Shown in pieces: positions 1 through 64,000 of a DNA stretch of 64,000 nt. The notes beneath the pieces are model-generated. The model was given only the letters and a program-made list of their open reading frames with translations. It was not told where the DNA came from and ran no database searches. The stretch is from Paraburkholderia ginsengiterrae. Its GTDB lineage: Bacteria > Pseudomonadota > Gammaproteobacteria > Burkholderiales > Burkholderiaceae. The number at the start of each line of letters is the position of its first letter. Within the stretch, counting starts at the first letter, position 1. The stretch is taken from the NCBI RefSeq assembly GCF_001645125.1, contig NZ_LXKA01000382.1, forward strand, positions 62,001-126,000, in the 5' to 3' direction. Both the position numbers and the translations under genes were made by a program.

Positions 1-22
1 GAGGGGCTTGAGCTCGAACATC

Positions 23-1657
23 ATGGAAAAGATACACACCAGCGTGGCAATCGTCGGCGCCGGGCCGGTTGGCTGTACGGTTGCCAATTTGCTCGGCGTC
101 TACGGCATCGAAACGATGCTGATCGATCGCAGTTTAGACGTTCTTCCATACCCTCGCGCGGTAGGCATGGATGACGAGGCGCTACGCGTCTTCCAAACCG
201 CCGGTGTGGCCGATGCGCTTATCGACGACATCATCCAGAACGTGTCGTTGCGAATGTTTACCGCGAAGGGCGAGCCTTTCGCCGATATTCGCCCTGGGAC
301 GCGCGAGTTCGGATGGTATCGCCGCAACATCTTCATGCAGCAGCTCGCCGAGGCAACGCTACGTGAGCATCTGGCGAACTATCCCCACGTCGAGATGCGT
401 CTTGGATCCGAGGTCAAATCCCTTCGGCAGGGGGCGCAGGGCGTGACGTTGGGCGTGACGGATCGCGACGGGGTGGCGCGCGAGATCGAGGCGCAGTATT
501 GCGTCGCCGCCGATGGCGGCCGCAGTACGGTCCGAGATCTCGTCGGCGTGACATTGATCGGCAATACCCATCCAATCAAATGGCTCGTGGTGGACGTGCG
601 CAACGCCGAGATGGACGCCCCCTATACAGCGTTGCATTGCGACCCGCGGCGGCCGAACGTATGCATTCATTTGCCCTTCGGCTACCGCCGCTGGGAATTT
701 ATGGTGTTTCCGCACGAAGATGCGGATCGCCTGGTCGAAGAATCATCGGTCAAATCCTTGATTGCACCGTACGTCTGGAATGTGGATCGTCTCGAAGTGG
801 TGCGCGCACGAATCTATACACATCACTCCCGAGTGGCCGATCGTTTCATTGTCGGACGCACGTTATTCGCCGGCGACGCGGCACACCTCAGCCCACCCTG
901 GATCGGTCAGGGATTGAATCTCGGCCTAAGAGATGCCGGCAACATTGCGTGGAAGCTTGCTGCCGTAGTCAATGGGCGGATGGATCCGTCGATTCTGACG
1001 AGCTACGAAGTCGAGCGACGCGATCACGCCAAGGCGATGATCGATCTCGCGGATACGTTCGGCCGGATTCTGATGCCGACGAGCAACGTCAAAGCATTTA
1101 TTCGCGACGTGTTTTTCAAGTCGTTCGGTTCTCTTGGACCCGTGCGCGACTACGTGTTGCAGATGAAGTTCAAGCCGATGCCTCGCTATGACCGGGGACT
1201 CGTCGTCGAAGCTGCGGGCGACGCGCCTGATACGGCGGTCGGCCGCATGTTCATTCAACCGGACGTTGAAGTCGGCTTGCGGGAAAAGCGGAAATTGGAC
1301 GACGTTTTAGGGCCGTGGTTCGCAATCGTTGGCTGGCGCACCGACCCCTATGAAGCACTCGATGCCGAAGGGCGAGCTTTTTGGACGTCTATGCAGGCCG
1401 TGTTCATCCGAGTTGAGCGGTCGCGCAGCGGTGCGTCACGTGCAGAGCGGATCAGTGGGTCTGCGACGACGATTTGTGTCGAAGATCTAGAAAATGCGCT
1501 GGAGCCTTGGTTTCGGCAACAAGGGCGGACGATTGCGGTCATTCGTCCGGATCGGTATGTTGCGGCCCTTGCCGATCGAGCGTCGTTTGCTGAAGTCACG
1601 CGTGCGTTCGCTGCGAAAGTGTGCTCGACAAGTCATGAATTGGAGGAGACGCTGTGA
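23..1657 (+). CDS. FAD-dependent aromatic monooxygenase (MhpA-like)
   Basis: Class A flavoprotein hydroxylase of the PheA/TfdB/MhpA family, which uses NAD(P)H and O2 to hydroxylate a phenolic ring in the cytoplasm. The N-terminus carries the Rossmann dinucleotide motif GAGPVG at residues 12-17 and a GDAAHLSPP flavin-binding motif near residue 283; a C-terminal thioredoxin-like extension completes the usual ~540 residues. I chose ATG at 23; an in-frame TTG at 8 lies one base from the GAGGGG purine run, too close to use it, and the frame is open to the left edge. It is translationally coupled to the next gene (GTGA overlap). The substrate cannot be read from sequence; closest by motif are 3-(3-hydroxyphenyl)propionate hydroxylases, but no ring-cleavage dioxygenase is in view. 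Confidence 0.85.
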   Translation: MEKIHTSVAIVGAGPVGCTVANLLGVYGIETMLIDRSLDVLPYPRAVGMDDEALRVFQTAGVADALIDDIIQNVSLRMFTAKGEPFADIRPGTREFGWYRRNIFMQQLAEATLREHLANYPHVEMRLGSEVKSLRQGAQGVTLGVTDRDGVAREIEAQYCVAADGGRSTVRDLVGVTLIGNTHPIKWLVVDVRNAEMDAPYTALHCDPRRPNVCIHLPFGYRRWEFMVFPHEDADRLVEESSVKSLIAPYVWNVDRLEVVRARIYTHHSRVADRFIVGRTLFAGDAAHLSPPWIGQGLNLGLRDAGNIAWKLAAVVNGRMDPSILTSYEVERRDHAKAMIDLADTFGRILMPTSNVKAFIRDVFFKSFGSLGPVRDYVLQMKFKPMPRYDRGLVVEAAGDAPDTAVGRMFIQPDVEVGLREKRKLDDVLGPWFAIVGWRTDPYEALDAEGRAFWTSMQAVFIRVERSRSGASRAERISGSATTICVEDLENALEPWFRQQGRTIAVIRPDRYVAALADRASFAEVTRAFAAKVCSTSHELEETL

Positions 1658-1971
1658 TACTGGAAGAACGCAGGTACACCCTGGTCCCGGGTGGTATTTC
1701 GCAATATATCGCGCAGTACGGCGCACTTGGGCGCGAATCGCAGGAAAGGCATCTCGGCAAGATGGTGGGGTGCTTCCAGTCGGAAGTGGGAGAACTCAAT
1801 CAACTTATTTTCCTGTGGCGCTACGAGAGCATGGCTGACCGCGAAACGCGTCGCGCGGCGCTCATGGCCGATGCGCGATTTGCGGAGTTCAGAAAGAGCG
1901 TGCGAGCGCTGCTAGTGCAGCAAAAAAACTGCATTCTCAATGCCGTCGTTTTTCCGGAGGCGACGCCGTGA
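1654..1971 (+). CDS. NIPSNAP family protein
   Basis: A 105-residue dimeric alpha-beta barrel protein of the NIPSNAP type, beginning with the family-like ILEERRYTLVPGG strand and having a central LIFLWRYESMADRETRR segment. Members are often encoded in aromatic or xenobiotic catabolic operons, but their biochemical role is not established. It starts with GTG inside the stop of the monooxygenase gene (GTGA overlap) behind a strong GGAGGAG Shine-Dalgarno at 1642-1648, and its own stop overlaps the next start in the same manner. The double coupling implies near-stoichiometric production with its neighbours, which suggests an accessory role (intermediate handling or isomerisation) in the same pathway; that role is inference. 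Confidence 0.8.
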   Translation: MILEERRYTLVPGGISQYIAQYGALGRESQERHLGKMVGCFQSEVGELNQLIFLWRYESMADRETRRAALMADARFAEFRKSVRALLVQQKNCILNAVVFPEATP

Positions 1972-3449
1972 GGGAAACGAACACGAAGACTGAGCCTATG
2001 CTGTTGGAAAATCCTGCTTTGCTGCGCAGCGGTGCATTCATCGGTGGCGAATGGCGAATGTCCGACGCGGGCGCTGTCATTACCGTGACGAATCCGGCCA
2101 CCGGCGCGGTTGTCGGAACGGTGCCGCGATTCGGCGCGACGCAGACGCAGGAGGCGATTGCGGCAGCGGCGGACGCGGCGCGCGAGTGGCGCAGGACCCC
2201 GGCAAAGGTACGTGCTGGCATTCTGCGGCGCTGGTACGAGCTGATGCTCGAAAATGCCGGCGACCTGGCGAGGATCATGACGTCCGAACAGGGTAAACCG
2301 CTGAGCGAGGCCCTCGGCGAAGTACGTTATGCGGCTGCTTATCTCGAGTGGTACGCGGAGGAAGCGAAGCGCATCGATGGGAGCGTGATTGCAGGGCCGT
2401 CGGTGGACAAGCGAATCCTCGTCACCCGCGAGCCGGTAGGCGTTTGTGCTGCGATCACCCCGTGGAATTTTCCGCTCGCGATGATTACGCGAAAGGCGGG
2501 CCCCGCCTTGGCCGCAGGCTGTCCGATTGTGGTAAAGCCGGCATCGCAGACACCGTTGTCTGCATTGGCGCTCGCGTATCTAGCGGAGCGTGCCGACGTT
2601 CCGGCGGGCGTGTTTTCGGTCGTGACGGGCTCAGCCAGTGAAGTCGGGACGACGCTCGCGACTAGCCCTCTCGTGAAGAAGCTGTCCTTCACGGGGTCGA
2701 CCGAGGTGGGTCGGATACTCATGGCGCAGGCTGGGTCGACGGTTAAAAAGGTGTCGATGGAATTGGGCGGGAATGCGCCGTTCATTGTCTTCGACGACGC
2801 CGACATCGATGCTGCGGTCGAAGGCGCTATCGCCAGCAAGTATAGAAATGCGGGGCAGACCTGCGTCTGTACGAATCGGTTCTATGTGCAGGATGCTGTG
2901 TACGACTTATTCGCGGAGCGGCTCTGCGCGGCAGTCGAGGTTCTGAAGGTCGGCAACGGCGCCGAGAATGGTGTGACGCAAGGACCGCTGATCGACCAGT
3001 CCGCTGTCGATAAGGTCATCGACCATATCGGAGACGCCTTGGAGAAAGGGGCTCGATTGTTGTGCGGTGGTACGTTGCACCCGCTCGGCGGAACTTTCTT
3101 CAAGCCGACGATATTGGCGGACGCGACCAGCGCAATGAAGATCGCGCATGAGGAGACATTTGGCCCGGTTGCGGCGCTTTTCCGGTTTGCATCGGAGAGC
3201 GAGGTGATCGAACTCGCCAACGATACGGAATATGGCCTGGCTAGCTATGTCTATAGCCGCGATCTCGGTCGGGTATTCCGCGTGTCGGAATCGCTCGAAT
3301 ACGGGATGGTCGGGGTCAACACCGGGCTGATCTCCAACGAGATGGCGCCATTCGGTGGAGTCAAGCAATCCGGCATGGGGCGGGAAGGTTCGAAGTTCGG
3401 AGTGGACGACTACACGACGCTGAAATACACGTGTATCGCAGGGCTGTAG
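1968..3449 (+). CDS. NAD(P)-dependent aldehyde dehydrogenase, succinate-semialdehyde dehydrogenase type
   Basis: Oxidises an aldehyde to the acid with NAD(P)+. Length 493 matches the GabD subgroup (about 480-490). General base Glu265 sits in VSMELGGNAPF and nucleophile Cys299 in NAGQTCVCTNRFYV, the second-cysteine variant typical of GabD-like enzymes; the N-terminal WNFPLAM motif and C-terminal GGVKQSGMGREG complete the family picture. The GTG start at 1968 overlaps the NIPSNAP stop and follows a CCGGAGG ribosome site; an in-frame ATG at 1998 is an alternative. In this operon it probably removes the semialdehyde or aldehyde produced downstream of the monooxygenase, rather than GABA-derived succinic semialdehyde; this is inference. 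No GABA aminotransferase is adjacent. Confidence 0.9.
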   Translation: MRETNTKTEPMLLENPALLRSGAFIGGEWRMSDAGAVITVTNPATGAVVGTVPRFGATQTQEAIAAAADAAREWRRTPAKVRAGILRRWYELMLENAGDLARIMTSEQGKPLSEALGEVRYAAAYLEWYAEEAKRIDGSVIAGPSVDKRILVTREPVGVCAAITPWNFPLAMITRKAGPALAAGCPIVVKPASQTPLSALALAYLAERADVPAGVFSVVTGSASEVGTTLATSPLVKKLSFTGSTEVGRILMAQAGSTVKKVSMELGGNAPFIVFDDADIDAAVEGAIASKYRNAGQTCVCTNRFYVQDAVYDLFAERLCAAVEVLKVGNGAENGVTQGPLIDQSAVDKVIDHIGDALEKGARLLCGGTLHPLGGTFFKPTILADATSAMKIAHEETFGPVAALFRFASESEVIELANDTEYGLASYVYSRDLGRVFRVSESLEYGMVGVNTGLISNEMAPFGGVKQSGMGREGSKFGVDDYTTLKYTCIAGL

Positions 3450-3733
3450 ACTCCTGGCGAAAACGTTGCATGACGGACTTTGCCCGTGAGCAGATTCCTC
3501 AGACGGAAGCATGTCAATTCAAGGGCTTGCAGCCTGTCCATTAGACTGATTTTATTCTCCCGGATCACCAGACGATTTGCGCGCATCTGCCCCGGCACAG
3601 CAAATAAACAACACTCCACAACGAAAATCTTGTGCGTCAAGAAAACGAGGAGCTATGCTCCCGCTCACACTCTCCTTGTTCGAGCGTGCGGAAGAAGTGT
3701 CCCAGCCGGCCCACCAATTACTGTGGATCGCTA

Positions 3734-4909
3734 ATGAAAAAGATCATCTTCCCCACTGTCGCTGGCGCGCTTTTCGCTGCGGCGACTTCGTCAGCATTCG
3801 CACAGAGCTCGGTCACGCTGTACGGCATCGTCGATGAAGCCATCCGGTATCAGACGAATGCCGGTCCCGGCGGCAAGGACCAGGTCGCCATGACATCCGG
3901 CCCGGAAACCCACAGTCGTTGGGGCTTGAGGGGCAGTGAGGATCTCGGGGACGGCTGGTCCGCGATATTCCGCCTCGAAAACGGCTTCGAAGCCTTCAAT
4001 GGGCAGCTACACGTTCCCGGCACACTGTTCAGTCGACAGGCTTTCGTAGGCCTGTCGAACAACACGTGGGGCTCGTTGACCTTCGGCAGGCAATACGCGC
4101 CGGCCTACGACACCTTGGGCGATATCTTCGATCCGCTGACCGTTGGCAACTACTGGCAAAACAGCTGGATGTATAACGGCATCGGCCCTTATCTCGAAGT
4201 CAACAACTCGATCAAGTACAAGGGCAGCTTCGATGGCCTCGCGATTGACGCCCTTTACGGCTTGAGCAACCAGCCGGGCGCGCTCGGGCTAGGCGCCACC
4301 TATGCCGCGGAACTGACGTACACGTATGGCCCTGCCATGCTCAACGCAGGCTACCAGCAGGTCTCCGTGCCGACATCTGCGGCCGGCTCTTCGGTCGGCA
4401 CCAGTGTCGGCAGCGCAGTCAATGGCGCCAAGACCAACTTCCTGCACATCAGCGGCGCGTATCAGGTCACCCCTGACATTCGCCTGTTGGCCGGCTGGCT
4501 GCGGGGGCAGGACAAGACGGGTTTGACCGACAGCTACATGCAGCAATCTGGCGCGCCGACACTGAAGGGCGGCAGCCCCAACCGCATCGACAACACCTAT
4601 TACGTCGGTGCGAACTGGCATGCCATCGCCCCGCTGCTTTTCACGTTCGCCTACTACTACGGGCAGACGCGCAATGCTGAACTGCTCGATGGTTCGCTCG
4701 GACGGGGCGTGAACCAGTCGGCTACCGTTCTCGCCGAATACTCGTTCACAAAACGCACGGAAATCTACGGGATCACTGACTTCGCGCGCGGCACCGGCGC
4801 CTTCTCCGCCGACTACCCGGGCGGCGTCAACGGCCAGGGCGTTCCGACCAACACGATTGGCCGGACCAATCAGGTCGGCGTGGCAATCGGACTTCGCACG
4901 ATGTTCTAA
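3734..4909 (+). CDS. Gram-negative porin
   Basis: Outer-membrane general diffusion porin of the Burkholderia OmpC-like family (16-strand barrel, trimer expected). The precursor has 391 residues with a classical signal peptide (Lys-rich start, hydrophobic core, cleavage after AFA at residue 23); the mature protein opens with QSSVTLYGIVDEAIRY, contains the family motif SRWGLRGSEDLGDGWSA, and ends in phenylalanine as required for BAM insertion. The reading frame is open further upstream, but only the ATG at 3734 gives the signal peptide. It lies 284 bp after the dehydrogenase with no obvious terminator between, so it may carry the substrate of the preceding operon or be independent. Substrate preference is unknown. 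Confidence 0.93.
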   Translation: MKKIIFPTVAGALFAAATSSAFAQSSVTLYGIVDEAIRYQTNAGPGGKDQVAMTSGPETHSRWGLRGSEDLGDGWSAIFRLENGFEAFNGQLHVPGTLFSRQAFVGLSNNTWGSLTFGRQYAPAYDTLGDIFDPLTVGNYWQNSWMYNGIGPYLEVNNSIKYKGSFDGLAIDALYGLSNQPGALGLGATYAAELTYTYGPAMLNAGYQQVSVPTSAAGSSVGTSVGSAVNGAKTNFLHISGAYQVTPDIRLLAGWLRGQDKTGLTDSYMQQSGAPTLKGGSPNRIDNTYYVGANWHAIAPLLFTFAYYYGQTRNAELLDGSLGRGVNQSATVLAEYSFTKRTEIYGITDFARGTGAFSADYPGGVNGQGVPTNTIGRTNQVGVAIGLRTMF

Positions 4910-4921
4910 AGACGCGCGTTT

Positions 4922-5278
4922 TTAGCCATTCCCACCGTGCCAAAGTGTCAGTTTGTTCGACACGACAAGCACCCCCGGGACGGTTCGCGCAATTTGCTCA
5001 GCCTGACGGATCTGATCGGCGCTATGCACCGTCCCGGTCAGAAACACCGCGCCGTCGCGCGCACGGACAAACACGCCCGCCGCATTGAAGCCAGGCGCCT
5101 GAGCCAGCGCTTGCCGGACAGCCTTCGACAGAGCGCGGTCGGACTGCGTCTCGGTATCGTGGCCCATCTCCTGTGACGGCCCCGACACGGTGTACGTTGG
5201 ACCCGTTTGCACGCAAGCCGACAAAATCGCCGTCACCCCTGCAGCCGCCCACAGAGTCCGTACAGGTTTGCAGATCAT
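4922..5278 (-). CDS. BON-domain lipoprotein
   Basis: A 118-residue exported lipoprotein. The start ATG at 5278 gives a short signal with lipobox ILSAC and acylated Cys22; a longer reading frame up to 5386 would bury this signal and was rejected. Residues about 45-112 form one BON domain (pattern AVFLTGTVHSADQIRQAEQIARTVPGV), a phospholipid-binding fold found in periplasmic OsmY-like proteins and in secretins. Expected role is envelope maintenance or stress resistance at the inner face of the outer membrane. It is convergent with the porin gene, ending only 12 bp away. Confidence 0.85.
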   Translation of the reverse strand: MICKPVRTLWAAAGVTAILSACVQTGPTYTVSGPSQEMGHDTETQSDRALSKAVRQALAQAPGFNAAGVFVRARDGAVFLTGTVHSADQIRQAEQIARTVPGVLVVSNKLTLWHGGNG

Positions 5279-5701
5279 GACCTTTGTCCGGTGGCAATTT
5301 GGGGCGCTTGCCAAAATGCTGTATGTCAGCACAGCATGTCGATTTGCGTGAACAGCCCGTCCACTGGCTGGGCTATTGCTCCCCATGGTCTGAATTATGG
5401 CGTGCCACTAAGGCTTGTTGAAATCGATTTTTCTCTTCGCCAGAAGCGCCTCCGACATAGGGCATTGGGGTGAGCACGATTTCGAATTCGTACATCCTCT
5501 CGTGTCTGATCCCGTCAATATCGGATAGATGCGCGCTCGCGCAGCATCGCTGCGGCTCAGCGAAACAACCCCAGCGGCCGATTCCCGAAAACGAAAACGC
5601 GCAGATAAATCTGCGCGTCTCAAGCGTTATTCCCTCAACAGACCACGGACGTCCAGGCACCACTCAATCGACGGCACGAGGCTGCAATCAATCCCGCCAA
5701 T
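5279..5701. other. Intergenic region with a minus-strand terminator
   Basis: 423 bp separating two minus-strand genes. Several open frames overlap here on both strands but none has a credible ribosome site, signal peptide or family motif. The only clear element is the hairpin and T-tract listed separately at 5588-5618. Confidence 0.5.
5588..5618 (-). terminator. Rho-independent terminator of the DUF4148-like gene
   Basis: A perfect 10-bp stem (ACGCGCAGAT at 5597-5606 pairing with ATCTGCGCGT at 5609-5618) with a very short loop. Read on the minus strand it is followed by a T-rich stretch (the + strand has CGAAAACGAAAA-like sequence just before it). It lies about 85 bp beyond the stop of the gene ending at 5702. 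Confidence 0.7.
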
Positions 5702-6004
5702 TTATGCGCCGCCAAAAAACACGGGCTTCATTCCATCATTCGGGTCAGGGCGAACAGAGCCTTGGATTTTATGTCCCAAGTGGGAGACGGCGGTGCCGAA
5801 CGCACGCAGTTCACGATGGCTACCCGACGCCAAAGTACCGTCAGCAACCCCGCCAAAATCGGTCGCAGCGCCACTTGCTTGATACGCGCTAGTTTGTGTG
5901 GCCTGAACATTGGTCGGAGCGACCGCTTCGTTCGATTGGGCAAAGGATGAGACAGCCGGAATAGCGAGAGCAGTTGCGACGATGAGCGATTGAACGAGTT
6001 TCAT
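5702..6004 (-). CDS. Small exported DUF4148-like protein
   Basis: A 100-residue protein with a signal peptide (MKLVQSLIVATALAIPAVSS, cleavage after FAQ region) of the type shared by Burkholderiaceae DUF4148 proteins; the mature part (SAYQASGAATDFGGVADGTLASG) is low-complexity and carries the Y-G-G-V-G-T-x-ASG pattern of this group. Function unknown, predicted periplasmic. The start was set by a strong GGAGGT ribosome site 7-12 bases upstream; the frame remains open further upstream to 6145 but without signal. A second member of the same group is at 8442-8702. It has its own terminator at 5588-5618, so it is a monocistronic unit. Confidence 0.75.
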   Translation of the reverse strand: MKLVQSLIVATALAIPAVSSFAQSNEAVAPTNVQATQTSAYQASGAATDFGGVADGTLASGSHRELRAFGTAVSHLGHKIQGSVRPDPNDGMKPVFFGGA

Positions 6005-6190
6005 GATGCTTACCTCCAGACTTCGTTTGTCCGCAAACGCCCGTTTGCGTTTCAGTGCTTGCAGTCTAGGCTGCGGCCTGTTCGCAATTAAGTACTTGCA
6101 AAACAAAACAATGTTGTAGAAATAAGTACAAACCCTTAGACGCAAACATCGCGCACGCGGCAGCTTGCGTGCGCTCCATATCTGGAATCG

Positions 6191-7300
6191 TCACCCAGCG
6201 CGTTCGATCACTTCCGTCCGTATGCCCCATCGCGCAAACTCTGGTGCGAACTCGTGCAAGCTCAGCAAACCCGGACTGGTCTGTGCACCGATCGGGAATG
6301 CATCGCCGCCCGCCAGCCTCCGAGCTAATAAAATTGCCGCCATGCAAGGGACTTCCGGACCGTAGTTGTCGCCTACGGTCAGGTGCCATTCGACGCACAG
6401 CGGTTGCCCTTGAAGTGATCGTCCATCGAGCCGGATGACCATGCCGCCAAGTCCTGAGCCGAAGCGATCGAACCACGTCCCGATGCCATGCACTAATGGC
6501 GCCAGCAGGCTTGCGCGTGGGAGCAGTCGCTTGTGTCGCGCCCATGCAATCAAAGCGAATACGCGCTGCGTCAGTGCTACTTCAAGCGCCGCACGAAACA
6601 TGACGGTGGTCACACCCGCATAGCGACGCGGGAACAACTCCAGGTCCGGAACGTCGCACAATGCCGCCAACCGCGGTGTCAAGTGTGCAAATTGGACACG
6701 TGTCGGGCGTGCCCAACCCACCTGCTGCACCCATCCACCCGCTTGCCACACCGGGACCGCCTCGCCGCAGTATGACAACACGGCGGCCAGCGTCGCTTTG
6801 CCTCGTGGGGCATGCTGTGCCGGTGCGATACACATATCGATCGAGGAAAGTTCGTCGAAACGATTGCGCAGATCGTCGACGACGGCCGCCGAGAGCGAAG
6901 ACAGCGTACTCACGCCGCTAATGGCCGTGCGTCTAGCGGCTTTGAACTGCGCATCCAATGCGTCGGGGAAATCGCAGACGAACCGGCGGCCATCCGCAAG
7001 GTCAACATAGTGCGCGCCGCACTCTGCAACCGTTCGTGCAATATCGTAGCCTTGCCCTTGAAACGGCCCTGCCGTATGGATTACCAGACCTGGTTTGATG
7101 TCGCCGAGTCGCTGGCCAAAATCGGTTGCGCCGGTATCAAGCGCTATTGCGGGGACGCTTCCGGCCAAGGTTGCCGCGAACGCAGTTGCTCGCGCCTCGC
7201 TTCGCCCGGCAATCACGAGTTCTATTTCCGCATTGCCAGCAAGCGCGCGGCAAATGCGTGCACCGAAGTTGCCGTAGCCACCAAGCACGACGACTCGCAT
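6191..7300 (-). CDS. Saccharopine dehydrogenase-like NAD(P)-binding protein
   Basis: 369 residues. The N-terminus is a Rossmann fold with GGYGNFG at residues 7-13 and a following IAGRSEARA strand, as in the saccharopine dehydrogenase NADP-binding family (Pfam Sacchrp_dh_NADP). The C-terminal half has the substrate/dimerisation region but no recognisable signature of lysine-pathway enzymes, so it is better called a family member of unknown substrate; bacterial homologues include trans-acting enoyl reductase-like proteins. No metabolic partner is adjacent: the next gene upstream is divergent (cupin at 7487) and downstream is a DUF4148-like gene. Confidence 0.8.
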   Translation of the reverse strand: MRVVVLGGYGNFGARICRALAGNAEIELVIAGRSEARATAFAATLAGSVPAIALDTGATDFGQRLGDIKPGLVIHTAGPFQGQGYDIARTVAECGAHYVDLADGRRFVCDFPDALDAQFKAARRTAISGVSTLSSLSAAVVDDLRNRFDELSSIDMCIAPAQHAPRGKATLAAVLSYCGEAVPVWQAGGWVQQVGWARPTRVQFAHLTPRLAALCDVPDLELFPRRYAGVTTVMFRAALEVALTQRVFALIAWARHKRLLPRASLLAPLVHGIGTWFDRFGSGLGGMVIRLDGRSLQGQPLCVEWHLTVGDNYGPEVPCMAAILLARRLAGGDAFPIGAQTSPGLLSLHEFAPEFARWGIRTEVIERAG

Positions 7301-7486
7301 AGGCTATCGCTCCATTTGTTGTGTTCGAAACGTGTGAAAGAGTCCCTGCCGTCAGCCTTGCTCAGCAACATCCAATGCGGCAACAACAGCTGATTCGCAC
7401 AAGGTTTGTTAAAGTCATCGCGAATGGAAGCCGAAACCAGGTTTGCCGGCATTCGCTGCCGAGTATTATCTTGAATGGAGAAGACA

Positions 7487-7903
7487 TTGAAAACGACTAC
7501 CTGTTTGACTGTCGTAGCTGTCGCCTTGGGCTCGGCTGTCTGCCTACCTTGTGCCGCGCAAGAGTCGGGAACCGTCAAGCCTCAAATACTTCTTCAGCAA
7601 ATGGTCGAAGGCATGCCGAAAGGGGAAAAACAGGAACTTCGCGTTTTGACAGCGAGTTTCAAACCCGGCGATAAAACCGTTTTTCATACGCACAGGTTTC
7701 CGGTGACTGTTTATGTGCTGGAGGGTACCTTCACTTTAGAGATGGAAGACATGGCGCCCGTCACCGTCACTCAAGGTCAGGCAATGGTGGAGCCGCCGCA
7801 CGTGAAGATGACCGGTTATAACCGAAGCACCAGCGAGTCCCTCCGTGTCGTTGTCTTTTACGCCAGCGACCTGGACACACCGTTTCTTGATCCATTGCAT
7901 TGA
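7487..7903 (+). CDS. Exported cupin-domain protein
   Basis: A 138-residue single-domain cupin with an N-terminal signal peptide (MKTTTCLTVVAVALGSAV... cleaved near CAAQ). Cupin motif 1 is visible as FKPGDKTVFHTHRFPVTVYVLEGTF and motif 2 around QAMVEPPHVKMTGYN; the histidines suggest a metal site. I set the start at TTG 7487, because TGGAGAAG lies 6 bases before it; an in-frame ATG at 7475 overlaps that ribosome site and has none of its own. Predicted periplasmic, function unknown, probably transcribed alone and divergently from the saccharopine dehydrogenase-like gene. Confidence 0.8.
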   Translation: MKTTTCLTVVAVALGSAVCLPCAAQESGTVKPQILLQQMVEGMPKGEKQELRVLTASFKPGDKTVFHTHRFPVTVYVLEGTFTLEMEDMAPVTVTQGQAMVEPPHVKMTGYNRSTSESLRVVVFYASDLDTPFLDPLH

Positions 7904-7950
7904 TCTCGTCGGAAAGTACGGCGATCTGTTGTCGTACTCCTGATACATGC

Positions 7951-8247
7951 CTATTGAACCGAGCGGTATCCTTGGCCGTGCAATTGCCGGTACACCCAGC
8001 CGCTGCCATGGCGTGCGCAGCAGACGTTTTTCGTCACGAACAGTAGCAAAGCCGCAGTCAGAAAGGCCGGATGGTCGAAACAGCCGAGGAGACCGGCAGC
8101 AGCATCGGCCGCGGCCATCCGTCCCCCTTGAATGACCAGTCCTTCGGAATATGCCCACAGGGTGCCGAATATTAAGGCAGACCAGTTGAATCCGCGCTTG
8201 ACCCGTCGCTCGGGCATTGTCGGGTGGATCATTAGAGACGATGTCAT
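7951..8247 (-). CDS. Small membrane protein, DUF2628-like
   Basis: 98 residues. The motif KRGFNWSALIFGTLWAYSEGL resembles the F-N-W-x-A-x-x-F-G-x-x-W signature of DUF2628 proteins, followed by two hydrophobic segments (about 45-58 and 60-72) and a short basic tail ending in QLHGQGYRSVQ. Inner-membrane location is likely; function unknown. The start is uncertain: ATG at 8247 or 8232, neither with a convincing ribosome site. It is convergent with the cupin gene, 47 bp apart. Confidence 0.55.
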   Translation of the reverse strand: MTSSLMIHPTMPERRVKRGFNWSALIFGTLWAYSEGLVIQGGRMAAADAAAGLLGCFDHPAFLTAALLLFVTKNVCCARHGSGWVYRQLHGQGYRSVQ

Positions 8248-8441
8248 GGTGCATGCCGGACGAGAGCGAGGATATATCGTTTATCGTCCTGAAAACGACG
8301 TTCTTTAGCCGGCCGGCACGCTCCCACTCTCCATGCCTTCTCTCCAAGCGTTGCGCTGCATGAGAGGGCGCCCATGTATAACAGTTCACATGCGCGATGA
8401 CGCACTCCGTATGAACGGCGGCTCGATAATCATCGACAGCA

Positions 8442-8702
8442 CTAGAAAGCGGGACCGACTACTGACATTGAGTAACGTCCAACGTTCACCCCAGCAATCT
8501 GCCGGGACTGGCCGCCATTCCGTCTGACGGTGTTCATCGCCGCCTGCTTTTGAACATTGGAATCAAAGGACTGATACGTTGGATCTGCGTGAACCAGCTG
8601 GGCCCTCACGTCTCCGTTCACCGCCGGCGGCGTCGATTGCGCGAAGGAAGATACGGCCGGCATCAGGATCGATGCTGCAACGATAATCTGAATGAGCTTC
8701 AT
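8442..8702 (-). CDS. Small exported DUF4148-like protein
   Basis: An 86-residue protein with the signal peptide MKLIQIIVAASILMPAVSS and cleavage after FAQ, almost the same leader as the protein at 5702-6004. The mature part contains VRAQLVHADPTYQSF, the remnant of the DUF4148 pattern V-R-A-E-L-x-x-x-x-x-x-Y. Start ATG at 8702 is preceded by AAAGGAA at suitable distance. Function unknown, periplasmic. Paralogues of this kind occur in many copies in Burkholderiaceae genomes. Confidence 0.8.
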   Translation of the reverse strand: MKLIQIIVAASILMPAVSSFAQSTPPAVNGDVRAQLVHADPTYQSFDSNVQKQAAMNTVRRNGGQSRQIAGVNVGRYSMSVVGPAF

Positions 8703-9167
8703 CACGGTTCCTTTATGAGGTGGTCCGCAAGCACCGGCTTGCGGATCTATTTGACCCAGTATAGGTTCACTAATGCGCACGATTGGCGCAGACAAAGCAA
8801 TTCATTGTTGTCGGCTTATGTGCGTATGAAGAATTCCCCGCTGGCGCGATGCGAATGAGCTAACCAATATTCCGTTCAAGTTTGAGTGATCGGCCAGCTC
8901 GCGACGCCTGATGTCGCTAGTGGCTAGTCGCTAGCCGATGAGGTCGATTAGGTGCGGTTGTTTTCAAACCGTGTGCGCACCGTCGGAGTACTCGAGTGCC
9001 AGTCCGCGTCTACCATCGGAGACGATAAACGACCCGTTGCGGACGGCCGCAGCCTCATCGCGCGAATGGCAGCTTGCGGATTACGACAGACGGCAAAAAT
9101 CGTCGGTGACCGCAAGGATTGACGCAGCACGATCTTTGGTCCTCTGAGGGCGGAGGCATTAAATCAG
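8703..9167. other. Intergenic region, possibly with a decayed small gene
   Basis: 465 bp. The octamer GTCGCTAG is repeated at 8913-8920 and 8927-8934. On the minus strand the frame ending with TGA at 8964-8966 reads like coding sequence (RDEAAAVRNGSFIVSDG then RRGLALEYSDGAHTV) and continues upstream as ILAVTDDFCRLS, but is interrupted by TAA at 9081-9083 and has no start codon. This may be a broken small gene; see findings. Confidence 0.35.
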
Positions 9168-9305
9168 TCAGCAGCAGCTTTCCAGCGAGCGCATGCGCCG
9201 TTCGAGTTCGGCAAGATCTCGCGCGCCCGCCAGGTACTCGTCATTGCGGTGTTGTTCGGCGCGCTCAAACCAGCGGCTAATCCGTGTGAGAAGGAAGGCA
9301 AACAT
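9168..9305 (-). CDS. DUF3563 family mini-protein
   Basis: A 45-residue protein: an amphipathic N-terminus (MFAFLLTRISRWFERAEQ) followed by a helical DEYLAGARDLAELERRMRSLE, the signature of DUF3563, a family typical of Burkholderia and relatives whose function is not known. The start at 9305 is supported by TTGGAG 6-7 bases upstream; a longer frame to 9416 has no family similarity. Transcribed divergently from the LysR gene at 9501, so the 195-bp gap should hold both promoters. Confidence 0.85.
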   Translation of the reverse strand: MFAFLLTRISRWFERAEQHRNDEYLAGARDLAELERRMRSLESCC

Positions 9306-9500
9306 AATAATCTCCAAAAGTTGCTTACCAGTGACGCAGTTGACCAGACGCGGCACTACGCATGCGCCTCGCGGCTGTTCCCTGACTCTGTTAGACGATT
9401 CAATCGTAGGCTGCAAATATGCTTACGTATACTTATCGTTTCTTATGTAATACATTAGGAAATTTATTGAATCAGCACGATTTTCCCGGAGACACATACC

Positions 9501-10403
9501 TTGGAAGTCGGTCGACTGCGCGCGCTCCTGGAGCTGGCGCGATGTGGCACGATGGCTGCCGCCGCTGAGGCTCTGTCCCTGACGTCCTCAGCGGTGTCGC
9601 AGCAGATCGCACAACTGGAAGAAGAAGCCGGCGTCAAGCTTACGGAGCGTATCGGCCGCGGAGTCAGGCTTACTCCGGCGGGCCACGCGCTGGTGGCGCA
9701 CGCCGAGCGGCTAATGGTCGTGATGGACGAGGCTCGCTCAGAAATGGCAGAGCTTCGGCGCGAGATAGCTGGCGAACTGCGCGTCGCCGCGTTTCCGTCG
9801 GTCGCGTCGGTGGTGCTCCCCGACACGGTCAAGGCGCTGCGGCACACGTATCCGCGCCTGGAGATCGTCATCGAAGAACTGGAGGCGATTGACGGGGTGG
9901 CGGCACTGCGATCCTGGAGAACGGACATCGCCTTGATTGACGATCTCTCAATCGTCGCGGGCGATAATCGGGAACACGTCACGGTTGTACCGCTGGCCGA
10001 GGATGTGTGGTACGTGACAGTCTCGACTGACCACCCGCTGAGCAAAAAACCGTCGATTAGCTTGGCCGATCTCAGGGACGAAACCTGGGCAATGGAATCG
10101 AGGAGGGGGCCTTTCGGCAGCTTCGTCGCCGATTTATGCCGCCGCGCCGGATTTGAGCCTCGGACCAACGCCAAATGCCGTGGATCCGAGATGGTCGAAG
10201 CGATGGTGGCCTCCGGGTGCTCGGTGTCAGTCGCCCCCGGACTCAGGATGCTACGCTCGCCGCGCGGCGTGGCATGGGTAAAGCTGAGGCCCGAGGTTCG
10301 CCGCAAGATCTACGTCGCTTATCGCCGCGGCGAGCGCAACCATCCCATGGTCAAAGTGTTCGTCGATGAGATCGTCCGGACGGCATCGAGACTCCTCAGT
10401 TAG
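9501..10403 (+). CDS. LysR-family transcriptional regulator
   Basis: 300 residues. Winged helix-turn-helix at residues 1-60 (LRALLELARCGTMAAAAEALSLTSSAVSQQIAQLEEEAGVKL), then a periplasmic-binding-like effector domain (about 88-295). The start is TTG at 9501, with GGAGA at 9488-9492; no ATG gives a full HTH. Divergent from the DUF3563 gene; the next gene downstream is convergent, so no target operon is obvious and DUF3563 or distant genes may be regulated. The effector is unknown. Confidence 0.88.
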   Translation: MEVGRLRALLELARCGTMAAAAEALSLTSSAVSQQIAQLEEEAGVKLTERIGRGVRLTPAGHALVAHAERLMVVMDEARSEMAELRREIAGELRVAAFPSVASVVLPDTVKALRHTYPRLEIVIEELEAIDGVAALRSWRTDIALIDDLSIVAGDNREHVTVVPLAEDVWYVTVSTDHPLSKKPSISLADLRDETWAMESRRGPFGSFVADLCRRAGFEPRTNAKCRGSEMVEAMVASGCSVSVAPGLRMLRSPRGVAWVKLRPEVRRKIYVAYRRGERNHPMVKVFVDEIVRTASRLLS

Positions 10404-10586
10404 CCAAATCGCGATGATCGCGCCGCCAGGCGTCCGGTACTCGAATGGAGCCGACATTCAGGTGTCCGTCTTAACGCTGGGCGCAAAGACCGACATTGGC
10501 CGAACTCTGCCTCACGCGATGCTAATATGCGACGCGTACTTCGAGTGCTTTGAACGACAGCCCGCGATCCCTTGAAGCGTCGCGAT

Positions 10587-11960
10587 CTACGTAGCCCGTT
10601 TCGACTCGCGCACCGTGAGTGATTCGAATGCATGGGGATATTCGTGACGAAACCAGTCTTTCACCTGATCGTGGTTAAGCGCAAAGAATTCGCGCGATCG
10701 CGGAATCAGGACGAAACCAAAAGCGAGCAGACAAGTGGCGAGGCCGAAGCATGTATAGACCTTGCCGACCGCCCAATGCGTGAGCGCCGCGCCTGCGATC
10801 ATCGGCCCGAGAATGCTCGCAATCTGCGTGGTCATCATGCTGGCAGCGAGAATGCGTACGCGGAAATTCTGCGGAATAGCCAATGAACGGTGAGTCGCGC
10901 CAACGAGTCCCATTGAAGCATTGGCGAAACCCACGCATGCAAGCGCCGATACGAGAGCGATGGGTGAGTGGACCCAGCCCGAAGCAGCAAGTGCCAATCC
11001 TTCGCACATAGCGGCCCCTACCCGCACATTGAATCGGCCGAAACGATTAACTAGTGCATCAGAACCACGAAAGCTTCCGAGTAGTAGACCTATGGATAAG
11101 GCCGCTTCGCAAACGCCTAGCCAAAGACCCGACATCCCGAGTGATTGAACTTTGAGCGGGATCAGCATGCCGACTGCGGGCCCTTGGAATATCCAGACGA
11201 GGAAGTTTACAAGTGTCCAGCCGCGCTCTAACGGTACGATCCATTTAGCATGCAGTCCGGTGCGCAGGTCTGTCCACCAACCGGCTAGACCGCGATGGTG
11301 TTCTCGATGTTGAGATTGCGAGGGAAGCTGCAAAGTCACATAAGCAGCGACGCCGAGCAGTATGCCGTTGATCCAAAATGTCGCGGCGATACCGCCCAGG
11401 ACTAATGTCACGCCAGCCAATGCTGGACCTAAAGCACGGCCAGCAGCTTGCATCGACTTACGAAAACGAAGCGCTTCGGCCAAACGATTCGCCGGAAGAA
11501 GTTCGGCCGAAATGGTGGAGCTGGCAGGATCAACGAAAGCTTTTGCTATGACGGTGACCACGCCTATGCAGATGATGGGCACAAGTCGGTAGTCGGACCG
11601 CGAAGCGAGCGTAGCGAGGGTAAAGGCGACGACCATCAGGGTGCATAAACCCCATGCAATCTGCGGTCTCTTTGCATAGCGATCCCCGAGTGGCGAAAGC
11701 AGCGGCATTGCAAAAATCGTGGTGATTGCGATGCTTACGCTGTAGATCGCCAAGTCATGCGCGCCACCGCGGTGAACGATCCACCAAGGGAGCGTGATAT
11801 AGCCAACCATTTCTGCCAGGATCCGCATCAGATCGCTGAGAAGCAGACTGGCAAGAGGGGCGCCGATTGAGTTTATGCGAGCTTTGATTTCCCGAAACAC
11901 CGTCTTCCCCGTTGAGTTCGCTGACGCTACCACAGCACTTTTCTCGCCGTTCAGACGCAT
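10587..11960 (-). CDS. MFS transporter, EntS/macrolide-exporter type
   Basis: 457 residues with about 12 hydrophobic segments. The loop after TM2 carries SPLGDRYAKRP (motif A, G-D-R-x-x-K/R-R), and the central region DPASSTISAELLPANRLAEALRFRKS is the conserved stretch of DHA3-type exporters (EntS, MefA-like). A proton-driven exporter of a small hydrophobic compound or siderophore is the likely role; the substrate is unknown. It has a long cytoplasmic N-terminus (about 35 residues), so translation could begin later. It is convergent with the LysR gene and no biosynthetic cluster is adjacent. Confidence 0.8.
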   Translation of the reverse strand: MRLNGEKSAVVASANSTGKTVFREIKARINSIGAPLASLLLSDLMRILAEMVGYITLPWWIVHRGGAHDLAIYSVSIAITTIFAMPLLSPLGDRYAKRPQIAWGLCTLMVVAFTLATLASRSDYRLVPIICIGVVTVIAKAFVDPASSTISAELLPANRLAEALRFRKSMQAAGRALGPALAGVTLVLGGIAATFWINGILLGVAAYVTLQLPSQSQHREHHRGLAGWWTDLRTGLHAKWIVPLERGWTLVNFLVWIFQGPAVGMLIPLKVQSLGMSGLWLGVCEAALSIGLLLGSFRGSDALVNRFGRFNVRVGAAMCEGLALAASGWVHSPIALVSALACVGFANASMGLVGATHRSLAIPQNFRVRILAASMMTTQIASILGPMIAGAALTHWAVGKVYTCFGLATCLLAFGFVLIPRSREFFALNHDQVKDWFRHEYPHAFESLTVRESKRAT

Positions 11961-12152
11961 GTCGCCAGAGGCTGACGTTTCTTTAATGGACGCCGTACAC
12001 GGGCGATTCGTGACTGGCGATGATTCGGAAATCGATTGTCAGCAATTCACGGAGGTATGTCGAGCATCCCTTCATGGCCGCACTGCGTCACCACCACAAC
12101 ACGGACACCGCATTGTGCGCGCCCAGAACGTCTCAGACAGTAAGCGGAACGA

Positions 12153-12554
12153 CTATCGGAAAACGCGTGCCCATGCGGCCCGAACTCGCCGCGCGCGATC
12201 TTCAAGGAGATACGAGGCGGCCAGTGCGAACAAACCCGAAACAACACCCGTCGCGACGTGCTCGATCACGGGGATGTGGTAGTGACTCTTGTGTGAGTAA
12301 GCGTCGCCCAACGTTGTCAGGCACCCGAGGATCAGGGCATTGCCATATCGATGCCCGTAGAGTTTCGAAGCCGGCGTAAAGGTCAAGAGTACAGCCAGAA
12401 GTCCGGTGAACAGTCCTGTCCGCAGTGCGATCGTCCAGTGCACAAGGCTTATGACGTTGCCCCAGCTCCCCGGCATGCAGGTCATGCATGCGCTGGTGGG
12501 TTGCCAGAAACGCTGAACAAACAGCCTCACGCGGTGCTTCCACTCATTTGACAT
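12153..12554 (-). CDS. Hypothetical integral membrane protein
   Basis: 133 residues. Three hydrophobic segments can be seen (ALRTGLFTGLLAVLLTFTPAS about 43-63, NALILGCLTTLGDAYSH about 72-88, HVATGVVSGLFALAASYLL about 99-117), with a Cys-x-x-Cys in the N-terminal loop (ACMTCM) and a basic C-terminus. The ATG at 12554 is preceded by GGGGAA. I do not recognise the family. It lies 192 bp downstream of the start of the MFS gene on the same strand, so it is not in that operon. Confidence 0.6.
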   Translation of the reverse strand: MSNEWKHRVRLFVQRFWQPTSACMTCMPGSWGNVISLVHWTIALRTGLFTGLLAVLLTFTPASKLYGHRYGNALILGCLTTLGDAYSHKSHYHIPVIEHVATGVVSGLFALAASYLLEDRARRVRAAWARVFR

Positions 12555-13218
12555 TAGGAATTCCCCATCGACGCCGCTGTCACGTATACCACCACTCGAC
12601 GTTTCGCCGGAGCTGCTGTCAGGCTTGTTTCTGTCTCCTGGCGAGACTCAAACAGGTGCGGAGAACGTGCTCGCGTCCGAGCCCAATCGATAATTTATCC
12701 ACGCTGGAATACTACACCGCGGCGGGTGCGACGCCGTTGGGAAGTGAACGGGAGCTCGCAGATGAAGACTTTGCCCGGACTCGACCCGAAGGGGACACTC
12801 AATATTTCCCAAAGCTGCCATTCAGATCGATGACAGCGCACCGCTAGCACGGGTCGCGCCGAGCACGAATGGCCTGCCACTCGTTCCGATTGATGGCGAG
12901 GACTGTCGTAGTCCACTACAGCCCCTTGAATTTTCGATCTTGGACACGTTCCGACTTCTGAAGCGCTCCCCGATGCGGCTTGCAGACAAATTCAGCCACC
13001 TCGGGAGACCCGCAACCCGTTGTCATTGATTGACGCGGCGCGATCCTGAGCCGGCAGACCTCGCTGTCAATGCGAAACAGGCCCGCGATCATGGGATGCG
13101 CGAGCCTGTTTGCTAACACGGACATCCTCTGTTGCCAGATTCCTGGTGGCTTCACCCGGCTCTCGGCTAGGCGTTTTTTTGCGGACGTGGCGGTCACGTC
13201 AGCTGGTTTCGGTCGTCG
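12555..13218. other. Gene-poor stretch
   Basis: 664 bp without a gene I can defend. Short frames occur on both strands; the best-looking is a + strand run around 12820-13030 reading IDDSAPLARVAPSTNGLPL and later LDTFRLLKRSPMRLADKF, without start codon or known family. Base composition is slightly less GC-rich than the flanking operon, consistent with decayed sequence. Confidence 0.4.
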
Positions 13219-14028
13219 TCAATCGACGACCTGCGGCTGCAGTGACGTCACATGCACATGACCGGGCAGTCCGAATTCTTGACGCACGGCCGTCGCGATC
13301 CCATCGACCACATCCGTCACCAGCAAACGCCCTTTCTCGCTGCTCGAATCCTTCGCAGATGACAGCACGCCGCTCGACGGAACCCACGCCGTGCGCGCCG
13401 GGTACATATCGTAGGTCGGGAATTTCGCCGGGCCGTGCTCCGGGATACTCTCGAGCGATACCAGTTGCGGATGATAGTGAAGCATCATCGACGTCTCGAT
13501 CACGGCGGCATGTTCGAGCGCAATGCCGGGAAACCCGTCCGGGAAAATCGCGTCGAGCGTTTCCTTGCGACAGAACTCCCAGTGCTCGACACGCATGACT
13601 TCCATCCCGCTGTTGTCACCGATGTCGCGCATCGCGAGTTCGATACCCTCGGTCACGAACCACTGGTTTTCAAAATGCCCGACGACGATCACAAGACGCC
13701 TGACACCGTGACGGTGAAACTCCCGCACCGCATCACGAATCATTCCGCTCAACGTCGCGCCGTCGACACTCGTAGTGCCGCAGAAATGCTGACCACCGCC
13801 GCTCCTCGGTTGTGATTTATAGCCGTATGAAATCGCCGGCGCTACGACGCCACCGACCTCACGGGCCGCGTCCTCGCAAATCGCGCTCGCCAGCAACGCA
13901 TCAGTTCCAAGAGGAAGATGAGGTCCGTGCTGTTCCGTCGCGCCGCAAGGAAGAAATACGACCGATCCGGCCTTGACCCGCTGCTCGTATTCGAGCCAAC
14001 TGATGTTGTCCATACGCACGCTGTTCAT
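13219..14028 (-). CDS. Creatininase (creatinine amidohydrolase)
   Basis: 269 residues, close in length and motif order to the characterised Pseudomonas putida creatininase, which reversibly opens creatinine to creatine with two metal ions. Metal ligands are at the equivalent places: Glu32 and His34 (GATEQHG), Asp43 (LGTDALL), His118 and Glu120 (GHFENQ). The stretch YGYKSQ followed by SGGG and GTTS-DGATL (residues 68-93) is the subfamily mark of true creatininases, rather than of the broad creatininase fold (MftE, FAPy deformylase). Start ATG at 14028 overlaps the stop of the permease gene by 4 bp, so it is the second gene of a permease-creatininase operon. A creatinase to use the product is not in the window. 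Confidence 0.88.
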   Translation of the reverse strand: MNSVRMDNISWLEYEQRVKAGSVVFLPCGATEQHGPHLPLGTDALLASAICEDAAREVGGVVAPAISYGYKSQPRSGGGQHFCGTTSVDGATLSGMIRDAVREFHRHGVRRLVIVVGHFENQWFVTEGIELAMRDIGDNSGMEVMRVEHWEFCRKETLDAIFPDGFPGIALEHAAVIETSMMLHYHPQLVSLESIPEHGPAKFPTYDMYPARTAWVPSSGVLSSAKDSSSEKGRLLVTDVVDGIATAVRQEFGLPGHVHVTSLQPQVVD

Positions 14029-15470
14029 GTCGAACTCCTGTTATCGGCGAGCGGCGTCTGTTCCGACCGGACGTCGCGCCGCGCAAGATGAAAAAGGTAG
14101 TAGCTCCCGCCGCCCGCGCCGAGCCCGGCGAGCCATGAGAGATCGATACCTCCCAGCGCCATCGCGATGGGTCCCTGCATCGATTCGATACTGCCGATCT
14201 GAAAGAGCCAGGCTGCGATCACGCCCAACGCCAACGCCGCAATGCCGGACCACTTGACGTCTCCGCAGCCACTCACCGAGTGGTGACAGTAAAGCGCATC
14301 GACTTCGATCCGGCCGCGACGGACCAGAAAGAAATCAACGAGCACGATGCCGGCCCACGGCGCGATCCACACGACAAAGAAGACCATCAGATCCTCGAAA
14401 GTGCTCGCAAACGCGCCTGAATGCAGGAACAGATAAAGGATAAGGAGGCCGACAATGCCGGACGCGACGGAGACGACCCAGCGCGGAACGCGCAGATCCA
14501 GCGACAGCGTCGCGAGCGCCGCCGAATAAATGACGACGATATTTGTCGCGATCGGGCCGTGGACAAGTACGAGCAGAACAGGCAAAGCCATCGCACCGAA
14601 CACGGCAATGATGAGTTGGGCGGGATCGGCGCCGCTTCCTGCCGACGCGATCGCCGCGCCCAGAAAAGCCAGCCAGACGGTCGGAACGAACATGCCGAGC
14701 GAGGTCGCGCGAAATACCTGCTGGCTGCTCAACGTCAGCTTCGTGAAGCGTGTGTAGTCCGATGCATAGACGAGCCACGAAATACCCCATCCGATGCCGA
14801 TCGCGGTCATCAGCTTGCTCATCGCGGAGAGCTTCCCGACACCTTGGGCGGTTGAAACGTGCCAGTGAATATCAACGTGCGTGAAGGCAAGCACGGTCAT
14901 CACGACCATGATGACCAGGACGAACGGCATCGTGTAACGCTCGAAATACCGGATCGCGTGAAAGCCCCATGTCGCGATGCCCAACTGGATCAGCATGACC
15001 GCGATCGCAATGACATATTTGAGTTCGATGCCGCCGCTTATGCCCATGCGCTCAAGCGCCGCCACGGCAAGATCCAGAACAATCCATGTGTTGATCGCCA
15101 CCCAACCCATCGGCATCAACACCTGCATGAGCGTGGGCAGCCATGCGCCGCGCCGGCCGAACGCCAGCCTCGACAGCACCATTTGCGGAACGCCCGAGCG
15201 ATGTCCGATCACGCACATCGCGCCGAACAATGCACAACCCAGCACGTTGCCGATCACGATCACCGCCAGCGTCTCGACGAGACTCAGCCCCAGTTGGATG
15301 CCGATTGCCCCCAGCACCCAATTGATTGGTGCGACGTTCGCACCGGCCCAGATCCAGAACTGGTCCAGCTGTCCGGATGTTCTGCTTTCATCCGGCACGG
15401 GCTCTATACCGTGCATGTCGTATGCGGTGCTGGTGTCCGCATGCGCTTGCGCCATCTGATCGTTTGACAC
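14025..15470 (-). CDS. NCS1-family permease (purine-cytosine permease-like)
   Basis: 481 residues with 12 predicted membrane segments. NCS1 features are the N-terminal hydrophilic leader followed by FWIWAGANVAPINWVLG, the GHRSGVPQMVLSRLAFG loop after TM3, and the VYASDYTRF segment in TM6 seen in CodB/PucI-like carriers. NCS1 carriers bring in purines, cytosine, hydantoins, allantoin or thiamine precursors by cation symport. Coupling to creatininase (4-bp overlap) argues that the substrate here is creatinine or a similar cyclic guanidino compound; that is inference. Transcription starts in the 245-bp gap shared with the divergent azoreductase gene. Confidence 0.88.
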   Translation of the reverse strand: MSNDQMAQAHADTSTAYDMHGIEPVPDESRTSGQLDQFWIWAGANVAPINWVLGAIGIQLGLSLVETLAVIVIGNVLGCALFGAMCVIGHRSGVPQMVLSRLAFGRRGAWLPTLMQVLMPMGWVAINTWIVLDLAVAALERMGISGGIELKYVIAIAVMLIQLGIATWGFHAIRYFERYTMPFVLVIMVVMTVLAFTHVDIHWHVSTAQGVGKLSAMSKLMTAIGIGWGISWLVYASDYTRFTKLTLSSQQVFRATSLGMFVPTVWLAFLGAAIASAGSGADPAQLIIAVFGAMALPVLLVLVHGPIATNIVVIYSAALATLSLDLRVPRWVVSVASGIVGLLILYLFLHSGAFASTFEDLMVFFVVWIAPWAGIVLVDFFLVRRGRIEVDALYCHHSVSGCGDVKWSGIAALALGVIAAWLFQIGSIESMQGPIAMALGGIDLSWLAGLGAGGGSYYLFHLARRDVRSEQTPLADNRSST

Positions 15471-15545
15471 TACCGTCTCCTCCTGGGGTCACGACTCGGA
15501 ATCTCTGAGTGCGGATTTAAGCGGAGACAAATTAACGGCGAAATC

Positions 15546-15636
15546 GATGAATTCTCAACATGGGTTGAGAAAAATGTGACATCCGCCACGTGCCCGGCGC
15601 GGTTGAATTTTTCTCAACATACAGGAAAAATTCATC
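15546..15636. promoter_or_regulatory. Inverted-repeat cluster in the divergent promoter
   Basis: Between the permease and the azoreductase-like gene. TCTCAAC (15553-15559) and GTTGAGA (15564-15570) form a 7-bp palindrome around ATGG; a related GTTGA/TCAAC pair lies at 15602-15606 and 15614-15618; and GATGAATT (15546-15553) is mirrored by AATTCATC (15629-15636). Such paired half-sites fit operators of a LysR-type regulator, most plausibly the one at 18533-19450. Function is inferred. Confidence 0.5.
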
Positions 15637-15715
15637 AATCGCGCTGACGAAAGCATCATGGCTAAATCGGTGTTCCTGTTCTTCAAGTTTCAGATAGCCA
15701 AGGAATGCACACGCG

Positions 15716-16363
15716 ATGACTACCCTTCTGCACATCGATGCCAGCGCGCGCAATGGCCGCTCCCTCAGCCGCAAGCTCTCGGGCGCCTTCATCGACGCCT
15801 GGACGCAGCTCGAGCCCGCTGCAAAGATCATTACCCGTGACGTCGGGGCCAATCCGCCCCCCATCATCACGGAGGATTGGATCGCTGCCGTCTTCACGCC
15901 TGACGAGAACGTCACGCCGGAACAACGCGAGACATTGCGTCTGTCCGACGAACTGATCGACGAGCTCGACCGCGCAGACCTGATCGTGATCGGCACGCCA
16001 ATGTATAACTATGGGATGCCGGCAGCTCTCAAGTCGTGGTTCGACAAGGTCATCCGGATCGGCAAGACGTTCACGTTCGATCTCGCACGTGGAGACTTTC
16101 CGCTGGAGCCAGTCATGAGCGGCAAGAAGCTCGTCATTCTGAGTTCGCACGGCGAATTTGGATTCGGCCCTGGCGGCGTGCGCGAAAAGATGAATCACCT
16201 GGAGACCCACATCCTGACCTGCGCGCACTATCTGGGTGTCGAAGAAAGCCACGCGATCAGCATCAGCTACCAGGAGTTCGGCGACGCACGACATGAGGCG
16301 TCGGTGGCGGACGCGTTCGCTGCGGTACCGGTGCTGGCCCGTCAACTGGCTGGCGCTCGCTAG
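15716..16363 (+). CDS. FMN-dependent NADH azoreductase-like flavoprotein
   Basis: 215 residues of flavodoxin-like fold. The N-terminal HIDASARNGRSLSRKLS is the FMN phosphate loop, and MYNYGMPAALKSWFDKVIRIGKTF (from residue 96) is the AzoR-specific stretch; SSHGEFGFGPGG covers the third flavin loop. AzoR enzymes reduce quinones and azo dyes with NADH; the physiological substrate here is unknown. It heads a + strand operon with amidase and DUF1989 genes. The ATG at 15716 has AAGGA 11 bases upstream. Its presence in a guanidino-type cluster is not explained by known creatinine chemistry; it may meet a redox or detoxification need. Confidence 0.85.
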   Translation: MTTLLHIDASARNGRSLSRKLSGAFIDAWTQLEPAAKIITRDVGANPPPIITEDWIAAVFTPDENVTPEQRETLRLSDELIDELDRADLIVIGTPMYNYGMPAALKSWFDKVIRIGKTFTFDLARGDFPLEPVMSGKKLVILSSHGEFGFGPGGVREKMNHLETHILTCAHYLGVEESHAISISYQEFGDARHEASVADAFAAVPVLARQLAGAR

Positions 16364-16385
16364 ACTTCGTTACGACGCGATCGTC

Positions 16386-17744
16386 ATGCACACCGATCTG
16401 ACGATGACCGGGACGGCGTTAGGGCTGCACGATGGCAGCATCGAAGCGGTCGAGCTGGTCAGCACATCGATCAGTAAATCGCGCGCGGCGCGCCATGTCT
16501 TCATCTCGTTCATAGAAGGTGCGCACGACGACGCCGTGGAAGCGGCCCGCAGACGCAGCCTGGGCGCGCCGCTTGGCCGGCTCGATGGCATTCCGTTCGC
16601 CGTGAAAGACATGATCGACGTGGCAGGCAGCATAACGACGGCTGGAACGATCACACGGATCGAATCACCGCCGGCATCCCGGGACGCCGCCGTGATTGCC
16701 GCGATGCGGGCAGCAGGGATGATTCCGGTCGGCAAGACGAATCTGAGCGAATTCGCCTTCTCGGGGCTTGGGCTCAATCCGCACTTCGGCACGCCAACCG
16801 CGGACTTCCACACTTCAGCGCCACGTGCACCCGGCGGTTCGTCTTCCGGGTCAGCGATCGCGGTGCAACACGGCCTCGTGACAGCGGCAATCGGAACCGA
16901 TACCGCCGGCTCGATCCGCGTGCCGGCTGCGTTCAACGGACTGGTCGGCTTTCGCGCATCGACCCGCCGCTACGACATGGGCGGCATCCATCCGCTCGCC
17001 GTCACACTCGATACCCTCGGGCCGCTCGCCCGTACCGTCGAAGACTGTGTGCTCCTCGACCGCGCGATGCGCGGCTGCGCGGATATTGGCGTGTGTGCCG
17101 CACCGCTGGAGCGCGTCCGGTTCGTCGTCGATTCGTCGGTGCTCGAGGACTCGGCGCTCCAGTCAGACGTCGCGCGCAATCTACGCAATGTCGTGACGCG
17201 GTTGCGTCAATGCGGTGTGCGCGTGGAAGAGCGCCCCGTCCAAGCATTCATGCGCACGCGCGAGCTGATCGCGACACAGGGCTGGCTCGGCGCCATAGAG
17301 GCGTGGTCGCTGCTTCGGGAAGTCGTCGAAGGCGAGCGCGGCGATCAGCTTGATCGTCGTGTTCGCAGCAGACTGCTGGCTGCCAGAGACATCGATCGGT
17401 ACGCGGAAAACCGCATCCTAACCTTGCGCGCCGAACTGATGCTGAACATGCTGCACGAACTCGGCGACGCTGTGCTGGTCACGCCGACGGTCAAACATGT
17501 CGCGCCTTCGCTTGCCGCGCTCGAGGCCGATGATCGTTTGTTTGCCGCGATCAATCTCGAGACCCTTTCGCTGACGATGCCAGGAAGTCTCCTTGATATG
17601 CCAGGTGTTGCCATGCCGTCGGGCGTCGATCGACAGGGTCTGCCTACATCAGTACTTTTTTCCGCGCCGCAGGGGCACGACGATCGGCTCCTGCGCACCT
17701 GTCTCGCGGTCGAGTCAGTGTTGCGGGCGCGGCCGGTCCAATAA
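16386..17744 (+). CDS. Amidase-signature hydrolase
   Basis: 452 residues from the chosen ATG. The Ser-cisSer-Lys triad is visible: Lys74 in PFAVKDMID, the Ser-rich GGSSSGS loop at 150-156, and nucleophile Ser176 in GTDTAGSIRVPA. The family includes allophanate hydrolase, glutamyl-tRNA amidotransferase A and many amide or carbamoyl hydrolases. The frame is open back into the azoreductase gene, so the start is uncertain: ATG 16386 lies 22 bp after that stop with a weak ribosome site, and ATG 16404 is an alternative. Position between azoreductase and DUF1989 genes suggests hydrolysis of a ureido or amide intermediate, by analogy with allophanate hydrolase in the guanidine route; this is inference. 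Confidence 0.85.
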   Translation: MHTDLTMTGTALGLHDGSIEAVELVSTSISKSRAARHVFISFIEGAHDDAVEAARRRSLGAPLGRLDGIPFAVKDMIDVAGSITTAGTITRIESPPASRDAAVIAAMRAAGMIPVGKTNLSEFAFSGLGLNPHFGTPTADFHTSAPRAPGGSSSGSAIAVQHGLVTAAIGTDTAGSIRVPAAFNGLVGFRASTRRYDMGGIHPLAVTLDTLGPLARTVEDCVLLDRAMRGCADIGVCAAPLERVRFVVDSSVLEDSALQSDVARNLRNVVTRLRQCGVRVEERPVQAFMRTRELIATQGWLGAIEAWSLLREVVEGERGDQLDRRVRSRLLAARDIDRYAENRILTLRAELMLNMLHELGDAVLVTPTVKHVAPSLAALEADDRLFAAINLETLSLTMPGSLLDMPGVAMPSGVDRQGLPTSVLFSAPQGHDDRLLRTCLAVESVLRARPVQ

Positions 17745-17765
17745 AATTTCCGTGGAGAACAGCTA

Positions 17766-18380
17766 ATGAATACGACATCCCCTGGTCCTGACAGTGCGCC
17801 CATGCGTATTCCCGCGCGCAGCGGGGTGGCGGTCCAGCTCGCCAAAGGCATGACCATCAAGGTGATCAATACACACGGTCATCAGGTAGTCGATACGTGG
17901 GCGTTCAATCAGGATGACATCGGCGAATCGATGTCGATGGAGCATAGCCGTACGTCGATGCTGAAGCTCGTGCCGAAGGTGGGCGATACACTGCTCACGA
18001 ACCATCGGCGCGCTATCCTGACGCTGGTCGAAGACACGACGCCAGGCGTGCACGACACGCTGATCGCAGCCTGCGACAGGCATCGTTACGCACAGCTGGG
18101 CGTGGTCGGCTACCATGACAACTGCACCGACAACCTCGCCGCTGCGCTCGCAAGACTCGGCCTGAAGCCGCAAGAAACGCCCTGTCCGCTGAACCTGTTC
18201 ATGAATGTGCCGGTGCGCGGGAACGGTCAACTGGGATTCGCGCAGCCAGTCAGTCAGGCCGGCCAGTACGTCGCATTGCGCGCGGAAATGGATCTCATCA
18301 TCGTAATGTCGGCCTGCCCGCAGGATGTCACAGCGGTCAATGGGATGATGCCGACTGACGCGCATTATTCGATCATCTGA
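17766..18380 (+). CDS. DUF1989 / urea carboxylase-associated family protein
   Basis: 204 residues covering one DUF1989 domain. Diagnostic segments are the N-terminal GMTIKVINTHGHQVVDTWAF, GYHDNCTDNL (His117, Cys120), PCPLNLFMNVPV and SACPQDVTAVN (Cys184). In the bacterial guanidine pathway two DUF1989 proteins (CgdA and CgdB) form carboxyguanidine deiminase, so a deimination role on a guanidino carbon has precedent. Here a single copy stands 21 bp behind the amidase gene with a GGAGAA ribosome site, without guanidine carboxylase. I infer a deiminase-like or accessory role in processing creatine or a related compound. Confidence 0.87.
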   Translation: MNTTSPGPDSAPMRIPARSGVAVQLAKGMTIKVINTHGHQVVDTWAFNQDDIGESMSMEHSRTSMLKLVPKVGDTLLTNHRRAILTLVEDTTPGVHDTLIAACDRHRYAQLGVVGYHDNCTDNLAAALARLGLKPQETPCPLNLFMNVPVRGNGQLGFAQPVSQAGQYVALRAEMDLIIVMSACPQDVTAVNGMMPTDAHYSII

Positions 18381-18398
18381 ATCCGCTTTTGGCACGCA

Positions 18399-18416
18399 GC
18401 CCGCTCCGCAGCGGGC
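18399..18416 (+). terminator. Possible terminator hairpin after the DUF1989 gene
   Basis: GCCCGCT at 18399-18405 pairs with AGCGGGC at 18410-18416 around a CCGC loop, 19 bases past the stop. There is no T-tract, so termination would need Rho or be partial. Confidence 0.35.
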
Positions 18417-18532
18417 CGGTGTTCGCGCGATGACGACGAAACGGCGGCGGCGAGCCCAGCTGGTGCGCGCGGCCGGTTACGGTAAAATGCATTCACCCTA
18501 ACCGGCCGACTTCCGGATGAAGGTATTTCGCC

Positions 18533-19450
18533 ATGCGTAAGTTGCCACCGCTCAATTCAATCCGCGCATTCGAGGCCGCAGCCCGGCATCAAAGCTTCAC
18601 AGCAGCCGCGGCTGAACTGTCCGTGACCATCACGGCAGTGAGCCATCAGATCCGGCAACTCGAAGCACGCATTGGCCACAAACTTTTCGAAAGAACGGGT
18701 CGTGCGGTCACGCTCACGCCAGTGGGCAAGACGATTTACCCGCTCCTAAGAGACGGCTTCGACCAAATCGCTCAGGCGTTCGAGGTCGTCAATACTCGCA
18801 CAAACGAAGACTCGATCCAGATCTCGGCCACCCGCGCATTCGCGGAGCGCTGGTTGATGCCCAGGCTGTCGCAGTTCAATGCCATCCACCCGGACATCAT
18901 GGTGCATATCCACGGCTCGGAGAAAGCCGTCGATCTGCGCGCCGAAGACATCGACGTCGCTATTCGGTATGGACCCGTCGATACGGATCAACAGGATTCC
19001 GTGATTCTGGAGGACTGCTATATCGCGGTCGCCGATCGGGGTATTTGTCCTGAAGACCGTATCCCGACGATCGAGGACTTCCGCAAACGCCCGCTACTCG
19101 CCTACAAGTGGGAAAACCGCGCGCTGAATGCCCCGGACTGGTCCGCGTGGCTCGCGCTCGTCGAACACAATCAAAGCGTCGATTTCCGAATTTCCTGGTA
19201 TAGCGAAGAAATGCTCGCGCTCTACGCCGCGGAGTGTGGTCTTGGGCCGTTGATGTGCAGTAACGTGTTGATCGACGAAGAACTACGCACTGGCCGCCTG
19301 TGCCGGATCGAAGGCCCCTGCCTGCCGGGTTTCTCGTATCGCCTCGTGGAGACGACCTCGACGCGCCCCAAGAAAGGTCTTCGCCCTTTCACGACATGGC
19401 TGCGTGAAGAGGCCCGCTTGTTTCGCGATAGGTCTGCGGTGACCGGATAA
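18533..19450 (+). CDS. LysR-family regulator, GcvA type
   Basis: 305 residues. HTH at residues 1-65 (LPPLNSIRAFEAAARHQSFTAAAAELSVTITAVSHQIRQLEARIGHKLF), the wording typical of GcvA-like regulators; the effector domain contains FAERWLMPRLSQF and the VDLRAEDIDVAIRYG stretch. It follows the DUF1989 gene by 152 bp on the same strand and is the obvious local regulator of the creatininase cluster; the palindromes at 15546-15636 are candidate binding sites. The inducer would be expected to be the transported compound or its product. Confidence 0.88.
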   Translation: MRKLPPLNSIRAFEAAARHQSFTAAAAELSVTITAVSHQIRQLEARIGHKLFERTGRAVTLTPVGKTIYPLLRDGFDQIAQAFEVVNTRTNEDSIQISATRAFAERWLMPRLSQFNAIHPDIMVHIHGSEKAVDLRAEDIDVAIRYGPVDTDQQDSVILEDCYIAVADRGICPEDRIPTIEDFRKRPLLAYKWENRALNAPDWSAWLALVEHNQSVDFRISWYSEEMLALYAAECGLGPLMCSNVLIDEELRTGRLCRIEGPCLPGFSYRLVETTSTRPKKGLRPFTTWLREEARLFRDRSAVTG

Positions 19451-19579
19451 GTGTTCGAACGGTTTTGCCACATTGGCGAGCCATGCGGCGATGACATTGA
19501 TCGCCGGCATATCTGTCATGGATCCTGGCCGAGGCGAGAGTCTCGGCGGCTTGTCCTCGGATATGGAACAGTACAAAAA

Positions 19580-20470
19580 TTATTTACCAAGTTCGCCTAT
19601 AACTGCCGAAATGAAGCTCTTTAGTTTCGGCGTCTGTCGGCGATCAGGATGATAGATAAGGTGAATTGGACGTGACGGGGTTTCATAGTCAGGCAGCACT
19701 TTGACAAGACGTCCAGAGCGCAAGCTTTCTCCGACCAGGTCCTCCGCGATGAAAGCGACGCCGAAGCCGTTCAAAGCTGCGACGAGAAGCGCCTTGGCGT
19801 CATTTACTCGCAAGCGATGCTTCACGTCGATCTGGTAGTTTTCATCACCGCGCACAAAGCGCCACTCACTGACGGCGGGGGCTGACGTCGAGGCGTACAC
19901 CAGGCATTCGTGAGTCTCGAGATCGGTCGGCACCGCGGGAACGCCTCTCTCGCGCAGATAATCGGGTGATGCGCAGGCAACCAGGCGAAAGGGCGCGAGC
20001 TCGCGAGCAATAAAGCTGGAGTCGACTAGCGGGCCGACACGGAACACGGCCTCGAACTCCTCCTCGACCAAGTCAACGAAGCGGTCACTGAGCACGAGAT
20101 CGACTTCTACCGTGGGATATTGCCTCAAATAGCGCGCGATGACCGGCGTCAACCTGTGCGTGCCAAACGATACGGGCGCATTGACGCGCAAGCGCCCGCG
20201 GGGTGCTCCCTTGGCCTCGTCAGCGAGGGAATCCGCCCAGTCCGCATCCGCCAAAACCAGCTTGCAACGATCGTAATATGCCTTGCCGATATCCGTCAGG
20301 CTCTGGCGGCGCGTCGTCCGGTTGAGCAACCGCGTGCCCAAACGGCTTTCGAGCCAGGTCACGTGTTTGGCGATCATCTGAGGCGACATGTTCAGAGCGC
20401 TAGCTGCTGTGGCGAAGGAACCGACCTCCACTGTTTTAACGAAGGCGGCCATGCTGGCGAGGCGATCCAT
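19580..20470 (-). CDS. LysR-family transcriptional regulator
   Basis: 296 residues. HTH in MDRLASMAAFVKTVEVGSF through LESRLGTRLLNRTTRRQSLT, followed by APRGRLRVNAPVSFGTHRL, the DNA-to-effector linker of the large CrgA/DsdC-like group common in Burkholderia. The effector domain runs from about 90 to 292. It is divergent from the exported DUF1579-like gene at 20682, which is the best candidate target. No effector can be assigned. Confidence 0.9.
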   Translation of the reverse strand: MDRLASMAAFVKTVEVGSFATAASALNMSPQMIAKHVTWLESRLGTRLLNRTTRRQSLTDIGKAYYDRCKLVLADADWADSLADEAKGAPRGRLRVNAPVSFGTHRLTPVIARYLRQYPTVEVDLVLSDRFVDLVEEEFEAVFRVGPLVDSSFIARELAPFRLVACASPDYLRERGVPAVPTDLETHECLVYASTSAPAVSEWRFVRGDENYQIDVKHRLRVNDAKALLVAALNGFGVAFIAEDLVGESLRSGRLVKVLPDYETPSRPIHLIYHPDRRQTPKLKSFISAVIGELGK

Positions 20471-20681
20471 TCCCTACTCCTGGTGGCGACACCCTTGTCG
20501 AGACCAGTCTTTATACCTGAGTTGGAGGTCAATAGTATCTTGCATATAGGCCCCTGGGGCCGCTACGAGAAAGGCTCTTGTCATGACCAAAATCGGGATC
20601 ATCGGATCAGCCAGCCTAAACATAGCAAGCGGCCGGTACGCCCGAGGCCGATCCTCCACGGGCAAGCGCGGGAACGTCATT

Positions 20682-21335
20682 ATGTTGAAACGTCGTCATT
20701 TCCTTGGAGCAGCATTCGGCTCGGTCCTCATTCCCGGGCTGGCGGCAGCGCAGACACAAACAGCCAGGACAGGAGGCTCTGGCCAGCTCGGGCTCATGCC
20801 CTTGGCCGCGACCTCCGCCGCCGAACGTCTGAATGAACTTGGTCCGGAAAATGCCGCCATGGCGGCATACGCGGGTTTGTGGGACGTCACCGAGACAGTA
20901 TGGGATAAGCCAGGTGGCACTCCGGTCACGACAACCGGACTCGTCGCTGAACGCCGCATGATCGGGTCCTACCTGCAGGAGTTCATCCGTCCGGCTTCGG
21001 ATACTTCTAGCCACGACATCAAGCGCATTGACTACCTGAGTTTCCAACGCGTGGAAGGCCGGTGGAAATACGTGTCGATAGAGATGCGAGCGCCGGTTGG
21101 CATCATGCCCGCCTACAGTTTCGACCGCGGCGACGCGGCGGGCGTCGTGCTCGTCCACGAACCGTTCGCGATTGCGGGCGGTGGGTCCGAAGTGGCGGGG
21201 CAGATGCTGCGCATGAACACGGTCATCACCCGCGACGGCCCGGACCGTGACGTCAAGAACCAGCACTTCATATTGTCTGACGGCGCCGGAACGGTCTGGC
21301 TCGCACACCGTTACGCCTATACACGCAGGGGCTGA
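20682..21335 (+). CDS. Tat-exported DUF1579-like protein
   Basis: 217 residues from ATG 20682. The N-terminus LKRRHFLGAAFGSVLIPGLAAAQ is a twin-arginine signal (RRHFL); a 33-residue in-frame extension from 20583 would destroy it and was rejected. The mature domain has YAGLWDVTETVWDKPGGTPVTTTGLVAERRMIGSYLQEFI, the DUF1579 pattern, a beta-barrel-like domain of unknown function. Export through Tat implies folding or cofactor loading before secretion. A solute-binding protein gene follows 23 bp downstream and may be co-transcribed. Confidence 0.75.
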   Translation: MLKRRHFLGAAFGSVLIPGLAAAQTQTARTGGSGQLGLMPLAATSAAERLNELGPENAAMAAYAGLWDVTETVWDKPGGTPVTTTGLVAERRMIGSYLQEFIRPASDTSSHDIKRIDYLSFQRVEGRWKYVSIEMRAPVGIMPAYSFDRGDAAGVVLVHEPFAIAGGGSEVAGQMLRMNTVITRDGPDRDVKNQHFILSDGAGTVWLAHRYAYTRRG

Positions 21336-21358
21336 CGCTGAAGCCCAAATCGCCCTGA

Positions 21359-22207
21359 ATGACACGGAGCGCTCGCGTGAGATCCTGGACAAATGTGCTG
21401 CTGGCCGCCGCTTTGCTGTTCACAACACCGCTGGCGGTTCGGGCTGCCAACGCCCTCGAGCCGCCGCCAGGGTTGAGCAGCCGGATCGATGCCATTCGGC
21501 ACAGAGGGGTGCTGCGGGTCGCGGTGCTCAGCGAGTTTCCATGGCTGATCAAGAACCCCTCAGTCAACGCCGCGCCGTTCCGCGGCCCTGCCTGGCGATT
21601 GGCCGAGGAATATGCCCACCGCCTTGGAGTGAGCATCGAGACGACACCCGTCACCTCGGACGATAAGGTTTCGATTCTGGCGAGCGGCGCGGTCGACCTC
21701 TCCATCGCCCCACTGTTGGTGACGCCGGAGCGCGAGGCCGTCGTGGATATGATTCCCTATTCTGCCTCGGCGCATTGCGTGTTCGGTCTGGCTGACAATC
21801 CCAAGGTGGCGGCCGCAGCCCGGCTCGACGATCTCGATCAATCCGCGGTGACGATCGGTTTCATCGTCGGCACACCACAAGGGGCCTGGCTGCAGAAGCG
21901 GCTCGTCCGGGCGGCGCGGGACGGCATACCTGGGAACCTCACCGATTTGGCCACGGGCGAGATCCTGGCACACCGCGCCGACGTAGTGCCGATCGACAAG
22001 TTCTTTTTCCGCATGTTGCAAAGGAAGGTGCCCGGGCTCGCGTCGGTGCCGAAGGACTGCCTGGCTAGCCAGGAGTTGCCGGTCTCGATCGCCATGGCGG
22101 TCGACAAGGGTCAGCCGGCGTTTCTTGATTGGCTGCGAGCGGTCGCGGACAGCATCAAACCCGAGGTGGACGCCGAGATGGCGAGAACCGTCCAGGCGGG
22201 TCCGTGA
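21359..22207 (+). CDS. Extracellular solute-binding protein, family 3 (orphan)
   Basis: 282 residues with a signal peptide (about 1-29, ending VRAANA). The two-lobe family 3 pattern starts with IRHRGVLRVAVLSEFPWLI and includes DDKVSILASGAVDLSIAPLLVTPEREAVVDMIPY. Such proteins normally deliver amino acids to an ABC importer, but no permease or ATPase is adjacent. It probably forms a transcription unit with the preceding Tat-exported protein. It might serve a distant transporter or act as a sensor or periplasmic scavenger; cyclohexadienyl dehydratase-like enzymes also share this fold. Confidence 0.78.
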   Translation: MTRSARVRSWTNVLLAAALLFTTPLAVRAANALEPPPGLSSRIDAIRHRGVLRVAVLSEFPWLIKNPSVNAAPFRGPAWRLAEEYAHRLGVSIETTPVTSDDKVSILASGAVDLSIAPLLVTPEREAVVDMIPYSASAHCVFGLADNPKVAAAARLDDLDQSAVTIGFIVGTPQGAWLQKRLVRAARDGIPGNLTDLATGEILAHRADVVPIDKFFFRMLQRKVPGLASVPKDCLASQELPVSIAMAVDKGQPAFLDWLRAVADSIKPEVDAEMARTVQAGP

Positions 22208-22644
22208 GCCGGTACAAAAGCAGAGGTCCTCGCGGTACGGTTTATGCTTCGACTTGAACTCGGCAAGGTATCGCTGCGGGTAGACCATGAGTCCACATCA
22301 AGTCAAAAAAGACATAGAACATCTTGAGCACGTGATCCCGCTTGTTTCCAGGAAAGCCGTATTCCGTTGTCCTATTGGCGGTATAGGCTCGATTCCCTAT
22401 TCCATTTCGTTAGACAAATCATCGCCGGCCGGGTTGGACCTGCGGATCAAGGCCTGCCAATAAGCGAGCGATCCACCCGGTGCGAAGGGAACGTTACGTC
22501 ACATGGCAGGCATCCGGGAGGCAACGTAACGGGAACAGCGCGGTGGTTTACCGGATTTCCTCGCCGATAAAACGCGCGTCTTAGCAACACGTAGGTAGAA
22601 GCACCGACCGCCACTTTCTCAATTCACGCGAAAGGACTTTGATC
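22208..22644. other. Intergenic region upstream of the methyltransferase
   Basis: 437 bp. A 58-codon frame at 22287-22463 has an ATG but no ribosome site or known family, so it is not called. The inverted repeat listed at 22492-22531 is the only ordered element I find. Confidence 0.4.
22492..22531. promoter_or_regulatory. Inverted repeat upstream of the methyltransferase gene
   Basis: CGTTACGT at 22492-22499 is exactly mirrored by ACGTAACG at 22524-22531, 24 bases apart, about 115 bp before the methyltransferase start. It could be an operator or a weak hairpin. Confidence 0.35.
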
Positions 22645-23643
22645 ATGGATGACATCTCTCCGGAAGCCTTCATCGACGCCATAAGCGGATATCAGAAGAC
22701 CGCGGCGATAAAGGCCGCAGTCGCGCTCGATCTGTTCACCGCGATCCAGAATGAGGATGGCGAGCTCTCGCGCATAGCGAGGCGCGTGGAGGCCTCAGAG
22801 CGCGGTGTGCGCATACTGTGCGACTATCTGACTGTGCTGGGGTTTCTGCAGAAAGAGACGGAGTACTATCGATTAACGCCGTCGACGTCCGTGTTCCTTA
22901 CAAGTTCCTCGCCGGCCGCGATGGGCAGCATCGTGGATTTTTTTGCGGCCCCCGAGATGATGGCACTGTGGCTGGACGATCCGGTTGTGTTCGTTCGCAA
23001 GGGCGGATCCATTGGACTGGGCAATATGGCCCCAGACCACCCCGTTTGGTTGAAATTCGCTCGCGCGATGGTGCCATTTGTGGCGCCAACCGCACAGAAC
23101 ATCGCTCAACAAGTGGGCGGATGGCCGCAAGCTCCGAAGCGCGTGCTCGATATTGCCGCTGGGCACGGGCTGTTCGGCATCGCGATCGCCAAGGCGGTCC
23201 CCGGCGCGGAAATTGTCGCAACCGACTGGCAAGCAGTACTGGAGATCGCGAAGGAAAACGCCGCAGCGTCCGGTGTGAGCGCGCGTCATCACACGATCGC
23301 GGGCAGCGCGTTTGAAGTCGATTGGGGAAAGGATTTCGATCTCGTGCTGATCACGAATTTCCTGCATCACTTCGATCGGCCAACCTGCGTGGAAATGCTC
23401 TCGAAGGTGCGCAGGAGCCTCAGTCCCGGAGGGCAAGTACTAGCCGTGGATTTCGTTCCTAATGACGATCGCGTGTCGCCACCGTTCGCCGCTGCGTTCT
23501 CCTTCGTGATGCTTGCGTCTACACCACAAGGTGATGCATACACGGCGCGCGAGTTCGAGGAGATGGGCCGCGAAGCGGGGTTTTCAACGGTCAGCGTAGC
23601 GCCGCTGCCGCCCTCGCCGCAAAGTCTCATCACATTCAAGTAG
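22645..23643 (+). CDS. SAM-dependent O-methyltransferase (dimerisation domain plus class I fold)
   Basis: 332 residues. The N-terminal 80-odd residues are a winged-helix dimerisation domain (IKAAVALDLFTAIQNEDGELSRIARRVEASERGVRILCDYLTVLGFL), as in acetylserotonin/hydroxyneurosporene O-methyltransferases. The catalytic fold begins with VLDIAAGHGLFGIAIAKAVPGAEIVATDW (SAM motif I) and includes LVLITNFLHHFD. The start was put at ATG 22645, eight bases after AAAGGA, in preference to TTG 22639. It methylates a small molecule of unknown identity. No biosynthetic cluster adjoins; the gene is flanked by long intergenic DNA. Confidence 0.83.
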   Translation: MDDISPEAFIDAISGYQKTAAIKAAVALDLFTAIQNEDGELSRIARRVEASERGVRILCDYLTVLGFLQKETEYYRLTPSTSVFLTSSSPAAMGSIVDFFAAPEMMALWLDDPVVFVRKGGSIGLGNMAPDHPVWLKFARAMVPFVAPTAQNIAQQVGGWPQAPKRVLDIAAGHGLFGIAIAKAVPGAEIVATDWQAVLEIAKENAAASGVSARHHTIAGSAFEVDWGKDFDLVLITNFLHHFDRPTCVEMLSKVRRSLSPGGQVLAVDFVPNDDRVSPPFAAAFSFVMLASTPQGDAYTAREFEEMGREAGFSTVSVAPLPPSPQSLITFK

Positions 23644-23829
23644 CGCGCTGCGAGGCTCTGCGCGGCGCACAGACGGCATTGTCTGTGCGCCGACCACGGC
23701 GGCTTGCGAGAAGCAACCATGTTTTCGACTGGATGCTGTTTTGCCCTACGTGCGGCCCAAGGCGCAACATTGATCGTCCAATTTTGTTCGGATAGGCTCG
23801 CAACGCCTCTCTAACCCGACTGGACATCA

Positions 23830-25404
23830 ATGCAAAGACGCCGTTTTTTCGCTTCCCTGGCCTGGCTAGGTACCGCCCTGGGCTCACGACCGATCAACGC
23901 CGCAAATATCCGCTCCGGGCCCGGTGATGGCCCGATTCCGCAGGACCCGTCTTTCGCCAGCGCGACGCTCGCGCACTATCTGCAACGCATCGAAGCCATC
24001 GACCGCCGAGGGCCGCAACTGCGTAGCATCATCGAACTGAACCCGGACGCGCATCGAATTGCAATGTCCCTCGATGCCGAGCGGCACGCCGGCAAACTGC
24101 GTGGTCCGTTGCATGGCGCGGCGCTTGTCGTTAAAGACAATATTGCAACGGGCGACCGGATGTCGACCACAGCGGGCTCGCTTGTGCTCGACGGCATGCA
24201 TGCCACGCGCGACGCCTTTCTGGTCGCGCGGCTGCGCGAGGCTGGCGCCGTCATAGTGGGCAAAACAAATCTCAGCGAGTGGGCAAATATCCGTTCGACG
24301 CGGGCGACGAGCGGCTGGAGCGCGCGTGGCGGCTTCACGCGCAATCCGCATGCGCTCGATCGCAACCCGAGCGGGTCGAGTTCAGGGTCGGCCGCGGCCA
24401 TCGCGGCCGGCCTCGCGTCGATGGCGATCGGCACCGAGACCGACGGCTCCATTACGTCGCCCGCATCGATCAACGGAATCGTCGGCCTCAAGCCGACCGT
24501 CGGCCGTGTGAGCCGCGATGGGATCGTGCCAATCTCGAGCACGCAGGATACGCCCGGTCCGATGACCCGGACAGTGTCCGACGCGGCCCGGCTGCTGGCG
24601 GCGATTGCGGGCCGGGACGATAACGACCCCGCGACGCTGAAGGCGCCGCCGCCTGACGACTACGTTGCGGCGCTCGACCAGAACGCCTTGCGCGGAGCGC
24701 GCATTGGTGTTGCGCGCGAGTACTTCACCGCGCACGACGAGATCGACGGCGAGATCGAACGCGCAATTGCGCAGCTTATCGCGCTCGGTGCGACGATCGT
24801 CGACCCGATCGAGCTGCCGAAGGTCGACTATGCCAATGAGGAACAAAGCGTCTTGCTGCACGAGTTCAAACACGCGTTGCCGCTTTGGCTCGCGCAGTTC
24901 GCGCCCGACGCGCCAGTGAAGAATCTGGCCGACGTCATCGCCTTCAATGAAAAGCATCGCGAGAGCGAGATGCCGTTCTTTGCCCAGGAGCTGTTTGTGC
25001 AGGCGCAGGCACTCGGCGATCTGGACAGTGATGTCTATCGCAAAGCGCTCGCCGTGTGCGGGAAACGCGCGCGTGAGGACGGTCTCGATCATGCGTTCCG
25101 CGAACACCGCCTTGACGCGATCATCGCACCGACCGGGGGCACTGCATGGCTAACGGACCTGATCAACGGCGACAGCGCCGGCGACGGATTCTCGACGCCG
25201 GCGGCCGTCGCCGGGTATCCGCATCTCAGCGTGCCGGCGGGATTCGTCCGCGGCTTGCCAGTAGGACTCTCGTTCGTCGGGCCGGCCTGGAGCGAGGCAC
25301 GATTGCTCGCTTACGGCTATGCGTTCGAGCAGGCGACGCAGTGGCGCCGGGAGCCGCGCTTCCTGATGCAATCGAGAGTGCCGCCGCTTGAGGCGTCGAT
25401 CTGA
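23830..25404 (+). CDS. Exported amidase-signature hydrolase
   Basis: 524 residues with a twin-arginine-like leader (MQRRRFFASLAWLG). Amidase signature elements: Lys102 in ALVVKDNI, the SGSSSGSAAAIAAG loop near 182-195, and nucleophile Ser207 in GTETDGSITSPA. The sequence resembles the long amidases annotated as AtzE/GatA-like with IVGLKPTVGRVSRDGIVP. Periplasmic amidases of this type degrade amides or peptides outside the cytoplasm; the substrate is unknown. It is monocistronic, with 186 bp upstream and 200 bp downstream free of genes. It is distinct from the cytoplasmic amidase at 16386. Confidence 0.88.
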   Translation: MQRRRFFASLAWLGTALGSRPINAANIRSGPGDGPIPQDPSFASATLAHYLQRIEAIDRRGPQLRSIIELNPDAHRIAMSLDAERHAGKLRGPLHGAALVVKDNIATGDRMSTTAGSLVLDGMHATRDAFLVARLREAGAVIVGKTNLSEWANIRSTRATSGWSARGGFTRNPHALDRNPSGSSSGSAAAIAAGLASMAIGTETDGSITSPASINGIVGLKPTVGRVSRDGIVPISSTQDTPGPMTRTVSDAARLLAAIAGRDDNDPATLKAPPPDDYVAALDQNALRGARIGVAREYFTAHDEIDGEIERAIAQLIALGATIVDPIELPKVDYANEEQSVLLHEFKHALPLWLAQFAPDAPVKNLADVIAFNEKHRESEMPFFAQELFVQAQALGDLDSDVYRKALAVCGKRAREDGLDHAFREHRLDAIIAPTGGTAWLTDLINGDSAGDGFSTPAAVAGYPHLSVPAGFVRGLPVGLSFVGPAWSEARLLAYGYAFEQATQWRREPRFLMQSRVPPLEASI

Positions 25405-25604
25405 ATGCCGGTGGTGCCCGGGTTAGCCCGCCGCAACGCACCCGGGCATCAACTTGTCGCCCCTGGCAAGAAAATGAGGGCCTGAGCCTCAGAGGCGCCG
25501 CGTGTCGCCTAAAATACCGTCAAGGTATCAAATAGCCCGGACATGCCGTCGGTGGGACCTTTGGAGACTTTTAATACAATGTCTCACTGACTGACGGGTG
25601 GTCT

Positions 25605-26069
25605 ATGGTGCAATCTCTTCGCTATTTTGGAGTCTTGGTCATCTGCGCGTTGTTCGCTGCCTGCGGCCAGATTCCGTCCAGGCAGGCTGCGTGCGGACCG
25701 GATTCCTGTCGCCCCCGGCACGAGCATGCGACGTCGCAATCCGGCGAGGCGTCATGGTATGCGGCAACGTTCCAGGGGCATCTCACCGCAAACGGAGAGC
25801 GCTACGATAGCGGCGCCCTGACTGCCGCTCATCGGACCTTGCCGGTCGGTACCTATGTGCGCGTCCGGTCGCTGGCTACTGGAAAGTCGGTTGTCGTTCG
25901 CATCAACGATCGCGGACCCTACGTCAAAGGCCGGATCATCGATCTCTCTTACGCGGCGGCTGAGGCCCTGGGTTTGCCGGACGCGCGGTCGATGCGCGTG
26001 CAGGTTGAACGTGTGGAGAAGACGCAGACGGGGTCGGACGAGGGCGACACCGTTATAAAGGAACCATGA
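25605..26069 (+). CDS. RlpA-like lipoprotein with double-psi beta-barrel
   Basis: 154 residues. The N-terminus MVQSLRYFGVLVICALFAACG is a lipoprotein signal with lipobox LFAAC (Cys20). The DPBB domain runs from about 47 to 135: GEASWYAATFQGHLTANGERY, then ALTAAHRTLPVGTYVRVRSLATGKSVVVRINDRGPYV, including the catalytic Asp of RlpA lytic transglycosylases in NDRGP. It lacks the C-terminal SPOR domain of full RlpA, so septal targeting by naked glycan is not expected. It overlaps the next gene by 4 bp (ATGA). Confidence 0.88.
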   Translation: MVQSLRYFGVLVICALFAACGQIPSRQAACGPDSCRPRHEHATSQSGEASWYAATFQGHLTANGERYDSGALTAAHRTLPVGTYVRVRSLATGKSVVVRINDRGPYVKGRIIDLSYAAAEALGLPDARSMRVQVERVEKTQTGSDEGDTVIKEP

Positions 26070-26497
26070 AACGGCTATTTCTCGCTGCATTCGCAGCCAT
26101 CTCTTTCGTGACTGGCGCTCATGCGCAAAGCAACGCGTCCGGTCCGCTCTTCACACCCGCGGGTAATTTGCAGTTCGTGCGCGTCGACCGCAATTTTGAG
26201 GGGATGCTCGACAAGGAAATTTTCGATCGCTTCAGCGCAAGCACGCTCACGCATTTCGACGACGTCGGCGACGGGAATGACAGCGTCGCGCGCACGCTCG
26301 TGCAGACGGACTCCGGGCCGGTGCTGTACGACTTTCGCCACCATCCTCCACTGGTGCAACGGCTGGGTCAGCGCATGACGGTCAAGCGCGTGTTCTGGCA
26401 AGGCGATGAGGTTGTAATGCAAGGCTCGCAAGGCTGGTATCGATTCAAAGGCGGCGTGCTGACGAAGCTGCAGTCGTCTACGATGACCTACCATTGA
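26066..26497 (+). CDS. Hypothetical secreted protein coupled to RlpA-like gene
   Basis: 143 residues with a signal peptide (MKRLFLAAFAAISFVTGAHAQ). The mature part is about 120 residues with alternating beta-like segments (QFVRVDRNFEGMLDKEIF, GPVLYDFRHHPPL, MQGSQGWYRFKGGVL) and no cysteine. I do not recognise the family. The ATGA overlap with the RlpA-like gene indicates translational coupling, so it may act with it at the cell wall; this is inference. Confidence 0.75.
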   Translation: MKRLFLAAFAAISFVTGAHAQSNASGPLFTPAGNLQFVRVDRNFEGMLDKEIFDRFSASTLTHFDDVGDGNDSVARTLVQTDSGPVLYDFRHHPPLVQRLGQRMTVKRVFWQGDEVVMQGSQGWYRFKGGVLTKLQSSTMTYH

Positions 26498-26733
26498 CTC
26501 CGCACGCATCCGAACACACGAGCCGGCAATGAAATAGGTCGCGATGCCGCTATTCAGCGGTGGCATAAAAAAGACGCTGGTTGCAACTGGCAAATCAACG
26601 AAAAGAGGCCAGAAAAAAGGCCTATTCGTGAGGCAAGCGCACGCGCGTGATCGATAGAATTTCGTTACGTACCGTCACGCGTTCCGATACCTGTCGGATC
26701 GCTTTCTCACATCGGATTTCCGGTTAATTCAGC

Positions 26734-27450
26734 ATGACACGGCTTGCAAGGCACTACGTCCCAGAACAACCGCAGCACGTTATTTTGCAGGGGCTCACGG
26801 GGCCCGCATTCCTGGACGAAGGAGACTACCTGTACTTCCTCGCCTGCCTGGCAGACGCAGCGCGCGTCGCCGATCTGGCAGTCCACGCGTGGGTACTCAT
26901 GCCTGACGCGATACAGTTACTCGTCACGCCCTCATACGAGTCGAGCGTGGCAATGGCGATGCAGGCGGTCGGCCGTCGCTATGTCGAGACCTTCAACCGT
27001 CGCCACGGACGCCGCGGTACGGTGTGGCGCGGCACGTACTGCGCAACGGTGATCGAACCCGACCGCTATTTCCTGCTTGCGAGCCAGGTCATCGATCATG
27101 CGCCGGTGCGCAACCGGCTGGTGGCAGAGCCGGGAACCTACCCGTGGTCCAGCTACACGCATCACATCGGGCTGCGTGTCGATAGCTTCATCAAGGACCA
27201 TCCCCTTTACCGGGCGCTCGGCAATACGCCCGCCGAGCGTTACCAGGCTTACCGCGATCTGGTCGCCCAGTCCCTCGACGAACTCGAGGTCGATAAACTG
27301 ATTCAGTCGACGCTCAAGGGCTGGGTGCTCGGCAGCGCAGCGTATTGCGAGTGGGCGGCGCAGACAGCCAACCGGCGTTTGATGCCTCTGCTGCTGCGCG
27401 ACCGGACGCCCAAGGTTCGCCCGGCACGCGTCCTCGAACGCGTGGACTAA
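26734..27450 (+). CDS. REP-associated transposase (RAYT) homologue without HUH motif
   Basis: 238 residues of the Y1/REP-transposase fold: N-terminal RLARHYVPEQPQHVILQGL, then HAWVLMPDAIQLLVTP where active family members have M-P-N-H-V-H-L-L, and the C-terminal YPWSSYTHHIG and LKGWVLGSAAYCEW blocks. Both HUH histidines are replaced (Ala59, Gln61), and the helix before APVRN lacks the tyrosines normally found there, so it should not cut DNA. The frame is intact over its whole length, which suggests a maintained DNA- or RNA-binding function instead of recent decay. No REP repeats are seen beside it. Confidence 0.82.
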   Translation: MTRLARHYVPEQPQHVILQGLTGPAFLDEGDYLYFLACLADAARVADLAVHAWVLMPDAIQLLVTPSYESSVAMAMQAVGRRYVETFNRRHGRRGTVWRGTYCATVIEPDRYFLLASQVIDHAPVRNRLVAEPGTYPWSSYTHHIGLRVDSFIKDHPLYRALGNTPAERYQAYRDLVAQSLDELEVDKLIQSTLKGWVLGSAAYCEWAAQTANRRLMPLLLRDRTPKVRPARVLERVD

Positions 27451-27699
27451 TCAAAAGAAAACAGGCAACGAAACGTTGCCAGTGCTTCTCTGCCGGTCCC
27501 ACGAGATACTGCTCGTCCGTGACCGGCTCGGGCTATTTGACATTTTTGCCAATCAAGGCTTTTAGGCTGTATCCTTCGCCACGGAATCCAGGCGCGGCGC
27601 ACACACGCGGCAGCTTTGGAATCAACGCGTTTGGGGTTCGGTCGTTCTGGCGATAGTCATTTGATTCCCTTCTTTTTCTTGTCCCGAGGCGATGCCACT

Positions 27700-28461
27700 A
27701 TGAAAAAAATCATTCTCACACTGGTCACCTCGGTGGCCGCCTTTGCTTTGTGCTCTGCCGGGGTGCAGGCACAAGACCGCGAACTGGTCGTGGCATCGAG
27801 TGCCACCTACACACCGTTCGCGTTCGAGAACAAGGACAAGCAGATCGTCGGCTTTGACATCGACATCATCAATGCCATCGCGAAGCAGCAGCACCTGAAA
27901 CTGCGTGTCGTGAATACGCCGTTCAGCAGCATCTTTGCGTCGCTCAACAATGGCGACGTCGACCTGGTGATCTCGGGCGTCACCATCAACGACAAGCGCA
28001 AGCAGAGTTTTGACTTCTCGGCACCGTATTTCGATGCGCGCCAATTGATTGCCGTGCCGAAGAGCAGCCCGGTGAAGTCGCTGAAGGATCTGGACGGCAA
28101 GAAGGTGTCGGTGGTCAGCGGCTCCACGGCCGACGATGTCATGAGCCGTGAAGTGGGCAAGACCAATCCCAACATCCGCCGTTTTGAGAGCACGCCGCTC
28201 ATCATCTCCGAGCTGGCTTCGGGCGGCGTGGATGCGGCAATCGGCGACAACGGTGTCATCGCCTACCGGGTATCGCAGAATCCCGGCCTCAAGACTGTGG
28301 AAGACGCGAACTTCCCCAAGGAATACTACGGCATCGTCGTGCGCAAAGGCGACAAGGCCTTGCTGGAGAAGATCGACGCTGGTCTCGCTGCAATCCGTGC
28401 CGACGGCAGCTATAACGTGATCTACAAGAAGTGGTTCAATCAGGACTACAAGTCGCAGTAA
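27700..28461 (+). CDS. Amino-acid ABC transporter substrate-binding protein
   Basis: 253 residues. Signal peptide MKKIILTLVTSVAAFALCSAGVQAQ; mature protein RELVVASSATYTPFAFENKDKQIVGFDIDIINAIAKQQ and NNGDVDLVISGVTINDKRKQSFDFSAPYFDARQL are classic family 3 segments, closest to glutamine/basic amino-acid binding proteins. The longer frame from 27616 was rejected because only ATG 27700, behind CGAGGCG, exposes the signal. It is followed by a terminator-like hairpin and then the permease gene, the usual arrangement for overproducing the binding protein. Confidence 0.9.
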   Translation: MKKIILTLVTSVAAFALCSAGVQAQDRELVVASSATYTPFAFENKDKQIVGFDIDIINAIAKQQHLKLRVVNTPFSSIFASLNNGDVDLVISGVTINDKRKQSFDFSAPYFDARQLIAVPKSSPVKSLKDLDGKKVSVVSGSTADDVMSREVGKTNPNIRRFESTPLIISELASGGVDAAIGDNGVIAYRVSQNPGLKTVEDANFPKEYYGIVVRKGDKALLEKIDAGLAAIRADGSYNVIYKKWFNQDYKSQ

Positions 28462-28528
28462 TGGTGTGATACGGCCGCGCGCGCAGGAACTGGCGACCTG
28501 GCGCGGGCCGCGGCGCAAACAAGCCCCT

Positions 28529-28556
28529 GGCCGCACTGCGGCCCTTTCGTTGTTTT
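28529..28556 (+). terminator. Intercistronic hairpin and T-rich tail between binding protein and permease
   Basis: GGCCGC (28529-28534) and GCGGCC (28538-28543) enclose ACT and are followed by a T-rich run to 28556. It probably acts as a partial terminator or 3-prime stabiliser that lowers permease expression relative to the binding protein. Confidence 0.6.
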
Positions 28557-28565
28557 AAAGCGAGC

Positions 28566-29348
28566 ATGGAAGACAGCAATCCGATCTTGTGGTTCGGGTG
28601 GTTCCGCCCGGACATCCTGGTGGAATACAAGCAACTGTTCTGGCAAGGAGCGCTGGTCACCGTCGGCACGACCGTGGTCTGTGTGCTGATGGGCTGCGCG
28701 CTGGGCCTGCTGTTGGCGCTGGCGCGCCTTGCCGAGACGAGACATCAGCCGTGGCGTGCGGTGTGCCAATACCTGCTGCGCTGGCCGTCGACCGCCTATG
28801 TGAGCTTTTTTCGCGGCACACCGTTGTTCGTGCAGATTTTGCTGATTCATTTTGCGGTGATGCCGGTGTTCATCCATCCGGTGAACGGGCTTTTGATCAG
28901 CGGTGACCTGGCTCGCACACTGAAGCAGGAGCACGGAGCGCTGATCTCGGGCGTGGTGGCGCTGACGCTGAACTCCAGCGCGTATATCTCGGAAGTGTTT
29001 CGCGCCGGCATCCAGTCGATTGCGAGCGGGCAGAAGCAGGCGGGCCTGTCGCTGGGCATGACGCATGCACAGATGATGCGTTATGTGGTGATCCCGCAAG
29101 CGTTCCGGCGCATGCTGCCGCCGCTCGGCAACAACATGATTGCGCTGCTCAAGGACACGTCGTTGGTCTCGGCGATCGGGCTCGGTGAGATGGCCTACGC
29201 CGCGCGCACCGTAGCCGGCGCTTATGGCCGCTACTGGGAGCCTTACCTCGCCATCGCCGCAGCGTACTGGCTGATGACGTTCGCGCTGACCATCGGCCTG
29301 CACAAGCTGGAGCATTACCTGGCACGAACGGATCGCGTCGCTCACTGA
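28566..29348 (+). CDS. Amino-acid ABC transporter permease
   Basis: 260 residues, HisM/GlnP-type inner-membrane subunit. The first segment FWQGALVTVGTTVVCVLMGCALGLLLAL, the periplasmic FRGTPLFVQILL, and the EAA-like loop IASGQKQAGLSLGMTHAQMMRYVVIPQAFRRMLPPLGN are diagnostic. An unusually long insert (about 95-130) lies between the FRGTPL segment and ALISGVVALTLNSSAYISEVFRAGI, as in several Burkholderia permeases. The matching ATPase gene is absent: after the stop only a 14-codon frame occurs before the convergent TadG gene. An ATPase encoded elsewhere must energise it. Confidence 0.9.
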   Translation: MEDSNPILWFGWFRPDILVEYKQLFWQGALVTVGTTVVCVLMGCALGLLLALARLAETRHQPWRAVCQYLLRWPSTAYVSFFRGTPLFVQILLIHFAVMPVFIHPVNGLLISGDLARTLKQEHGALISGVVALTLNSSAYISEVFRAGIQSIASGQKQAGLSLGMTHAQMMRYVVIPQAFRRMLPPLGNNMIALLKDTSLVSAIGLGEMAYAARTVAGAYGRYWEPYLAIAAAYWLMTFALTIGLHKLEHYLARTDRVAH

Positions 29349-29432
29349 CAGCGGAAGAGCAGACGGCACCGGAAAGCCGCGGAGACACACCGCCATGCCC
29401 CATCAGATCACCCTCGGTCTTTCACCCTCACG

Positions 29433-30641
29433 TCACTGAACTAATTTGGGTGGCATATAGCCGCCATAGTATGTGCTTCCGCCGCCCGAACCGGTAACAG
29501 TGCATTTGGATTGCTGGGACGACGGCATAGTGGAGAGACTCTCCATCTGCACGTAGACGTCGGCATTGGAGCCCTTTCCGGGCGACTTAAGTATATGCAG
29601 GCAGGCAAATGCCTGAACGGTCTGGTCGGTGCCTGGGGTTACGTCGGTCACGACGGGCACCATCACGTAGGCACACGCGCCGTTGCCGTTCAGATCACTA
29701 CATGCATCCGTAAGGCCGAAAAGATTGCTCTTCGTGCCATTCTCAACCCATATCTGTTGTCCGGTGGTCACGGAAGGGGCACCACTCGACACCCCATTGG
29801 TTATGTTCGTGATGACATCCTGGTTGTTTTTATCGCTGTTATCTTTTGGCGCAGACAGCGGCGTCCATTCTCCGCCTTGGCAACTGCTATTGGTGGAGGT
29901 GTGGTAGACCGATTGAATCTGGAAGACATACGGCTGCCCCGCTGTTTGGGGGTAGTCGGAGTATGTGCTGTTGACTCCCGAAGTGGGTGACAAATCCGGT
30001 GAGTTACTAGCGGTATTCCAGAACTGTTTATAAAGGCACTGCGATATGGCGAGAGGGAACAGATTATTTGCGCTTGCAGTGGACCCGGGCGTGGCGACGG
30101 CTGCGGTCGCTGTCGCGCTGATTGGCATCGACGATATCCCAATCACGGGTGCCAATAGGAGCTTCAAAGGTCCACCGTTGTGCGTATCCGCAAGGCTCAC
30201 GGTCACCTGGACAGCGGGAAAGTCGTATTGTCCGGGTGTGATGGTCGTCGCTTGCATGCCAGCCGGTGATCCCTGCACGTTCCAGTATCCCACTTGAATC
30301 TGTTGCGCAGTTTTCAGGGCTGCGCCATTCGCATAATTGCCTGTGATGGTAGTGCCTACAGTCGATTGTGCTGCGCTGTCCGCTGAATTCCACTTGCCAG
30401 CGGGTGCGGCCGTTCCGGGTGCGGCGACCAGGCCGGTAAGTTGGTTAACACCGGCAAGTGCAGCGGCGTCGGCAGCGTTCTGCAATTCATTGCGGACAAC
30501 CAGAGCGCGTCCAATGTCGATTGCGAGCGCCGCAAAGCCGAGCAGGACGACAAGAAACAGCGCCACCTGGATCGCAACCACACCGTGTTGATGTTTCCGC
30601 GCCTGGCGGCGAAGGGCTTGAGTGTGAGGATTCGCGTTCAT
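29433..30641 (-). CDS. TadG-like pilus assembly protein
   Basis: 402 residues. The N-terminal QHGVVAIQVALFLVVLLGFAALAIDIGRALVVRNELQNAADAAALAG is the TadG/TadE-type membrane anchor with the D-x-G-x-x-x-x-x-x-x-x-Q-x-A-A-D-A-A-A-L motif. The remaining about 340 residues are a low-charge, Ser/Thr/Gly-rich extracytoplasmic region with four or more cysteines (for instance SQCLYK, NSSCQGG, DACSDLNGNGACAY) and no visible von Willebrand A motif. Start ATG 30641 has AAGGAAG upstream. With the TadE-like gene 47 bp upstream it forms a minor-pilin pair; no other tad genes are in the window. Confidence 0.85.
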   Translation of the reverse strand: MNANPHTQALRRQARKHQHGVVAIQVALFLVVLLGFAALAIDIGRALVVRNELQNAADAAALAGVNQLTGLVAAPGTAAPAGKWNSADSAAQSTVGTTITGNYANGAALKTAQQIQVGYWNVQGSPAGMQATTITPGQYDFPAVQVTVSLADTHNGGPLKLLLAPVIGISSMPISATATAAVATPGSTASANNLFPLAISQCLYKQFWNTASNSPDLSPTSGVNSTYSDYPQTAGQPYVFQIQSVYHTSTNSSCQGGEWTPLSAPKDNSDKNNQDVITNITNGVSSGAPSVTTGQQIWVENGTKSNLFGLTDACSDLNGNGACAYVMVPVVTDVTPGTDQTVQAFACLHILKSPGKGSNADVYVQMESLSTMPSSQQSKCTVTGSGGGSTYYGGYMPPKLVQ

Positions 30642-30688
30642 TTTTTCTTCCTTGCTTTATGGATTCGCATGCGATGCAAAGGCAAGGA

Positions 30689-31288
30689 TCACTCGCAATT
30701 CATTGTCGTGGACGCAGTCAGGGTGAGCGCATTCTTGGCGAAACTGGCGAGCGGGTTGAGTTGGGTACCCTCAACAACTCCGCTGCCTATCGCCAGGCCA
30801 GTGAACGGATAACTCACCGTCACGGTGAGTGGCGTGCCGGTGCCCGTGCATCCTGTCGTCGGGCTAACGGTAGCGGACGGAGTCCCGCTTCCACCGAACG
30901 TAATCAGGTTCTTCGCCAGATTGTTCGTGGCAGTACTCACAATCGCAGAGGAAGCCGGATACGGCATGCTGTACACAACACCCTGTCTCGTTGCTTCACG
31001 GCTGGCATTGGTGATGACTGCCTTGTCATAGAGCATGACGCTGAATTCGATGATTCCGAAGAGCAGTAAAAGAAGCAGGGGCAAGACGAGGCCGAACTCG
31101 ACAACCGCTGTCCCGGATTGACGTCGCGCACCAATCCTGATTCCGGACACGGATCGCCGCCCGGCGGTCCGCTGAGATGGATATGTATTTGATTGATGAT
31201 GGTCGTGGTGCCACGAAGGGCCGGAGAAATGCTGTGATGTCTCCGTCGGTGCGGTATTGGTCGCGCTCCTGCACGCAAATGTTCTCAT
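30689..31288 (-). CDS. TadE-like minor pilin
   Basis: 199 residues in the frame shown. The core RQSGTAVVEFGLVLPLLLLLLFGIIEFSVMLYDKAVITNASREATRQGVVY is the TadE domain with the conserved Glu after G-x-x-x-V and a single membrane helix; the distal part has two cysteines (TGC, MNCE). ATG 31288 has a good GGGGAA ribosome site but gives a 55-residue histidine-rich leader; GTG 31150 would give a protein of the more usual 150 residues. It precedes the TadG-like gene and the two are likely co-transcribed. Confidence 0.8.
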   Translation of the reverse strand: MRTFACRSATNTAPTETSQHFSGPSWHHDHHQSNTYPSQRTAGRRSVSGIRIGARRQSGTAVVEFGLVLPLLLLLLFGIIEFSVMLYDKAVITNASREATRQGVVYSMPYPASSAIVSTATNNLAKNLITFGGSGTPSATVSPTTGCTGTGTPLTVTVSYPFTGLAIGSGVVEGTQLNPLASFAKNALTLTASTTMNCE

Positions 31289-31964
31289 CGGATTCCCCGT
31301 CGATCATGTTTTTGGATGGGGTCTTGTTCCTATGAGCAGCCCCATTCATCGATGCCCGTCTCTCTCGCGTGACCATCTGCGATGCACGGACTATGCCAGC
31401 ATCGAAAAATCAAGGCTTCGCGCAGAAGCCAACATCGGCGAATGGCGTTATTTGATGAGAACCGACCAAATATGGTTCAGATCTGCAACGTCGTTCGCCT
31501 TGCCGTAATGGTCGGTGCAGACTTGGCTTGCTCACTTTGCCGTGTCTCTCGTCGTTGAGCTTGCCGCCACTATTTGTTCCAGCCTTGTCGCGTACAAGCC
31601 GAGCATCCGAGCCGCCACCCGTCAATGTGAGAGTGCGCCAATCGACTGCGCACAAGAGAAGGTCAATTCGCTGATTTGGATCGAATGCCTCACATTTGAG
31701 ACATTGCGAATGCAAAGCTATTGATCAACACTCCAAAGCATGGAGGTGAAAATGATTAGGTATCCGATTTGAAATACTTGGAACGCCAGCGCGCGAAGAC
31801 ACGCTACAGGCACTTTGCAGACGTGGCGGCGGATGTAGTGCGGCGATACAGGAGTTCGAGGATCGGCGTCATCGGCGGGGTGGCCGCGCAGGAAGTGTGG
31901 CCGATGCCTGCGAATCGTTGCGTGGGGTAGCCAACATATGTGACGAAGTTCTCCTGAACGGAAA
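31289..31964. other. Gene-poor region between TadE and LysR genes
   Basis: 676 bp, somewhat AT-richer than the surroundings. It must hold the tad pair promoter near 31300. Short frames on both strands lack ribosome sites and family motifs; I see no RNA gene or repeat. Confidence 0.4.
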
Positions 31965-32837
31965 TCAGACGAGTGCCAGAAAGTTGCGCACCACAGCTGA
32001 AGGATCGTCACGTCGGGAGGCCAAAGCGAGCTTGGCGCGCAGCCCGCGCGCCACCAGCTGCCGATACACGACCCCGGCAACACGCACCTGCGTGATGGCT
32101 TCCGGGACGATAGATATACCCATGCCTGCCGCTACGAGGGTAAGTGTCGATGCGATCTGCGGAGCGGGTTGCGCCATTTCCGGTTCGAAACCGGCTGCCG
32201 CACAGGCGGCGACGATGTCGTCGAAGAGCCCGCTACCCGCTTCTCGCGGCACTTGCACGAAGGGCTCATCGGCAAGCTCCGATAACGCAATCCGCTTCCT
32301 GGGTGCGAGCGGATGAGCGGTGGGCAACGCCACCAGCATCGGCTCATCGCGCCAGTCCTGCTGCTGCACGGTCTCGGCGACGCGGCGTTTTGGCCGAACG
32401 ATGGCGACATCGAGCTGCCCCGCTTCGAGATCGTCCAGGAGGACGCCTGAGGTCGCTTCGTACAACGTCAATTCGGCATCGGGGTAAGCTCCCCGGAATT
32501 TGCGAATCAGCGCCGACACATGTTCGTTGAAGGCCGCCGTACCGGTGAATCCCACCCGCAAGTGCCCGGTCTCGCCGCGCGCCGCACGTTTTGCCGCACG
32601 TGATGCGCGCTCTGCGTCGGCCAAAACGCGGCGAGCTTCATCCGCGAACACCTGTCCTGCCACGGTGAGCTCAGCGCCCCGCGCGGTACGTTTGAACAGC
32701 TCGACGTCGAGTTCCCTTTCCAGCGCCTTCACCTGCTGGCTAAGCGGCGGCTGGCCAATGCCGAGCACATCGGCGGCCTTCGTGAAGTTTGCTGCGTCGG
32801 CCACAGCCAGGAAATAGCGCAGATGCCGGAGTTCCAT
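31965..32837 (-). CDS. LysR-family regulator, CatM/BenM-like group
   Basis: 290 residues from ATG 32837, chosen because MELRHLRYFLAVADAANFTKAADVLGIGQPPLSQQVKALERELDVELF is the canonical start and GAGGA lies just upstream; a frame extension to 32867 adds ten residues. The P-P-L-S-Q-Q HTH wording is that of the CatM/BenM/AlsR group that controls aromatic and related catabolism. The effector domain begins near TGHLRVGFTGTAAFN. It is divergent from the MFS gene at 32983, its likely target. Confidence 0.9.
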   Translation of the reverse strand: MELRHLRYFLAVADAANFTKAADVLGIGQPPLSQQVKALERELDVELFKRTARGAELTVAGQVFADEARRVLADAERASRAAKRAARGETGHLRVGFTGTAAFNEHVSALIRKFRGAYPDAELTLYEATSGVLLDDLEAGQLDVAIVRPKRRVAETVQQQDWRDEPMLVALPTAHPLAPRKRIALSELADEPFVQVPREAGSGLFDDIVAACAAAGFEPEMAQPAPQIASTLTLVAAGMGISIVPEAITQVRVAGVVYRQLVARGLRAKLALASRRDDPSAVVRNFLALV

Positions 32838-32982
32838 ATCCTCGTTCCTTTTAGGGGGCGACGGCATCAGCCGACAGTAAGCCAGTGCTAAAACATATCG
32901 CTCGCGTTGGTTTCATATATTGGACATATGGACGAAGATTGGCAAGAATGAAGTCAGTTCCATCATTGAATCGAGTACGACC

Positions 32983-34230
32983 ATGTCTTCCGTCTGCCAG
33001 TCAGCCACGCTCGAGCGGCCTGACGCGAAAGCGACGCTTCCATCTGGCGTGTCCCCCGGCTCCGCCGTTTACCGGCGTATCGCATTCGCGCTCTTTCTTG
33101 CCGGCTTCGCGACCTTCTCGCTGCTTTACTGTGTGCAGCCGTTGCTGCCAGCTTTCACGCGGGAGTTTCATATTGGCGCGGCAGCCAGTTCGCTTTCACT
33201 GTCTTTGTCGACCGGGTTTCTGGCGGTATCCATTCTGTGTGCGGGGGCACTCTCTGAGCGTGTAGGGCGGCGCGGACTCATGTTTGCGTCAATGACCTGC
33301 GCGGCGCTCTTCAACATGCTGGCCGCCGGTGCGTCGAGTTGGGACGTCATGCTGGTGTGGCGTGCGTTTGAAGGGTTTTCGCTCGGCGGCGTGCCTGCCG
33401 TTGCCATGGCGTACCTTGCCGAGGAAATCGCAACGGAAGGGCTGGGGTTTTCGATGGGGCTCTATGTCGGTGGGACGGCCTTTGGGGGCATGGTCGGCCG
33501 AATCGGAATGAGCGCTCTGGAAGAGTGGTTCTCATGGCGCACGGCGATGCTGACGATCGGCGTGATCGACCTCCTTGCTGCCATCGCATTCGTGATGCTG
33601 CTGCCGACATCGCGGCGCTTCATCAAGCGCACCGACTTGACGCTTCGGCACCATCTGCAGATGTGGAAAGCGCAGTTGCTGCACAACCGTTTGCCTTCCG
33701 TTTTTGCAATTGGCTTTCTCGTCATGGGTGCGTTCGTCACGGTGTACAACTACGCCGGATTTCGGCTGACAGCGCCGCCGTTCAATCTGAGCTCGACGGC
33801 ATGCGGTCTGATCTTTGGGGCCTATCTGTTCGGTATGGTGTCGTCGTCGACTGCGGGGGCGCTTGCGGACAAGCTCGGGCGAGCACCTGTTCTCGTGAGT
33901 GGTCTCCTGCTGTTCGCAGTCGGCCTCGCATTGACGCTTTCGCTCTCGCTAACTTTGGTTATCGTCGGTATCGTGCTCGTCACCATCGGTTTTTTCGTGA
34001 CCCACTCGGTGGCGAGCGGATGGGTTGGGCACCTGGCAGGCCCGGCGAAAGGTCATGCGGCTTCGCTCTATCTGCTCGCGTACTACGTCGGCTCCAGCGT
34101 GCTCGGGTCTCTGGGAGGCTCGTTCTGGCAGCACGGAGCGTGGCCGGCGGTCGCGTCGTACGTTGCGGTGCTGCTTGTGCTGTGCCTAGTGGTTGCGCTA
34201 AACGTAGTTCGCAAGCGCGCCGTTGTTTGA
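32983..34230 (+). CDS. MFS transporter, YnfM/arabinose-efflux type
   Basis: 415 residues from ATG 32983; a TTG-started frame from 32920 is possible but has no ribosome site. Twelve membrane segments are predicted. Loop 2-3 has SERVGRRGLMFASM (motif A), TM4 begins WRAFEGFSLGGVPAVAMAYLAEEI, typical of YnfM-like exporters and of the group often annotated as inner-membrane transport protein YnfM. The substrate is unknown; control by the divergent LysR protein suggests efflux of an aromatic or metabolic acid. Confidence 0.87.
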   Translation: MSSVCQSATLERPDAKATLPSGVSPGSAVYRRIAFALFLAGFATFSLLYCVQPLLPAFTREFHIGAAASSLSLSLSTGFLAVSILCAGALSERVGRRGLMFASMTCAALFNMLAAGASSWDVMLVWRAFEGFSLGGVPAVAMAYLAEEIATEGLGFSMGLYVGGTAFGGMVGRIGMSALEEWFSWRTAMLTIGVIDLLAAIAFVMLLPTSRRFIKRTDLTLRHHLQMWKAQLLHNRLPSVFAIGFLVMGAFVTVYNYAGFRLTAPPFNLSSTACGLIFGAYLFGMVSSSTAGALADKLGRAPVLVSGLLLFAVGLALTLSLSLTLVIVGIVLVTIGFFVTHSVASGWVGHLAGPAKGHAASLYLLAYYVGSSVLGSLGGSFWQHGAWPAVASYVAVLLVLCLVVALNVVRKRAVV

Positions 34231-34367
34231 TCCTGCCGACGTTGCTGTCTAGCTGGACGACCTTAACCGTTTGCTCAATCGGAAGGCCGTTTTTCTCAAT
34301 CGCCTTGGGGCAAATAAGCCTTGGCCGGACTCTGTATCGTTGAGTCCTTGCCGCCAGGTTCCTCCCC

Positions 34368-35318
34368 TTACTCCTCAAACCCCACCCCGCCGCGACGTCT
34401 CAACTGCGAGACGTCGCGAAGCGGCGGCGCGCCGAAGAGCCGGCTATATTCGCGGCTGAACTGCGAAGGGCTGTCATACCCCACCCGGATCGCCACCGAC
34501 CCGACATCTGCGGTATGCCGCAGCAGCAATCTGCGCGCCTCGTGCAGCCGCAGTTGCTTCTGATACTGAAGCGGAGTCAGCGTCGTCACATTCTTGAAGT
34601 GATGATGGAGCGACGACACGCTCATATTCACCGCCTGCGCCAGCGTCTCCACCCGCAAAAGCTCCGTGTAATGCGTCTGGATCCACTCGATCGCCCGCGC
34701 GATCCGGTATGTCTGGCTGCCGTTCACCGCGACGTGCCGCAACCGTTTTCCCTGCTCGCTCGTCATCAGGCGATACAGCAATTCCTTTTCGATGAGCGGT
34801 GCGAGGATGGGAATGTCACCCGGAGTATCGAGCAATCTTACGAGCCGTAGTGCGGCGTCGAAAACCGACGCCGACAGCGTGCCCACGGTAATGCCTTCTC
34901 CCGCCGATGCGGCATCCGGTTCGGGCAGGCGCAGCTGCGTTGCCAGTTCGACGATTCGCTGCGGATCGAGCGAGAGCTTCACACACAGATACGGCGCGTC
35001 GGGAGACGCCCGCGTCACTTGCGACATCACCGGCAGATCGACGGATGTCACGAGGCAATGCTTGTGATCGTAAACGTACGCCTGCCCCGCAACCATGACC
35101 CGCTTGGCGCCCTGCGCCGCGAACACGAAGGCGGCGCTCGACACGCCGCAGCCGAGATCCACGGGCTGCGAGTAGCGATAGAACGTCAGCGACGGGATCG
35201 CCGTTTGATGCGCGCCGTCAGTCGGCGCGAAGCGGCTGATGAGCGCGGCAAGTTCGCACCGTGCCGCTTCGCGCGCTACCGAAGGATCGAGCTGGGAGGG
35301 GAGCTGTTTCATGTGCAT
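34368..35318 (-). CDS. AraC-family regulator with AraC_N domain
   Basis: 316 residues from ATG 35318 (GGAT a few bases upstream; further in-frame codons reach 35393). The N-terminal cupin-like AraC_N domain covers about 60-200 ([28 protein letters not shown]). Two HTH motifs are at the C-terminus: [46 protein letters not shown] and [28 protein letters not shown]. This is the group commonly divergent from aldehyde reductases and oxidoreductases; here it faces the IorA/IorB-like genes, 179 bp away, and is their likely activator. Confidence 0.9.
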
Positions 35319-35497
35319 GGCAATCCGGGGATGGAATCGAGCATACCCAACCGCTGCGGGGCAAGCATGGCCGGCCTGGTGAATTTGCAGCATTGTTCAA
35401 TATTTTTGCAGGATTGTGTAATCACAACAGCCGGCGCTCGGTCACACTGCCGCCTACACCCGGATTCACGTCCGGGCTTTCCCTACGGAGAGGTTTC

Positions 35498-35959
35498 ATG
35501 TCTACATCGTTTGTCCTGAACGGCAAGAACGTTACGGTCGATGCCGATCCCACCATGCCGCTTCTGTGGGCCATCCGCGAGAACGCGGGCCTGCACGGCA
35601 CCAAGTTCGGCTGCGGCATGGCGCAATGCGGCGCCTGCACGGTTCATCTGGAAGGCGAAGCCACCCGCTCGTGTGTGCTGCCGCTCGCCGCGGTCGCCGG
35701 CAAGCAAATCACGACCATCGAAGGTATTGAAAGCCGGCCCGCGAAAGCCATTCAGGCCGCATGGGTCAAACTGCAGGTGCCGCAGTGCGGGTACTGTCAG
35801 TCCGGGCAGATCATGTCCGCGACAGCCTTGCTCGAACATAACGCCACGCCCACCGACGCCGACATCGACGCCGCGATGAACGGCAATATCTGCCGCTGTG
35901 CGACCTACACCCGCATTCGCGCGGCCATTCACGAAGCCGCTGCCACGCTGAAGGCCTGA
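35498..35959 (+). CDS. (2Fe-2S) subunit of a Mo-hydroxylase (isoquinoline 1-oxidoreductase alpha type)
   Basis: 153 residues with both [2Fe-2S] clusters: plant ferredoxin-type Cys39, Cys44, Cys47 and Cys59 ([11 protein letters not shown] ... RSC), and the xanthine-oxidase type Cys97, Cys100, Cys132 and Cys134 (QCGYCQSGQ ... NICRC). It relays electrons from the molybdenum subunit encoded directly behind it. ATG 35498 follows a CGGAGAGG ribosome site. The two-subunit arrangement without FAD subunit is that of isoquinoline oxidoreductase and periplasmic aldehyde oxidoreductases; a cytochrome acceptor would be expected elsewhere. Confidence 0.92.
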
Positions 35960-35961
35960 CC

Positions 35962-38172
35962 ATGACGACCGATCTCGATCTCAAGGACGCGGTGCGCCCG
36001 TCACGCCGGACCTTCCTGAAAGCCGCCGGCGCCGCCGCGGCAGTGGGTCTCACCATCGGCTTCGAATGGGCGGGCATGGGCCGCCGCGCGCTCGCCGCCA
36101 ATCTGCCCAACGCGACGTTCGCGCCGAATGCGTTCCTGCGCGTTGCGCCGGACAACACCGTCACGGTTATCGCGAAGCACGTCGAGATGGGCCAGGGCGC
36201 TTACACCGGCATCGCGACGATCGTCGCGGAAGAGCTGGATGCGAACTGGCAGGACGTACGTGTCGAAAGCGCGCCCGCCGATGCGAAGCGCTACGCGAAT
36301 CTAGCGTTCGGCACGATCCAGGGCACGGGCGGCAGCTCGGCGATGGCCAACTCGTGGACGCAATTGCGCGAAGCCGGCGCTAAAGCGCGCGCGATGCTGG
36401 TCTCCGCCGCCGCTGCGCAGTGGAAAGTGCCCGCGTCCGACTTGACGACGCGCGACGGCAGCGTTCATCACGCGGCCACGAACCGGACCGCGGCGTACGG
36501 CTCGCTCGCGTCGGCCGCGTCACGCTTGCCGGTTCCCGACAAGGTCACGCTCAAGTCGCCGAAGGATTTTCGCTTGATCGGCCATCAGCTGCCGCGCGTC
36601 GACGTGCCGTCTAAAACCGATGGCACCGCGCAGTTCACGCTCGACGTGACGTTCACCGGCATGCTGGTCGCGCTGCTGCAGCGACCGCCGCTGTTCGGCG
36701 CGACGGTCAAGTCGTTCGATGCGTCGGCCGCGAAAGCCGTGCCGGGCGTCGTCTCGGTCGTGCAGGTGCCGGGCGGCGTCGCCGTGGTCGCTAAGGGCTT
36801 CTGGGCGGCGAAGCAGGGCCGCGATGGGCTGAAGGTCGAATGGGACGAGACGAATGCCGAAAAGCGCAGCTCGGACGCGATCATGGCCGAATACCGGCAG
36901 CTCGCCGAGCGGCCCGGCGCATCCGCCCGCAAGGAAGGCGATGCGACACAGGCGCTTGCGGGCGCGGCGAAGAAAATCTCGGCCACCTACACGTTCCCGT
37001 ATCTCGCTCACGCCCCCATGGAGCCGCTCGACGCCGTCGTCAAACTCACCGCCGACAGCTGTGAGATCTGGGCCGGCGACCAGTTCCAGACCATCGACCA
37101 GGGCAACGCCGCGCACACGGCGGGGCTCGATCCGCAGCAGGTGAAGATTCACACGCTGTACGCGGGCGGCAGCTTCGGGCGGCGCGCGAACACGCGCTCG
37201 GACTATATCGTCGAGGCCGTGTCGATCGCGAAGGCGCTGGGTGCGAACGGCACGCCGGTCAAGCTGCAATGGACCCGCGAGGACGACATCCACGGCGGCC
37301 TCTACCGGCCGATGTACTTTCACAAGCTCGATGCGGGCCTCACCGCCGACGGCAAGCTGGTCGGCTGGCGGCATCGCATCGTTGGCCAGTCGATCCTCGC
37401 CGGCACGCCGTTCGCCAGCATGATGGTCAAAGACGGCATCGACGGGACGTCTGTCGAAGGGGCTGCTAACGTGGCCTACGCGATTCCGAACATCTCGGTC
37501 GAATTGACGACCACGCAGACCGGCGTGCCCGTGTTGTGGTGGCGGGTGGTCGGCAGCTCGCACACGGCGTTCGCGGTCGAGGCGTTCATGGACGAAGCCG
37601 CGCACGCTGCGGGCAAGGACCCGTTCGAGTTCCGCCGCGATCTGCTCGCGCACGAGCCGCGCATGCGGGCCGTGCTCGAACTCGCCGCGCAGAAAGCGGG
37701 CTGGGATCCGGCCAAGCCGCTTCCGAAAGGGCGCGGGCGTGGCATCGCGGTGGCCGAGGCGTTCCAGACGTTCGTGGCGCAGGTGGCGGAAGTCTCCGTC
37801 GACAAGGACGGCAATGTGAAGGTGGAGCGCGTTGTCTGTGCGGTGGATTGCGGCACGCCGATCAATCCCGACGTCATCGCCGCGCAGATGGAAGGCGGTA
37901 TCGGCTTCGGTCTCGGCGCGGCGTTGCACAGCGCGATCACGCTGAAGGACGGCAAGGTCGAGCAGAACAACTTCGACAGCTACCAGGTGCTGCGGATTGC
38001 CGAGATGCCCAAGGTCGAAGTGCATATCGTGCCGTCGGGCGAAGCGCCGACGGGTGTCGGCGAACCGGGTGTCGCGCCGGTCGGGCCGGCGGTGGCGAAC
38101 GCGATCTTCGCGGCCACCGGCAGGCGGATCCAGTCGTTGCCGTTCCCTGCCGCTTCAGACAAGACCGCCTGA
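35962..38172 (+). CDS. Mo-hydroxylase large subunit (xanthine dehydrogenase family, IorB-like)
   Basis: 736 residues. A twin-arginine leader ([21 protein letters not shown]) directs the folded, cofactor-loaded enzyme to the periplasm, probably with the IorA-like partner by hitchhiking. Molybdopterin-binding segments include [34 protein letters not shown] and the C-terminal [18 protein letters not shown], in which Glu701 is the expected catalytic base. It oxidises an aldehyde or N-heterocycle. The gap to the small-subunit gene is two bases. No XdhC-like maturation factor is adjacent. Substrate not assignable; isoquinoline is only the family name. Confidence 0.92.
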
Positions 38173-38219
38173 CGGGCAACCCGCAGAGGGCGCGCCTTTT
38201 CGCCTTGAGGCCGTGAATT

Positions 38220-38250
38220 GCGCTCCCGCGTGTTTGCCACGCGGGAGCGC
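38220..38250. terminator. Strong hairpin between convergent genes
   Basis: A perfect 13-bp stem, GCGCTCCCGCGTG (38220-38232) with CACGCGGGAGCGC (38238-38250), loop TTTGC. It lies 48 bp past the Mo-hydroxylase stop and 22 bp beyond the stop of the minus-strand gene, so it can serve both directions; there is no long T-tract. Confidence 0.6.
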
Positions 38251-38271
38251 CACATCGCTTAACGCGGGTTG

Positions 38272-38565
38272 TCAGTATTCGTGATGTTCGTGGTCGTGAT
38301 CGCGGTCGCGCTGCGAGTAACGATCATGCGGATGGCGGTGCATCCATTCATCGCGCTCCCAATAACGGTGGCCGTCCCAGTAGCGCTCGCCGTGCCAGCC
38401 GAGCGCGATCGTCACGCCATGGGCGGGAGCCGGCCCTTCGTACCTCGGTTGCGGCGGTGGCGGCGCGACGTAGACTTGCGCGAACGCCGAGCCCGCCATG
38501 GCGAGTGCAGTGCCTGCCACGAGCGTCATCAGAATCGAACGCGTTGGTTTCATCATAGGTTTCAT
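38272..38565 (-). CDS. Small exported protein with Tyr/Trp-rich tail
   Basis: 97 residues: signal peptide (KPTRSILMTLVAGTALAMAGSAFA), proline-rich PPPPQPRYEGP, then LGWHGERYWDGHRYWERDEWMHRH, which resembles the W-x-x-G-x-Y / YXWGXW repeat of BcpO-like proteins in Burkholderiaceae, and an Asp/His-rich C-terminus that could bind metal. GGAGGT precedes the ATG at 38565. Function unknown; periplasmic or outer-membrane associated. It is convergent with the Mo-hydroxylase gene. Confidence 0.75.
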   Translation of the reverse strand: MKPMMKPTRSILMTLVAGTALAMAGSAFAQVYVAPPPPQPRYEGPAPAHGVTIALGWHGERYWDGHRYWERDEWMHRHPHDRYSQRDRDHDHEHHEY

Positions 38566-38800
38566 CGTGTACCTCCATCAGATACCCGAAATTGAGCATG
38601 GCTCGTACCTGATCGAAGGGGAGATGGCGCCATGAGCAAGTCCATCGGGAATCAACCAGTAGAACGGTTGAACGAGCGTTAGACGCGGTTCCGTACTACG
38701 AGAATTCGAGGAGCGATTTCAGGCGTTTATTACATCGAAAACCTCGAAATGCGACATAGTACGGCTAGCTCTCGTTAACCCTGTGTCTCGTTCGGAATCC

Positions 38801-39103
38801 ATGCGCAACCTCGCCTATCTGCTTCTCCCGCTCACGCTTGCCTCGCCGCTCCCGGCCACGGCGTTCGGCATGGACAATCCAGACTACGATCAATGCATCC
38901 TGCAATCGCTGAGGAACAGCCAAAGCAACGTGGCGGCAGAAGCCATCCGGCGCTCGTGCGAAGCGCTATACAGAAACGGCGCGCTGCTCCTGCCTCGCGA
39001 AAGGTCGTATCACGTGTGTGTGCTGGAGAACGTGCAGAGCGTGAGAGACGGATATGCGGTTCAACAGATTCTGCGAGCGTGTCAGCGCCAGAATCAGATG
39101 TAA
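38801..39103 (+). CDS. Small secreted cysteine protein, VF_A0006-like
   Basis: 100 residues from ATG 38801, with CGGAAT five bases upstream; a GTG at 38783 would add six residues. Signal peptide about 1-22 (ending ATAFG). The mature part has four spaced cysteines (QCILQSLRNSQSNVAAEAIRRSCEALY, then YHVCVLENVQSVRDGYAVQQILRACQRQ), forming two similar C-x(n)-C halves, as in the VF_A0006 four-cysteine family of uncharacterised periplasmic proteins. Two disulfides are likely. It stands alone. Confidence 0.65.
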   Translation: MRNLAYLLLPLTLASPLPATAFGMDNPDYDQCILQSLRNSQSNVAAEAIRRSCEALYRNGALLLPRERSYHVCVLENVQSVRDGYAVQQILRACQRQNQM

Positions 39104-39488
39104 GTCGTTTCGGAGTGCTGTTCATCGAATCGCTCCAGCTCATCGAGCTGATCATGCGAACCGGCAGCTTTGCCGTCGCGGCCTGGGCGCCGCACCGGAT
39201 GCCCTCGGACGTCAGGCAGACACTCTGCTCCACGCAATAACGCCAAGAAAGCAAATTGTAATATCGGAGTGGGCGGCAGCCTTAGTGCGCAGCACTCGGG
39301 AATGCATGGGCTTGAGCCACGGCCGCTCAGCGTCGTAAAATCGTGGCACATCGGTTTGGGGGCCCAGCAATGTGTCTGGTTTCTCGTTGCGATTTCAGTC
39401 AGGAAACCCGGCAATGCCCGGCGCTATTCCAACCTGCCTCGTTCCATGAGGCCCGTGGCTATTGCGGAATCATCTTTGAGCCCGCGCC
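39104..39488. other. Intergenic region upstream of the sugar ABC operon
   Basis: 385 bp. It should carry the promoter of the sugar ABC and fuconate operon. Frames here have no family resemblance; I see no adjacent regulator gene and no clear palindrome beyond a short CAGCTC/GAGCTG repeat near 39135. Confidence 0.4.
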
Positions 39489-41003
<1,515 letters not shown>

Positions 41004-41019
41004 GCCTCAAGAGGACCCT

Positions 41020-42045
41020 ATGACACTGCCATCGGATACGTCGGCGCTAGCTAATGACGGACGTTCATCGAGCCTCAGAGCCCGTGTGCTGGCTCCGACC
41101 GCTCTGCAGAAGCTGCTCGCTTTCACGAGTCTGATCCTGCTGCTGGTTTTCTTCAGCTTCGCTTCGCCCGCCTTCATGCAGATGGACAACATGCTGGGCA
41201 TTTTGCAGGCGACGGCGGTCAACGGCGTGCTGGCGATTGCCTGTACGTTCATCATTATCACGGGAGGCATCGATCTGTCGGTCGGCACGCTGATGACCTT
41301 TACCGCAGTCATTTGCGGCGTGTTTCTTACCTTCTGGCATATGCCGATGTGGGTCGGCGTAGTCGCCGCCATTGGCACGGGCGCGCTCTGCGGGACCATT
41401 TCCGGAACCCTCACGGCGAAGATGAAGATCCCGCCGTTCATTGCCACCCTGGGCATGATGCTGCTGCTAAAAGGACTGTCGCTGGTCGTCTCGGCCGACA
41501 AGCCGATCTATTTCAACGACACCGAGAACTTCTACATGATCTCGCAGGATTCGTTGATCGGTTATTTTCTGCCGAGCGTGCCGGTGCCGAATGCCGTGCT
41601 GATTCTGTTCTTCCTCGCCATCGTGAGTTCGATCACGCTGAATCGCACGGCACTTGGCCGCTACACCTTCGCGCTCGGCAGCAATGAAGAGGCGGTGCGC
41701 CTTTCCGGCGTGAATGTCGACCGGTGGAAGATCGCGATTTACGGTCTGGGCGGAGCGATTTGCGGCATTGCGGGGCTGCTCATCGCCTCGCGCCTGAATT
41801 CGGCTCAGCCGGCGCTCGGCCAGGGTTATGAACTCGAGGCGATCGCCGCGGTGGTGATTGGCGGCACGTCGCTCAGCGGCGGTTCGGGCACGATTCTCGG
41901 CACGATCATCGGCGCTTTCATTATGAGCGTGCTGACCAACGGCCTGCGCATCATGTCCGTCGCGCAGGAATGGCAGATCGTGGTCACGGGTCTCATCATC
42001 ATTCTCGCGGTCTACGCCGACATCCTGCGACGCAGGAAGAGCTGA
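41020..42045 (+). CDS. Sugar ABC transporter permease (RbsC type)
   Basis: 341 residues with about ten hydrophobic segments. CUT2 permease markers are TCTFIIITGGIDLSVGTLMTF, the IPPFIATLGMM loop, GRYTFALGSNEEAVRLSGVNVDRWKIAIYGL (coupling helix) and GGTSLSGGSGTILGTIIGAFIM. It pairs as a homodimer with the two-domain ATPase encoded just upstream. The spacing of 16 bp and the shared direction make co-transcription nearly certain. Confidence 0.93.
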   Translation: MTLPSDTSALANDGRSSSLRARVLAPTALQKLLAFTSLILLLVFFSFASPAFMQMDNMLGILQATAVNGVLAIACTFIIITGGIDLSVGTLMTFTAVICGVFLTFWHMPMWVGVVAAIGTGALCGTISGTLTAKMKIPPFIATLGMMLLLKGLSLVVSADKPIYFNDTENFYMISQDSLIGYFLPSVPVPNAVLILFFLAIVSSITLNRTALGRYTFALGSNEEAVRLSGVNVDRWKIAIYGLGGAICGIAGLLIASRLNSAQPALGQGYELEAIAAVVIGGTSLSGGSGTILGTIIGAFIMSVLTNGLRIMSVAQEWQIVVTGLIIILAVYADILRRRKS

Positions 42046-42133
42046 CACCGCGCTGGACGAAATCAAGACGGGGGAGCGAGTCAGGCTTCCTTAACAACAG
42101 AAGGAGATGGTCCACCCTAAGAGGAGCAATACC

Positions 42134-43075
42134 ATGTTGAATAGAAGAATATTGAGTGTCGTCGTTGGCCTGGGTGCACTCGTTGTCGGGACGAATTTTG
42201 CGCTTGCGGAAGAAGCTTATATTCCGCTCGTGTCGAAAGGTTTTCAGCACCAGTTCTGGCAGGCGGTGAAGTCCGGCGCCGAACAGGCGGCGAAGGAGCA
42301 TCACGTGCGGATCACCTTCGAAGGTCCGGAAACCGAGGCCATGGTCGATAAGCAGATCGACATGCTCTCGGCCGCGCTCGCGAAGAAACCGCAGGCGCTC
42401 GGCATCGCCGCGCTCGACAGCAAGGCGGCCATTCCGCTTCTGAAGCGGGCACAGGCCTCCAAAATACCGGTCATCGCGTTCGACTCCGGCGTGGACAGCG
42501 ACATCCCGCTGACCACCTGCGCAACGGACAACCTTGCCGCGGCCGCGCTCGCCGCCGACAAGATGGCCGAGGCGATCGGCGATTCCGGTGAAGTGGGCGT
42601 GATCGTCCACGACCAGACCAGCCGCACGGGTATTGATCGCCGCGACGGTTTCCTGAACGAGATGAAGGCCAAGCATCCGAACATCAAGATTGTTTCTGTC
42701 CAGTACGGCGGCGGCGACCATCTGAAGTCGGCGGAGATCGCCAAGGCGATGATTCAGGCCAATCCCAACCTGAAGGGCATCTTCGGCGCCAATGAAGGCT
42801 CGGCGGAAGGCGCGGCGATCGGCGTCAAGGAATCGGGCAAGAAGCTCGTGCTGATCGGCTATGACTCCGGCAAGGAGCAAAAAGAGGACATCAACTCGGG
42901 CTTGATGGCCGGCGCCATTACACAGAACCCGGTCGGCATCGGCAAATGCGTCGTCGACTCCGCGGTGAAGGCGCTCAAGGGCGAGAAGCTGCCCAGGAAA
43001 GTCGACACGGGCTTCTACTGGTACGACAAGAGCAACATGAGCGATCCGAAGATCGCCGCCGTGCTCTACGATTGA
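42134..43075 (+). CDS. Sugar ABC transporter substrate-binding protein (RbsB-like)
   Basis: 313 residues. Signal peptide MLNRRILSVVVGLGALVVG ending near FALAEE; start ATG 42134 behind GAGGAG. Periplasmic binding protein type 1 fold: YIPLVSKGFQHQFWQAVKSGAEQAAKEH, DSKAAIPLLKRAQASKIPVIAFDSGVDSD and IFGANEGSAEGAAIGVKESG are typical. It captures the sugar in the periplasm for the preceding transporter. The A-T-D-N-L-A-A-A-A-L-A-A-D segment contains the usual ligand-site aspartate region. Third gene of the operon; a 159-bp gap separates it from fuconate dehydratase. Confidence 0.92.
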   Translation: MLNRRILSVVVGLGALVVGTNFALAEEAYIPLVSKGFQHQFWQAVKSGAEQAAKEHHVRITFEGPETEAMVDKQIDMLSAALAKKPQALGIAALDSKAAIPLLKRAQASKIPVIAFDSGVDSDIPLTTCATDNLAAAALAADKMAEAIGDSGEVGVIVHDQTSRTGIDRRDGFLNEMKAKHPNIKIVSVQYGGGDHLKSAEIAKAMIQANPNLKGIFGANEGSAEGAAIGVKESGKKLVLIGYDSGKEQKEDINSGLMAGAITQNPVGIGKCVVDSAVKALKGEKLPRKVDTGFYWYDKSNMSDPKIAAVLYD

Positions 43076-43234
43076 CCAGCGCCGCCGGGGCGCGAAGGCG
43101 GGGAAGGGCGCGGTCCTTCCTTTGCTCTTCGTGACCCCGCAACGCGGCAGAAATGCCGGCATTGCAACGCACCAACCCGTTTCGCCCTGCCTCACCGGCA
43201 GAGGCCGATCGCCGTTGCCTGGGAGCGTGTTCAG

Positions 43235-44533
43235 ATGACCAAGATCGTCAAGCTGTCTGTCCGGGATATCCGATTCCCGACCTCGCGTTCACTCGACGGC
43301 TCCGACGCGATGAACGCCGCGCCGGACTACTCCGCCACCTATGTGACGCTCGAAACGGATTCGCCGCAGGCGCTCACGGGCCATGGTCTCACTTTCACGA
43401 TCGGGCGCGGCAACGAGATTTGCGTCACTGCGGCACAAGCGCTCGCACCCCTGGTGGTCGGCAAAACGCTCGAGGATATTGCTGCGAACATGGGGGCGTT
43501 CTGGCGCGCGCTGACCTCGGATAGCCAGTTGCGCTGGATCGGCCCGGACAAGGGCGCCATTCACCTGGCAACGGCAGCGGTGGTGAATGCCGTGTGGGAC
43601 CTCTGGGCCAAATCGGCAGGCAAGCCGGTGTGGAAACTGCTCGTCGACATGAGCCCGGAAGAACTCGTGCGTTGTCTTGACTTCCGCTATGTGACCGATG
43701 CGATCACACCGCAAGAGGCCATTGCGATGCTGCACCGGCATGCGAAGACACGCGGCGAGCGGGAGAAAGAAATGCTTGCACACGGCTATCCGGCTTACAC
43801 GACGTCGGCCGGCTGGCTTGGCTATGACGACAACAAGATCCGCCGGCTCGCCCGTGAGGGCGTCGCCCAGGGCTGGACGCACTTCAAGCAGAAGGTGGGC
43901 GGCAATCTCGAAGAAGATATGCGCCGCGCCCGCATCCTGCGTGAAGAAATTGGCCAGGACCGCAAGCTGATGATGGACGCGAACCAGGTGTGGGATGTCG
44001 ATGAAGCGGTGGCGAACATGCGCAGGCTGGCGGAGTTCGACCCTTGGTGGATCGAGGAGCCCACGAGCCCCGATGACATTCTCGGCCACGCGGCCATCCG
44101 GCAGCGGCTTCGACCCATTGGCGTCGCGACAGGCGAGCACTGCCAGAACCGCGTGATGTTCAAGCAGTTGCTGCAGGCGCAGGCCATCGACTTCTGTCAG
44201 ATCGACAGCTGCCGCCTGGGTGGACTCAACGAAGTGATCGTCGTCCTGCTGATGGCGGCGAAATTCGGCGTGCCCGTGTGTCCGCACGCGGGTGGCGTGG
44301 GCTTGTGCGAATACGTGCAGCACATTTCGCTGTTCGACTATATCTGCGTGTCGGCTTCGCTGGAGAAACGGGTGCTCGAATACGTGGACCATCTCCATGA
44401 GCACTTCGTCGATCCCGTCGTGATCCGCAGCGGACATTACATGCCGCCGCAGCGCCCGGGCTACAGCATCGAAATGCATGCTGCGTCCCTTGATCAGTAC
44501 AGTTTTCCCGACGGCCCGACCTGGCGGACCTGA
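43235..44533 (+). CDS. L-fuconate dehydratase
   Basis: 432 residues, enolase superfamily (mandelate racemase subgroup). It dehydrates L-fuconate to 2-keto-3-deoxy-L-fuconate, using Mg2+. Catalytic and metal residues fall at the numbers known for the Xanthomonas enzyme: Lys220 (HFKQKVGG), Asp248 (MMDANQVW), Glu274 (WWIEEP), Glu301 (ATGEHCQN) and His351 (CPHAGGVG). Length also matches. This is strong evidence for substrate and predicts an oxidative L-fucose route. Fucose dehydrogenase, lactonase and the downstream aldolase or dehydrogenase are not in the window. Confidence 0.93.
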   Translation: MTKIVKLSVRDIRFPTSRSLDGSDAMNAAPDYSATYVTLETDSPQALTGHGLTFTIGRGNEICVTAAQALAPLVVGKTLEDIAANMGAFWRALTSDSQLRWIGPDKGAIHLATAAVVNAVWDLWAKSAGKPVWKLLVDMSPEELVRCLDFRYVTDAITPQEAIAMLHRHAKTRGEREKEMLAHGYPAYTTSAGWLGYDDNKIRRLAREGVAQGWTHFKQKVGGNLEEDMRRARILREEIGQDRKLMMDANQVWDVDEAVANMRRLAEFDPWWIEEPTSPDDILGHAAIRQRLRPIGVATGEHCQNRVMFKQLLQAQAIDFCQIDSCRLGGLNEVIVVLLMAAKFGVPVCPHAGGVGLCEYVQHISLFDYICVSASLEKRVLEYVDHLHEHFVDPVVIRSGHYMPPQRPGYSIEMHAASLDQYSFPDGPTWRT

Positions 44534-44614
44534 AGCCGTGCGCGCGGCGATCAGACTTTCTATCCAAGCCAATAATCATGTCGGCCTACTTACAAGTCGG
44601 ACGGAGGCAGTACC

Positions 44615-46348
44615 ATGAAACCAGCAGTATCGACGGAGTCTCATCCGCATCGCATCCCGTTCTTGCAGGGACTTCTGCCCTTCAATTCCGCGCAGCTGCC
44701 GCATGACATTATTGCCGGGATCACGCTCGCGGCCCTGGGCATCCCGGAGGTGATGGGATACACGAAGATTTCCGGCACACCTACCGTCACCGGCCTTTAT
44801 ACGATCTTGCTGCCGCTCATCGCGTTTGTCGTTTTTGGCGCGTCGCGTCAGCTGGTGGTCGCGGCGGACTCCGCGACCGCGGCTATTCTCGCGGGTACGC
44901 TCACGGCCGTCGCCGCGTTAGGCAGCAAAGAATATATCGGTCTCACGAGCACGGTGGCGCTGACGGTTGCCGTGATGCTCGTGTTCGCACGCATCTTCAG
45001 GCTGGGCTTTCTGGCGGACTTTCTTTCTCGCAGCGCCCTGATCGGCTTCCTGACCGGCGTGGGCGTGCAGGTCGCGGCAGGCGAACTTGCCGGCCTGTTC
45101 GGGCTCGCGAAGCAGGGGCATGGCCCGGTCATGCAACTGGTGTCCGTGGTTCAACGCGTGGCCGAGGCGAGCTACTCCACCACGGTGCTTTCGCTTGCCG
45201 TTCTCGCGGTGATCATCGGGTGCAAGCGGCTGACGCCGCGCGCGCCGGGCGCGTTGATCGCCGTGATCGGTTCCATCGTGGCGAGCGGCGTGTTCAATTT
45301 CGCCGGGCATGGCATTGCCGTAACGGGCGAAGTGCCTGGCGGGCTGCCGTCGCTGTTCCTGCCGCCGCTGCACGTGAGCGAGATCAACCAGGTGCTGGCC
45401 ACGGCGGCGTCGTGCTTTATCGTCATCATTGCGCAGAGTGCCGCGACGGCGCGCGCGTACGCCAATCGCTACAACGAAAAGGGCGACGACAATGCCGACA
45501 TCATCGGTCTCGCCGCCGCGAACGCAGCGGCTGCGTTCACCGGCACCTTCGTGGTGAACGGCAGTCCGACCAAGACCGAGATGGTCGACGATGCGGGAGG
45601 CCGAACCCAGGCAGCCCATCTGACGACGGCCGTGATCGTGCTGCTGGTGCTGCTCTTTCTCACGAGGCCGCTCAGTCTTCTGCCTGCCGCCGTGCTGTCG
45701 GCGATTGTCTTCATGATCGGCGTGAAGCTGATCGACGTGAAGGGCATGATTGAACTTTATCGCCTGCAGAAAGACGAATTCGTGGTCGCGTTGCTCACTG
45801 CGTGCGTGGTCGTGTTTGTCGACGTGATGCACGGCATTCTCGCGGCTGTCGTGCTGTCGCTGATCGCGCATGCGCGGCATAGTTACCATCTGCGCACGCG
45901 CGTGTTGACCCGCAGCCCGATCGGCCGCTGGATCGACCATCCGGTCGCGCCGAATGTGCTTGCGGCGCCCGGCATCGTCGTCTACCGGTTCGAAGCGGAT
46001 CTGTTCTATGCGAACACCGGCCGCTTCACGGAGGAGGTGCTTAGGCTTGTCAACGAGGCCAATCCGCCGTTGCGTTGGGTGGTGATCGACGCGTCCGAGA
46101 TCAACAACATCGACTACACTGCCGGCAAGACGCTGGTCCAGTTGGGCATCGAGCTCGACCAGCGCGGCGTGGGCATCGCCTCGGTCGCGCCCCCGACAGG
46201 TGTAAGGCATGAGCTTGAACGGTATAGGGCACTGCGCTCGGGCGGCACGCATCGCGAGATCTTCGCGACGGTGGATGCCGCGGTCGACGGGCTACGCGAT
46301 ATTCCGCCACCTGGGGCCGCACCTTCGCCGGTTGTCAAACCGGAATGA
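44615..46348 (+). CDS. SulP-family anion transporter with STAS domain
   Basis: 577 residues. The transmembrane part (about 25-410) includes the family start PFNSAQLPHDIIAGITLAALGIPEVMGYTKISGTPTVTGLYTILLP; an STAS domain follows (about 455-560) with WVVIDASEINNIDYTAGKTLVQLGIEL. SulP proteins exchange or symport sulfate, bicarbonate or dicarboxylates; the substrate is not decidable here. ATG 44615 lies behind CGGAGGCAG. The DUF2252 gene starts 42 bp downstream on the same strand, so the two are probably co-transcribed. Confidence 0.92.
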   Translation: MKPAVSTESHPHRIPFLQGLLPFNSAQLPHDIIAGITLAALGIPEVMGYTKISGTPTVTGLYTILLPLIAFVVFGASRQLVVAADSATAAILAGTLTAVAALGSKEYIGLTSTVALTVAVMLVFARIFRLGFLADFLSRSALIGFLTGVGVQVAAGELAGLFGLAKQGHGPVMQLVSVVQRVAEASYSTTVLSLAVLAVIIGCKRLTPRAPGALIAVIGSIVASGVFNFAGHGIAVTGEVPGGLPSLFLPPLHVSEINQVLATAASCFIVIIAQSAATARAYANRYNEKGDDNADIIGLAAANAAAAFTGTFVVNGSPTKTEMVDDAGGRTQAAHLTTAVIVLLVLLFLTRPLSLLPAAVLSAIVFMIGVKLIDVKGMIELYRLQKDEFVVALLTACVVVFVDVMHGILAAVVLSLIAHARHSYHLRTRVLTRSPIGRWIDHPVAPNVLAAPGIVVYRFEADLFYANTGRFTEEVLRLVNEANPPLRWVVIDASEINNIDYTAGKTLVQLGIELDQRGVGIASVAPPTGVRHELERYRALRSGGTHREIFATVDAAVDGLRDIPPPGAAPSPVVKPE

Positions 46349-46390
46349 AGCAAGACCCATACTGGCATCATTTGAAACTGGAGGCCGCAC

Positions 46391-47845
46391 GTGCCTGACT
46401 CCGTTGGCGCGAAGCGCAACGAACCTGCTATGCAACAAAACGATCCGACTACATCAGCGGCACAAGAAGACCCATCCACGCTGTTTGCGGGGCGTGGCTC
46501 GGTGGCGGCTCGCATCGAGCTGGGCAAGGCGGCACGCAAGAAGGTGCCGCGTGCGGAGCTGGGGGTCTGCAAGATCGAGGACCGCGACCCCATGGCGCTG
46601 CTCGACGCGTCGAACGTGGGGCGGGTGGCGGAGCTGATCCCCATTCGCTACGGGCGCATGGTCGCGAACCCTTTCGCGTTCTATCGCGGTTCCGCGCCGC
46701 TCATGGCCTACGACCTGTCGAAGCTGCCGCGTTCCGACGTGATCGTGCAACTGGGCGGCGACGCGCATCTGGCTAATTTCGGCTTGTTCGCGAGTCCCGA
46801 GCGGCGCGTTCTCTTCGGCCCCAACGACTTCGACGAAACGCTGCCCGGTCCGTTCGACTGGGATCTGCGCAGGCTGGCGACATCGTTCGTGATTGCCGCG
46901 CGCGAACGCGGATTCTCAGCGCGTGACCAGCGCGCCGTGGTGCGCCGGCTATGCGAGACGTTCCGGCAACAGATCGCCGCGTTCAGCCGCATGGACACGC
47001 TCGACATCTGGTACTACCAGTTCGGTGCGTCGAGCATGCTGGAGATTGCCGATTCGGCGGAGGAAAGAAGAAAAGAACAGGCGGTTATCGAGAAGGCGAG
47101 GTTGCAGTCGTCGCGCTCCGTGTTGACGCATTCAACCGTACTCGTCAATGGCAAGCTGCGCATCAAGGACGTGCCGCCGCTCGTGTATCACGTCCCACTG
47201 GAGACCGCGCACGATCAGAAGTACTACAACGAAATGGTTCGGCGTTTCTTCGCCGACTACCGGTTGACCCTTCCGGATGACAGGCGCGCATTATTCGATC
47301 GCTACGAACTGGTGGATGTCGCCATTCGTGTGGTCGGTATTGGCTCGGTGGGAACGCGCTGCTACGAGGCGCTGTTCATGGCCGACGGCGAGTGTCCGCT
47401 GTTCCTTCAACTCAAGGAGGCACGGGCTTCCGTGCTGGAGGGCTACGTGGCGCCGAGCCGCTATCCGAATCACGGCCAGCGGGTGGTGAACGGCCAGCGT
47501 CTGCTGCAATCGGCGAGCGACATTTTTCTCGGGTGGTCGAAGATGCGCCACACGGGCAATGACTTCTACGTGCGGCAATTGCGCGACATGAAAGGCGCGT
47601 TCGACTTCACCACCTTCGACGTTGAAGATCTCGGCGAGTACGCGGTCTCGTGCGCGCACGCGCTCGCCCATGCGATGTCAAAAGCGGGAGACCCCGCGTT
47701 GCTCTCCGGCTATCTGGGCAAGTCGGCGGCATTTGACGAGGCTATCGAGCGATTCGCGCTCGCGTATGCGGAACAGAACGAGGCTGACTGGACGGTGTTG
47801 AAAGCAGCAGTCAAGGCGGGGCGCGTTCAGGTCATTCATGACTGA
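46391..47845 (+). CDS. DUF2252 family protein
   Basis: 484 residues with a GTG start at 46391 behind GGAGG. The DUF2252 domain (about 65-470) shows IPIRYGRMVANPFAFYRGSAPLMAYDL, GDAHLANFGLFASPERRVLFGPNDFDETLPGPFDWDLRRLATSF, and GQRVVNGQRLLQSASDIFLGW. The fold is related to protein kinase-like phosphotransferases (the G-D-x-H-x-x-N and D-F-D-E motifs resemble catalytic-loop elements), but no activity is established for the family. It follows the SulP gene closely. Confidence 0.92.
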   Translation: MPDSVGAKRNEPAMQQNDPTTSAAQEDPSTLFAGRGSVAARIELGKAARKKVPRAELGVCKIEDRDPMALLDASNVGRVAELIPIRYGRMVANPFAFYRGSAPLMAYDLSKLPRSDVIVQLGGDAHLANFGLFASPERRVLFGPNDFDETLPGPFDWDLRRLATSFVIAARERGFSARDQRAVVRRLCETFRQQIAAFSRMDTLDIWYYQFGASSMLEIADSAEERRKEQAVIEKARLQSSRSVLTHSTVLVNGKLRIKDVPPLVYHVPLETAHDQKYYNEMVRRFFADYRLTLPDDRRALFDRYELVDVAIRVVGIGSVGTRCYEALFMADGECPLFLQLKEARASVLEGYVAPSRYPNHGQRVVNGQRLLQSASDIFLGWSKMRHTGNDFYVRQLRDMKGAFDFTTFDVEDLGEYAVSCAHALAHAMSKAGDPALLSGYLGKSAAFDEAIERFALAYAEQNEADWTVLKAAVKAGRVQVIHD

Positions 47846-47870
47846 GGTTGCCTGCGCCCTTCGTTTTGCG

Positions 47871-47897
47871 TGCCCGCAGTGACTGCTTCTGCGGGCA
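47871..47897. terminator. Hairpin between convergent genes
   Basis: TGCCCGCAG (47871-47879) pairs with CTGCGGGCA (47889-47897) over nine bases, located just after the DUF2252 stop and 14 bp beyond the stop of the minus-strand monooxygenase. No T-run is present; a bidirectional role is possible. Confidence 0.4.
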
Positions 47898-47910
47898 TCG
47901 ACAGCCGGAA

Positions 47911-49260
47911 TCAGCGACCTTGCGCCGCCGGTTCGGCGCCGCGGAACTCGTTTTCCGCGGCGATCATTCGGCGCTTGAGCAACGGCACATTGTTCACCAC
48001 GCGCAACCCCGTGCGCATTGCACCGAGCGCCATACGCCCCACCACCGGCCGATGCAGCGCGTCGCGCTCGTCGAACTGCTTGCGCGATTCCGCCACGGCG
48101 TGAAAGCCGTAGCGGCGCATCTCCGCCTCGTACCCCGCGACAGCGTCGCGGCCCGACAGTTTTCCGGACTGCGCATCACCTAGCCGTGCGGCCAGCAACG
48201 CGGCGTCGCGCAGCGCGGTGTTGGCGCCGACGCCTCGGCCGGGCGTCATCAGATGGACGGCGTCGCCGAGAACGGTCACGTTAGTGGTGTCCCATGCGTC
48301 GACAGGGACGGACGTGCGGATGTCGAGGCTGAAGGCCGTGGCTGGATCGGACGCGCGAATCAGCGCACGCAGATTGGGATGCCAGCCGTCCGTGATTTCC
48401 GTCGCGAGCGCCAGCAATGCGGGCTGCCCGAGTGACTTCGGATTGGCCGGCAGATTGCGCAGCGCGCCCCAGACGGCCCACATCAGATAGTCACGGGTAT
48501 TGTCGAGCAGCAGGCCCGGCCAGCGCGCAAGCAACTCGGCGTCGCTGCTGCCGATGCCCTCTTTCGGACCGTTAGCACTCCAAGGAAACTCCATCACATG
48601 CACGATCGCGCCAAAACCCTTCGGGGCGTTGATGAGCGTAATGCCGTCGAGTACCTTGGGCGGCAGCAGCGCGCGTGAAGCTTCGCTCATCGGCACCTTG
48701 GCCGCGATGCTGACGATGCCGGTGGTTTCAACGCGCGCATCCGGCAGCAATTGCCGGCGTACCTTCGAACGTGCGCCGTCCGCCCCGATCAGCAGATCGC
48801 CGGTGGCGTGCGTGCCGTCGGCGAAGTGCGCGGTCACACTGCCGTCAGCGTGCTGTTCGTAAGCGGTGAACGTCTTGTCGAAGTGAACCTGTTCTTCAAG
48901 ACCGGTAAGCAGGACCTGCCGCAACGTCATCCGGCTCACGGATTTGCCGCCGCTCATCTCTTCGTCGTCGAGCGGCACGCACAGCAACTCCGTCATCTGT
49001 TCCGTGAGGATGTTGAAGTGGCCCGGCGTGCGCGCGCAGGTGGCGACGAAGGTGGCGAACAGATCGGGAGGCAGACAGGCCTTCAGCGAAGCGACGCCGT
49101 GCGCGTTGATGCCGACGCGATAGCCCTGCAAGCCGTCGGCGCGGGTGCGATCGCGTTCGTAGACGGCGACGTTGATGCCGTGGCGCTTGAGTCCGTGCGC
49201 GAGGCACAGGCCACCGGTGCCCGCACCGATGATGATGACGTTCATGGGTTCCCGGCTCAT
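47911..49260 (-). CDS. FAD-dependent monooxygenase (TetX/PgaE-like)
   Basis: 449 residues from ATG 49260. The N-terminus MSREPMNVIIIGAGTGGLCLAHGLKRHGINVAVYERD contains the GxGxxG FAD loop; DLLIGADGARSKVRRQL is the DG motif and VTVLGDAVHLMTPGRGVGANTALRDA the GD motif. The frame stays open upstream through the PadR gene, but the ATGA overlap with that stop marks the start. It hydroxylates or epoxidises an unknown aromatic or antibiotic-like molecule. Coupled to a PadR repressor gene, it is probably induced by its substrate. Confidence 0.88.
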   Translation of the reverse strand: MSREPMNVIIIGAGTGGLCLAHGLKRHGINVAVYERDRTRADGLQGYRVGINAHGVASLKACLPPDLFATFVATCARTPGHFNILTEQMTELLCVPLDDEEMSGGKSVSRMTLRQVLLTGLEEQVHFDKTFTAYEQHADGSVTAHFADGTHATGDLLIGADGARSKVRRQLLPDARVETTGIVSIAAKVPMSEASRALLPPKVLDGITLINAPKGFGAIVHVMEFPWSANGPKEGIGSSDAELLARWPGLLLDNTRDYLMWAVWGALRNLPANPKSLGQPALLALATEITDGWHPNLRALIRASDPATAFSLDIRTSVPVDAWDTTNVTVLGDAVHLMTPGRGVGANTALRDAALLAARLGDAQSGKLSGRDAVAGYEAEMRRYGFHAVAESRKQFDERDALHRPVVGRMALGAMRTGLRVVNNVPLLKRRMIAAENEFRGAEPAAQGR

Positions 49261-49916
49261 GCTTTCGGTTCCTTGGTGGCAGTGGGCTTGGCCAGCCTGT
49301 ACGAGGTGGCGTCGGCGGGGAGCGAAAAACGCTGGGCGATGTCGGCGAGCCACGCTTCGCTCCATGTCAGCGTGCCGGCCTGCAGGTCGGCGACGACGCT
49401 GCGCACCCATTCGAGTTGCACGACCAGTTGCGCGCGCACCAGTTCGCCTTCCAGCAGGAACAGACGCGGCAACTGGATCGCGTTCGCCTCCGCGGTCATC
49501 GCGTCCTGGCGAGCAAGTTCACGTTCGAGGGCGCCGGCGCGCGTTTCGAGTTGCCGGCGCACATCGTCCGGCGTCAGCAGCGGGAGGAAGGACAGCGCTG
49601 CCGGAAACGCCGGGAATTCCCGGCCGGGCTGGGCAAGCTGTTCGCGCAGCCACAGGCGGCCGGTGTCGCGACCGGCCTCCGTGATTTCGTAGATCGTGCG
49701 CTCGGGGAAGGCGCCGTCGCGTTCGGTTTCGCGAACGGCGATCAGATCGCCGCGCAACAGACGGTCGATCGTTTGATAGAGGCTGTTGCGCTGCCCGACG
49801 TTGATGACCTCGTCCTTGCCCCGCGCCTTGATGAGCTGCTGCATCCGGTACGGATGCAGCGGGCCTTCGGTGAGCATGGCAAGGACGGCGAGGGCGAGCG
49901 GAGAATGGCGGACCAT
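49257..49916 (-). CDS. PadR-family transcriptional regulator
   Basis: 219 residues. Winged HTH LALAVLAMLTEGPLHPYRMQQLIKARGKDEVINVGQRNSLYQTIDRLLRGDLIAV, then a helical C-terminal dimerisation region (about 100-200). PadR proteins repress genes for phenolic acid or drug handling until ligand binds. The gene precedes and overlaps the monooxygenase gene by 4 bp, so it controls its own operon, probably through the repeats at 49924-49946. Confidence 0.9.
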   Translation of the reverse strand: MVRHSPLALAVLAMLTEGPLHPYRMQQLIKARGKDEVINVGQRNSLYQTIDRLLRGDLIAVRETERDGAFPERTIYEITEAGRDTGRLWLREQLAQPGREFPAFPAALSFLPLLTPDDVRRQLETRAGALERELARQDAMTAEANAIQLPRLFLLEGELVRAQLVVQLEWVRSVVADLQAGTLTWSEAWLADIAQRFSLPADATSYRLAKPTATKEPKA

Positions 49917-49923
49917 GAATTCA

Positions 49924-49946
49924 GACTAGTCTTAATGTTGCTAGTC
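49924..49946 (-). promoter_or_regulatory. CTAGTC repeats upstream of the PadR gene
   Basis: The palindrome GACTAGTC (49924-49931) and a second CTAGTC (49941-49946) lie immediately before the PadR start, next to an AT-rich stretch (TAATATAAC-like, 49948-49956) that may contain the promoter. A self-repression operator is plausible. Confidence 0.4.
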
Positions 49947-50011
49947 ATAATATAACTACTTGTGGCCCGCTTGCAAGGGGCGATGAGCGCTCACCTCAAG
50001 CCATCGGGCGG

Positions 50012-51154
50012 CTAGCCGTCTTGACGGCCCGCACGGGCACCGCTTTGCAACGGGAGAATCCGCGTGGTGGTGTCTTCGGTGGCCATGTCGCCAATGTCGG
50101 CAACCTGGCGCCACCACCGCTCGCCGCGATGCGGCGAGGCGAGATCGAGCCGCTCGCCCATGCGCGGCGTCGAGACGGCCACGCCATGCACGGCGGCCAG
50201 CCCGATCACGCGCTCGAAGGGTTCCTGCCAGCGATGCATGGCCAGGTCGAACGTGCCGTTGTGGATTGGCACCAGGCAGCGGCCGCGCAGATCGACATGC
50301 GCCTGCACGGTGTCTTCCGGCTGCATGTGGACGTACGGCCATTGGGCGTCGTAGGCGCCGGTTTCGATGAGCGTGAGGTCGAACGGGCCGAGGCGCGCGC
50401 CGATCTCCTTGAAGCCGTCGAAATAACCGGTGTCGCCGCTGAAAAACACGCGCAGATCGCCGTCGACGATGACCCACGATGCCCACAAGGTGCTATTGCC
50501 GTCGAACAGGCTGCGTCCGGAGAAATGCTGGGCGGGCGTTGCCGTGAACTCCAGGCCGTCGATCTCCACGCCTTGCCACCAGTCGAACTGGCGCACCTTT
50601 TTCGCGTCGATGCCCCACTCGATCAGCCGGTCGCCGACTCCCAGCGGCGTGAGAAACACGCCCGTTTTCCCGGCGAGGGCGAGCACCGTGTCATGGTCCA
50701 GGTGGTCGTAGTGGTCGTGGGACAAAATGACGCCGCGCAGCGGCGGCAGATCCTCCAGCGCGATGGGCGGCGCATGGAAGCGCTTCGGACCGAAGCGCCG
50801 GAATGGCGACGCGCGCTCGGCGAAGACCGGATCGGTCAGCCAGTATTCGCCGCGCAGCTTGAGCAGCATGGTCGAATGCCCGAGCCGGTACAGGCTGCGG
50901 TCAGGTGCCGCATCGAGCTGTTCGCGGGTCAATGCGTCGACGGGGAGCGCGCCCGCCGGGACCGTGCCGGCCGGTTTCCGGAACAGCACGTTCCACGCAA
51001 TGCTCAAGGTCTTGCCGAACCCTTCCACCGGGCGCGGCTTGACGTTGCGAAAGCGCTCGCCGTCATGCTGCGCGGACGAGTGGGACATCTCGCGTGAGCG
51101 TCGTGCTGTCGTGAGGCCCAAAACCCGGCTGAAAGAATCGATGAACGAAGTCAT
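50012..51154 (-). CDS. Metallo-beta-lactamase-fold hydrolase (NAPE-PLD/UlaG-like)
   Basis: 380 residues from ATG 51154; the frame continues upstream across the divergent TetR promoter but that part is non-coding. The metal motif is SHDHYDHLDHDT, with further ligands in the GDTGYFDG and IPIHNGTFDLA segments. The order of motifs and the GHSTMLLKLRGEYWLTDPVFAERASPF opening are those of bacterial NAPE-hydrolysing phospholipase D-like and YtnP/UlaG-type proteins. Possible action on N-acyl ethanolamines or phospholipids is inference. It is divergent from a TetR gene and almost surely its target. Confidence 0.88.
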   Translation of the reverse strand: MTSFIDSFSRVLGLTTARRSREMSHSSAQHDGERFRNVKPRPVEGFGKTLSIAWNVLFRKPAGTVPAGALPVDALTREQLDAAPDRSLYRLGHSTMLLKLRGEYWLTDPVFAERASPFRRFGPKRFHAPPIALEDLPPLRGVILSHDHYDHLDHDTVLALAGKTGVFLTPLGVGDRLIEWGIDAKKVRQFDWWQGVEIDGLEFTATPAQHFSGRSLFDGNSTLWASWVIVDGDLRVFFSGDTGYFDGFKEIGARLGPFDLTLIETGAYDAQWPYVHMQPEDTVQAHVDLRGRCLVPIHNGTFDLAMHRWQEPFERVIGLAAVHGVAVSTPRMGERLDLASPHRGERWWRQVADIGDMATEDTTTRILPLQSGARAGRQDG

Positions 51155-51176
51155 AAAAGACGTCCCGATGCGGAAA

Positions 51177-51227
51177 GTAGACTGGTCAGTGTAGTTTAAT
51201 CTGGAAAAAAGTAAACTGCCCGGTGTA
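51177..51227. promoter_or_regulatory. Tandem operator-like repeats in the TetR/MBL promoter
   Basis: Two 17-bp copies, GTAGACTGGTCAGTGTA at 51177-51193 and GTAAACTGCCCGGTGTA at 51211-51227, start 34 bp apart; the first contains the exact palindrome ACTGGTCAGT, its equivalent in the second is imperfect. They fill the space between the two divergent starts (51154 and 51238) and are probable TetR binding sites for both directions. Confidence 0.65.
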
Positions 51228-51237
51228 AAATTTAACG

Positions 51238-51852
51238 ATGGATCCGACCGCCACCCCCCAACGCCTGACCGACCGCAAGCGCCTCGCCATCCTTGGCGCG
51301 GCCATCGAAGAATTTCTCGCAGCCGGCTTCGACGCGACCAGCATGGACCGTATCGCGGCCCGGGCGAGCGTGTCGAAGCGCACGGTCTACAACCATTTCC
51401 CCAGCAAGGAAGCGCTCTTCGCGGCGATCCTGCGTCAGTTGTGGGAAGCCAGTCATGCGGGCGAGGCGCCCGCATACAGTGCCGGCGAGCCGCTGCGCGC
51501 GCAGTTGCTCGAACTGTTGTTGCGCAAGCTGAGCCTGCTGAATGACGAAGCATTTCTGTCGCTCGCGCGGGTCGCGATCGCGGCGGGCATTCATTCGCCG
51601 GAGCGTGCGCGGGACATGGTGGCGCGCATGGGCGAGCGCGAGGAGGATCTGACTGTGTGGATACGCGCGGCCGCGGCCGATGGACGTCTCCGAACGCCTG
51701 ATCCGGTGTTCGCATCGCTGCAATTGCAGAGCCTCGTGAAGGCGTTTGCTTTCTGGCCGCAGGTGACGATGGGGCAACCGCCTCTCAGCGGAAACGAACA
51801 GAAGAACGTCGCGGAGTCCGCGGTCGATATGTTTCTTGCGCGCTACGCGTGA
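51238..51852 (+). CDS. TetR-family transcriptional regulator
   Basis: 204 residues. HTH: KRLAILGAAIEEFLAAGFDATSMDRIAARASVSKRTVYNHFPSKEALFAAIL (residues 11-62); the C-terminal part has the TetR_C_AefR-like helices. The ATG at 51238 sits only 10 bp beyond the second operator copy, so binding should block its own transcription and that of the divergent metallo-beta-lactamase-fold gene. Ligand unknown; lipids or drugs are common for this group. Confidence 0.92.
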   Translation: MDPTATPQRLTDRKRLAILGAAIEEFLAAGFDATSMDRIAARASVSKRTVYNHFPSKEALFAAILRQLWEASHAGEAPAYSAGEPLRAQLLELLLRKLSLLNDEAFLSLARVAIAAGIHSPERARDMVARMGEREEDLTVWIRAAAADGRLRTPDPVFASLQLQSLVKAFAFWPQVTMGQPPLSGNEQKNVAESAVDMFLARYA

Positions 51853-51934
51853 GCGGCGCTTCGCTCGCGAAGATTGCGCTTTGTCTCCACGGCAAGCCGC
51901 TATCATCGTTGCTCGTCCCAAAGGAGAGCACGCG

Positions 51935-52417
51935 ATGAGCCGACCGGATTTCATCAAACACTGGACCGAACTGGAAGAAGCGGACGCGCACGTCTATCGC
52001 GGCGATACCGAACCGATGGGGCTCGATTCGCCACTTTCTGCCGCGCTGGGCATTACGCGCATCGGCATTCATCATGTGCGGCTTTTGCCGGGTCGGAGGA
52101 CGTCCTATCCGCACGCGGAAAGCACCGAACAGGAGTTCGTCTACGTGCTGCATGGCACGCCCGATGCGTGGATCGACGGCGCGCTGCACCGTCTAGCTGA
52201 AGGCGATTCGGTAGCATTTCCGGCAGGCACCGGAATCTGCCACACGTTTATCAACAACACCAAAAGCGATGTCAGGCTGATGGTGATTGGCGAGCGTCCG
52301 CGCGAGGACAATCGCATCCGCTATCCGCTCAACGAAGCGCACGAACGCACGCGCAAGGACCGCTGGGAAGATTGGCCGGCCAGGCCGCTGGGCGGTCATA
52401 ACGGGATGCCGGACTGA
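51935..52417 (+). CDS. Cupin-domain protein
   Basis: 160 residues, single beta-barrel cupin: LPGRRTSYPHAESTEQEFVYVLHGTPDAWIDG is motif 1 with a His and Glu, and GDSVAFPAGTGICHTFINNT motif 2 with a second His, giving a probable metal site. It lacks a signal peptide and is cytoplasmic. ATG 51935 has a strong AAGGAGAG site. It lies 82 bp after the TetR gene and could be read through from it. Homologues are annotated as cupin or phosphomannose-isomerase-like; the function is unknown. Confidence 0.85.
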   Translation: MSRPDFIKHWTELEEADAHVYRGDTEPMGLDSPLSAALGITRIGIHHVRLLPGRRTSYPHAESTEQEFVYVLHGTPDAWIDGALHRLAEGDSVAFPAGTGICHTFINNTKSDVRLMVIGERPREDNRIRYPLNEAHERTRKDRWEDWPARPLGGHNGMPD

Positions 52418-52447
52418 GCTTGCCCGGCACCGTGCTGAATGCGTCGT

Positions 52448-53794
52448 TCAGGACTCGACGTCCTCCAGACTGAAAATTTCCGTCTTGTCGTTATACGAGA
52501 AGATCTCGCCGTAACGGCCCCAGTTGATGACCGCGTCGAGCGTTTCTTCCGCGGCGCCGTCCGACAGGAAGTCTTCCAGTTCCTGCTCGAAACGCACGCG
52601 CGGCGCGCGATGGCCAGGGCGCTCGTTTAGCACCTTCTTGATTCGCGCGGCGAGCGGCACGTTCTTCAGCAGATGGTCGGCGAACATCATCTTGCGCTCC
52701 TGGGTGCCGAGGTCGGCAAACGCGCGCCCCGCTGGGGTGAGCATGATGTCGCCTTCGCGCACGTCGGCAAAACCGAGATACTGCAGCGCTTCGGCGACCG
52801 GGAACAGGTCGTCCACCTCCAGATGCAGCGAGCGCGCGATCTCCGGCATGTCCGCGCGGCCGTTATAGGGCGCGGCGGCCAGCATTTCGATCAGGCCGGC
52901 CATCAGGTTGGTCGACACCTCCGGCAACCGGCTGCCAGGCTCGAGGCCCTTTCTGGCCGCCTCGTCAATCTGACGTGCCGTCATCTTGGCGTAGATCTCG
53001 TCCACCAGTTGCCGGAACGCCGGATCCAGACGGTTGCGCGGGTGTGGGAACGGCACCTGCGTCTCCCCCACGACGCGGCCCGGATTCGACGACAACACCA
53101 GAATCCGGTCGCACATGAACACCGCTTCCTCGATGTTGTGCGTGACGATCAGCACCGACTTGATCGGCATGCGGCCTTGCGTCCACAGATCGAGCAGGTC
53201 GGTACGCAGATTCTCGGCGGTCAGCACATCGAGCGCGGAGAATGGCTCGTCCATGAGCAGCAGCGTGGGGTCGACCACCAGCGCGCGCGCAAAGCCGACA
53301 CGCTGGCGCATGCCGCCCGACAGTTCGCGCGGGTACGCATTCTCGAAGCCGTCCAGACCGATCAGGTCGATTGCCGCCAGCGCGCGTTCGCGCCGCTCGC
53401 CGGTGCCGACGCCAAGCGCCTCGAGACCTGCCTCCACGTTCTGCAGCACAGTCAGCCAGGGAAACAGCGCGAAGGTCTGGAACACCATCGCGACGCCCTT
53501 GGCGGGGCCGTCGAGCGGCTTGCCCAGATACGTGACTTCGCCGTCGGTCGGCTCGATCAGACCGGCGATGATACGCAACAGCGTCGACTTGCCCGAACCC
53601 GAACGGCCCAGCAGGCCGACGATCTCGCCTTCGCGCAGCGACAGATTCGCGTCGTCGAGGACAAGCAGTTCGCTCTGGGCCTTGTGAAAACCGCGCGACA
53701 CGTTTTTCACGCACAGAATCTCGTCGCCGAGGCGCGGCGGCGATGCCGTTGTGCGGGGCGGCAAAGCGGTGGCGGCAGCTTTAGGATTTTGCAT
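52448..53794 (-). CDS. ABC transporter ATPase with C-terminal AAA-associated domain (NitT/TauT type, orphan)
   Basis: 448 residues. Residues about 20-265 are a NitT/TauT-class ATPase: Walker A GRSGSGKST, Q-loop FQTFALFPWLTVLQNV, signature LSGGMRQRVGFARAL, Walker B LLLMDEPFSALD. Residues about 290-440 match the AAA-associated C-terminal domain (pattern LMAGLIEMLAAAPYNGRADMPEIARSLHLEVDDLFPVAEALQYLGFADV). The fused family normally accompanies a large permease for nitrate, sulfonate or similar anions; here no permease or binding protein is adjacent on either side, so it is an orphan or its partner is encoded elsewhere. Confidence 0.9.
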   Translation of the reverse strand: MQNPKAAATALPPRTTASPPRLGDEILCVKNVSRGFHKAQSELLVLDDANLSLREGEIVGLLGRSGSGKSTLLRIIAGLIEPTDGEVTYLGKPLDGPAKGVAMVFQTFALFPWLTVLQNVEAGLEALGVGTGERRERALAAIDLIGLDGFENAYPRELSGGMRQRVGFARALVVDPTLLLMDEPFSALDVLTAENLRTDLLDLWTQGRMPIKSVLIVTHNIEEAVFMCDRILVLSSNPGRVVGETQVPFPHPRNRLDPAFRQLVDEIYAKMTARQIDEAARKGLEPGSRLPEVSTNLMAGLIEMLAAAPYNGRADMPEIARSLHLEVDDLFPVAEALQYLGFADVREGDIMLTPAGRAFADLGTQERKMMFADHLLKNVPLAARIKKVLNERPGHRAPRVRFEQELEDFLSDGAAEETLDAVINWGRYGEIFSYNDKTEIFSLEDVES

Positions 53795-53965
53795 GGCGAT
53801 TCACTCTCAATGCGCGCCCGGATCGTGTGCGACGGCTATTTGATGGTGCGCCACTTCTACGCGAGAATTGTGACAAACCTAATCGCTTCGGAATCTTTAT
53901 GAAACTTGCTGCCCGTTGGAATGTAGTAGTGACCTAGTGAGATGGTGATGCATGTGACTCATGCG

Positions 53966-55096
53966 CTACGACATCGATACGCCGAGCAGCGCACCGACAC
54001 CATACGTGAAGGCAGCAGCGATGCAGCCAATGACGACCTGCCGGGCTGCGGAGAACCAGGGTGTCCGGCCGTTGAACAGCGACGTGACCACGCCGATGAC
54101 GGCCAGCCCAAGCACGCTGAGCCCGACACTAGTCGCAATGGCGGCGAGGCCGTGCGACCAGAAAAACGGCACGGCTGGAAAAATCGCGCCCAACGCGAAG
54201 AGGCCGAACGACGTGCCCGCCGCGCTCCATGGATTGCCCCCGAGTTCGTCGGGGTCGATGCCCAACTCTTCGCGCGTGAGCGTATCGAGTGCCTTGTCGT
54301 GGTTGCGCATCAACTGTTCGGCGACGCGGTGGGCCTCCTCCTTGTCCAGCCCCTTCGCCTGATAGATGAGTGCCAGCTCACGCTGCTCGGCCTCCGGCGT
54401 GTGCTCGAGCTCCTCGGCTTCGCGGGCGATCTGAGTCTGCGCGAGTTCTCTCGCATTCGTCACTGAAAGCCATTCGCCAAGCGCCATGGAACAGGCTCCG
54501 GCAATCAACCCGGCCAGCCCGGTCAGGAGAATGACCTTGCTGGAAGACCCGGCGCCCGCGACACCCATGAGGAGGCAGAAGTTCGACACGAGGCCGTCGT
54601 TGGCGCCGAGCACGGCGGCGCGCAAATCATTGCCTGAAGCGCCGCGATGCCACGACTCCGCCCGCGCTATTTCAGCCCCGGTCACGCCGCCTGGGTGACC
54701 GCCCTGTGCGGCTGCGGCAACGACCGCGGCATGGCTGTGCTCGTCGGCGGACAGACCCGCCGAATCAGGCTGGTTCGCGTATTTGTTGCGGTCCGCAAAC
54801 TCGGCGGCAGCTAGCGCGGGCAGCACGAAGCGCGGGCCGAAACGGCGTATGAGCAGACGCAAGGTTTTCGTTTTGAACGACGGCTTGGCCGCTGGAGCGC
54901 GGACACCGTGCGCGTGAAGCTTGGAGCGCCAAAGCTCCGCATGTTCGCGTTCGGCCTGCGCCAGTTGACGGAACACGTCGCGCCGGCCGGGATTCGGCTC
55001 CGCCGCAGCGAGTTCTTCGTAGAGTGCCGCTCCATCCAGTTCATCGCGTAAGTTGGCGCGGAACCGTTTGACGTCTGATTTGTGGATTTGAGTCAT
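53966..55096 (-). CDS. Ferritin-like/VIT1 fusion membrane protein (MbfA-like iron exporter)
   Basis: 376 residues from ATG 55096; a TTG at 55120 would add eight residues. The N-terminal about 150 residues are a ferritin-like di-iron domain (RDELDGAALYEELAAAEPNPGRRDVFRQLAQAEREHAELW, with the E...E-x-x-H pattern), and the C-terminal part a VIT1/CCC1 transporter (AAVLGANDGLVSNFCLLMGVAGAG, GACSMALGEWLSVTNARELAQTQI and three further helices). MbfA proteins of rhizobia export iron and protect from H2O2. No Irr-type regulator is adjacent. Confidence 0.88.
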   Translation of the reverse strand: MTQIHKSDVKRFRANLRDELDGAALYEELAAAEPNPGRRDVFRQLAQAEREHAELWRSKLHAHGVRAPAAKPSFKTKTLRLLIRRFGPRFVLPALAAAEFADRNKYANQPDSAGLSADEHSHAAVVAAAAQGGHPGGVTGAEIARAESWHRGASGNDLRAAVLGANDGLVSNFCLLMGVAGAGSSSKVILLTGLAGLIAGACSMALGEWLSVTNARELAQTQIAREAEELEHTPEAEQRELALIYQAKGLDKEEAHRVAEQLMRNHDKALDTLTREELGIDPDELGGNPWSAAGTSFGLFALGAIFPAVPFFWSHGLAAIATSVGLSVLGLAVIGVVTSLFNGRTPWFSAARQVVIGCIAAAFTYGVGALLGVSMS

Positions 55097-55537
55097 GAGC
55101 GCAGTGGTCTTGGGAGTCAACTGCGAGTGTAAGGGGATTCCCGTGACAACGCAGAAAGGCCCCAGGTCCCTCTTTTAATGCGAACGACCACCGGTCTCAT
55201 TCTCGCTTACGCCGTCCATGCGGAGTCGTGGCGACAATGCTTCGTATAGCGAATTAAAAAATTCAGTCAACAAAATGGAATATATCTTTCGAATGCCTTT
55301 TTCGATTTCCAGGCGCTGGGATAGCTGTATTGCATGACCGCGTAACATTGACGCGTGAAATATGCCACGCCCATTTACAGTATCTGGCGCGCTACAATCA
55401 CTGGCCGAATCCGACCTTCGTTCCATTTCACAATGCCGGTCGCCGTGAATCCGGCATCGTATGTTCGCCGTTCCGTGTCCGCATTGCCGTCACACCCTTT
55501 CACGAACCGGAACAAACCGTTTCTACGAGGACATGTC
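55097..55537. other. Divergent intergenic region
   Basis: 441 bp between the MbfA-like gene and the exported creatininase-family gene. It must hold promoters in both directions. Frames here are without ribosome sites; I find no Fur-box-like 19-bp palindrome and no hairpin of note. Confidence 0.4.
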
Positions 55538-56353
55538 ATGCGCTTCCCCCTTCGACTAGCCTTGGCATCGGCCATGGTACTGGTCACCACCCACGCCGCA
55601 GTGGCACAGGCACCGAAGACGGTGCAGCTGGAGGACCTGACCTGGACAGAGTTGCGCGACCAGATTCACGCGGGCAAAACCACCATCATCATCCCTATCG
55701 GCGGGACCGAGCAAAGCGGGCCCGACGTTGCACTCGGCAAGCACAACGCGCGCGTGAAGGTCTTGTCCCAGCGCATCGCGGAGGGCCTCGGCAACGCGAT
55801 CGTCGCGCCGGTCATCGCTTATGTGCCGGAGGGCGGCTATGCGCCGCCGACCTCGCACATGCGCTTTCCCGGCACCATCACCGTGCCGGACGACGTGTTC
55901 GAGAAGACATTGGAATCCGCGGCGAACAGTTTCAAGGTCCACGGGTTCACGAACATCGTCTTTCTTGGCGATCACGGCGGTTACCAGAACGACATCAGGC
56001 ACGCCGTGGCCCAGCTCAACAAGAGTTGGGCCGGCTCAGGCGCACGGGCATTCGTGCCGCCGGAGTACTACGGCATGAGTTCCGACGGCTACGCACAGAT
56101 CCTGCGTCAGCACGGCGTCAGTGATGCCGAGATCGGCACCCATGCCGGACTCGCCGATACGTCGCTGCTCCTTGCAGTTGCACCGCAGATGGTGCGGCTC
56201 GAGCACCTGCGCAGCGGCCCGAAGCTCGGGGCAGCCGATGGTGTGTATGGCGGCGACCCGCGCAGATCGAGCGTCGAACTTGGTCAGTTGGGTGTCGACG
56301 CAATCGTGTCTCGCACAATCGATGCGATCAGGAAGGAGACAGGCGGTCACTAA
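55538..56353 (+). CDS. Exported creatininase-family protein
   Basis: 271 residues. ATG 55538 (GAGGAC upstream) opens a signal peptide ending THAAVAQ. The creatininase fold is seen in LTWTELRDQIHAGKTTIIIPIGGTEQSGPDVALGKHN, VAPVIAYVPEGGYAPPTSHMRFPGTITV and FLGDHGGYQND. Against catalytic creatininase the ligand set differs: the His of E-Q-H-G is Ser, the Asp of L-G-T-D is His-Asn, and G-H-x-E-N is GDHGG, a pattern of a separate secreted subfamily. It is thus not a creatininase by function. A beta-propeller gene follows 62 bp downstream. Confidence 0.82.
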   Translation: MRFPLRLALASAMVLVTTHAAVAQAPKTVQLEDLTWTELRDQIHAGKTTIIIPIGGTEQSGPDVALGKHNARVKVLSQRIAEGLGNAIVAPVIAYVPEGGYAPPTSHMRFPGTITVPDDVFEKTLESAANSFKVHGFTNIVFLGDHGGYQNDIRHAVAQLNKSWAGSGARAFVPPEYYGMSSDGYAQILRQHGVSDAEIGTHAGLADTSLLLAVAPQMVRLEHLRSGPKLGAADGVYGGDPRRSSVELGQLGVDAIVSRTIDAIRKETGGH

Positions 56354-56415
56354 AGCATTTGAAGCCGGCCGGTTTCTGCCTCGAGTCATCTCTTCAAACG
56401 ATCATGGAATCCACT

Positions 56416-57588
56416 ATGCAACTGCGTTCCCGTCGTCTTACGCGTCTCGTAACGGCCGCCGCCGTCGCGCTGGCTGGGTGCTGCGCCGTGGGCGCGGCAT
56501 CCGCCGCGTCGGCTGTGGCCACCGTAGCCGGCATGCCGCCCGTGGTGGATCCCGGCAACCTGTATGGTGAAGCGAGCGCCGGCCATATGAGCCCGGCGGT
56601 TGCGGGCGCGCTGACTCGCGTCTACGTCCCGAATCTGCGCTCGAATGACGTCTATGTGATCGATCCGGCCACCTTCAAGGTCGTCGACCGGTTTCATGTC
56701 GGTTTCAGCCCGCAGCACGTCGTGCCCGCATGGGATCTGCAAACATTGTGGGTGGCGAACAACGCCGAGGGCCGGCCCGACGGCAGCCTGACGCCGATCG
56801 ATCCGAAAACCGGGAAGCCTGGCAAGGCGCTCATGGTGGACGATCCGTACAACATGTACTTCACGCCGGACGGCAAGGAAGCGATCGTGGTGGCGGAAGC
56901 GCATGCGCGCCTCGACTTCCGCGATCCCCACACCATGGCGCTGAAATCGAGTCTCGAAGTGCCGCAGTGCAAGGGCATCAATCACGCCGATTTTTCGATC
57001 GACGGCAAGTACGCGCTGTTCACCTGTGAGTTCGGCGGCAAGCTCGCCAAGATCGATCTCGTCAATCGCCAGGTCCTGGGCTACCTTCAGCTCGAAAAGA
57101 AGGGCATGCCGCAGGACATTCGTGTGTCGCCGGACGGCAAGGTGTTTTACGTCGCCGACATGATGGCCAACGGTGTCTTCGTGGTCGACGGTGACAGCTT
57201 CACGAAGATCGGATTCATCCCGACCGGCGTCGGCACGCACGGCTTGTATCCGAGCCGGGACGGCACCAAGCTGTACATCGCAAATCGCGGCTCCAATCTC
57301 GTTCACGGACCGCGCCACGGCAAAGGGGGTGTGTCGGTGCTCGACTTTGCCACGCGCAAGGTTCTGACCACCTGGCCCATTCCGGGGGGAGGAAGCCCTG
57401 ACATGGGCAACGTCAGCGCGGACGGCAAGATGTTGTGGCTGTCCGGCCGGTACGACGATGTTGTCTACGCCATCGATACGACGACGGGCGCCGTCAAGAT
57501 CATCCCGGTTGGCGCGGAACCGCATGGACTGACCGTGTGGCCACAGCCTGGCCGCTATTCTCTGGGGCACACCGGGAATATGCGTTGA
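56416..57588 (+). CDS. Exported YVTN-type beta-propeller protein
   Basis: 390 residues from ATG 56416 (GGAA six bases upstream; ATG 56404 is an alternative). Signal peptide LVTAAAVALAGCCAVGAASA. The mature protein is a run of beta-propeller blades with the repeats RVYVPNLRSNDVYVIDPATFKVV, DIRVSPDGKVFYVADMMANGVFVVD, GLYPSRDGTKLYIANRGSN and NVSADGKMLWLSGRYDDVVYAID. Members bind metals or partner proteins in the periplasm; no enzymatic residues are evident. It likely forms an operon with the secreted creatininase-family protein. Confidence 0.85.
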   Translation: MQLRSRRLTRLVTAAAVALAGCCAVGAASAASAVATVAGMPPVVDPGNLYGEASAGHMSPAVAGALTRVYVPNLRSNDVYVIDPATFKVVDRFHVGFSPQHVVPAWDLQTLWVANNAEGRPDGSLTPIDPKTGKPGKALMVDDPYNMYFTPDGKEAIVVAEAHARLDFRDPHTMALKSSLEVPQCKGINHADFSIDGKYALFTCEFGGKLAKIDLVNRQVLGYLQLEKKGMPQDIRVSPDGKVFYVADMMANGVFVVDGDSFTKIGFIPTGVGTHGLYPSRDGTKLYIANRGSNLVHGPRHGKGGVSVLDFATRKVLTTWPIPGGGSPDMGNVSADGKMLWLSGRYDDVVYAIDTTTGAVKIIPVGAEPHGLTVWPQPGRYSLGHTGNMR

Positions 57589-57608
57589 CCTGTGGCCGGC
57601 ATCATCGC

Positions 57609-57704
57609 GTGAACGAGATCGGGGCGGCGAGTGTCGTTGCCGCTTTCGATTTCGACGGCACGATCAGCCAGATCGCTTGTCACGTTGTCATTTTGCTGCG
57701 GTAA
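57609..57704 (+). pseudogene. N-terminal fragment of a HAD-family hydrolase
   Basis: A GTG-started frame of 31 codons reads NEIGAASVVAAFDFDGTIS, which carries HAD motif I (D-x-D-G-T) at the position where HAD-IB phosphatases begin, then changes to QIACHVVILLR and stops at 57702. The rest of the hydrolase is missing; the ParA gene begins 43 bp later. I read it as a remnant left when the region downstream was replaced. Confidence 0.5.
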
Positions 57705-57747
57705 GCTGTGCCTCTTGCGCGTTCTTCAAAAAAAGGGGCAGAGGCAA

Positions 57748-58512
57748 ATGCGGCGTGTCATATTTAACCAGAAGGGCGGAGTCGGCAAATCGACCATCGT
57801 ATGCAATCTGGCGGCGATCAACGCCAGCGAGAACCTGCGTACGCTGGTCATCGACCTCGACCCGCAAGGCAACTCCAGCCAGTATCTTCTTGGCAAGCAG
57901 GTCAGCGAGATCAAGCCCACCGTCGCCGACTTCTTCGAGACGGCCTTGAGTTTCAGCTTCAGGCCGACGCCTGTCTCGACGTTCATCCACGCTACGCCTT
58001 TTGAGAACCTCGATGTGATGCCCGCGCATCCGGATCTCGATACGCTCCACAGCAAGCTCGAATCCCGCTACAAAATCTACAAGCTGCGCGACGCGTTGAA
58101 TGAACTGGACGAGTACGACGCGATTTACATCGACACGCCACCCGCGCTGAATTTCTACACCCGCTCCGCGCTGATTGCGGTCGAGCGCTGCCTGATTCCC
58201 TTCGATTGTGACGATTTCTCGCGTCGCGCGTTATATACGCTGCTCGACAACGTCAAGGAGATTCAGCAGGACCATAACCCCGGGCTCGAGGTCGAGGGTA
58301 TTGTGATCAACCAGTTTCAGCCGCGCGCGAGCCTGCCGCTGCAGCTGGTCGAGGAACTGATCAGCGAGGGGCTGCCGGTGCTCGAGTCCCGACTGTCCTC
58401 GTCCGTGAAAATTCGCGAGTCGCATCAATACGCCAAGCCGATGATTCACTTCGATCCCAAGCACAAGCTCGCGCAGGAATTCGTCGCGCTGCATCGGGAA
58501 CTGGTTGGATAG
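57748..58512 (+). CDS. ParA-family ATPase (orphan)
   Basis: 254 residues from ATG 57748 behind GAGG. Deviant Walker A KGGVGKST at residues 9-16 with the signature Lys10-region, DLDPQGNSSQYLL (A-prime motif) and YIDTPPALNF Walker B. ParA-like ATPases position plasmids, chromosomes or protein clusters on the nucleoid. No ParB gene, centromere-like repeats or chemotaxis/carboxysome genes are adjacent, so cargo is unknown. It follows the HAD fragment directly. Confidence 0.9.
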   Translation: MRRVIFNQKGGVGKSTIVCNLAAINASENLRTLVIDLDPQGNSSQYLLGKQVSEIKPTVADFFETALSFSFRPTPVSTFIHATPFENLDVMPAHPDLDTLHSKLESRYKIYKLRDALNELDEYDAIYIDTPPALNFYTRSALIAVERCLIPFDCDDFSRRALYTLLDNVKEIQQDHNPGLEVEGIVINQFQPRASLPLQLVEELISEGLPVLESRLSSSVKIRESHQYAKPMIHFDPKHKLAQEFVALHRELVG

Positions 58513-58621
58513 CGCGCGGGCATGGCGTGAGCGGTGAGGTTCGGGATTGGATGCGCTGCGGCGCACCAATCCCAAGCGCGTGCTAGATTGGATGGTCGAC
58601 GCTTTCAACGGAGTTTCCTCC

Positions 58622-58849
58622 ATGGATACGCATTCGATTCTGGGCATGATGCACGCCGAAGAGGCTTTACTCGTCTCCATCGTGCGGGCGTTACCCGCGG
58701 ACATCCGGCGCACGGTCGCCAATGATTTTCATGAGCAGGCACAACTTGCCGAGACGTCGCAGGTGAACCCGACAACCGACCGCGAGGCGAGCGACGCGTT
58801 CAAGGCTCACATGAGAAGGTTGTCGAACATGCTGGCTTCACTGTCGTAA
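58622..58849 (+). CDS. Small hypothetical protein
   Basis: 75 residues from ATG 58622, with CGGAG eight bases upstream; a TTG at 58547 would add 25 residues without ribosome site. All-helical and acidic, with MDTHSILGMMHAEEALLVSIVRALPADIRRTVANDFHEQAQ and a C-terminal KAHMRRLSNMLASL. No cysteine, no membrane segment. I do not recognise a family. It lies 109 bp after the ParA stop and may or may not be linked to it. Confidence 0.55.
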   Translation: MDTHSILGMMHAEEALLVSIVRALPADIRRTVANDFHEQAQLAETSQVNPTTDREASDAFKAHMRRLSNMLASLS

Positions 58850-59174
58850 GGCGAGGCCGGCTGGCTTGAGGCGCCGGGTATAAGTGTGCTATCCGCCAGA
58901 ACGGCGGATTCGGTCTGCGATAAAGGCATTTTTTGTTGTACGCTATAAGCACGACCCGCGGGGCGTCCCGTTGTCTGAATCGCTTCACGGCTATTCGGGG
59001 AAAGCCTCTGAATCCGCTGCGTTCGCAGATCGTTCCACCGCGCAATCCAGTTCAACGGGCCGTAGGCTGCTCCTGAGTCAAACCAATCGCCTGACTAAAC
59101 AGCCGGGCGGAGTGAGGCTGTCGCTCCGGCAGTCACGCTAATACCTTCGCGCTTCCACCGCATGGAGACTGAAT
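58850..59174. other. Intergenic region upstream of the peroxiredoxin gene
   Basis: 325 bp. A short hairpin, ATCCGCC (58891-58897) with GGCGGAT (58903-58909), may end the upstream transcript. The promoter of the peroxiredoxin gene should lie in the second half; no OxyR-type site is clear to me. Confidence 0.4.
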
Positions 59175-59831
59175 ATGTCGATTCGATTAGGAGAAGAAGC
59201 ACCCGATTTCACCGCTGAAACCACCGAGGGGACGATCCGTTTTCACGAATGGATTGGTGACCACTGGGCGATCCTGTTTTCGCACCCGAAGGATTTCACG
59301 CCCGTGTGCACCACTGAACTGGGATATATGGCCGGGCTCAAGCCGGAATTCGACAAGCGCAACACCAAAATCATCGGGCTCAGCGTGGATCCCGTCAGCG
59401 ACCACCTGAAGTGGGTGGGCGATATTGAAGAGACGCAGGGGCATGCGGTCAATTACCCGATGATCGGCGATTCCGACCTGACTGTCGCGAAGCTTTACGA
59501 CATGATTCATCCGAACGCGAGCGGCGGCGGCCCGCGCACCGCAGCGGACAACGCAACGGTGCGCTCCGTGTTTCTGATCGGGCCGGACAAGAAAGTCAAA
59601 GCCATGCTCGTCTATCCGATGAGCGCGGGCCGCAATTTCGACGAGGTGTTGCGTCTGCTCGATTCGCTTCAGCTCAATGCGAAGCACACGGTGGCGACCC
59701 CCGTGAACTGGAAACCGGGCGACGACGTCATTATTCCGACGTCCGTTTCCAACGAGGACGCAATGAAGAAATATCCGCAGGGTTTCAAAACCTTGAAACC
59801 TTATCTGCGGGTGGTGGCACAACCGAAGTAA
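59175..59831 (+). CDS. 1-Cys peroxiredoxin (Prx6 type)
   Basis: 218 residues. The peroxidatic Cys45 lies in SHPKDFTPVCTTELG and is the only cysteine in the protein, which defines a 1-Cys enzyme; the Prx6-type extended C-terminal arm (VNWKPGDDVIIPTSVSNEDAMKKYPQGFKTLKPYLRVV) is complete. It reduces H2O2 and organic hydroperoxides with an external thiol donor in the cytoplasm. ATG 59175 follows GGAGA. It precedes the persulfide dioxygenase gene by 155 bp, with a hairpin between them. Confidence 0.93.
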   Translation: MSIRLGEEAPDFTAETTEGTIRFHEWIGDHWAILFSHPKDFTPVCTTELGYMAGLKPEFDKRNTKIIGLSVDPVSDHLKWVGDIEETQGHAVNYPMIGDSDLTVAKLYDMIHPNASGGGPRTAADNATVRSVFLIGPDKKVKAMLVYPMSAGRNFDEVLRLLDSLQLNAKHTVATPVNWKPGDDVIIPTSVSNEDAMKKYPQGFKTLKPYLRVVAQPK

Positions 59832-59855
59832 GCGTCGGGTTGAATGAAGGGGCGG

Positions 59856-59881
59856 GCGCCGGACGGTACGGAGTCCGGCGC
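59856..59881 (+). terminator. Hairpin after the peroxiredoxin gene
   Basis: GCGCCGGAC (59856-59864) pairs with GTCCGGCGC (59873-59881), 25 bp past the stop; the tail is only weakly T-rich. Likely separates peroxiredoxin and persulfide dioxygenase transcripts. Confidence 0.45.
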
Positions 59882-59986
59882 TCCTGATTCACACCGGCCA
59901 AATTCGGCGGCGCGCGGGACGGTTTGTCGGCGTCTCGTGCGCCGCTATTCCGAAGCGCGCACACAGATGCGCGGTGGAGACCTATC

Positions 59987-61060
59987 GTGTTGATCTTCCG
60001 GCAGCTATTCGACCAGCAATCGTCCACCTACACCTATCTCCTTGCGGATAGCGCAGCGGGAGAGGCTGTCCTGATCGATCCGGTATTCGACCAGGTCCGG
60101 CGGGATACCGCACTGATCGAAGAACTCGGATTGCGCCTGCTCTATACCGTCGACACCCATGTTCACGCCGATCATGTGACCGGCGCGTGGATGCTGAAGC
60201 GCCGCACGGGCAGCCAGATTGCGATATCGGCCACCAGTGGCGCCGAAGGCGCGGACCGCTATCTGAGCCATGGCGAACGGTGCCGGTTCGGCGCGCGGTA
60301 CCTGGAAGTGCGCGCAACGCCTGGTCATACGAATGGATGCATCAGCCTCGTACTCGACAACGAGACCATGGCGTTTACCGGCGATTGCCTGTTGATACGC
60401 GGCACGGGCCGGACCGATTTCCAGAATGGCGACGCCCATGCAATGTTCCAGGCGGTCCATCATCAGATTTTCACGCTGCCTGAAGCGTGCCTGCTTTATC
60501 CGGCCCACGACTATCGCGGTTTGACGGTCACGAGTGTCGCCGAGGAGCGGCGCTTCAATCCGCGCCTCGGGGGGCAATTGTGTGAAGGCGATTTCGTCGG
60601 ATACGTGACGAATCTGCGCCTGCCGCATCCCAAGCAGATCGACGTCGCGGTGCCGGCGAACCTGAAATGCGGTGTTGCCGACAATGACCCTACGCAGATG
60701 GCCGAGCCGGATTGGGCGCCGCTGACGTACACGTTCGCGGGCATCTGGGAAATCAATTCCCAATGGCTCGAGGAAAATCTTCGTTCGGTTCAGATCGTCG
60801 ACGTGCGCGAGCCGGACGAGTTCGATGGGCCGCTGGGGCGCATTCCCGCCGCCAAGCTCATTTCACTCGGCGAACTGGCCGGGCGCGCCGACGAGCTCTC
60901 GAAAGAACGCCCAATCGTGACGGTGTGCCGGGCGGGCGGACGTTCGACGCAAGCCACGGTCATCCTCCGGCAGTCGGGATTCCAGGACGTCGCCAACCTC
61001 GCGGGCGGCATGCTCCGCTGGCGCGCGGAGGGCCGCGTGGTCGAAAACGCCAGCAATTAG
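59987..61060 (+). CDS. Persulfide dioxygenase-rhodanese fusion
   Basis: 357 residues. Residues 1-235 are an ETHE1-like metallo-beta-lactamase fold with THVHADHVTG (His58, His60, Asp62, His63), ATPGHTNGC and FTGDCLLIRGTGRTDF; residues about 255-355 are a rhodanese domain with active Cys314 in VCRAGGRST. The fused enzyme oxidises glutathione persulfide to sulfite and transfers sulfane sulfur. The GTG start at 59987 (GGAGA eight bases upstream) places the rhodanese cysteine at 314, the number I recall for the characterised Paraburkholderia phytofirmans fusion protein, which supports both start and assignment. It acts in H2S and persulfide detoxification. Confidence 0.92.
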   Translation: MLIFRQLFDQQSSTYTYLLADSAAGEAVLIDPVFDQVRRDTALIEELGLRLLYTVDTHVHADHVTGAWMLKRRTGSQIAISATSGAEGADRYLSHGERCRFGARYLEVRATPGHTNGCISLVLDNETMAFTGDCLLIRGTGRTDFQNGDAHAMFQAVHHQIFTLPEACLLYPAHDYRGLTVTSVAEERRFNPRLGGQLCEGDFVGYVTNLRLPHPKQIDVAVPANLKCGVADNDPTQMAEPDWAPLTYTFAGIWEINSQWLEENLRSVQIVDVREPDEFDGPLGRIPAAKLISLGELAGRADELSKERPIVTVCRAGGRSTQATVILRQSGFQDVANLAGGMLRWRAEGRVVENASN

Positions 61061-61091
61061 CCGTCGTGCGGCGGCGCGAGTGGTCATCCGC

Positions 61092-62507
61092 TCAGTGGCT
61101 CCGTCGCTGCACTGGTTGAATGGCCGGTGAGGCAATCCCGTCTTGCGGGCCGGAGCGCGTCGCGGCGCGCCACCAGATTGCGCCGGCGCTGAGCGACAGA
61201 ACGCCCGCGATCAGGAAGCCGGGCTGCATGCCTTCACCGATCTCAGCGTGCCGCGCAATCAGCCCGCCGGACAACGCTACGCCGAGAAGCGCCCCGGTCT
61301 GGCGTGCCGCGTTCAGCACCCCCGCCGCGATACCCGCCCGCTGACGATCGACCGACGCCATCATGGCCGCGGTGGTAGCCGGCGTGATGAGGCTCGCCGC
61401 GAAGCCGATCGCCGGCAGCGGCAGGGCGAGCAGGGCATAGGGCGCCGCCGGGCCGAGCGCCATCAGAGCGAAATAGCCGCCCGCCGAAAGCAGAAATGCG
61501 CCGGCGACCAGCCATTTCACCCCGAGCCATCCACTTGCACGCTTGGAGAGCAGGCTGCCGACGGGGACCACGATCGTCAGCGGCAGGAACGCCAGTCCTG
61601 CGTGCAAGGGTGTGTAGCCGAGCTGGCGCTGAAATAACAGACTCAGGTCGAACATCAGCCCATAGAACGTGACCGCGGAGACCATCGACGCCCACACCGC
61701 GGCCGGGAATACGGCGTGCCGAAACAGATCGAGCGGCATCATCGGCTGGGCACGGGTCGCTTCGATCGCGACGAAGGCGGCACCGGCGGCCAACGCCGCC
61801 ACCATGCATCCGATGACGGCGGGCGAGCCCCATCCGTCGCGCGGCGCGTCGATAATCGCGATGTTCAGCAATGCCAGCGCCGCGATCCCCGCAAGCTGCC
61901 CGGCAAGATCGAACGAACGCGTGTTCGCAAGCGGCGAATCTGACCGAGCGGCGGGCACGCGCAAGGCGAGTACGATGCCCGCGAGGCAGATCGGCACGTT
62001 GACCAGAAAGATGCTGCGCCAGCCGATCAAGCCGATCAGCACTCCACCCAGCAATGGCCCGGACGCCATGGCCACGCCGCCCAGTCCGGCCCACACGCCG
62101 AACACGGCGGCGCGTTCGCGGGAATTCGACCAGGTGTGGTTGATGAGGGCCAGCGAGGCCGGCACCAGCAATGCCGCTCCGACACCCTGGACAATGCGCC
62201 CGGCGACCAGCAGGGGGAGGCTCGGTGCGGCGCCGCACAGCGCCGACGCCACGGTGAATGCGGCCAGCCCCGCGATGTAGACGTTACGCGCGCCATGACG
62301 ATCACCCAGCGTTCCGCCGGTCAACAGCAGGCTGGCAAAAGTCAGGGTGTAGGCGGTGACGATCCACTGCAATCCGGCAATGCCGCCCGCGAGACTATTG
62401 GCGATCGGCTCCAGCGCGACGTTGACGATCGACGTATCGAGAATCACGATCACGTAGCTGAGGCTCGTCGCGAGTAGCACGCGTTGCTGATGCTTGACGT
62501 TCTCCAC
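61092..62507 (-). CDS. DHA2-type MFS drug exporter (EmrB/QacA-like)
   Basis: 471 residues with 14 hydrophobic segments. Markers: VILDTSIVNVALEPIANSLAGG (motif D1), ASLLLTGGTLGDRHGARNVYIAGL (motif A), and GVGAALLVPASLALINHTW with WAGLGGVAMASGPLLGGVLIGLIGWRSIFLVNVPI (motif C). It exports drugs or dyes by proton antiport. Its start lies 134 bp from the divergent HTH regulator at 62642, which is the natural candidate for its control. No membrane fusion protein is encoded nearby, so it probably works alone. Confidence 0.92.
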   Translation of the reverse strand: MENVKHQQRVLLATSLSYVIVILDTSIVNVALEPIANSLAGGIAGLQWIVTAYTLTFASLLLTGGTLGDRHGARNVYIAGLAAFTVASALCGAAPSLPLLVAGRIVQGVGAALLVPASLALINHTWSNSRERAAVFGVWAGLGGVAMASGPLLGGVLIGLIGWRSIFLVNVPICLAGIVLALRVPAARSDSPLANTRSFDLAGQLAGIAALALLNIAIIDAPRDGWGSPAVIGCMVAALAAGAAFVAIEATRAQPMMPLDLFRHAVFPAAVWASMVSAVTFYGLMFDLSLLFQRQLGYTPLHAGLAFLPLTIVVPVGSLLSKRASGWLGVKWLVAGAFLLSAGGYFALMALGPAAPYALLALPLPAIGFAASLITPATTAAMMASVDRQRAGIAAGVLNAARQTGALLGVALSGGLIARHAEIGEGMQPGFLIAGVLSLSAGAIWWRAATRSGPQDGIASPAIQPVQRRSH

Positions 62508-62641
62508 CTTGGGGCGATCCTTTTTTTCGTGCCGTGTGTTGCTCCAGTATCGGCGGCGCGTGGTGTCCGATGCTTCGATGCGTGTCGAAACATGCGACTA
62601 TCGAATCGCCGTATGCTCGAGCTGAAATCACGGAGATCCTC

Positions 62642-63418
62642 TTGAACGCCCAGCCCAATCTATCCGCCACCGCATTCCTGATCGCGGATGCCGCCCGTGC
62701 CGCCATGCTGATGGCGCTCGCCGACGGCCGCGCATTGCCCGCGGGTGAATTGGCCTATGCCGCCGGTGTGACGCCGCAAACGGCCAGCAGCCATCTGACG
62801 AAGTTGTTGGACGGCGGACTTCTTGATGTCGAGAAACAAGGGCGGCACCGCTACTCCCGGCTCGCCGGCCCGCAAGTCGCGCTGGCGCTCGAAAGCCTCG
62901 CGTCGATCGGCACGCCACGGACCGTCCGCCGTAAACCGCCTGGCCGCGACGCCGAGAAACTCCGGTTCGCGCGTTGTTGCTACGACCATCTGGCTGGCCA
63001 GGCCGGCGTTGCGATCACGCAAGCGCTGTTGACGCGGGGTTTGCTATCCGTCGAACCAGACAAGCGCTTTGCGATCACGGACCAGGGCGCGGCGTGGTTC
63101 GACGCGTTCGGCCTCGACCTCGAAGCGGCTCGACCGGGGCGGCATGGCATCGCACGTCAATGCCTCGACTGGACTGAACGGCAGCACCATCTCGCGGGGC
63201 CGCTCGGCGTAGCGCTGCTCGATTCGCTGTGTGCCAAAGGCTGGGTCACACGCAGCCGGGCCTCGCGGGCCGTGCAGATCACGCCGCGAGGATGGACAGG
63301 ATTGCGGGAGCAACTCGACATTACGGCCGATGCGATTGAAGGCATCGGCAGCGACGCCGCGGACGAAGCGCAGACCGCACGCACGACCGCGCCGGCCAAC
63401 ACGGCTGCTGGTCGCTAG
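62642..63418 (+). CDS. ArsR-like winged-helix regulator
   Basis: 258 residues from a TTG start at 62642 (GGAG at 62632-62635); in-frame codons extend to 62534 without ribosome site. The HTH is ATAFLIADAARAAMLMALADGRALPAGELAYAAGVTPQTASSHLTKLLDGGLLDVEKQGRHRYSRL; the C-terminal part (about 120-240) has a second helical domain with ITDQGAAWFDAFGLD and FARCCYDHLAGQAG, as in the longer ArsR-type regulators of MFS exporters. It probably represses the divergent exporter. The stop overlaps the convergent gene by 4 bp. Confidence 0.87.
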   Translation: MNAQPNLSATAFLIADAARAAMLMALADGRALPAGELAYAAGVTPQTASSHLTKLLDGGLLDVEKQGRHRYSRLAGPQVALALESLASIGTPRTVRRKPPGRDAEKLRFARCCYDHLAGQAGVAITQALLTRGLLSVEPDKRFAITDQGAAWFDAFGLDLEAARPGRHGIARQCLDWTERQHHLAGPLGVALLDSLCAKGWVTRSRASRAVQITPRGWTGLREQLDITADAIEGIGSDAADEAQTARTTAPANTAAGR

Positions 63419-63648
63419 CGGCGTCCGCTGCGACCCCACACATAGCGCACCCACCGCTGCCACCGGCTCTGCTGCGGAGCGGTTGCGTGATGCCTGGCCT
63501 GCGCTTCGCGATCGCGCTCGACGCTCTTCTGCACCTGGTCGTGAATCTGGCGCAGCGTCATACCGCCGGGGCCGGTCAGCTTGTCGGGTTCGGAATCGGG
63601 ATCGGGATTGGGGTCGCTAGTGGCATTGTGATCGGGATCATCGGTCAT
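63415..63648 (-). CDS. Small hypothetical protein
   Basis: 77 residues from ATG 63648. An acidic, Asp/Pro-rich N-terminus (DDPDHNATSDPNPDPDSEPDKL) is followed by GGMTLRQIHDQVQKSVERDREAQ and a basic, tryptophan-containing tail (RWQRWVRYVWGRSGRR) that could bind membrane or nucleic acid. No family recognised. The start is uncertain since the frame is open to 63708. It converges on the ArsR-like gene with 4 bp overlap. Confidence 0.55.
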   Translation of the reverse strand: MTDDPDHNATSDPNPDPDSEPDKLTGPGGMTLRQIHDQVQKSVERDREAQARHHATAPQQSRWQRWVRYVWGRSGRR

Positions 63649-63791
63649 GAGACTCGCCTGTTCCTGATGAGTCGACTCGATCTTGATACAGATGGAGAAC
63701 CGCCGCAAGCGCCACGCCTCTACGCGGGCCGCCCGTGAATCCGCAGGACTGGCACAATTGGGGGACTTTCGATCCGCCCAGGAAATGCATC

Positions 63792-64000
63792 ATGTCCGAT
63801 GCCGCCCCGCGTGCTTCGCGCCTCGGCCCGTTGTTCTCCTTATCACCCTTTCTGCGCCGTTACGCCGGCCGCTGGGCACTCGCTTTCCTCGCGCTGGTGA
63901 CGTCGGCGGGGGCGACCCTGACTTTGCCGGTGGCGTTCAGATACCTGATCGACCGCGGTTTCGCCGCCGGCAGCCGGGCGCATATCGATCGCTATTTTCT
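63792..64000 (+). CDS. ABC exporter, N-terminal fragment (cut by window edge)
   Basis: The first 69 residues of a protein that continues beyond the window. After a short leader (SDAAPRASRLGPLFSLSPFLRRYAGRW) comes the first transmembrane helix ALAFLALVTSAGATLTLPVAF and the FRYLIDRGFAAG loop, which match the start of MsbA-like permease-ATPase exporters. GGAA precedes the ATG by six bases. The nucleotide-binding domain is not in view, so substrate and full length are unknown. Confidence 0.75.
   Translation, partial: MSDAAPRASRLGPLFSLSPFLRRYAGRWALAFLALVTSAGATLTLPVAFRYLIDRGFAAGSRAHIDRYF

Follow-up and report, generated by a model that had tools for sequence, protein, structure and literature searches.

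Creatininase, described by the equivalog model TIGR04448, is known from solved structures (PDB 1j2t, 1q3k, 1v7z and 3a6e) which we take to be those of the P. putida enzyme. In P. fungorum and Azoarcus its gene is found in creatininase-creatinase-sarcosine oxidase clusters, where it adjoins a permease gene annotated as cytosine permease. In the guanidine carboxylase pathway (guanidine carboxylase, CgdAB and AtzF), DUF1989 proteins and an amidase-family enzyme act on guanidino nitrogen, and DUF1989 is the family of the carboxyguanidine deiminase. Allantoin degradation can employ the PuuE-type allantoinase, a member of the polysaccharide deacetylase family.

Gene content and conservation of the cluster

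A cluster of six genes of a soil bacterium was found in the window, by which we mean the whole 64-kb stretch of DNA that was analysed. On the minus strand, the gene of a creatininase-family metallo-amidohydrolase (13219..14028), a candidate for ring opening, overlaps by 4 nt with an NCS1-family permease gene (14025..15470; PF02133). Both are divergent from four genes on the plus strand, which encode an FMN-dependent NAD(P)H oxidoreductase of the azoreductase/quinone reductase family (15716..16363; PF02525), an amidase-signature hydrolase (16386..17744; PF01425), a DUF1989 protein (17766..18380; PF09347) and a LysR-type regulator of the GcvA-like subfamily (18533..19450; LysR domains). All six had been named in the original prediction, and the TIGR and Pfam profiles agree with its family calls. 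The closest solved relatives of the azoreductase-like and DUF1989 proteins are FMN-dependent NADH-azoreductase 1 (3keg) and 3oru respectively, and the DUF1989 protein retains the conserved zinc triad C103/C120/C184. A Lys74-Ser153-Ser176 triad can be assigned to the amidase from its motif. The closest NCBIfam model of this protein is PRK06102 (526.7 bits, under the cut-off of 559), and an identity as allophanate hydrolase is not supported by its TIGR02713 score of 181.7 bits, where 511.05 is needed.

The cluster is a real unit and its neighbourhood is conserved far beyond chance. A search for the same neighbourhood in other genomes, which had been proposed as a check, located azoreductase and DUF1989 genes together in 26 distinct loci of Burkholderiaceae and Pseudomonas, with the creatininase gene in 24 of these, the permease gene in 25 and the amidase gene in 21. 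The soil Pseudomonas members include P. jessenii DSM 17150 (L007). When the creatininase was used as query, the permease, azoreductase, DUF1989 and LysR genes were observed in all 15 loci of at least 76% identity that were long enough (the 5-kb L004 was left out), and the amidase gene in 13 of them. The azoreductase served as search marker for a wider set, where 39 rows were merged into 32 distinct loci as seven Pseudomonas loci were duplicates; the LysR gene is present in all 32. Not every step seems obligatory, since the amidase gene is absent from 5 of the 26 loci, the permease gene from one (L173) and the creatininase gene from the locus of one cluster genome (G868), which has no creatininase gene anywhere at E<=1e-30. 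Outside the two families, azoreductase relatives of 46-64% identity, taken from 398 genomes across the phylum and from 61 within a single order, were examined in 15 loci (L105-L109 and L125-L134). Two of these hold a DUF1989 gene (51-52%) and none holds the cluster amidase, permease or creatininase at the thresholds used; they were left out of the counts.

The creatininase-family protein and the proposed creatinine route

The protein scores 372.1 bits against TIGR04448, well above the cut-off of 235, and the binuclear metal ligands predicted for it (E32, H34, D43, H118 and E120) are all present. It shares the family, these ligands and the first pocket tryptophan with the known creatininase, and a similar fold is expected from sequence likeness. 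It differs in having Ile169 where the P. putida enzyme has Trp174 and Ala-Ala after His173 where that enzyme has Gly179-Gly180, in belonging to another clade and in the lack of creatinase in its genome. Close solved relatives exist for both the creatininase and the DUF1989 proteins, and the pocket residues were read from alignments. Ile with Ala-Ala was observed in all 25 distinct cluster creatininases (33 Ile rows of the pocket table merged by hand, L001 being the window itself), whereas Trp with Gly-Gly was observed in all nine creatinase-linked ones. The label of a true creatininase is therefore upheld by the family model but not by the substrate pocket. The protein passes a curated creatininase model, yet its context and pocket argue against creatininase and, if they are right, such relatives are misnamed. 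The isoleucine is not confined to the cluster, being also present in L207 (Salipiger), which is neither a cluster nor a creatinase-linked locus, and Trp with Ala-Ala was found in L208; neither locus holds a creatinase.

A tree of 43 rows unites the 13 cluster creatininases in a single clade (100/100) and places the ten creatinase-linked ones in a separate group (100/99). The cluster clade is nested (99/96 and 95/85) among sister loci, whose creatininases are 60-74% identical.

According to the original prediction, the creatininase opens creatinine to creatine, the DUF1989 protein converts creatine to N-carbamoylsarcosine and the amidase releases sarcosine, so that creatinase is bypassed. The family score, the intact metal ligands and the zinc triad of the DUF1989 protein agree with this route, as does the lack of creatinase: one such enzyme, used to query the complete genome, gave no match at E<=1e-60. 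Four of the other cluster genomes searched do carry a creatinase. Three of them (G405, G808 and G660) have a second, different creatininase near the creatinase, the copy in G660 carrying an internal stop codon, whereas in the fourth (G852), as the route would have it, the cluster creatininase is the only one. In addition to these second creatininases, creatinine is made less likely by the pocket residues altered in all cluster members, by the nearest relatives, which belong to a different system under the Guanidine-I riboswitch, and by the replacement of the creatininase with a deacetylase-family enzyme in Rhizobiales, both described below. Furthermore, the window permease has its closer counterpart in the Rhizobium version (66% identity) and is only 41% and 29% identical to two permeases whose genes adjoin those of creatinases. 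The azoreductase was said not to fit, and it is indeed unexplained by creatinine, but it ranks among the best-conserved members by sequence (69-94% identity). We therefore consider the creatinine route very unlikely, and comparison with relatives suggests another compound. What stands of the earlier interpretation is the unit itself, the missing creatinase and a plausible guanidino link.

Guanidine-associated relatives and the proposed ring-opening enzyme

A Guanidine-I riboswitch was observed in 56 of 64 sister loci but in none of 58 comparison loci, and 55 of the 56 are located upstream of the creatininase gene; one such sister operon is that of Stutzerimonas. UAAP1/UAAP2 pairs follow in four of the 64 loci, where the UAAP1-type partners lack the zinc cysteines; in the one locus scored, both proteins were above cut-off. 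The open-access literature searched gave nothing that joins creatininase or creatinine amidohydrolase to a guanidine riboswitch. The reports listed for pairs among creatininase, cytosine permease and azoreductase, or for guanidine riboswitch with fatty acid desaturase, do not seem to concern this cluster. The passages on guanidine operons in PMC12508155 and PMC12186494 describe no creatininase-family gene, and the string 'creatin' is absent from PMC12186494.

The window differs from the guanidine carboxylase pathway in having a single DUF1989 gene instead of a pair and a LysR gene instead of a riboswitch. Its DUF1989 protein, with the cysteines kept, reaches 117 bits against UAAP2 (cut-off 284.7) and 88.6 against UAAP1 (cut-off 205.95), and it was rejected as the CgdA of this genome, whose own guanidine operon is found on another contig (C35), with a UAAP2 gene above cut-off, an adjoining UAAP-type gene and a Guanidine-I riboswitch. 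No guanidine riboswitch was detected in the whole window at the gathering score, and a relaxed search of 12900-18700 gave only a gyrA-family candidate (19.3 of 45 bits, E=0.46), which was rejected. The link of the cluster to guanidino chemistry is thus drawn only from the relatives of two of its proteins. What makes it plausible is that carboxyguanidine deiminase is a DUF1989 protein and that Guanidine-I loci harbour the closest relatives of the creatininase; this part of the original prediction holds without creatinine itself.

In R. leguminosarum and Phyllobacterium, the permease, azoreductase, amidase, DUF1989 and LysR genes are kept and a polysaccharide-deacetylase-family gene takes the place of the creatininase gene, with no creatininase match on any of the five plasmids of this type. 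A deacetylase-family enzyme, as known from allantoin degradation, thus occupies this operon slot, but with only 74 bits where the model of its best curated match, allantoinase PuuE, needs 424.6, it was not taken for an allantoinase. Elsewhere in azoreductase-bearing genomes, only matches of 29-34% to this gene were found, in 3 of 25. The deacetylase-family enzyme recurs together with the amidase and DUF1989 protein in Leisingera, Aminobacter and Alisedimentitalea, and also in Variovorax, where the deacetylase is only 27% identical.

The closeness to PuuE, the recurrence of this trio and the presence of the hydantoin carrier Mhp1 among NCS1 permeases could also indicate catabolism of a cyclic imide or hydantoin without a guanidino group. 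Here the creatininase- or deacetylase-family enzyme would be the imidase, the amidase a half-amidase and DUF1989 would perform another step. We regard this as unlikely, as the nearest creatininases are linked to guanidine riboswitches and the chemistry of the carboxyguanidine deiminase suggests removal of a C-N imine, which an imide would not need.

We tentatively favour, with somewhat less than even confidence, a LysR-controlled accessory catabolic cluster for a small N-heterocycle other than creatinine, whose ring would most likely contain an amide bond of the cyclic acyl-guanidine or ureide type; the cluster would probably be detoxifying as well. The NCS1 permease would import the ring compound, the azoreductase-like flavoprotein would reduce it or its quinoid form, and the creatininase-family metalloenzyme would hydrolyse the ring amide. 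Nitrogen could then be stripped by the DUF1989 zinc enzyme from the guanidino or ureido group so exposed, and the amidase could cut the remaining amide to give ammonia. In Rhizobiales the ring-opening slot would be filled by the deacetylase-family enzyme related to PuuE. The creatininase itself may have been recruited from a lineage otherwise under Guanidine-I riboswitches. Establishing the function could also assign a substrate to a DUF1989 enzyme beyond carboxyguanidine deiminase and TMAO demethylase. Part of this is directly testable in the riboswitch-controlled sister operons, whose regulator points to guanidine as the signal.

A broader proposal, possible but doubtful, is a creatininase superfamily clade for guanidine-releasing or guanidine-like cyclic compounds. 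Its riboswitch branch (the 56 of 64 loci) would be an unstudied guanidino operon, and the derived LysR branch of the window would degrade a cyclic acyl-guanidine through a single DUF1989 deiminase and the amidase. If this is true, creatininase-fold and deacetylase-fold enzymes could replace each other in such a guanidino-heterocycle pathway.

The azoreductase and the divergent promoter

The azoreductase and LysR genes occur without the rest of the cluster in 6 of the 32 loci, a set for which the azoreductase was itself the search marker, and a search of these six genomes at E<=1e-30 gave no creatininase. These two genes may therefore form a separate module. Their persistence alone could also reflect a role in detoxifying and using a pyrimidine or azapteridine that is redox-active (of the divicine, alloxan or toxoflavin type), which the azoreductase would reduce before the other enzymes dismantle the ring. 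Of 19 Pseudomonas cluster loci, 17 hold a VOC-family gene, which also adjoins the permease gene in Rhizobium and Phyllobacterium; known toxoflavin-degrading VOC enzymes require a reduced substrate, as stated in PMC5749703. However, the VOC gene is absent from all seven Burkholderiaceae cluster loci and the best solved match of its protein is of the lactoylglutathione-lyase type (3gm5). As none of its 12 solved-structure matches names a toxoflavin enzyme, toxoflavin was not kept as a stand-alone reading. The open-access literature searched gave nothing on azoreductase with LysR and toxoflavin. We consider a redox-active substrate decidedly unlikely.

The six loci would also suit two unrelated modules, an azoreductase-LysR stress module beside one for N-heterocycle uptake and hydrolysis. 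We give this little chance, because 26 of the 32 loci keep both together in two families, the Rhizobiales version does so too, and the 245-bp divergent promoter bears a palindrome on either side, both of the same kind. The palindrome CTCAACATGGGTTGAG (15554..15569) is a candidate LysR site on the permease side and GTTGAATTTTTCTCAAC (15602..15618) is a candidate site for the azoreductase operon. Roughly half of the Pseudomonas promoters show only a weak palindrome match. In the promoter alignment, CTCAACATGGGTTGAG is shared by all seven Burkholderiaceae cluster promoters (with one base changed in L005) and is absent from both azoreductase-LysR-only loci, whereas GTTGAATTTTTCTCAAC is also found upstream of the azoreductase gene in the Burkholderiaceae azoreductase-LysR-only loci L111 and L114.

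Pocket of the cluster creatininase

The pocket residues of the cluster creatininase (cluster at 13219-19450) were read from an alignment to a solved creatininase, which we take to be the P. putida enzyme. In all the cluster creatininases the metal ligands are conserved, as is the first pocket tryptophan (Trp154), while Trp174 is replaced by Ile, Asp175 by Ala and Gly179-Gly180 by Ala-Ala (33 rows, 25 distinct loci). Trp174 and the Gly-Gly pair are retained in 9/9 creatininases with a creatinase gene in their own locus. Trp174 reportedly shapes the creatinine site and in PDB 3a6e a Phe is present at this position. Position 175 and Tyr121 are uninformative because both vary among the creatinase-linked creatininases too. 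Three loci without creatinase carry Ile with Ala-Ala (L207), Trp with Ala-Ala (L208) and Trp with Ala-Ser (L084).

The original prediction had this enzyme open creatinine in a route to sarcosine that needs no creatinase, and the 8.5 Mb genome indeed holds no match to the creatinase query at E<=1e-60, a threshold at which four of the 45 searched genomes matched (G405, G660, G808 and G852). The first three carry the cluster copy together with another creatininase gene, 45-48% identical, near the creatinase gene; these second copies include an internal stop codon in G660, and in G808 the second creatininase and creatinase genes are about 5 kb apart. Both creatinase-linked copies of G405 have the tryptophan and the Gly-Gly pair. 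G852 counts in favour of creatinine, as a creatinase is present there and the cluster creatininase is the sole copy. The genes themselves were correctly observed, but we judge creatinine to be an unlikely substrate. Our best guess, with all functions here predicted from sequence, would be a guanidino or ureido heterocycle.

Gene content and distribution

The six genes were found where they had been predicted and each belongs to the family for which it had been named. The creatininase and permease genes overlap by 4 nt. A gap of 22 nt separates azoreductase from amidase and one of 21 nt amidase from DUF1989, after which a further 152 nt lead to the LysR gene. The closest named relatives of the window creatininase are from Paraburkholderia and Trinickia. 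Among the best 80 creatininase-query loci, 16 show 76-92% identity, and 15 of these also hold the permease, azoreductase, DUF1989 and LysR genes, the exception being a 5-kb contig (L004); with this contig excluded, the amidase gene is present in 13/15.

Few genomes carry the cluster, which is an accessory trait. When the azoreductase was used as search marker, 6/145 genomes of the same genus matched at E<=1e-60, with the cluster in four, and 19/298 Pseudomonas genomes matched at E<=1e-90, with the cluster in 15 (G600 being counted via L007, the P. jessenii DSM 17150 locus). Merging duplicate fetches left 32 distinct loci, all with the azoreductase by construction since it was the marker. DUF1989 is also present in 26 of them (7 Burkholderiaceae and 19 Pseudomonas), and these 26 hold the permease gene in 25 cases, the creatininase gene within the locus in 24, the amidase gene in 21, a VOC-family gene in 17 (Pseudomonas 17/19, Burkholderiaceae 0/7) and a deacetylase-family gene in none. 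One locus without creatininase, L113, is truncated where its contig stops, and G525, the genome it comes from, carries a creatininase gene on a different contig; in a search of G868, a cluster genome, this gene was absent. L173, the only cluster locus to lack an NCS1 permease gene, has an amino acid permease family gene (6084-7631) between the LysR and amidase genes. The azoreductase and LysR genes occur alone in 6/32 loci, and no creatininase match was found in any of these six genomes. In two genomes from another order, a DUF1989 gene has an azoreductase relative (57-60%) nearby, with the rest of the cluster absent (L125 9848-12248 and L127 9681-12054).

Sister operons with Guanidine-I riboswitches

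The remaining 64 of the best 80 loci encode 60-74% identical proteins and lack the cluster. An Rfam search of 12 of these sister loci, four of them chosen for holding UAAP pairs (DUF1989 models for the carboxyguanidine deiminase pair CgdAB), gave Guanidine-I riboswitches in 11. A covariance model was built on 13 of these riboswitches from the 11 loci, which therefore match by construction, and it matched 56/64 sister loci at E<=0.001 (among them L059 5726-5838, L062 5727-5839, L069 81-191 and L075 3156-3293), although these are not independent because many are close relatives (Stutzerimonas). In 55 of the 56 the match precedes the creatininase gene and shares its strand; the sole match in L082, a short contig, is downstream. 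Five of the eight riboswitch-free loci are shorter than 9 kb. The model gave 0 matches at E<=0.1 in 58 comparison loci, seven of them duplicates (cluster, azoreductase-LysR-only, deacetylase-type and creatinase-linked loci plus three others).

Pfam assigned an NMT1-type binding protein, a fatty-acid-desaturase-family protein, EamA and ABC transporter parts to two sister operons, L024 and L067. L024, which has no riboswitch, additionally encodes SDRs and isochorismatase-family and metallo-beta-lactamase-family proteins. The UAAP1/UAAP2 pair was found in 4/64 sister loci, and both members in L059 exceed the curated cut-offs. No report of this riboswitch-creatininase operon was found in the open-access literature searched.

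In a midpoint-rooted tree (13 cluster, 17 sister, 10 creatinase-linked and 3 other rows) the cluster creatininases fall within the riboswitch-linked sister group, apart from the creatinase-linked clade, and the branch uniting them with all the sisters is weaker (86/95). This placement points to a guanidine-linked lineage as the most likely ancestry of the window enzyme.

Deacetylase-type version, DUF1989 and promoter

The same divergent layout was observed on two plasmids, pR132503 of R. leguminosarum and one from Phyllobacterium, with a polysaccharide-deacetylase-family gene inside the operon, and no creatininase gene was found in either cluster. Identities to the cluster are 66-67% for the permease, 65-73% for the azoreductase, 50-54% for the amidase, 63-64% for DUF1989 and 58-61% for LysR. 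In Phyllobacterium an additional LysR gene intervenes, and the azoreductase (L181 5933-6599) may be broken because it is annotated in two pieces and matches over just 65% of its length. Aminobacter SR38, Leisingera and Alisedimentitalea combine the azoreductase, amidase, DUF1989 and deacetylase-family genes with different transporters. The creatininase query gave no match at E<=1e-10 on five whole deacetylase-type plasmids, a result of little weight as the search had no positive control, although the same query matched 18/25 genomes in a separate search. The deacetylase-family protein scores highest with the model for allantoinase PuuE, a hydantoin ring opener, well under its cut-off, and its top solved match is a deacetylase-family structure, 3rxz, with PuuE structures ranking lower. 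Cyclic amide hydrolysis would be what the creatininase and deacetylase families have in common. On Aminobacter sp. SR38 plasmid pSR7 (L180 1-15708) the module adjoins genes for a BMP-type ABC importer and for a molybdopterin-dependent oxidoreductase, a hint that the substrate there resembles a purine or pterin.

Carboxyguanidine deiminase is a DUF1989 family member and three cysteines bind zinc in TMAO demethylase (PMC11271267 and PMC12560246, respectively). The cluster protein retains these cysteines in alignment as C103, C120 and C184. Its gene is single, with no paired DUF1989 gene, and its identity as CgdA or CgdB was ruled out by score. The genome also encodes a guanidine operon of its own (G000 C35:140068-144306), in which a Guanidine-I riboswitch precedes a UAAP-type DUF1989 gene pair. 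Relatives of the cluster protein at 49-68% adjoin agmatinase, M20 hydrolase and amino acid ABC genes, neighbours that are compatible with ureido or guanidino chemistry.

The divergent promoter contains two palindromes, CTCAAC-N4-GTTGAG and GTTGAA-N5-CTCAAC, with chance expectations at two mismatches of 0.11 and 0.16 per window for patterns defined post hoc. Each 260-bp upstream stretch was compared with 100 single-base shuffles. All nine Burkholderiaceae loci gave a match equalled by at most one shuffle; the top match of L010 is displaced upstream relative to the other loci, and the two azoreductase-LysR-only loci among them lack the permease-side site. Among the Pseudomonas cluster rows (duplicates included) 14/26 were at two or fewer shuffles and the others at 3 to 14, the position of the top match not being constant. 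Four Pseudomonas azoreductase-LysR-only loci gave 0 (one) and 5 to 8 (three), two Rhizobiales promoters 0 and 7, and 16 other azoreductase loci 2 (one) and 9 to 99. This pattern fits, and does not prove, a LysR regulator that would drive both operons and whose most consistent target would be the azoreductase.

Elsewhere in the window, ARAGORN placed a tRNA-Arg at 46615-46698(+) inside a DUF2252 gene (46391-47845) where Rfam shows no tRNA, and this is probably a false call. A second creatininase-family gene at 55355-56353(+) is under the cut-offs of its three matching models (76.4 of 235 for the creatininase model TIGR04448), and is followed by the gene for a beta-propeller protein whose closest type is PQQ-dependent-catabolism.
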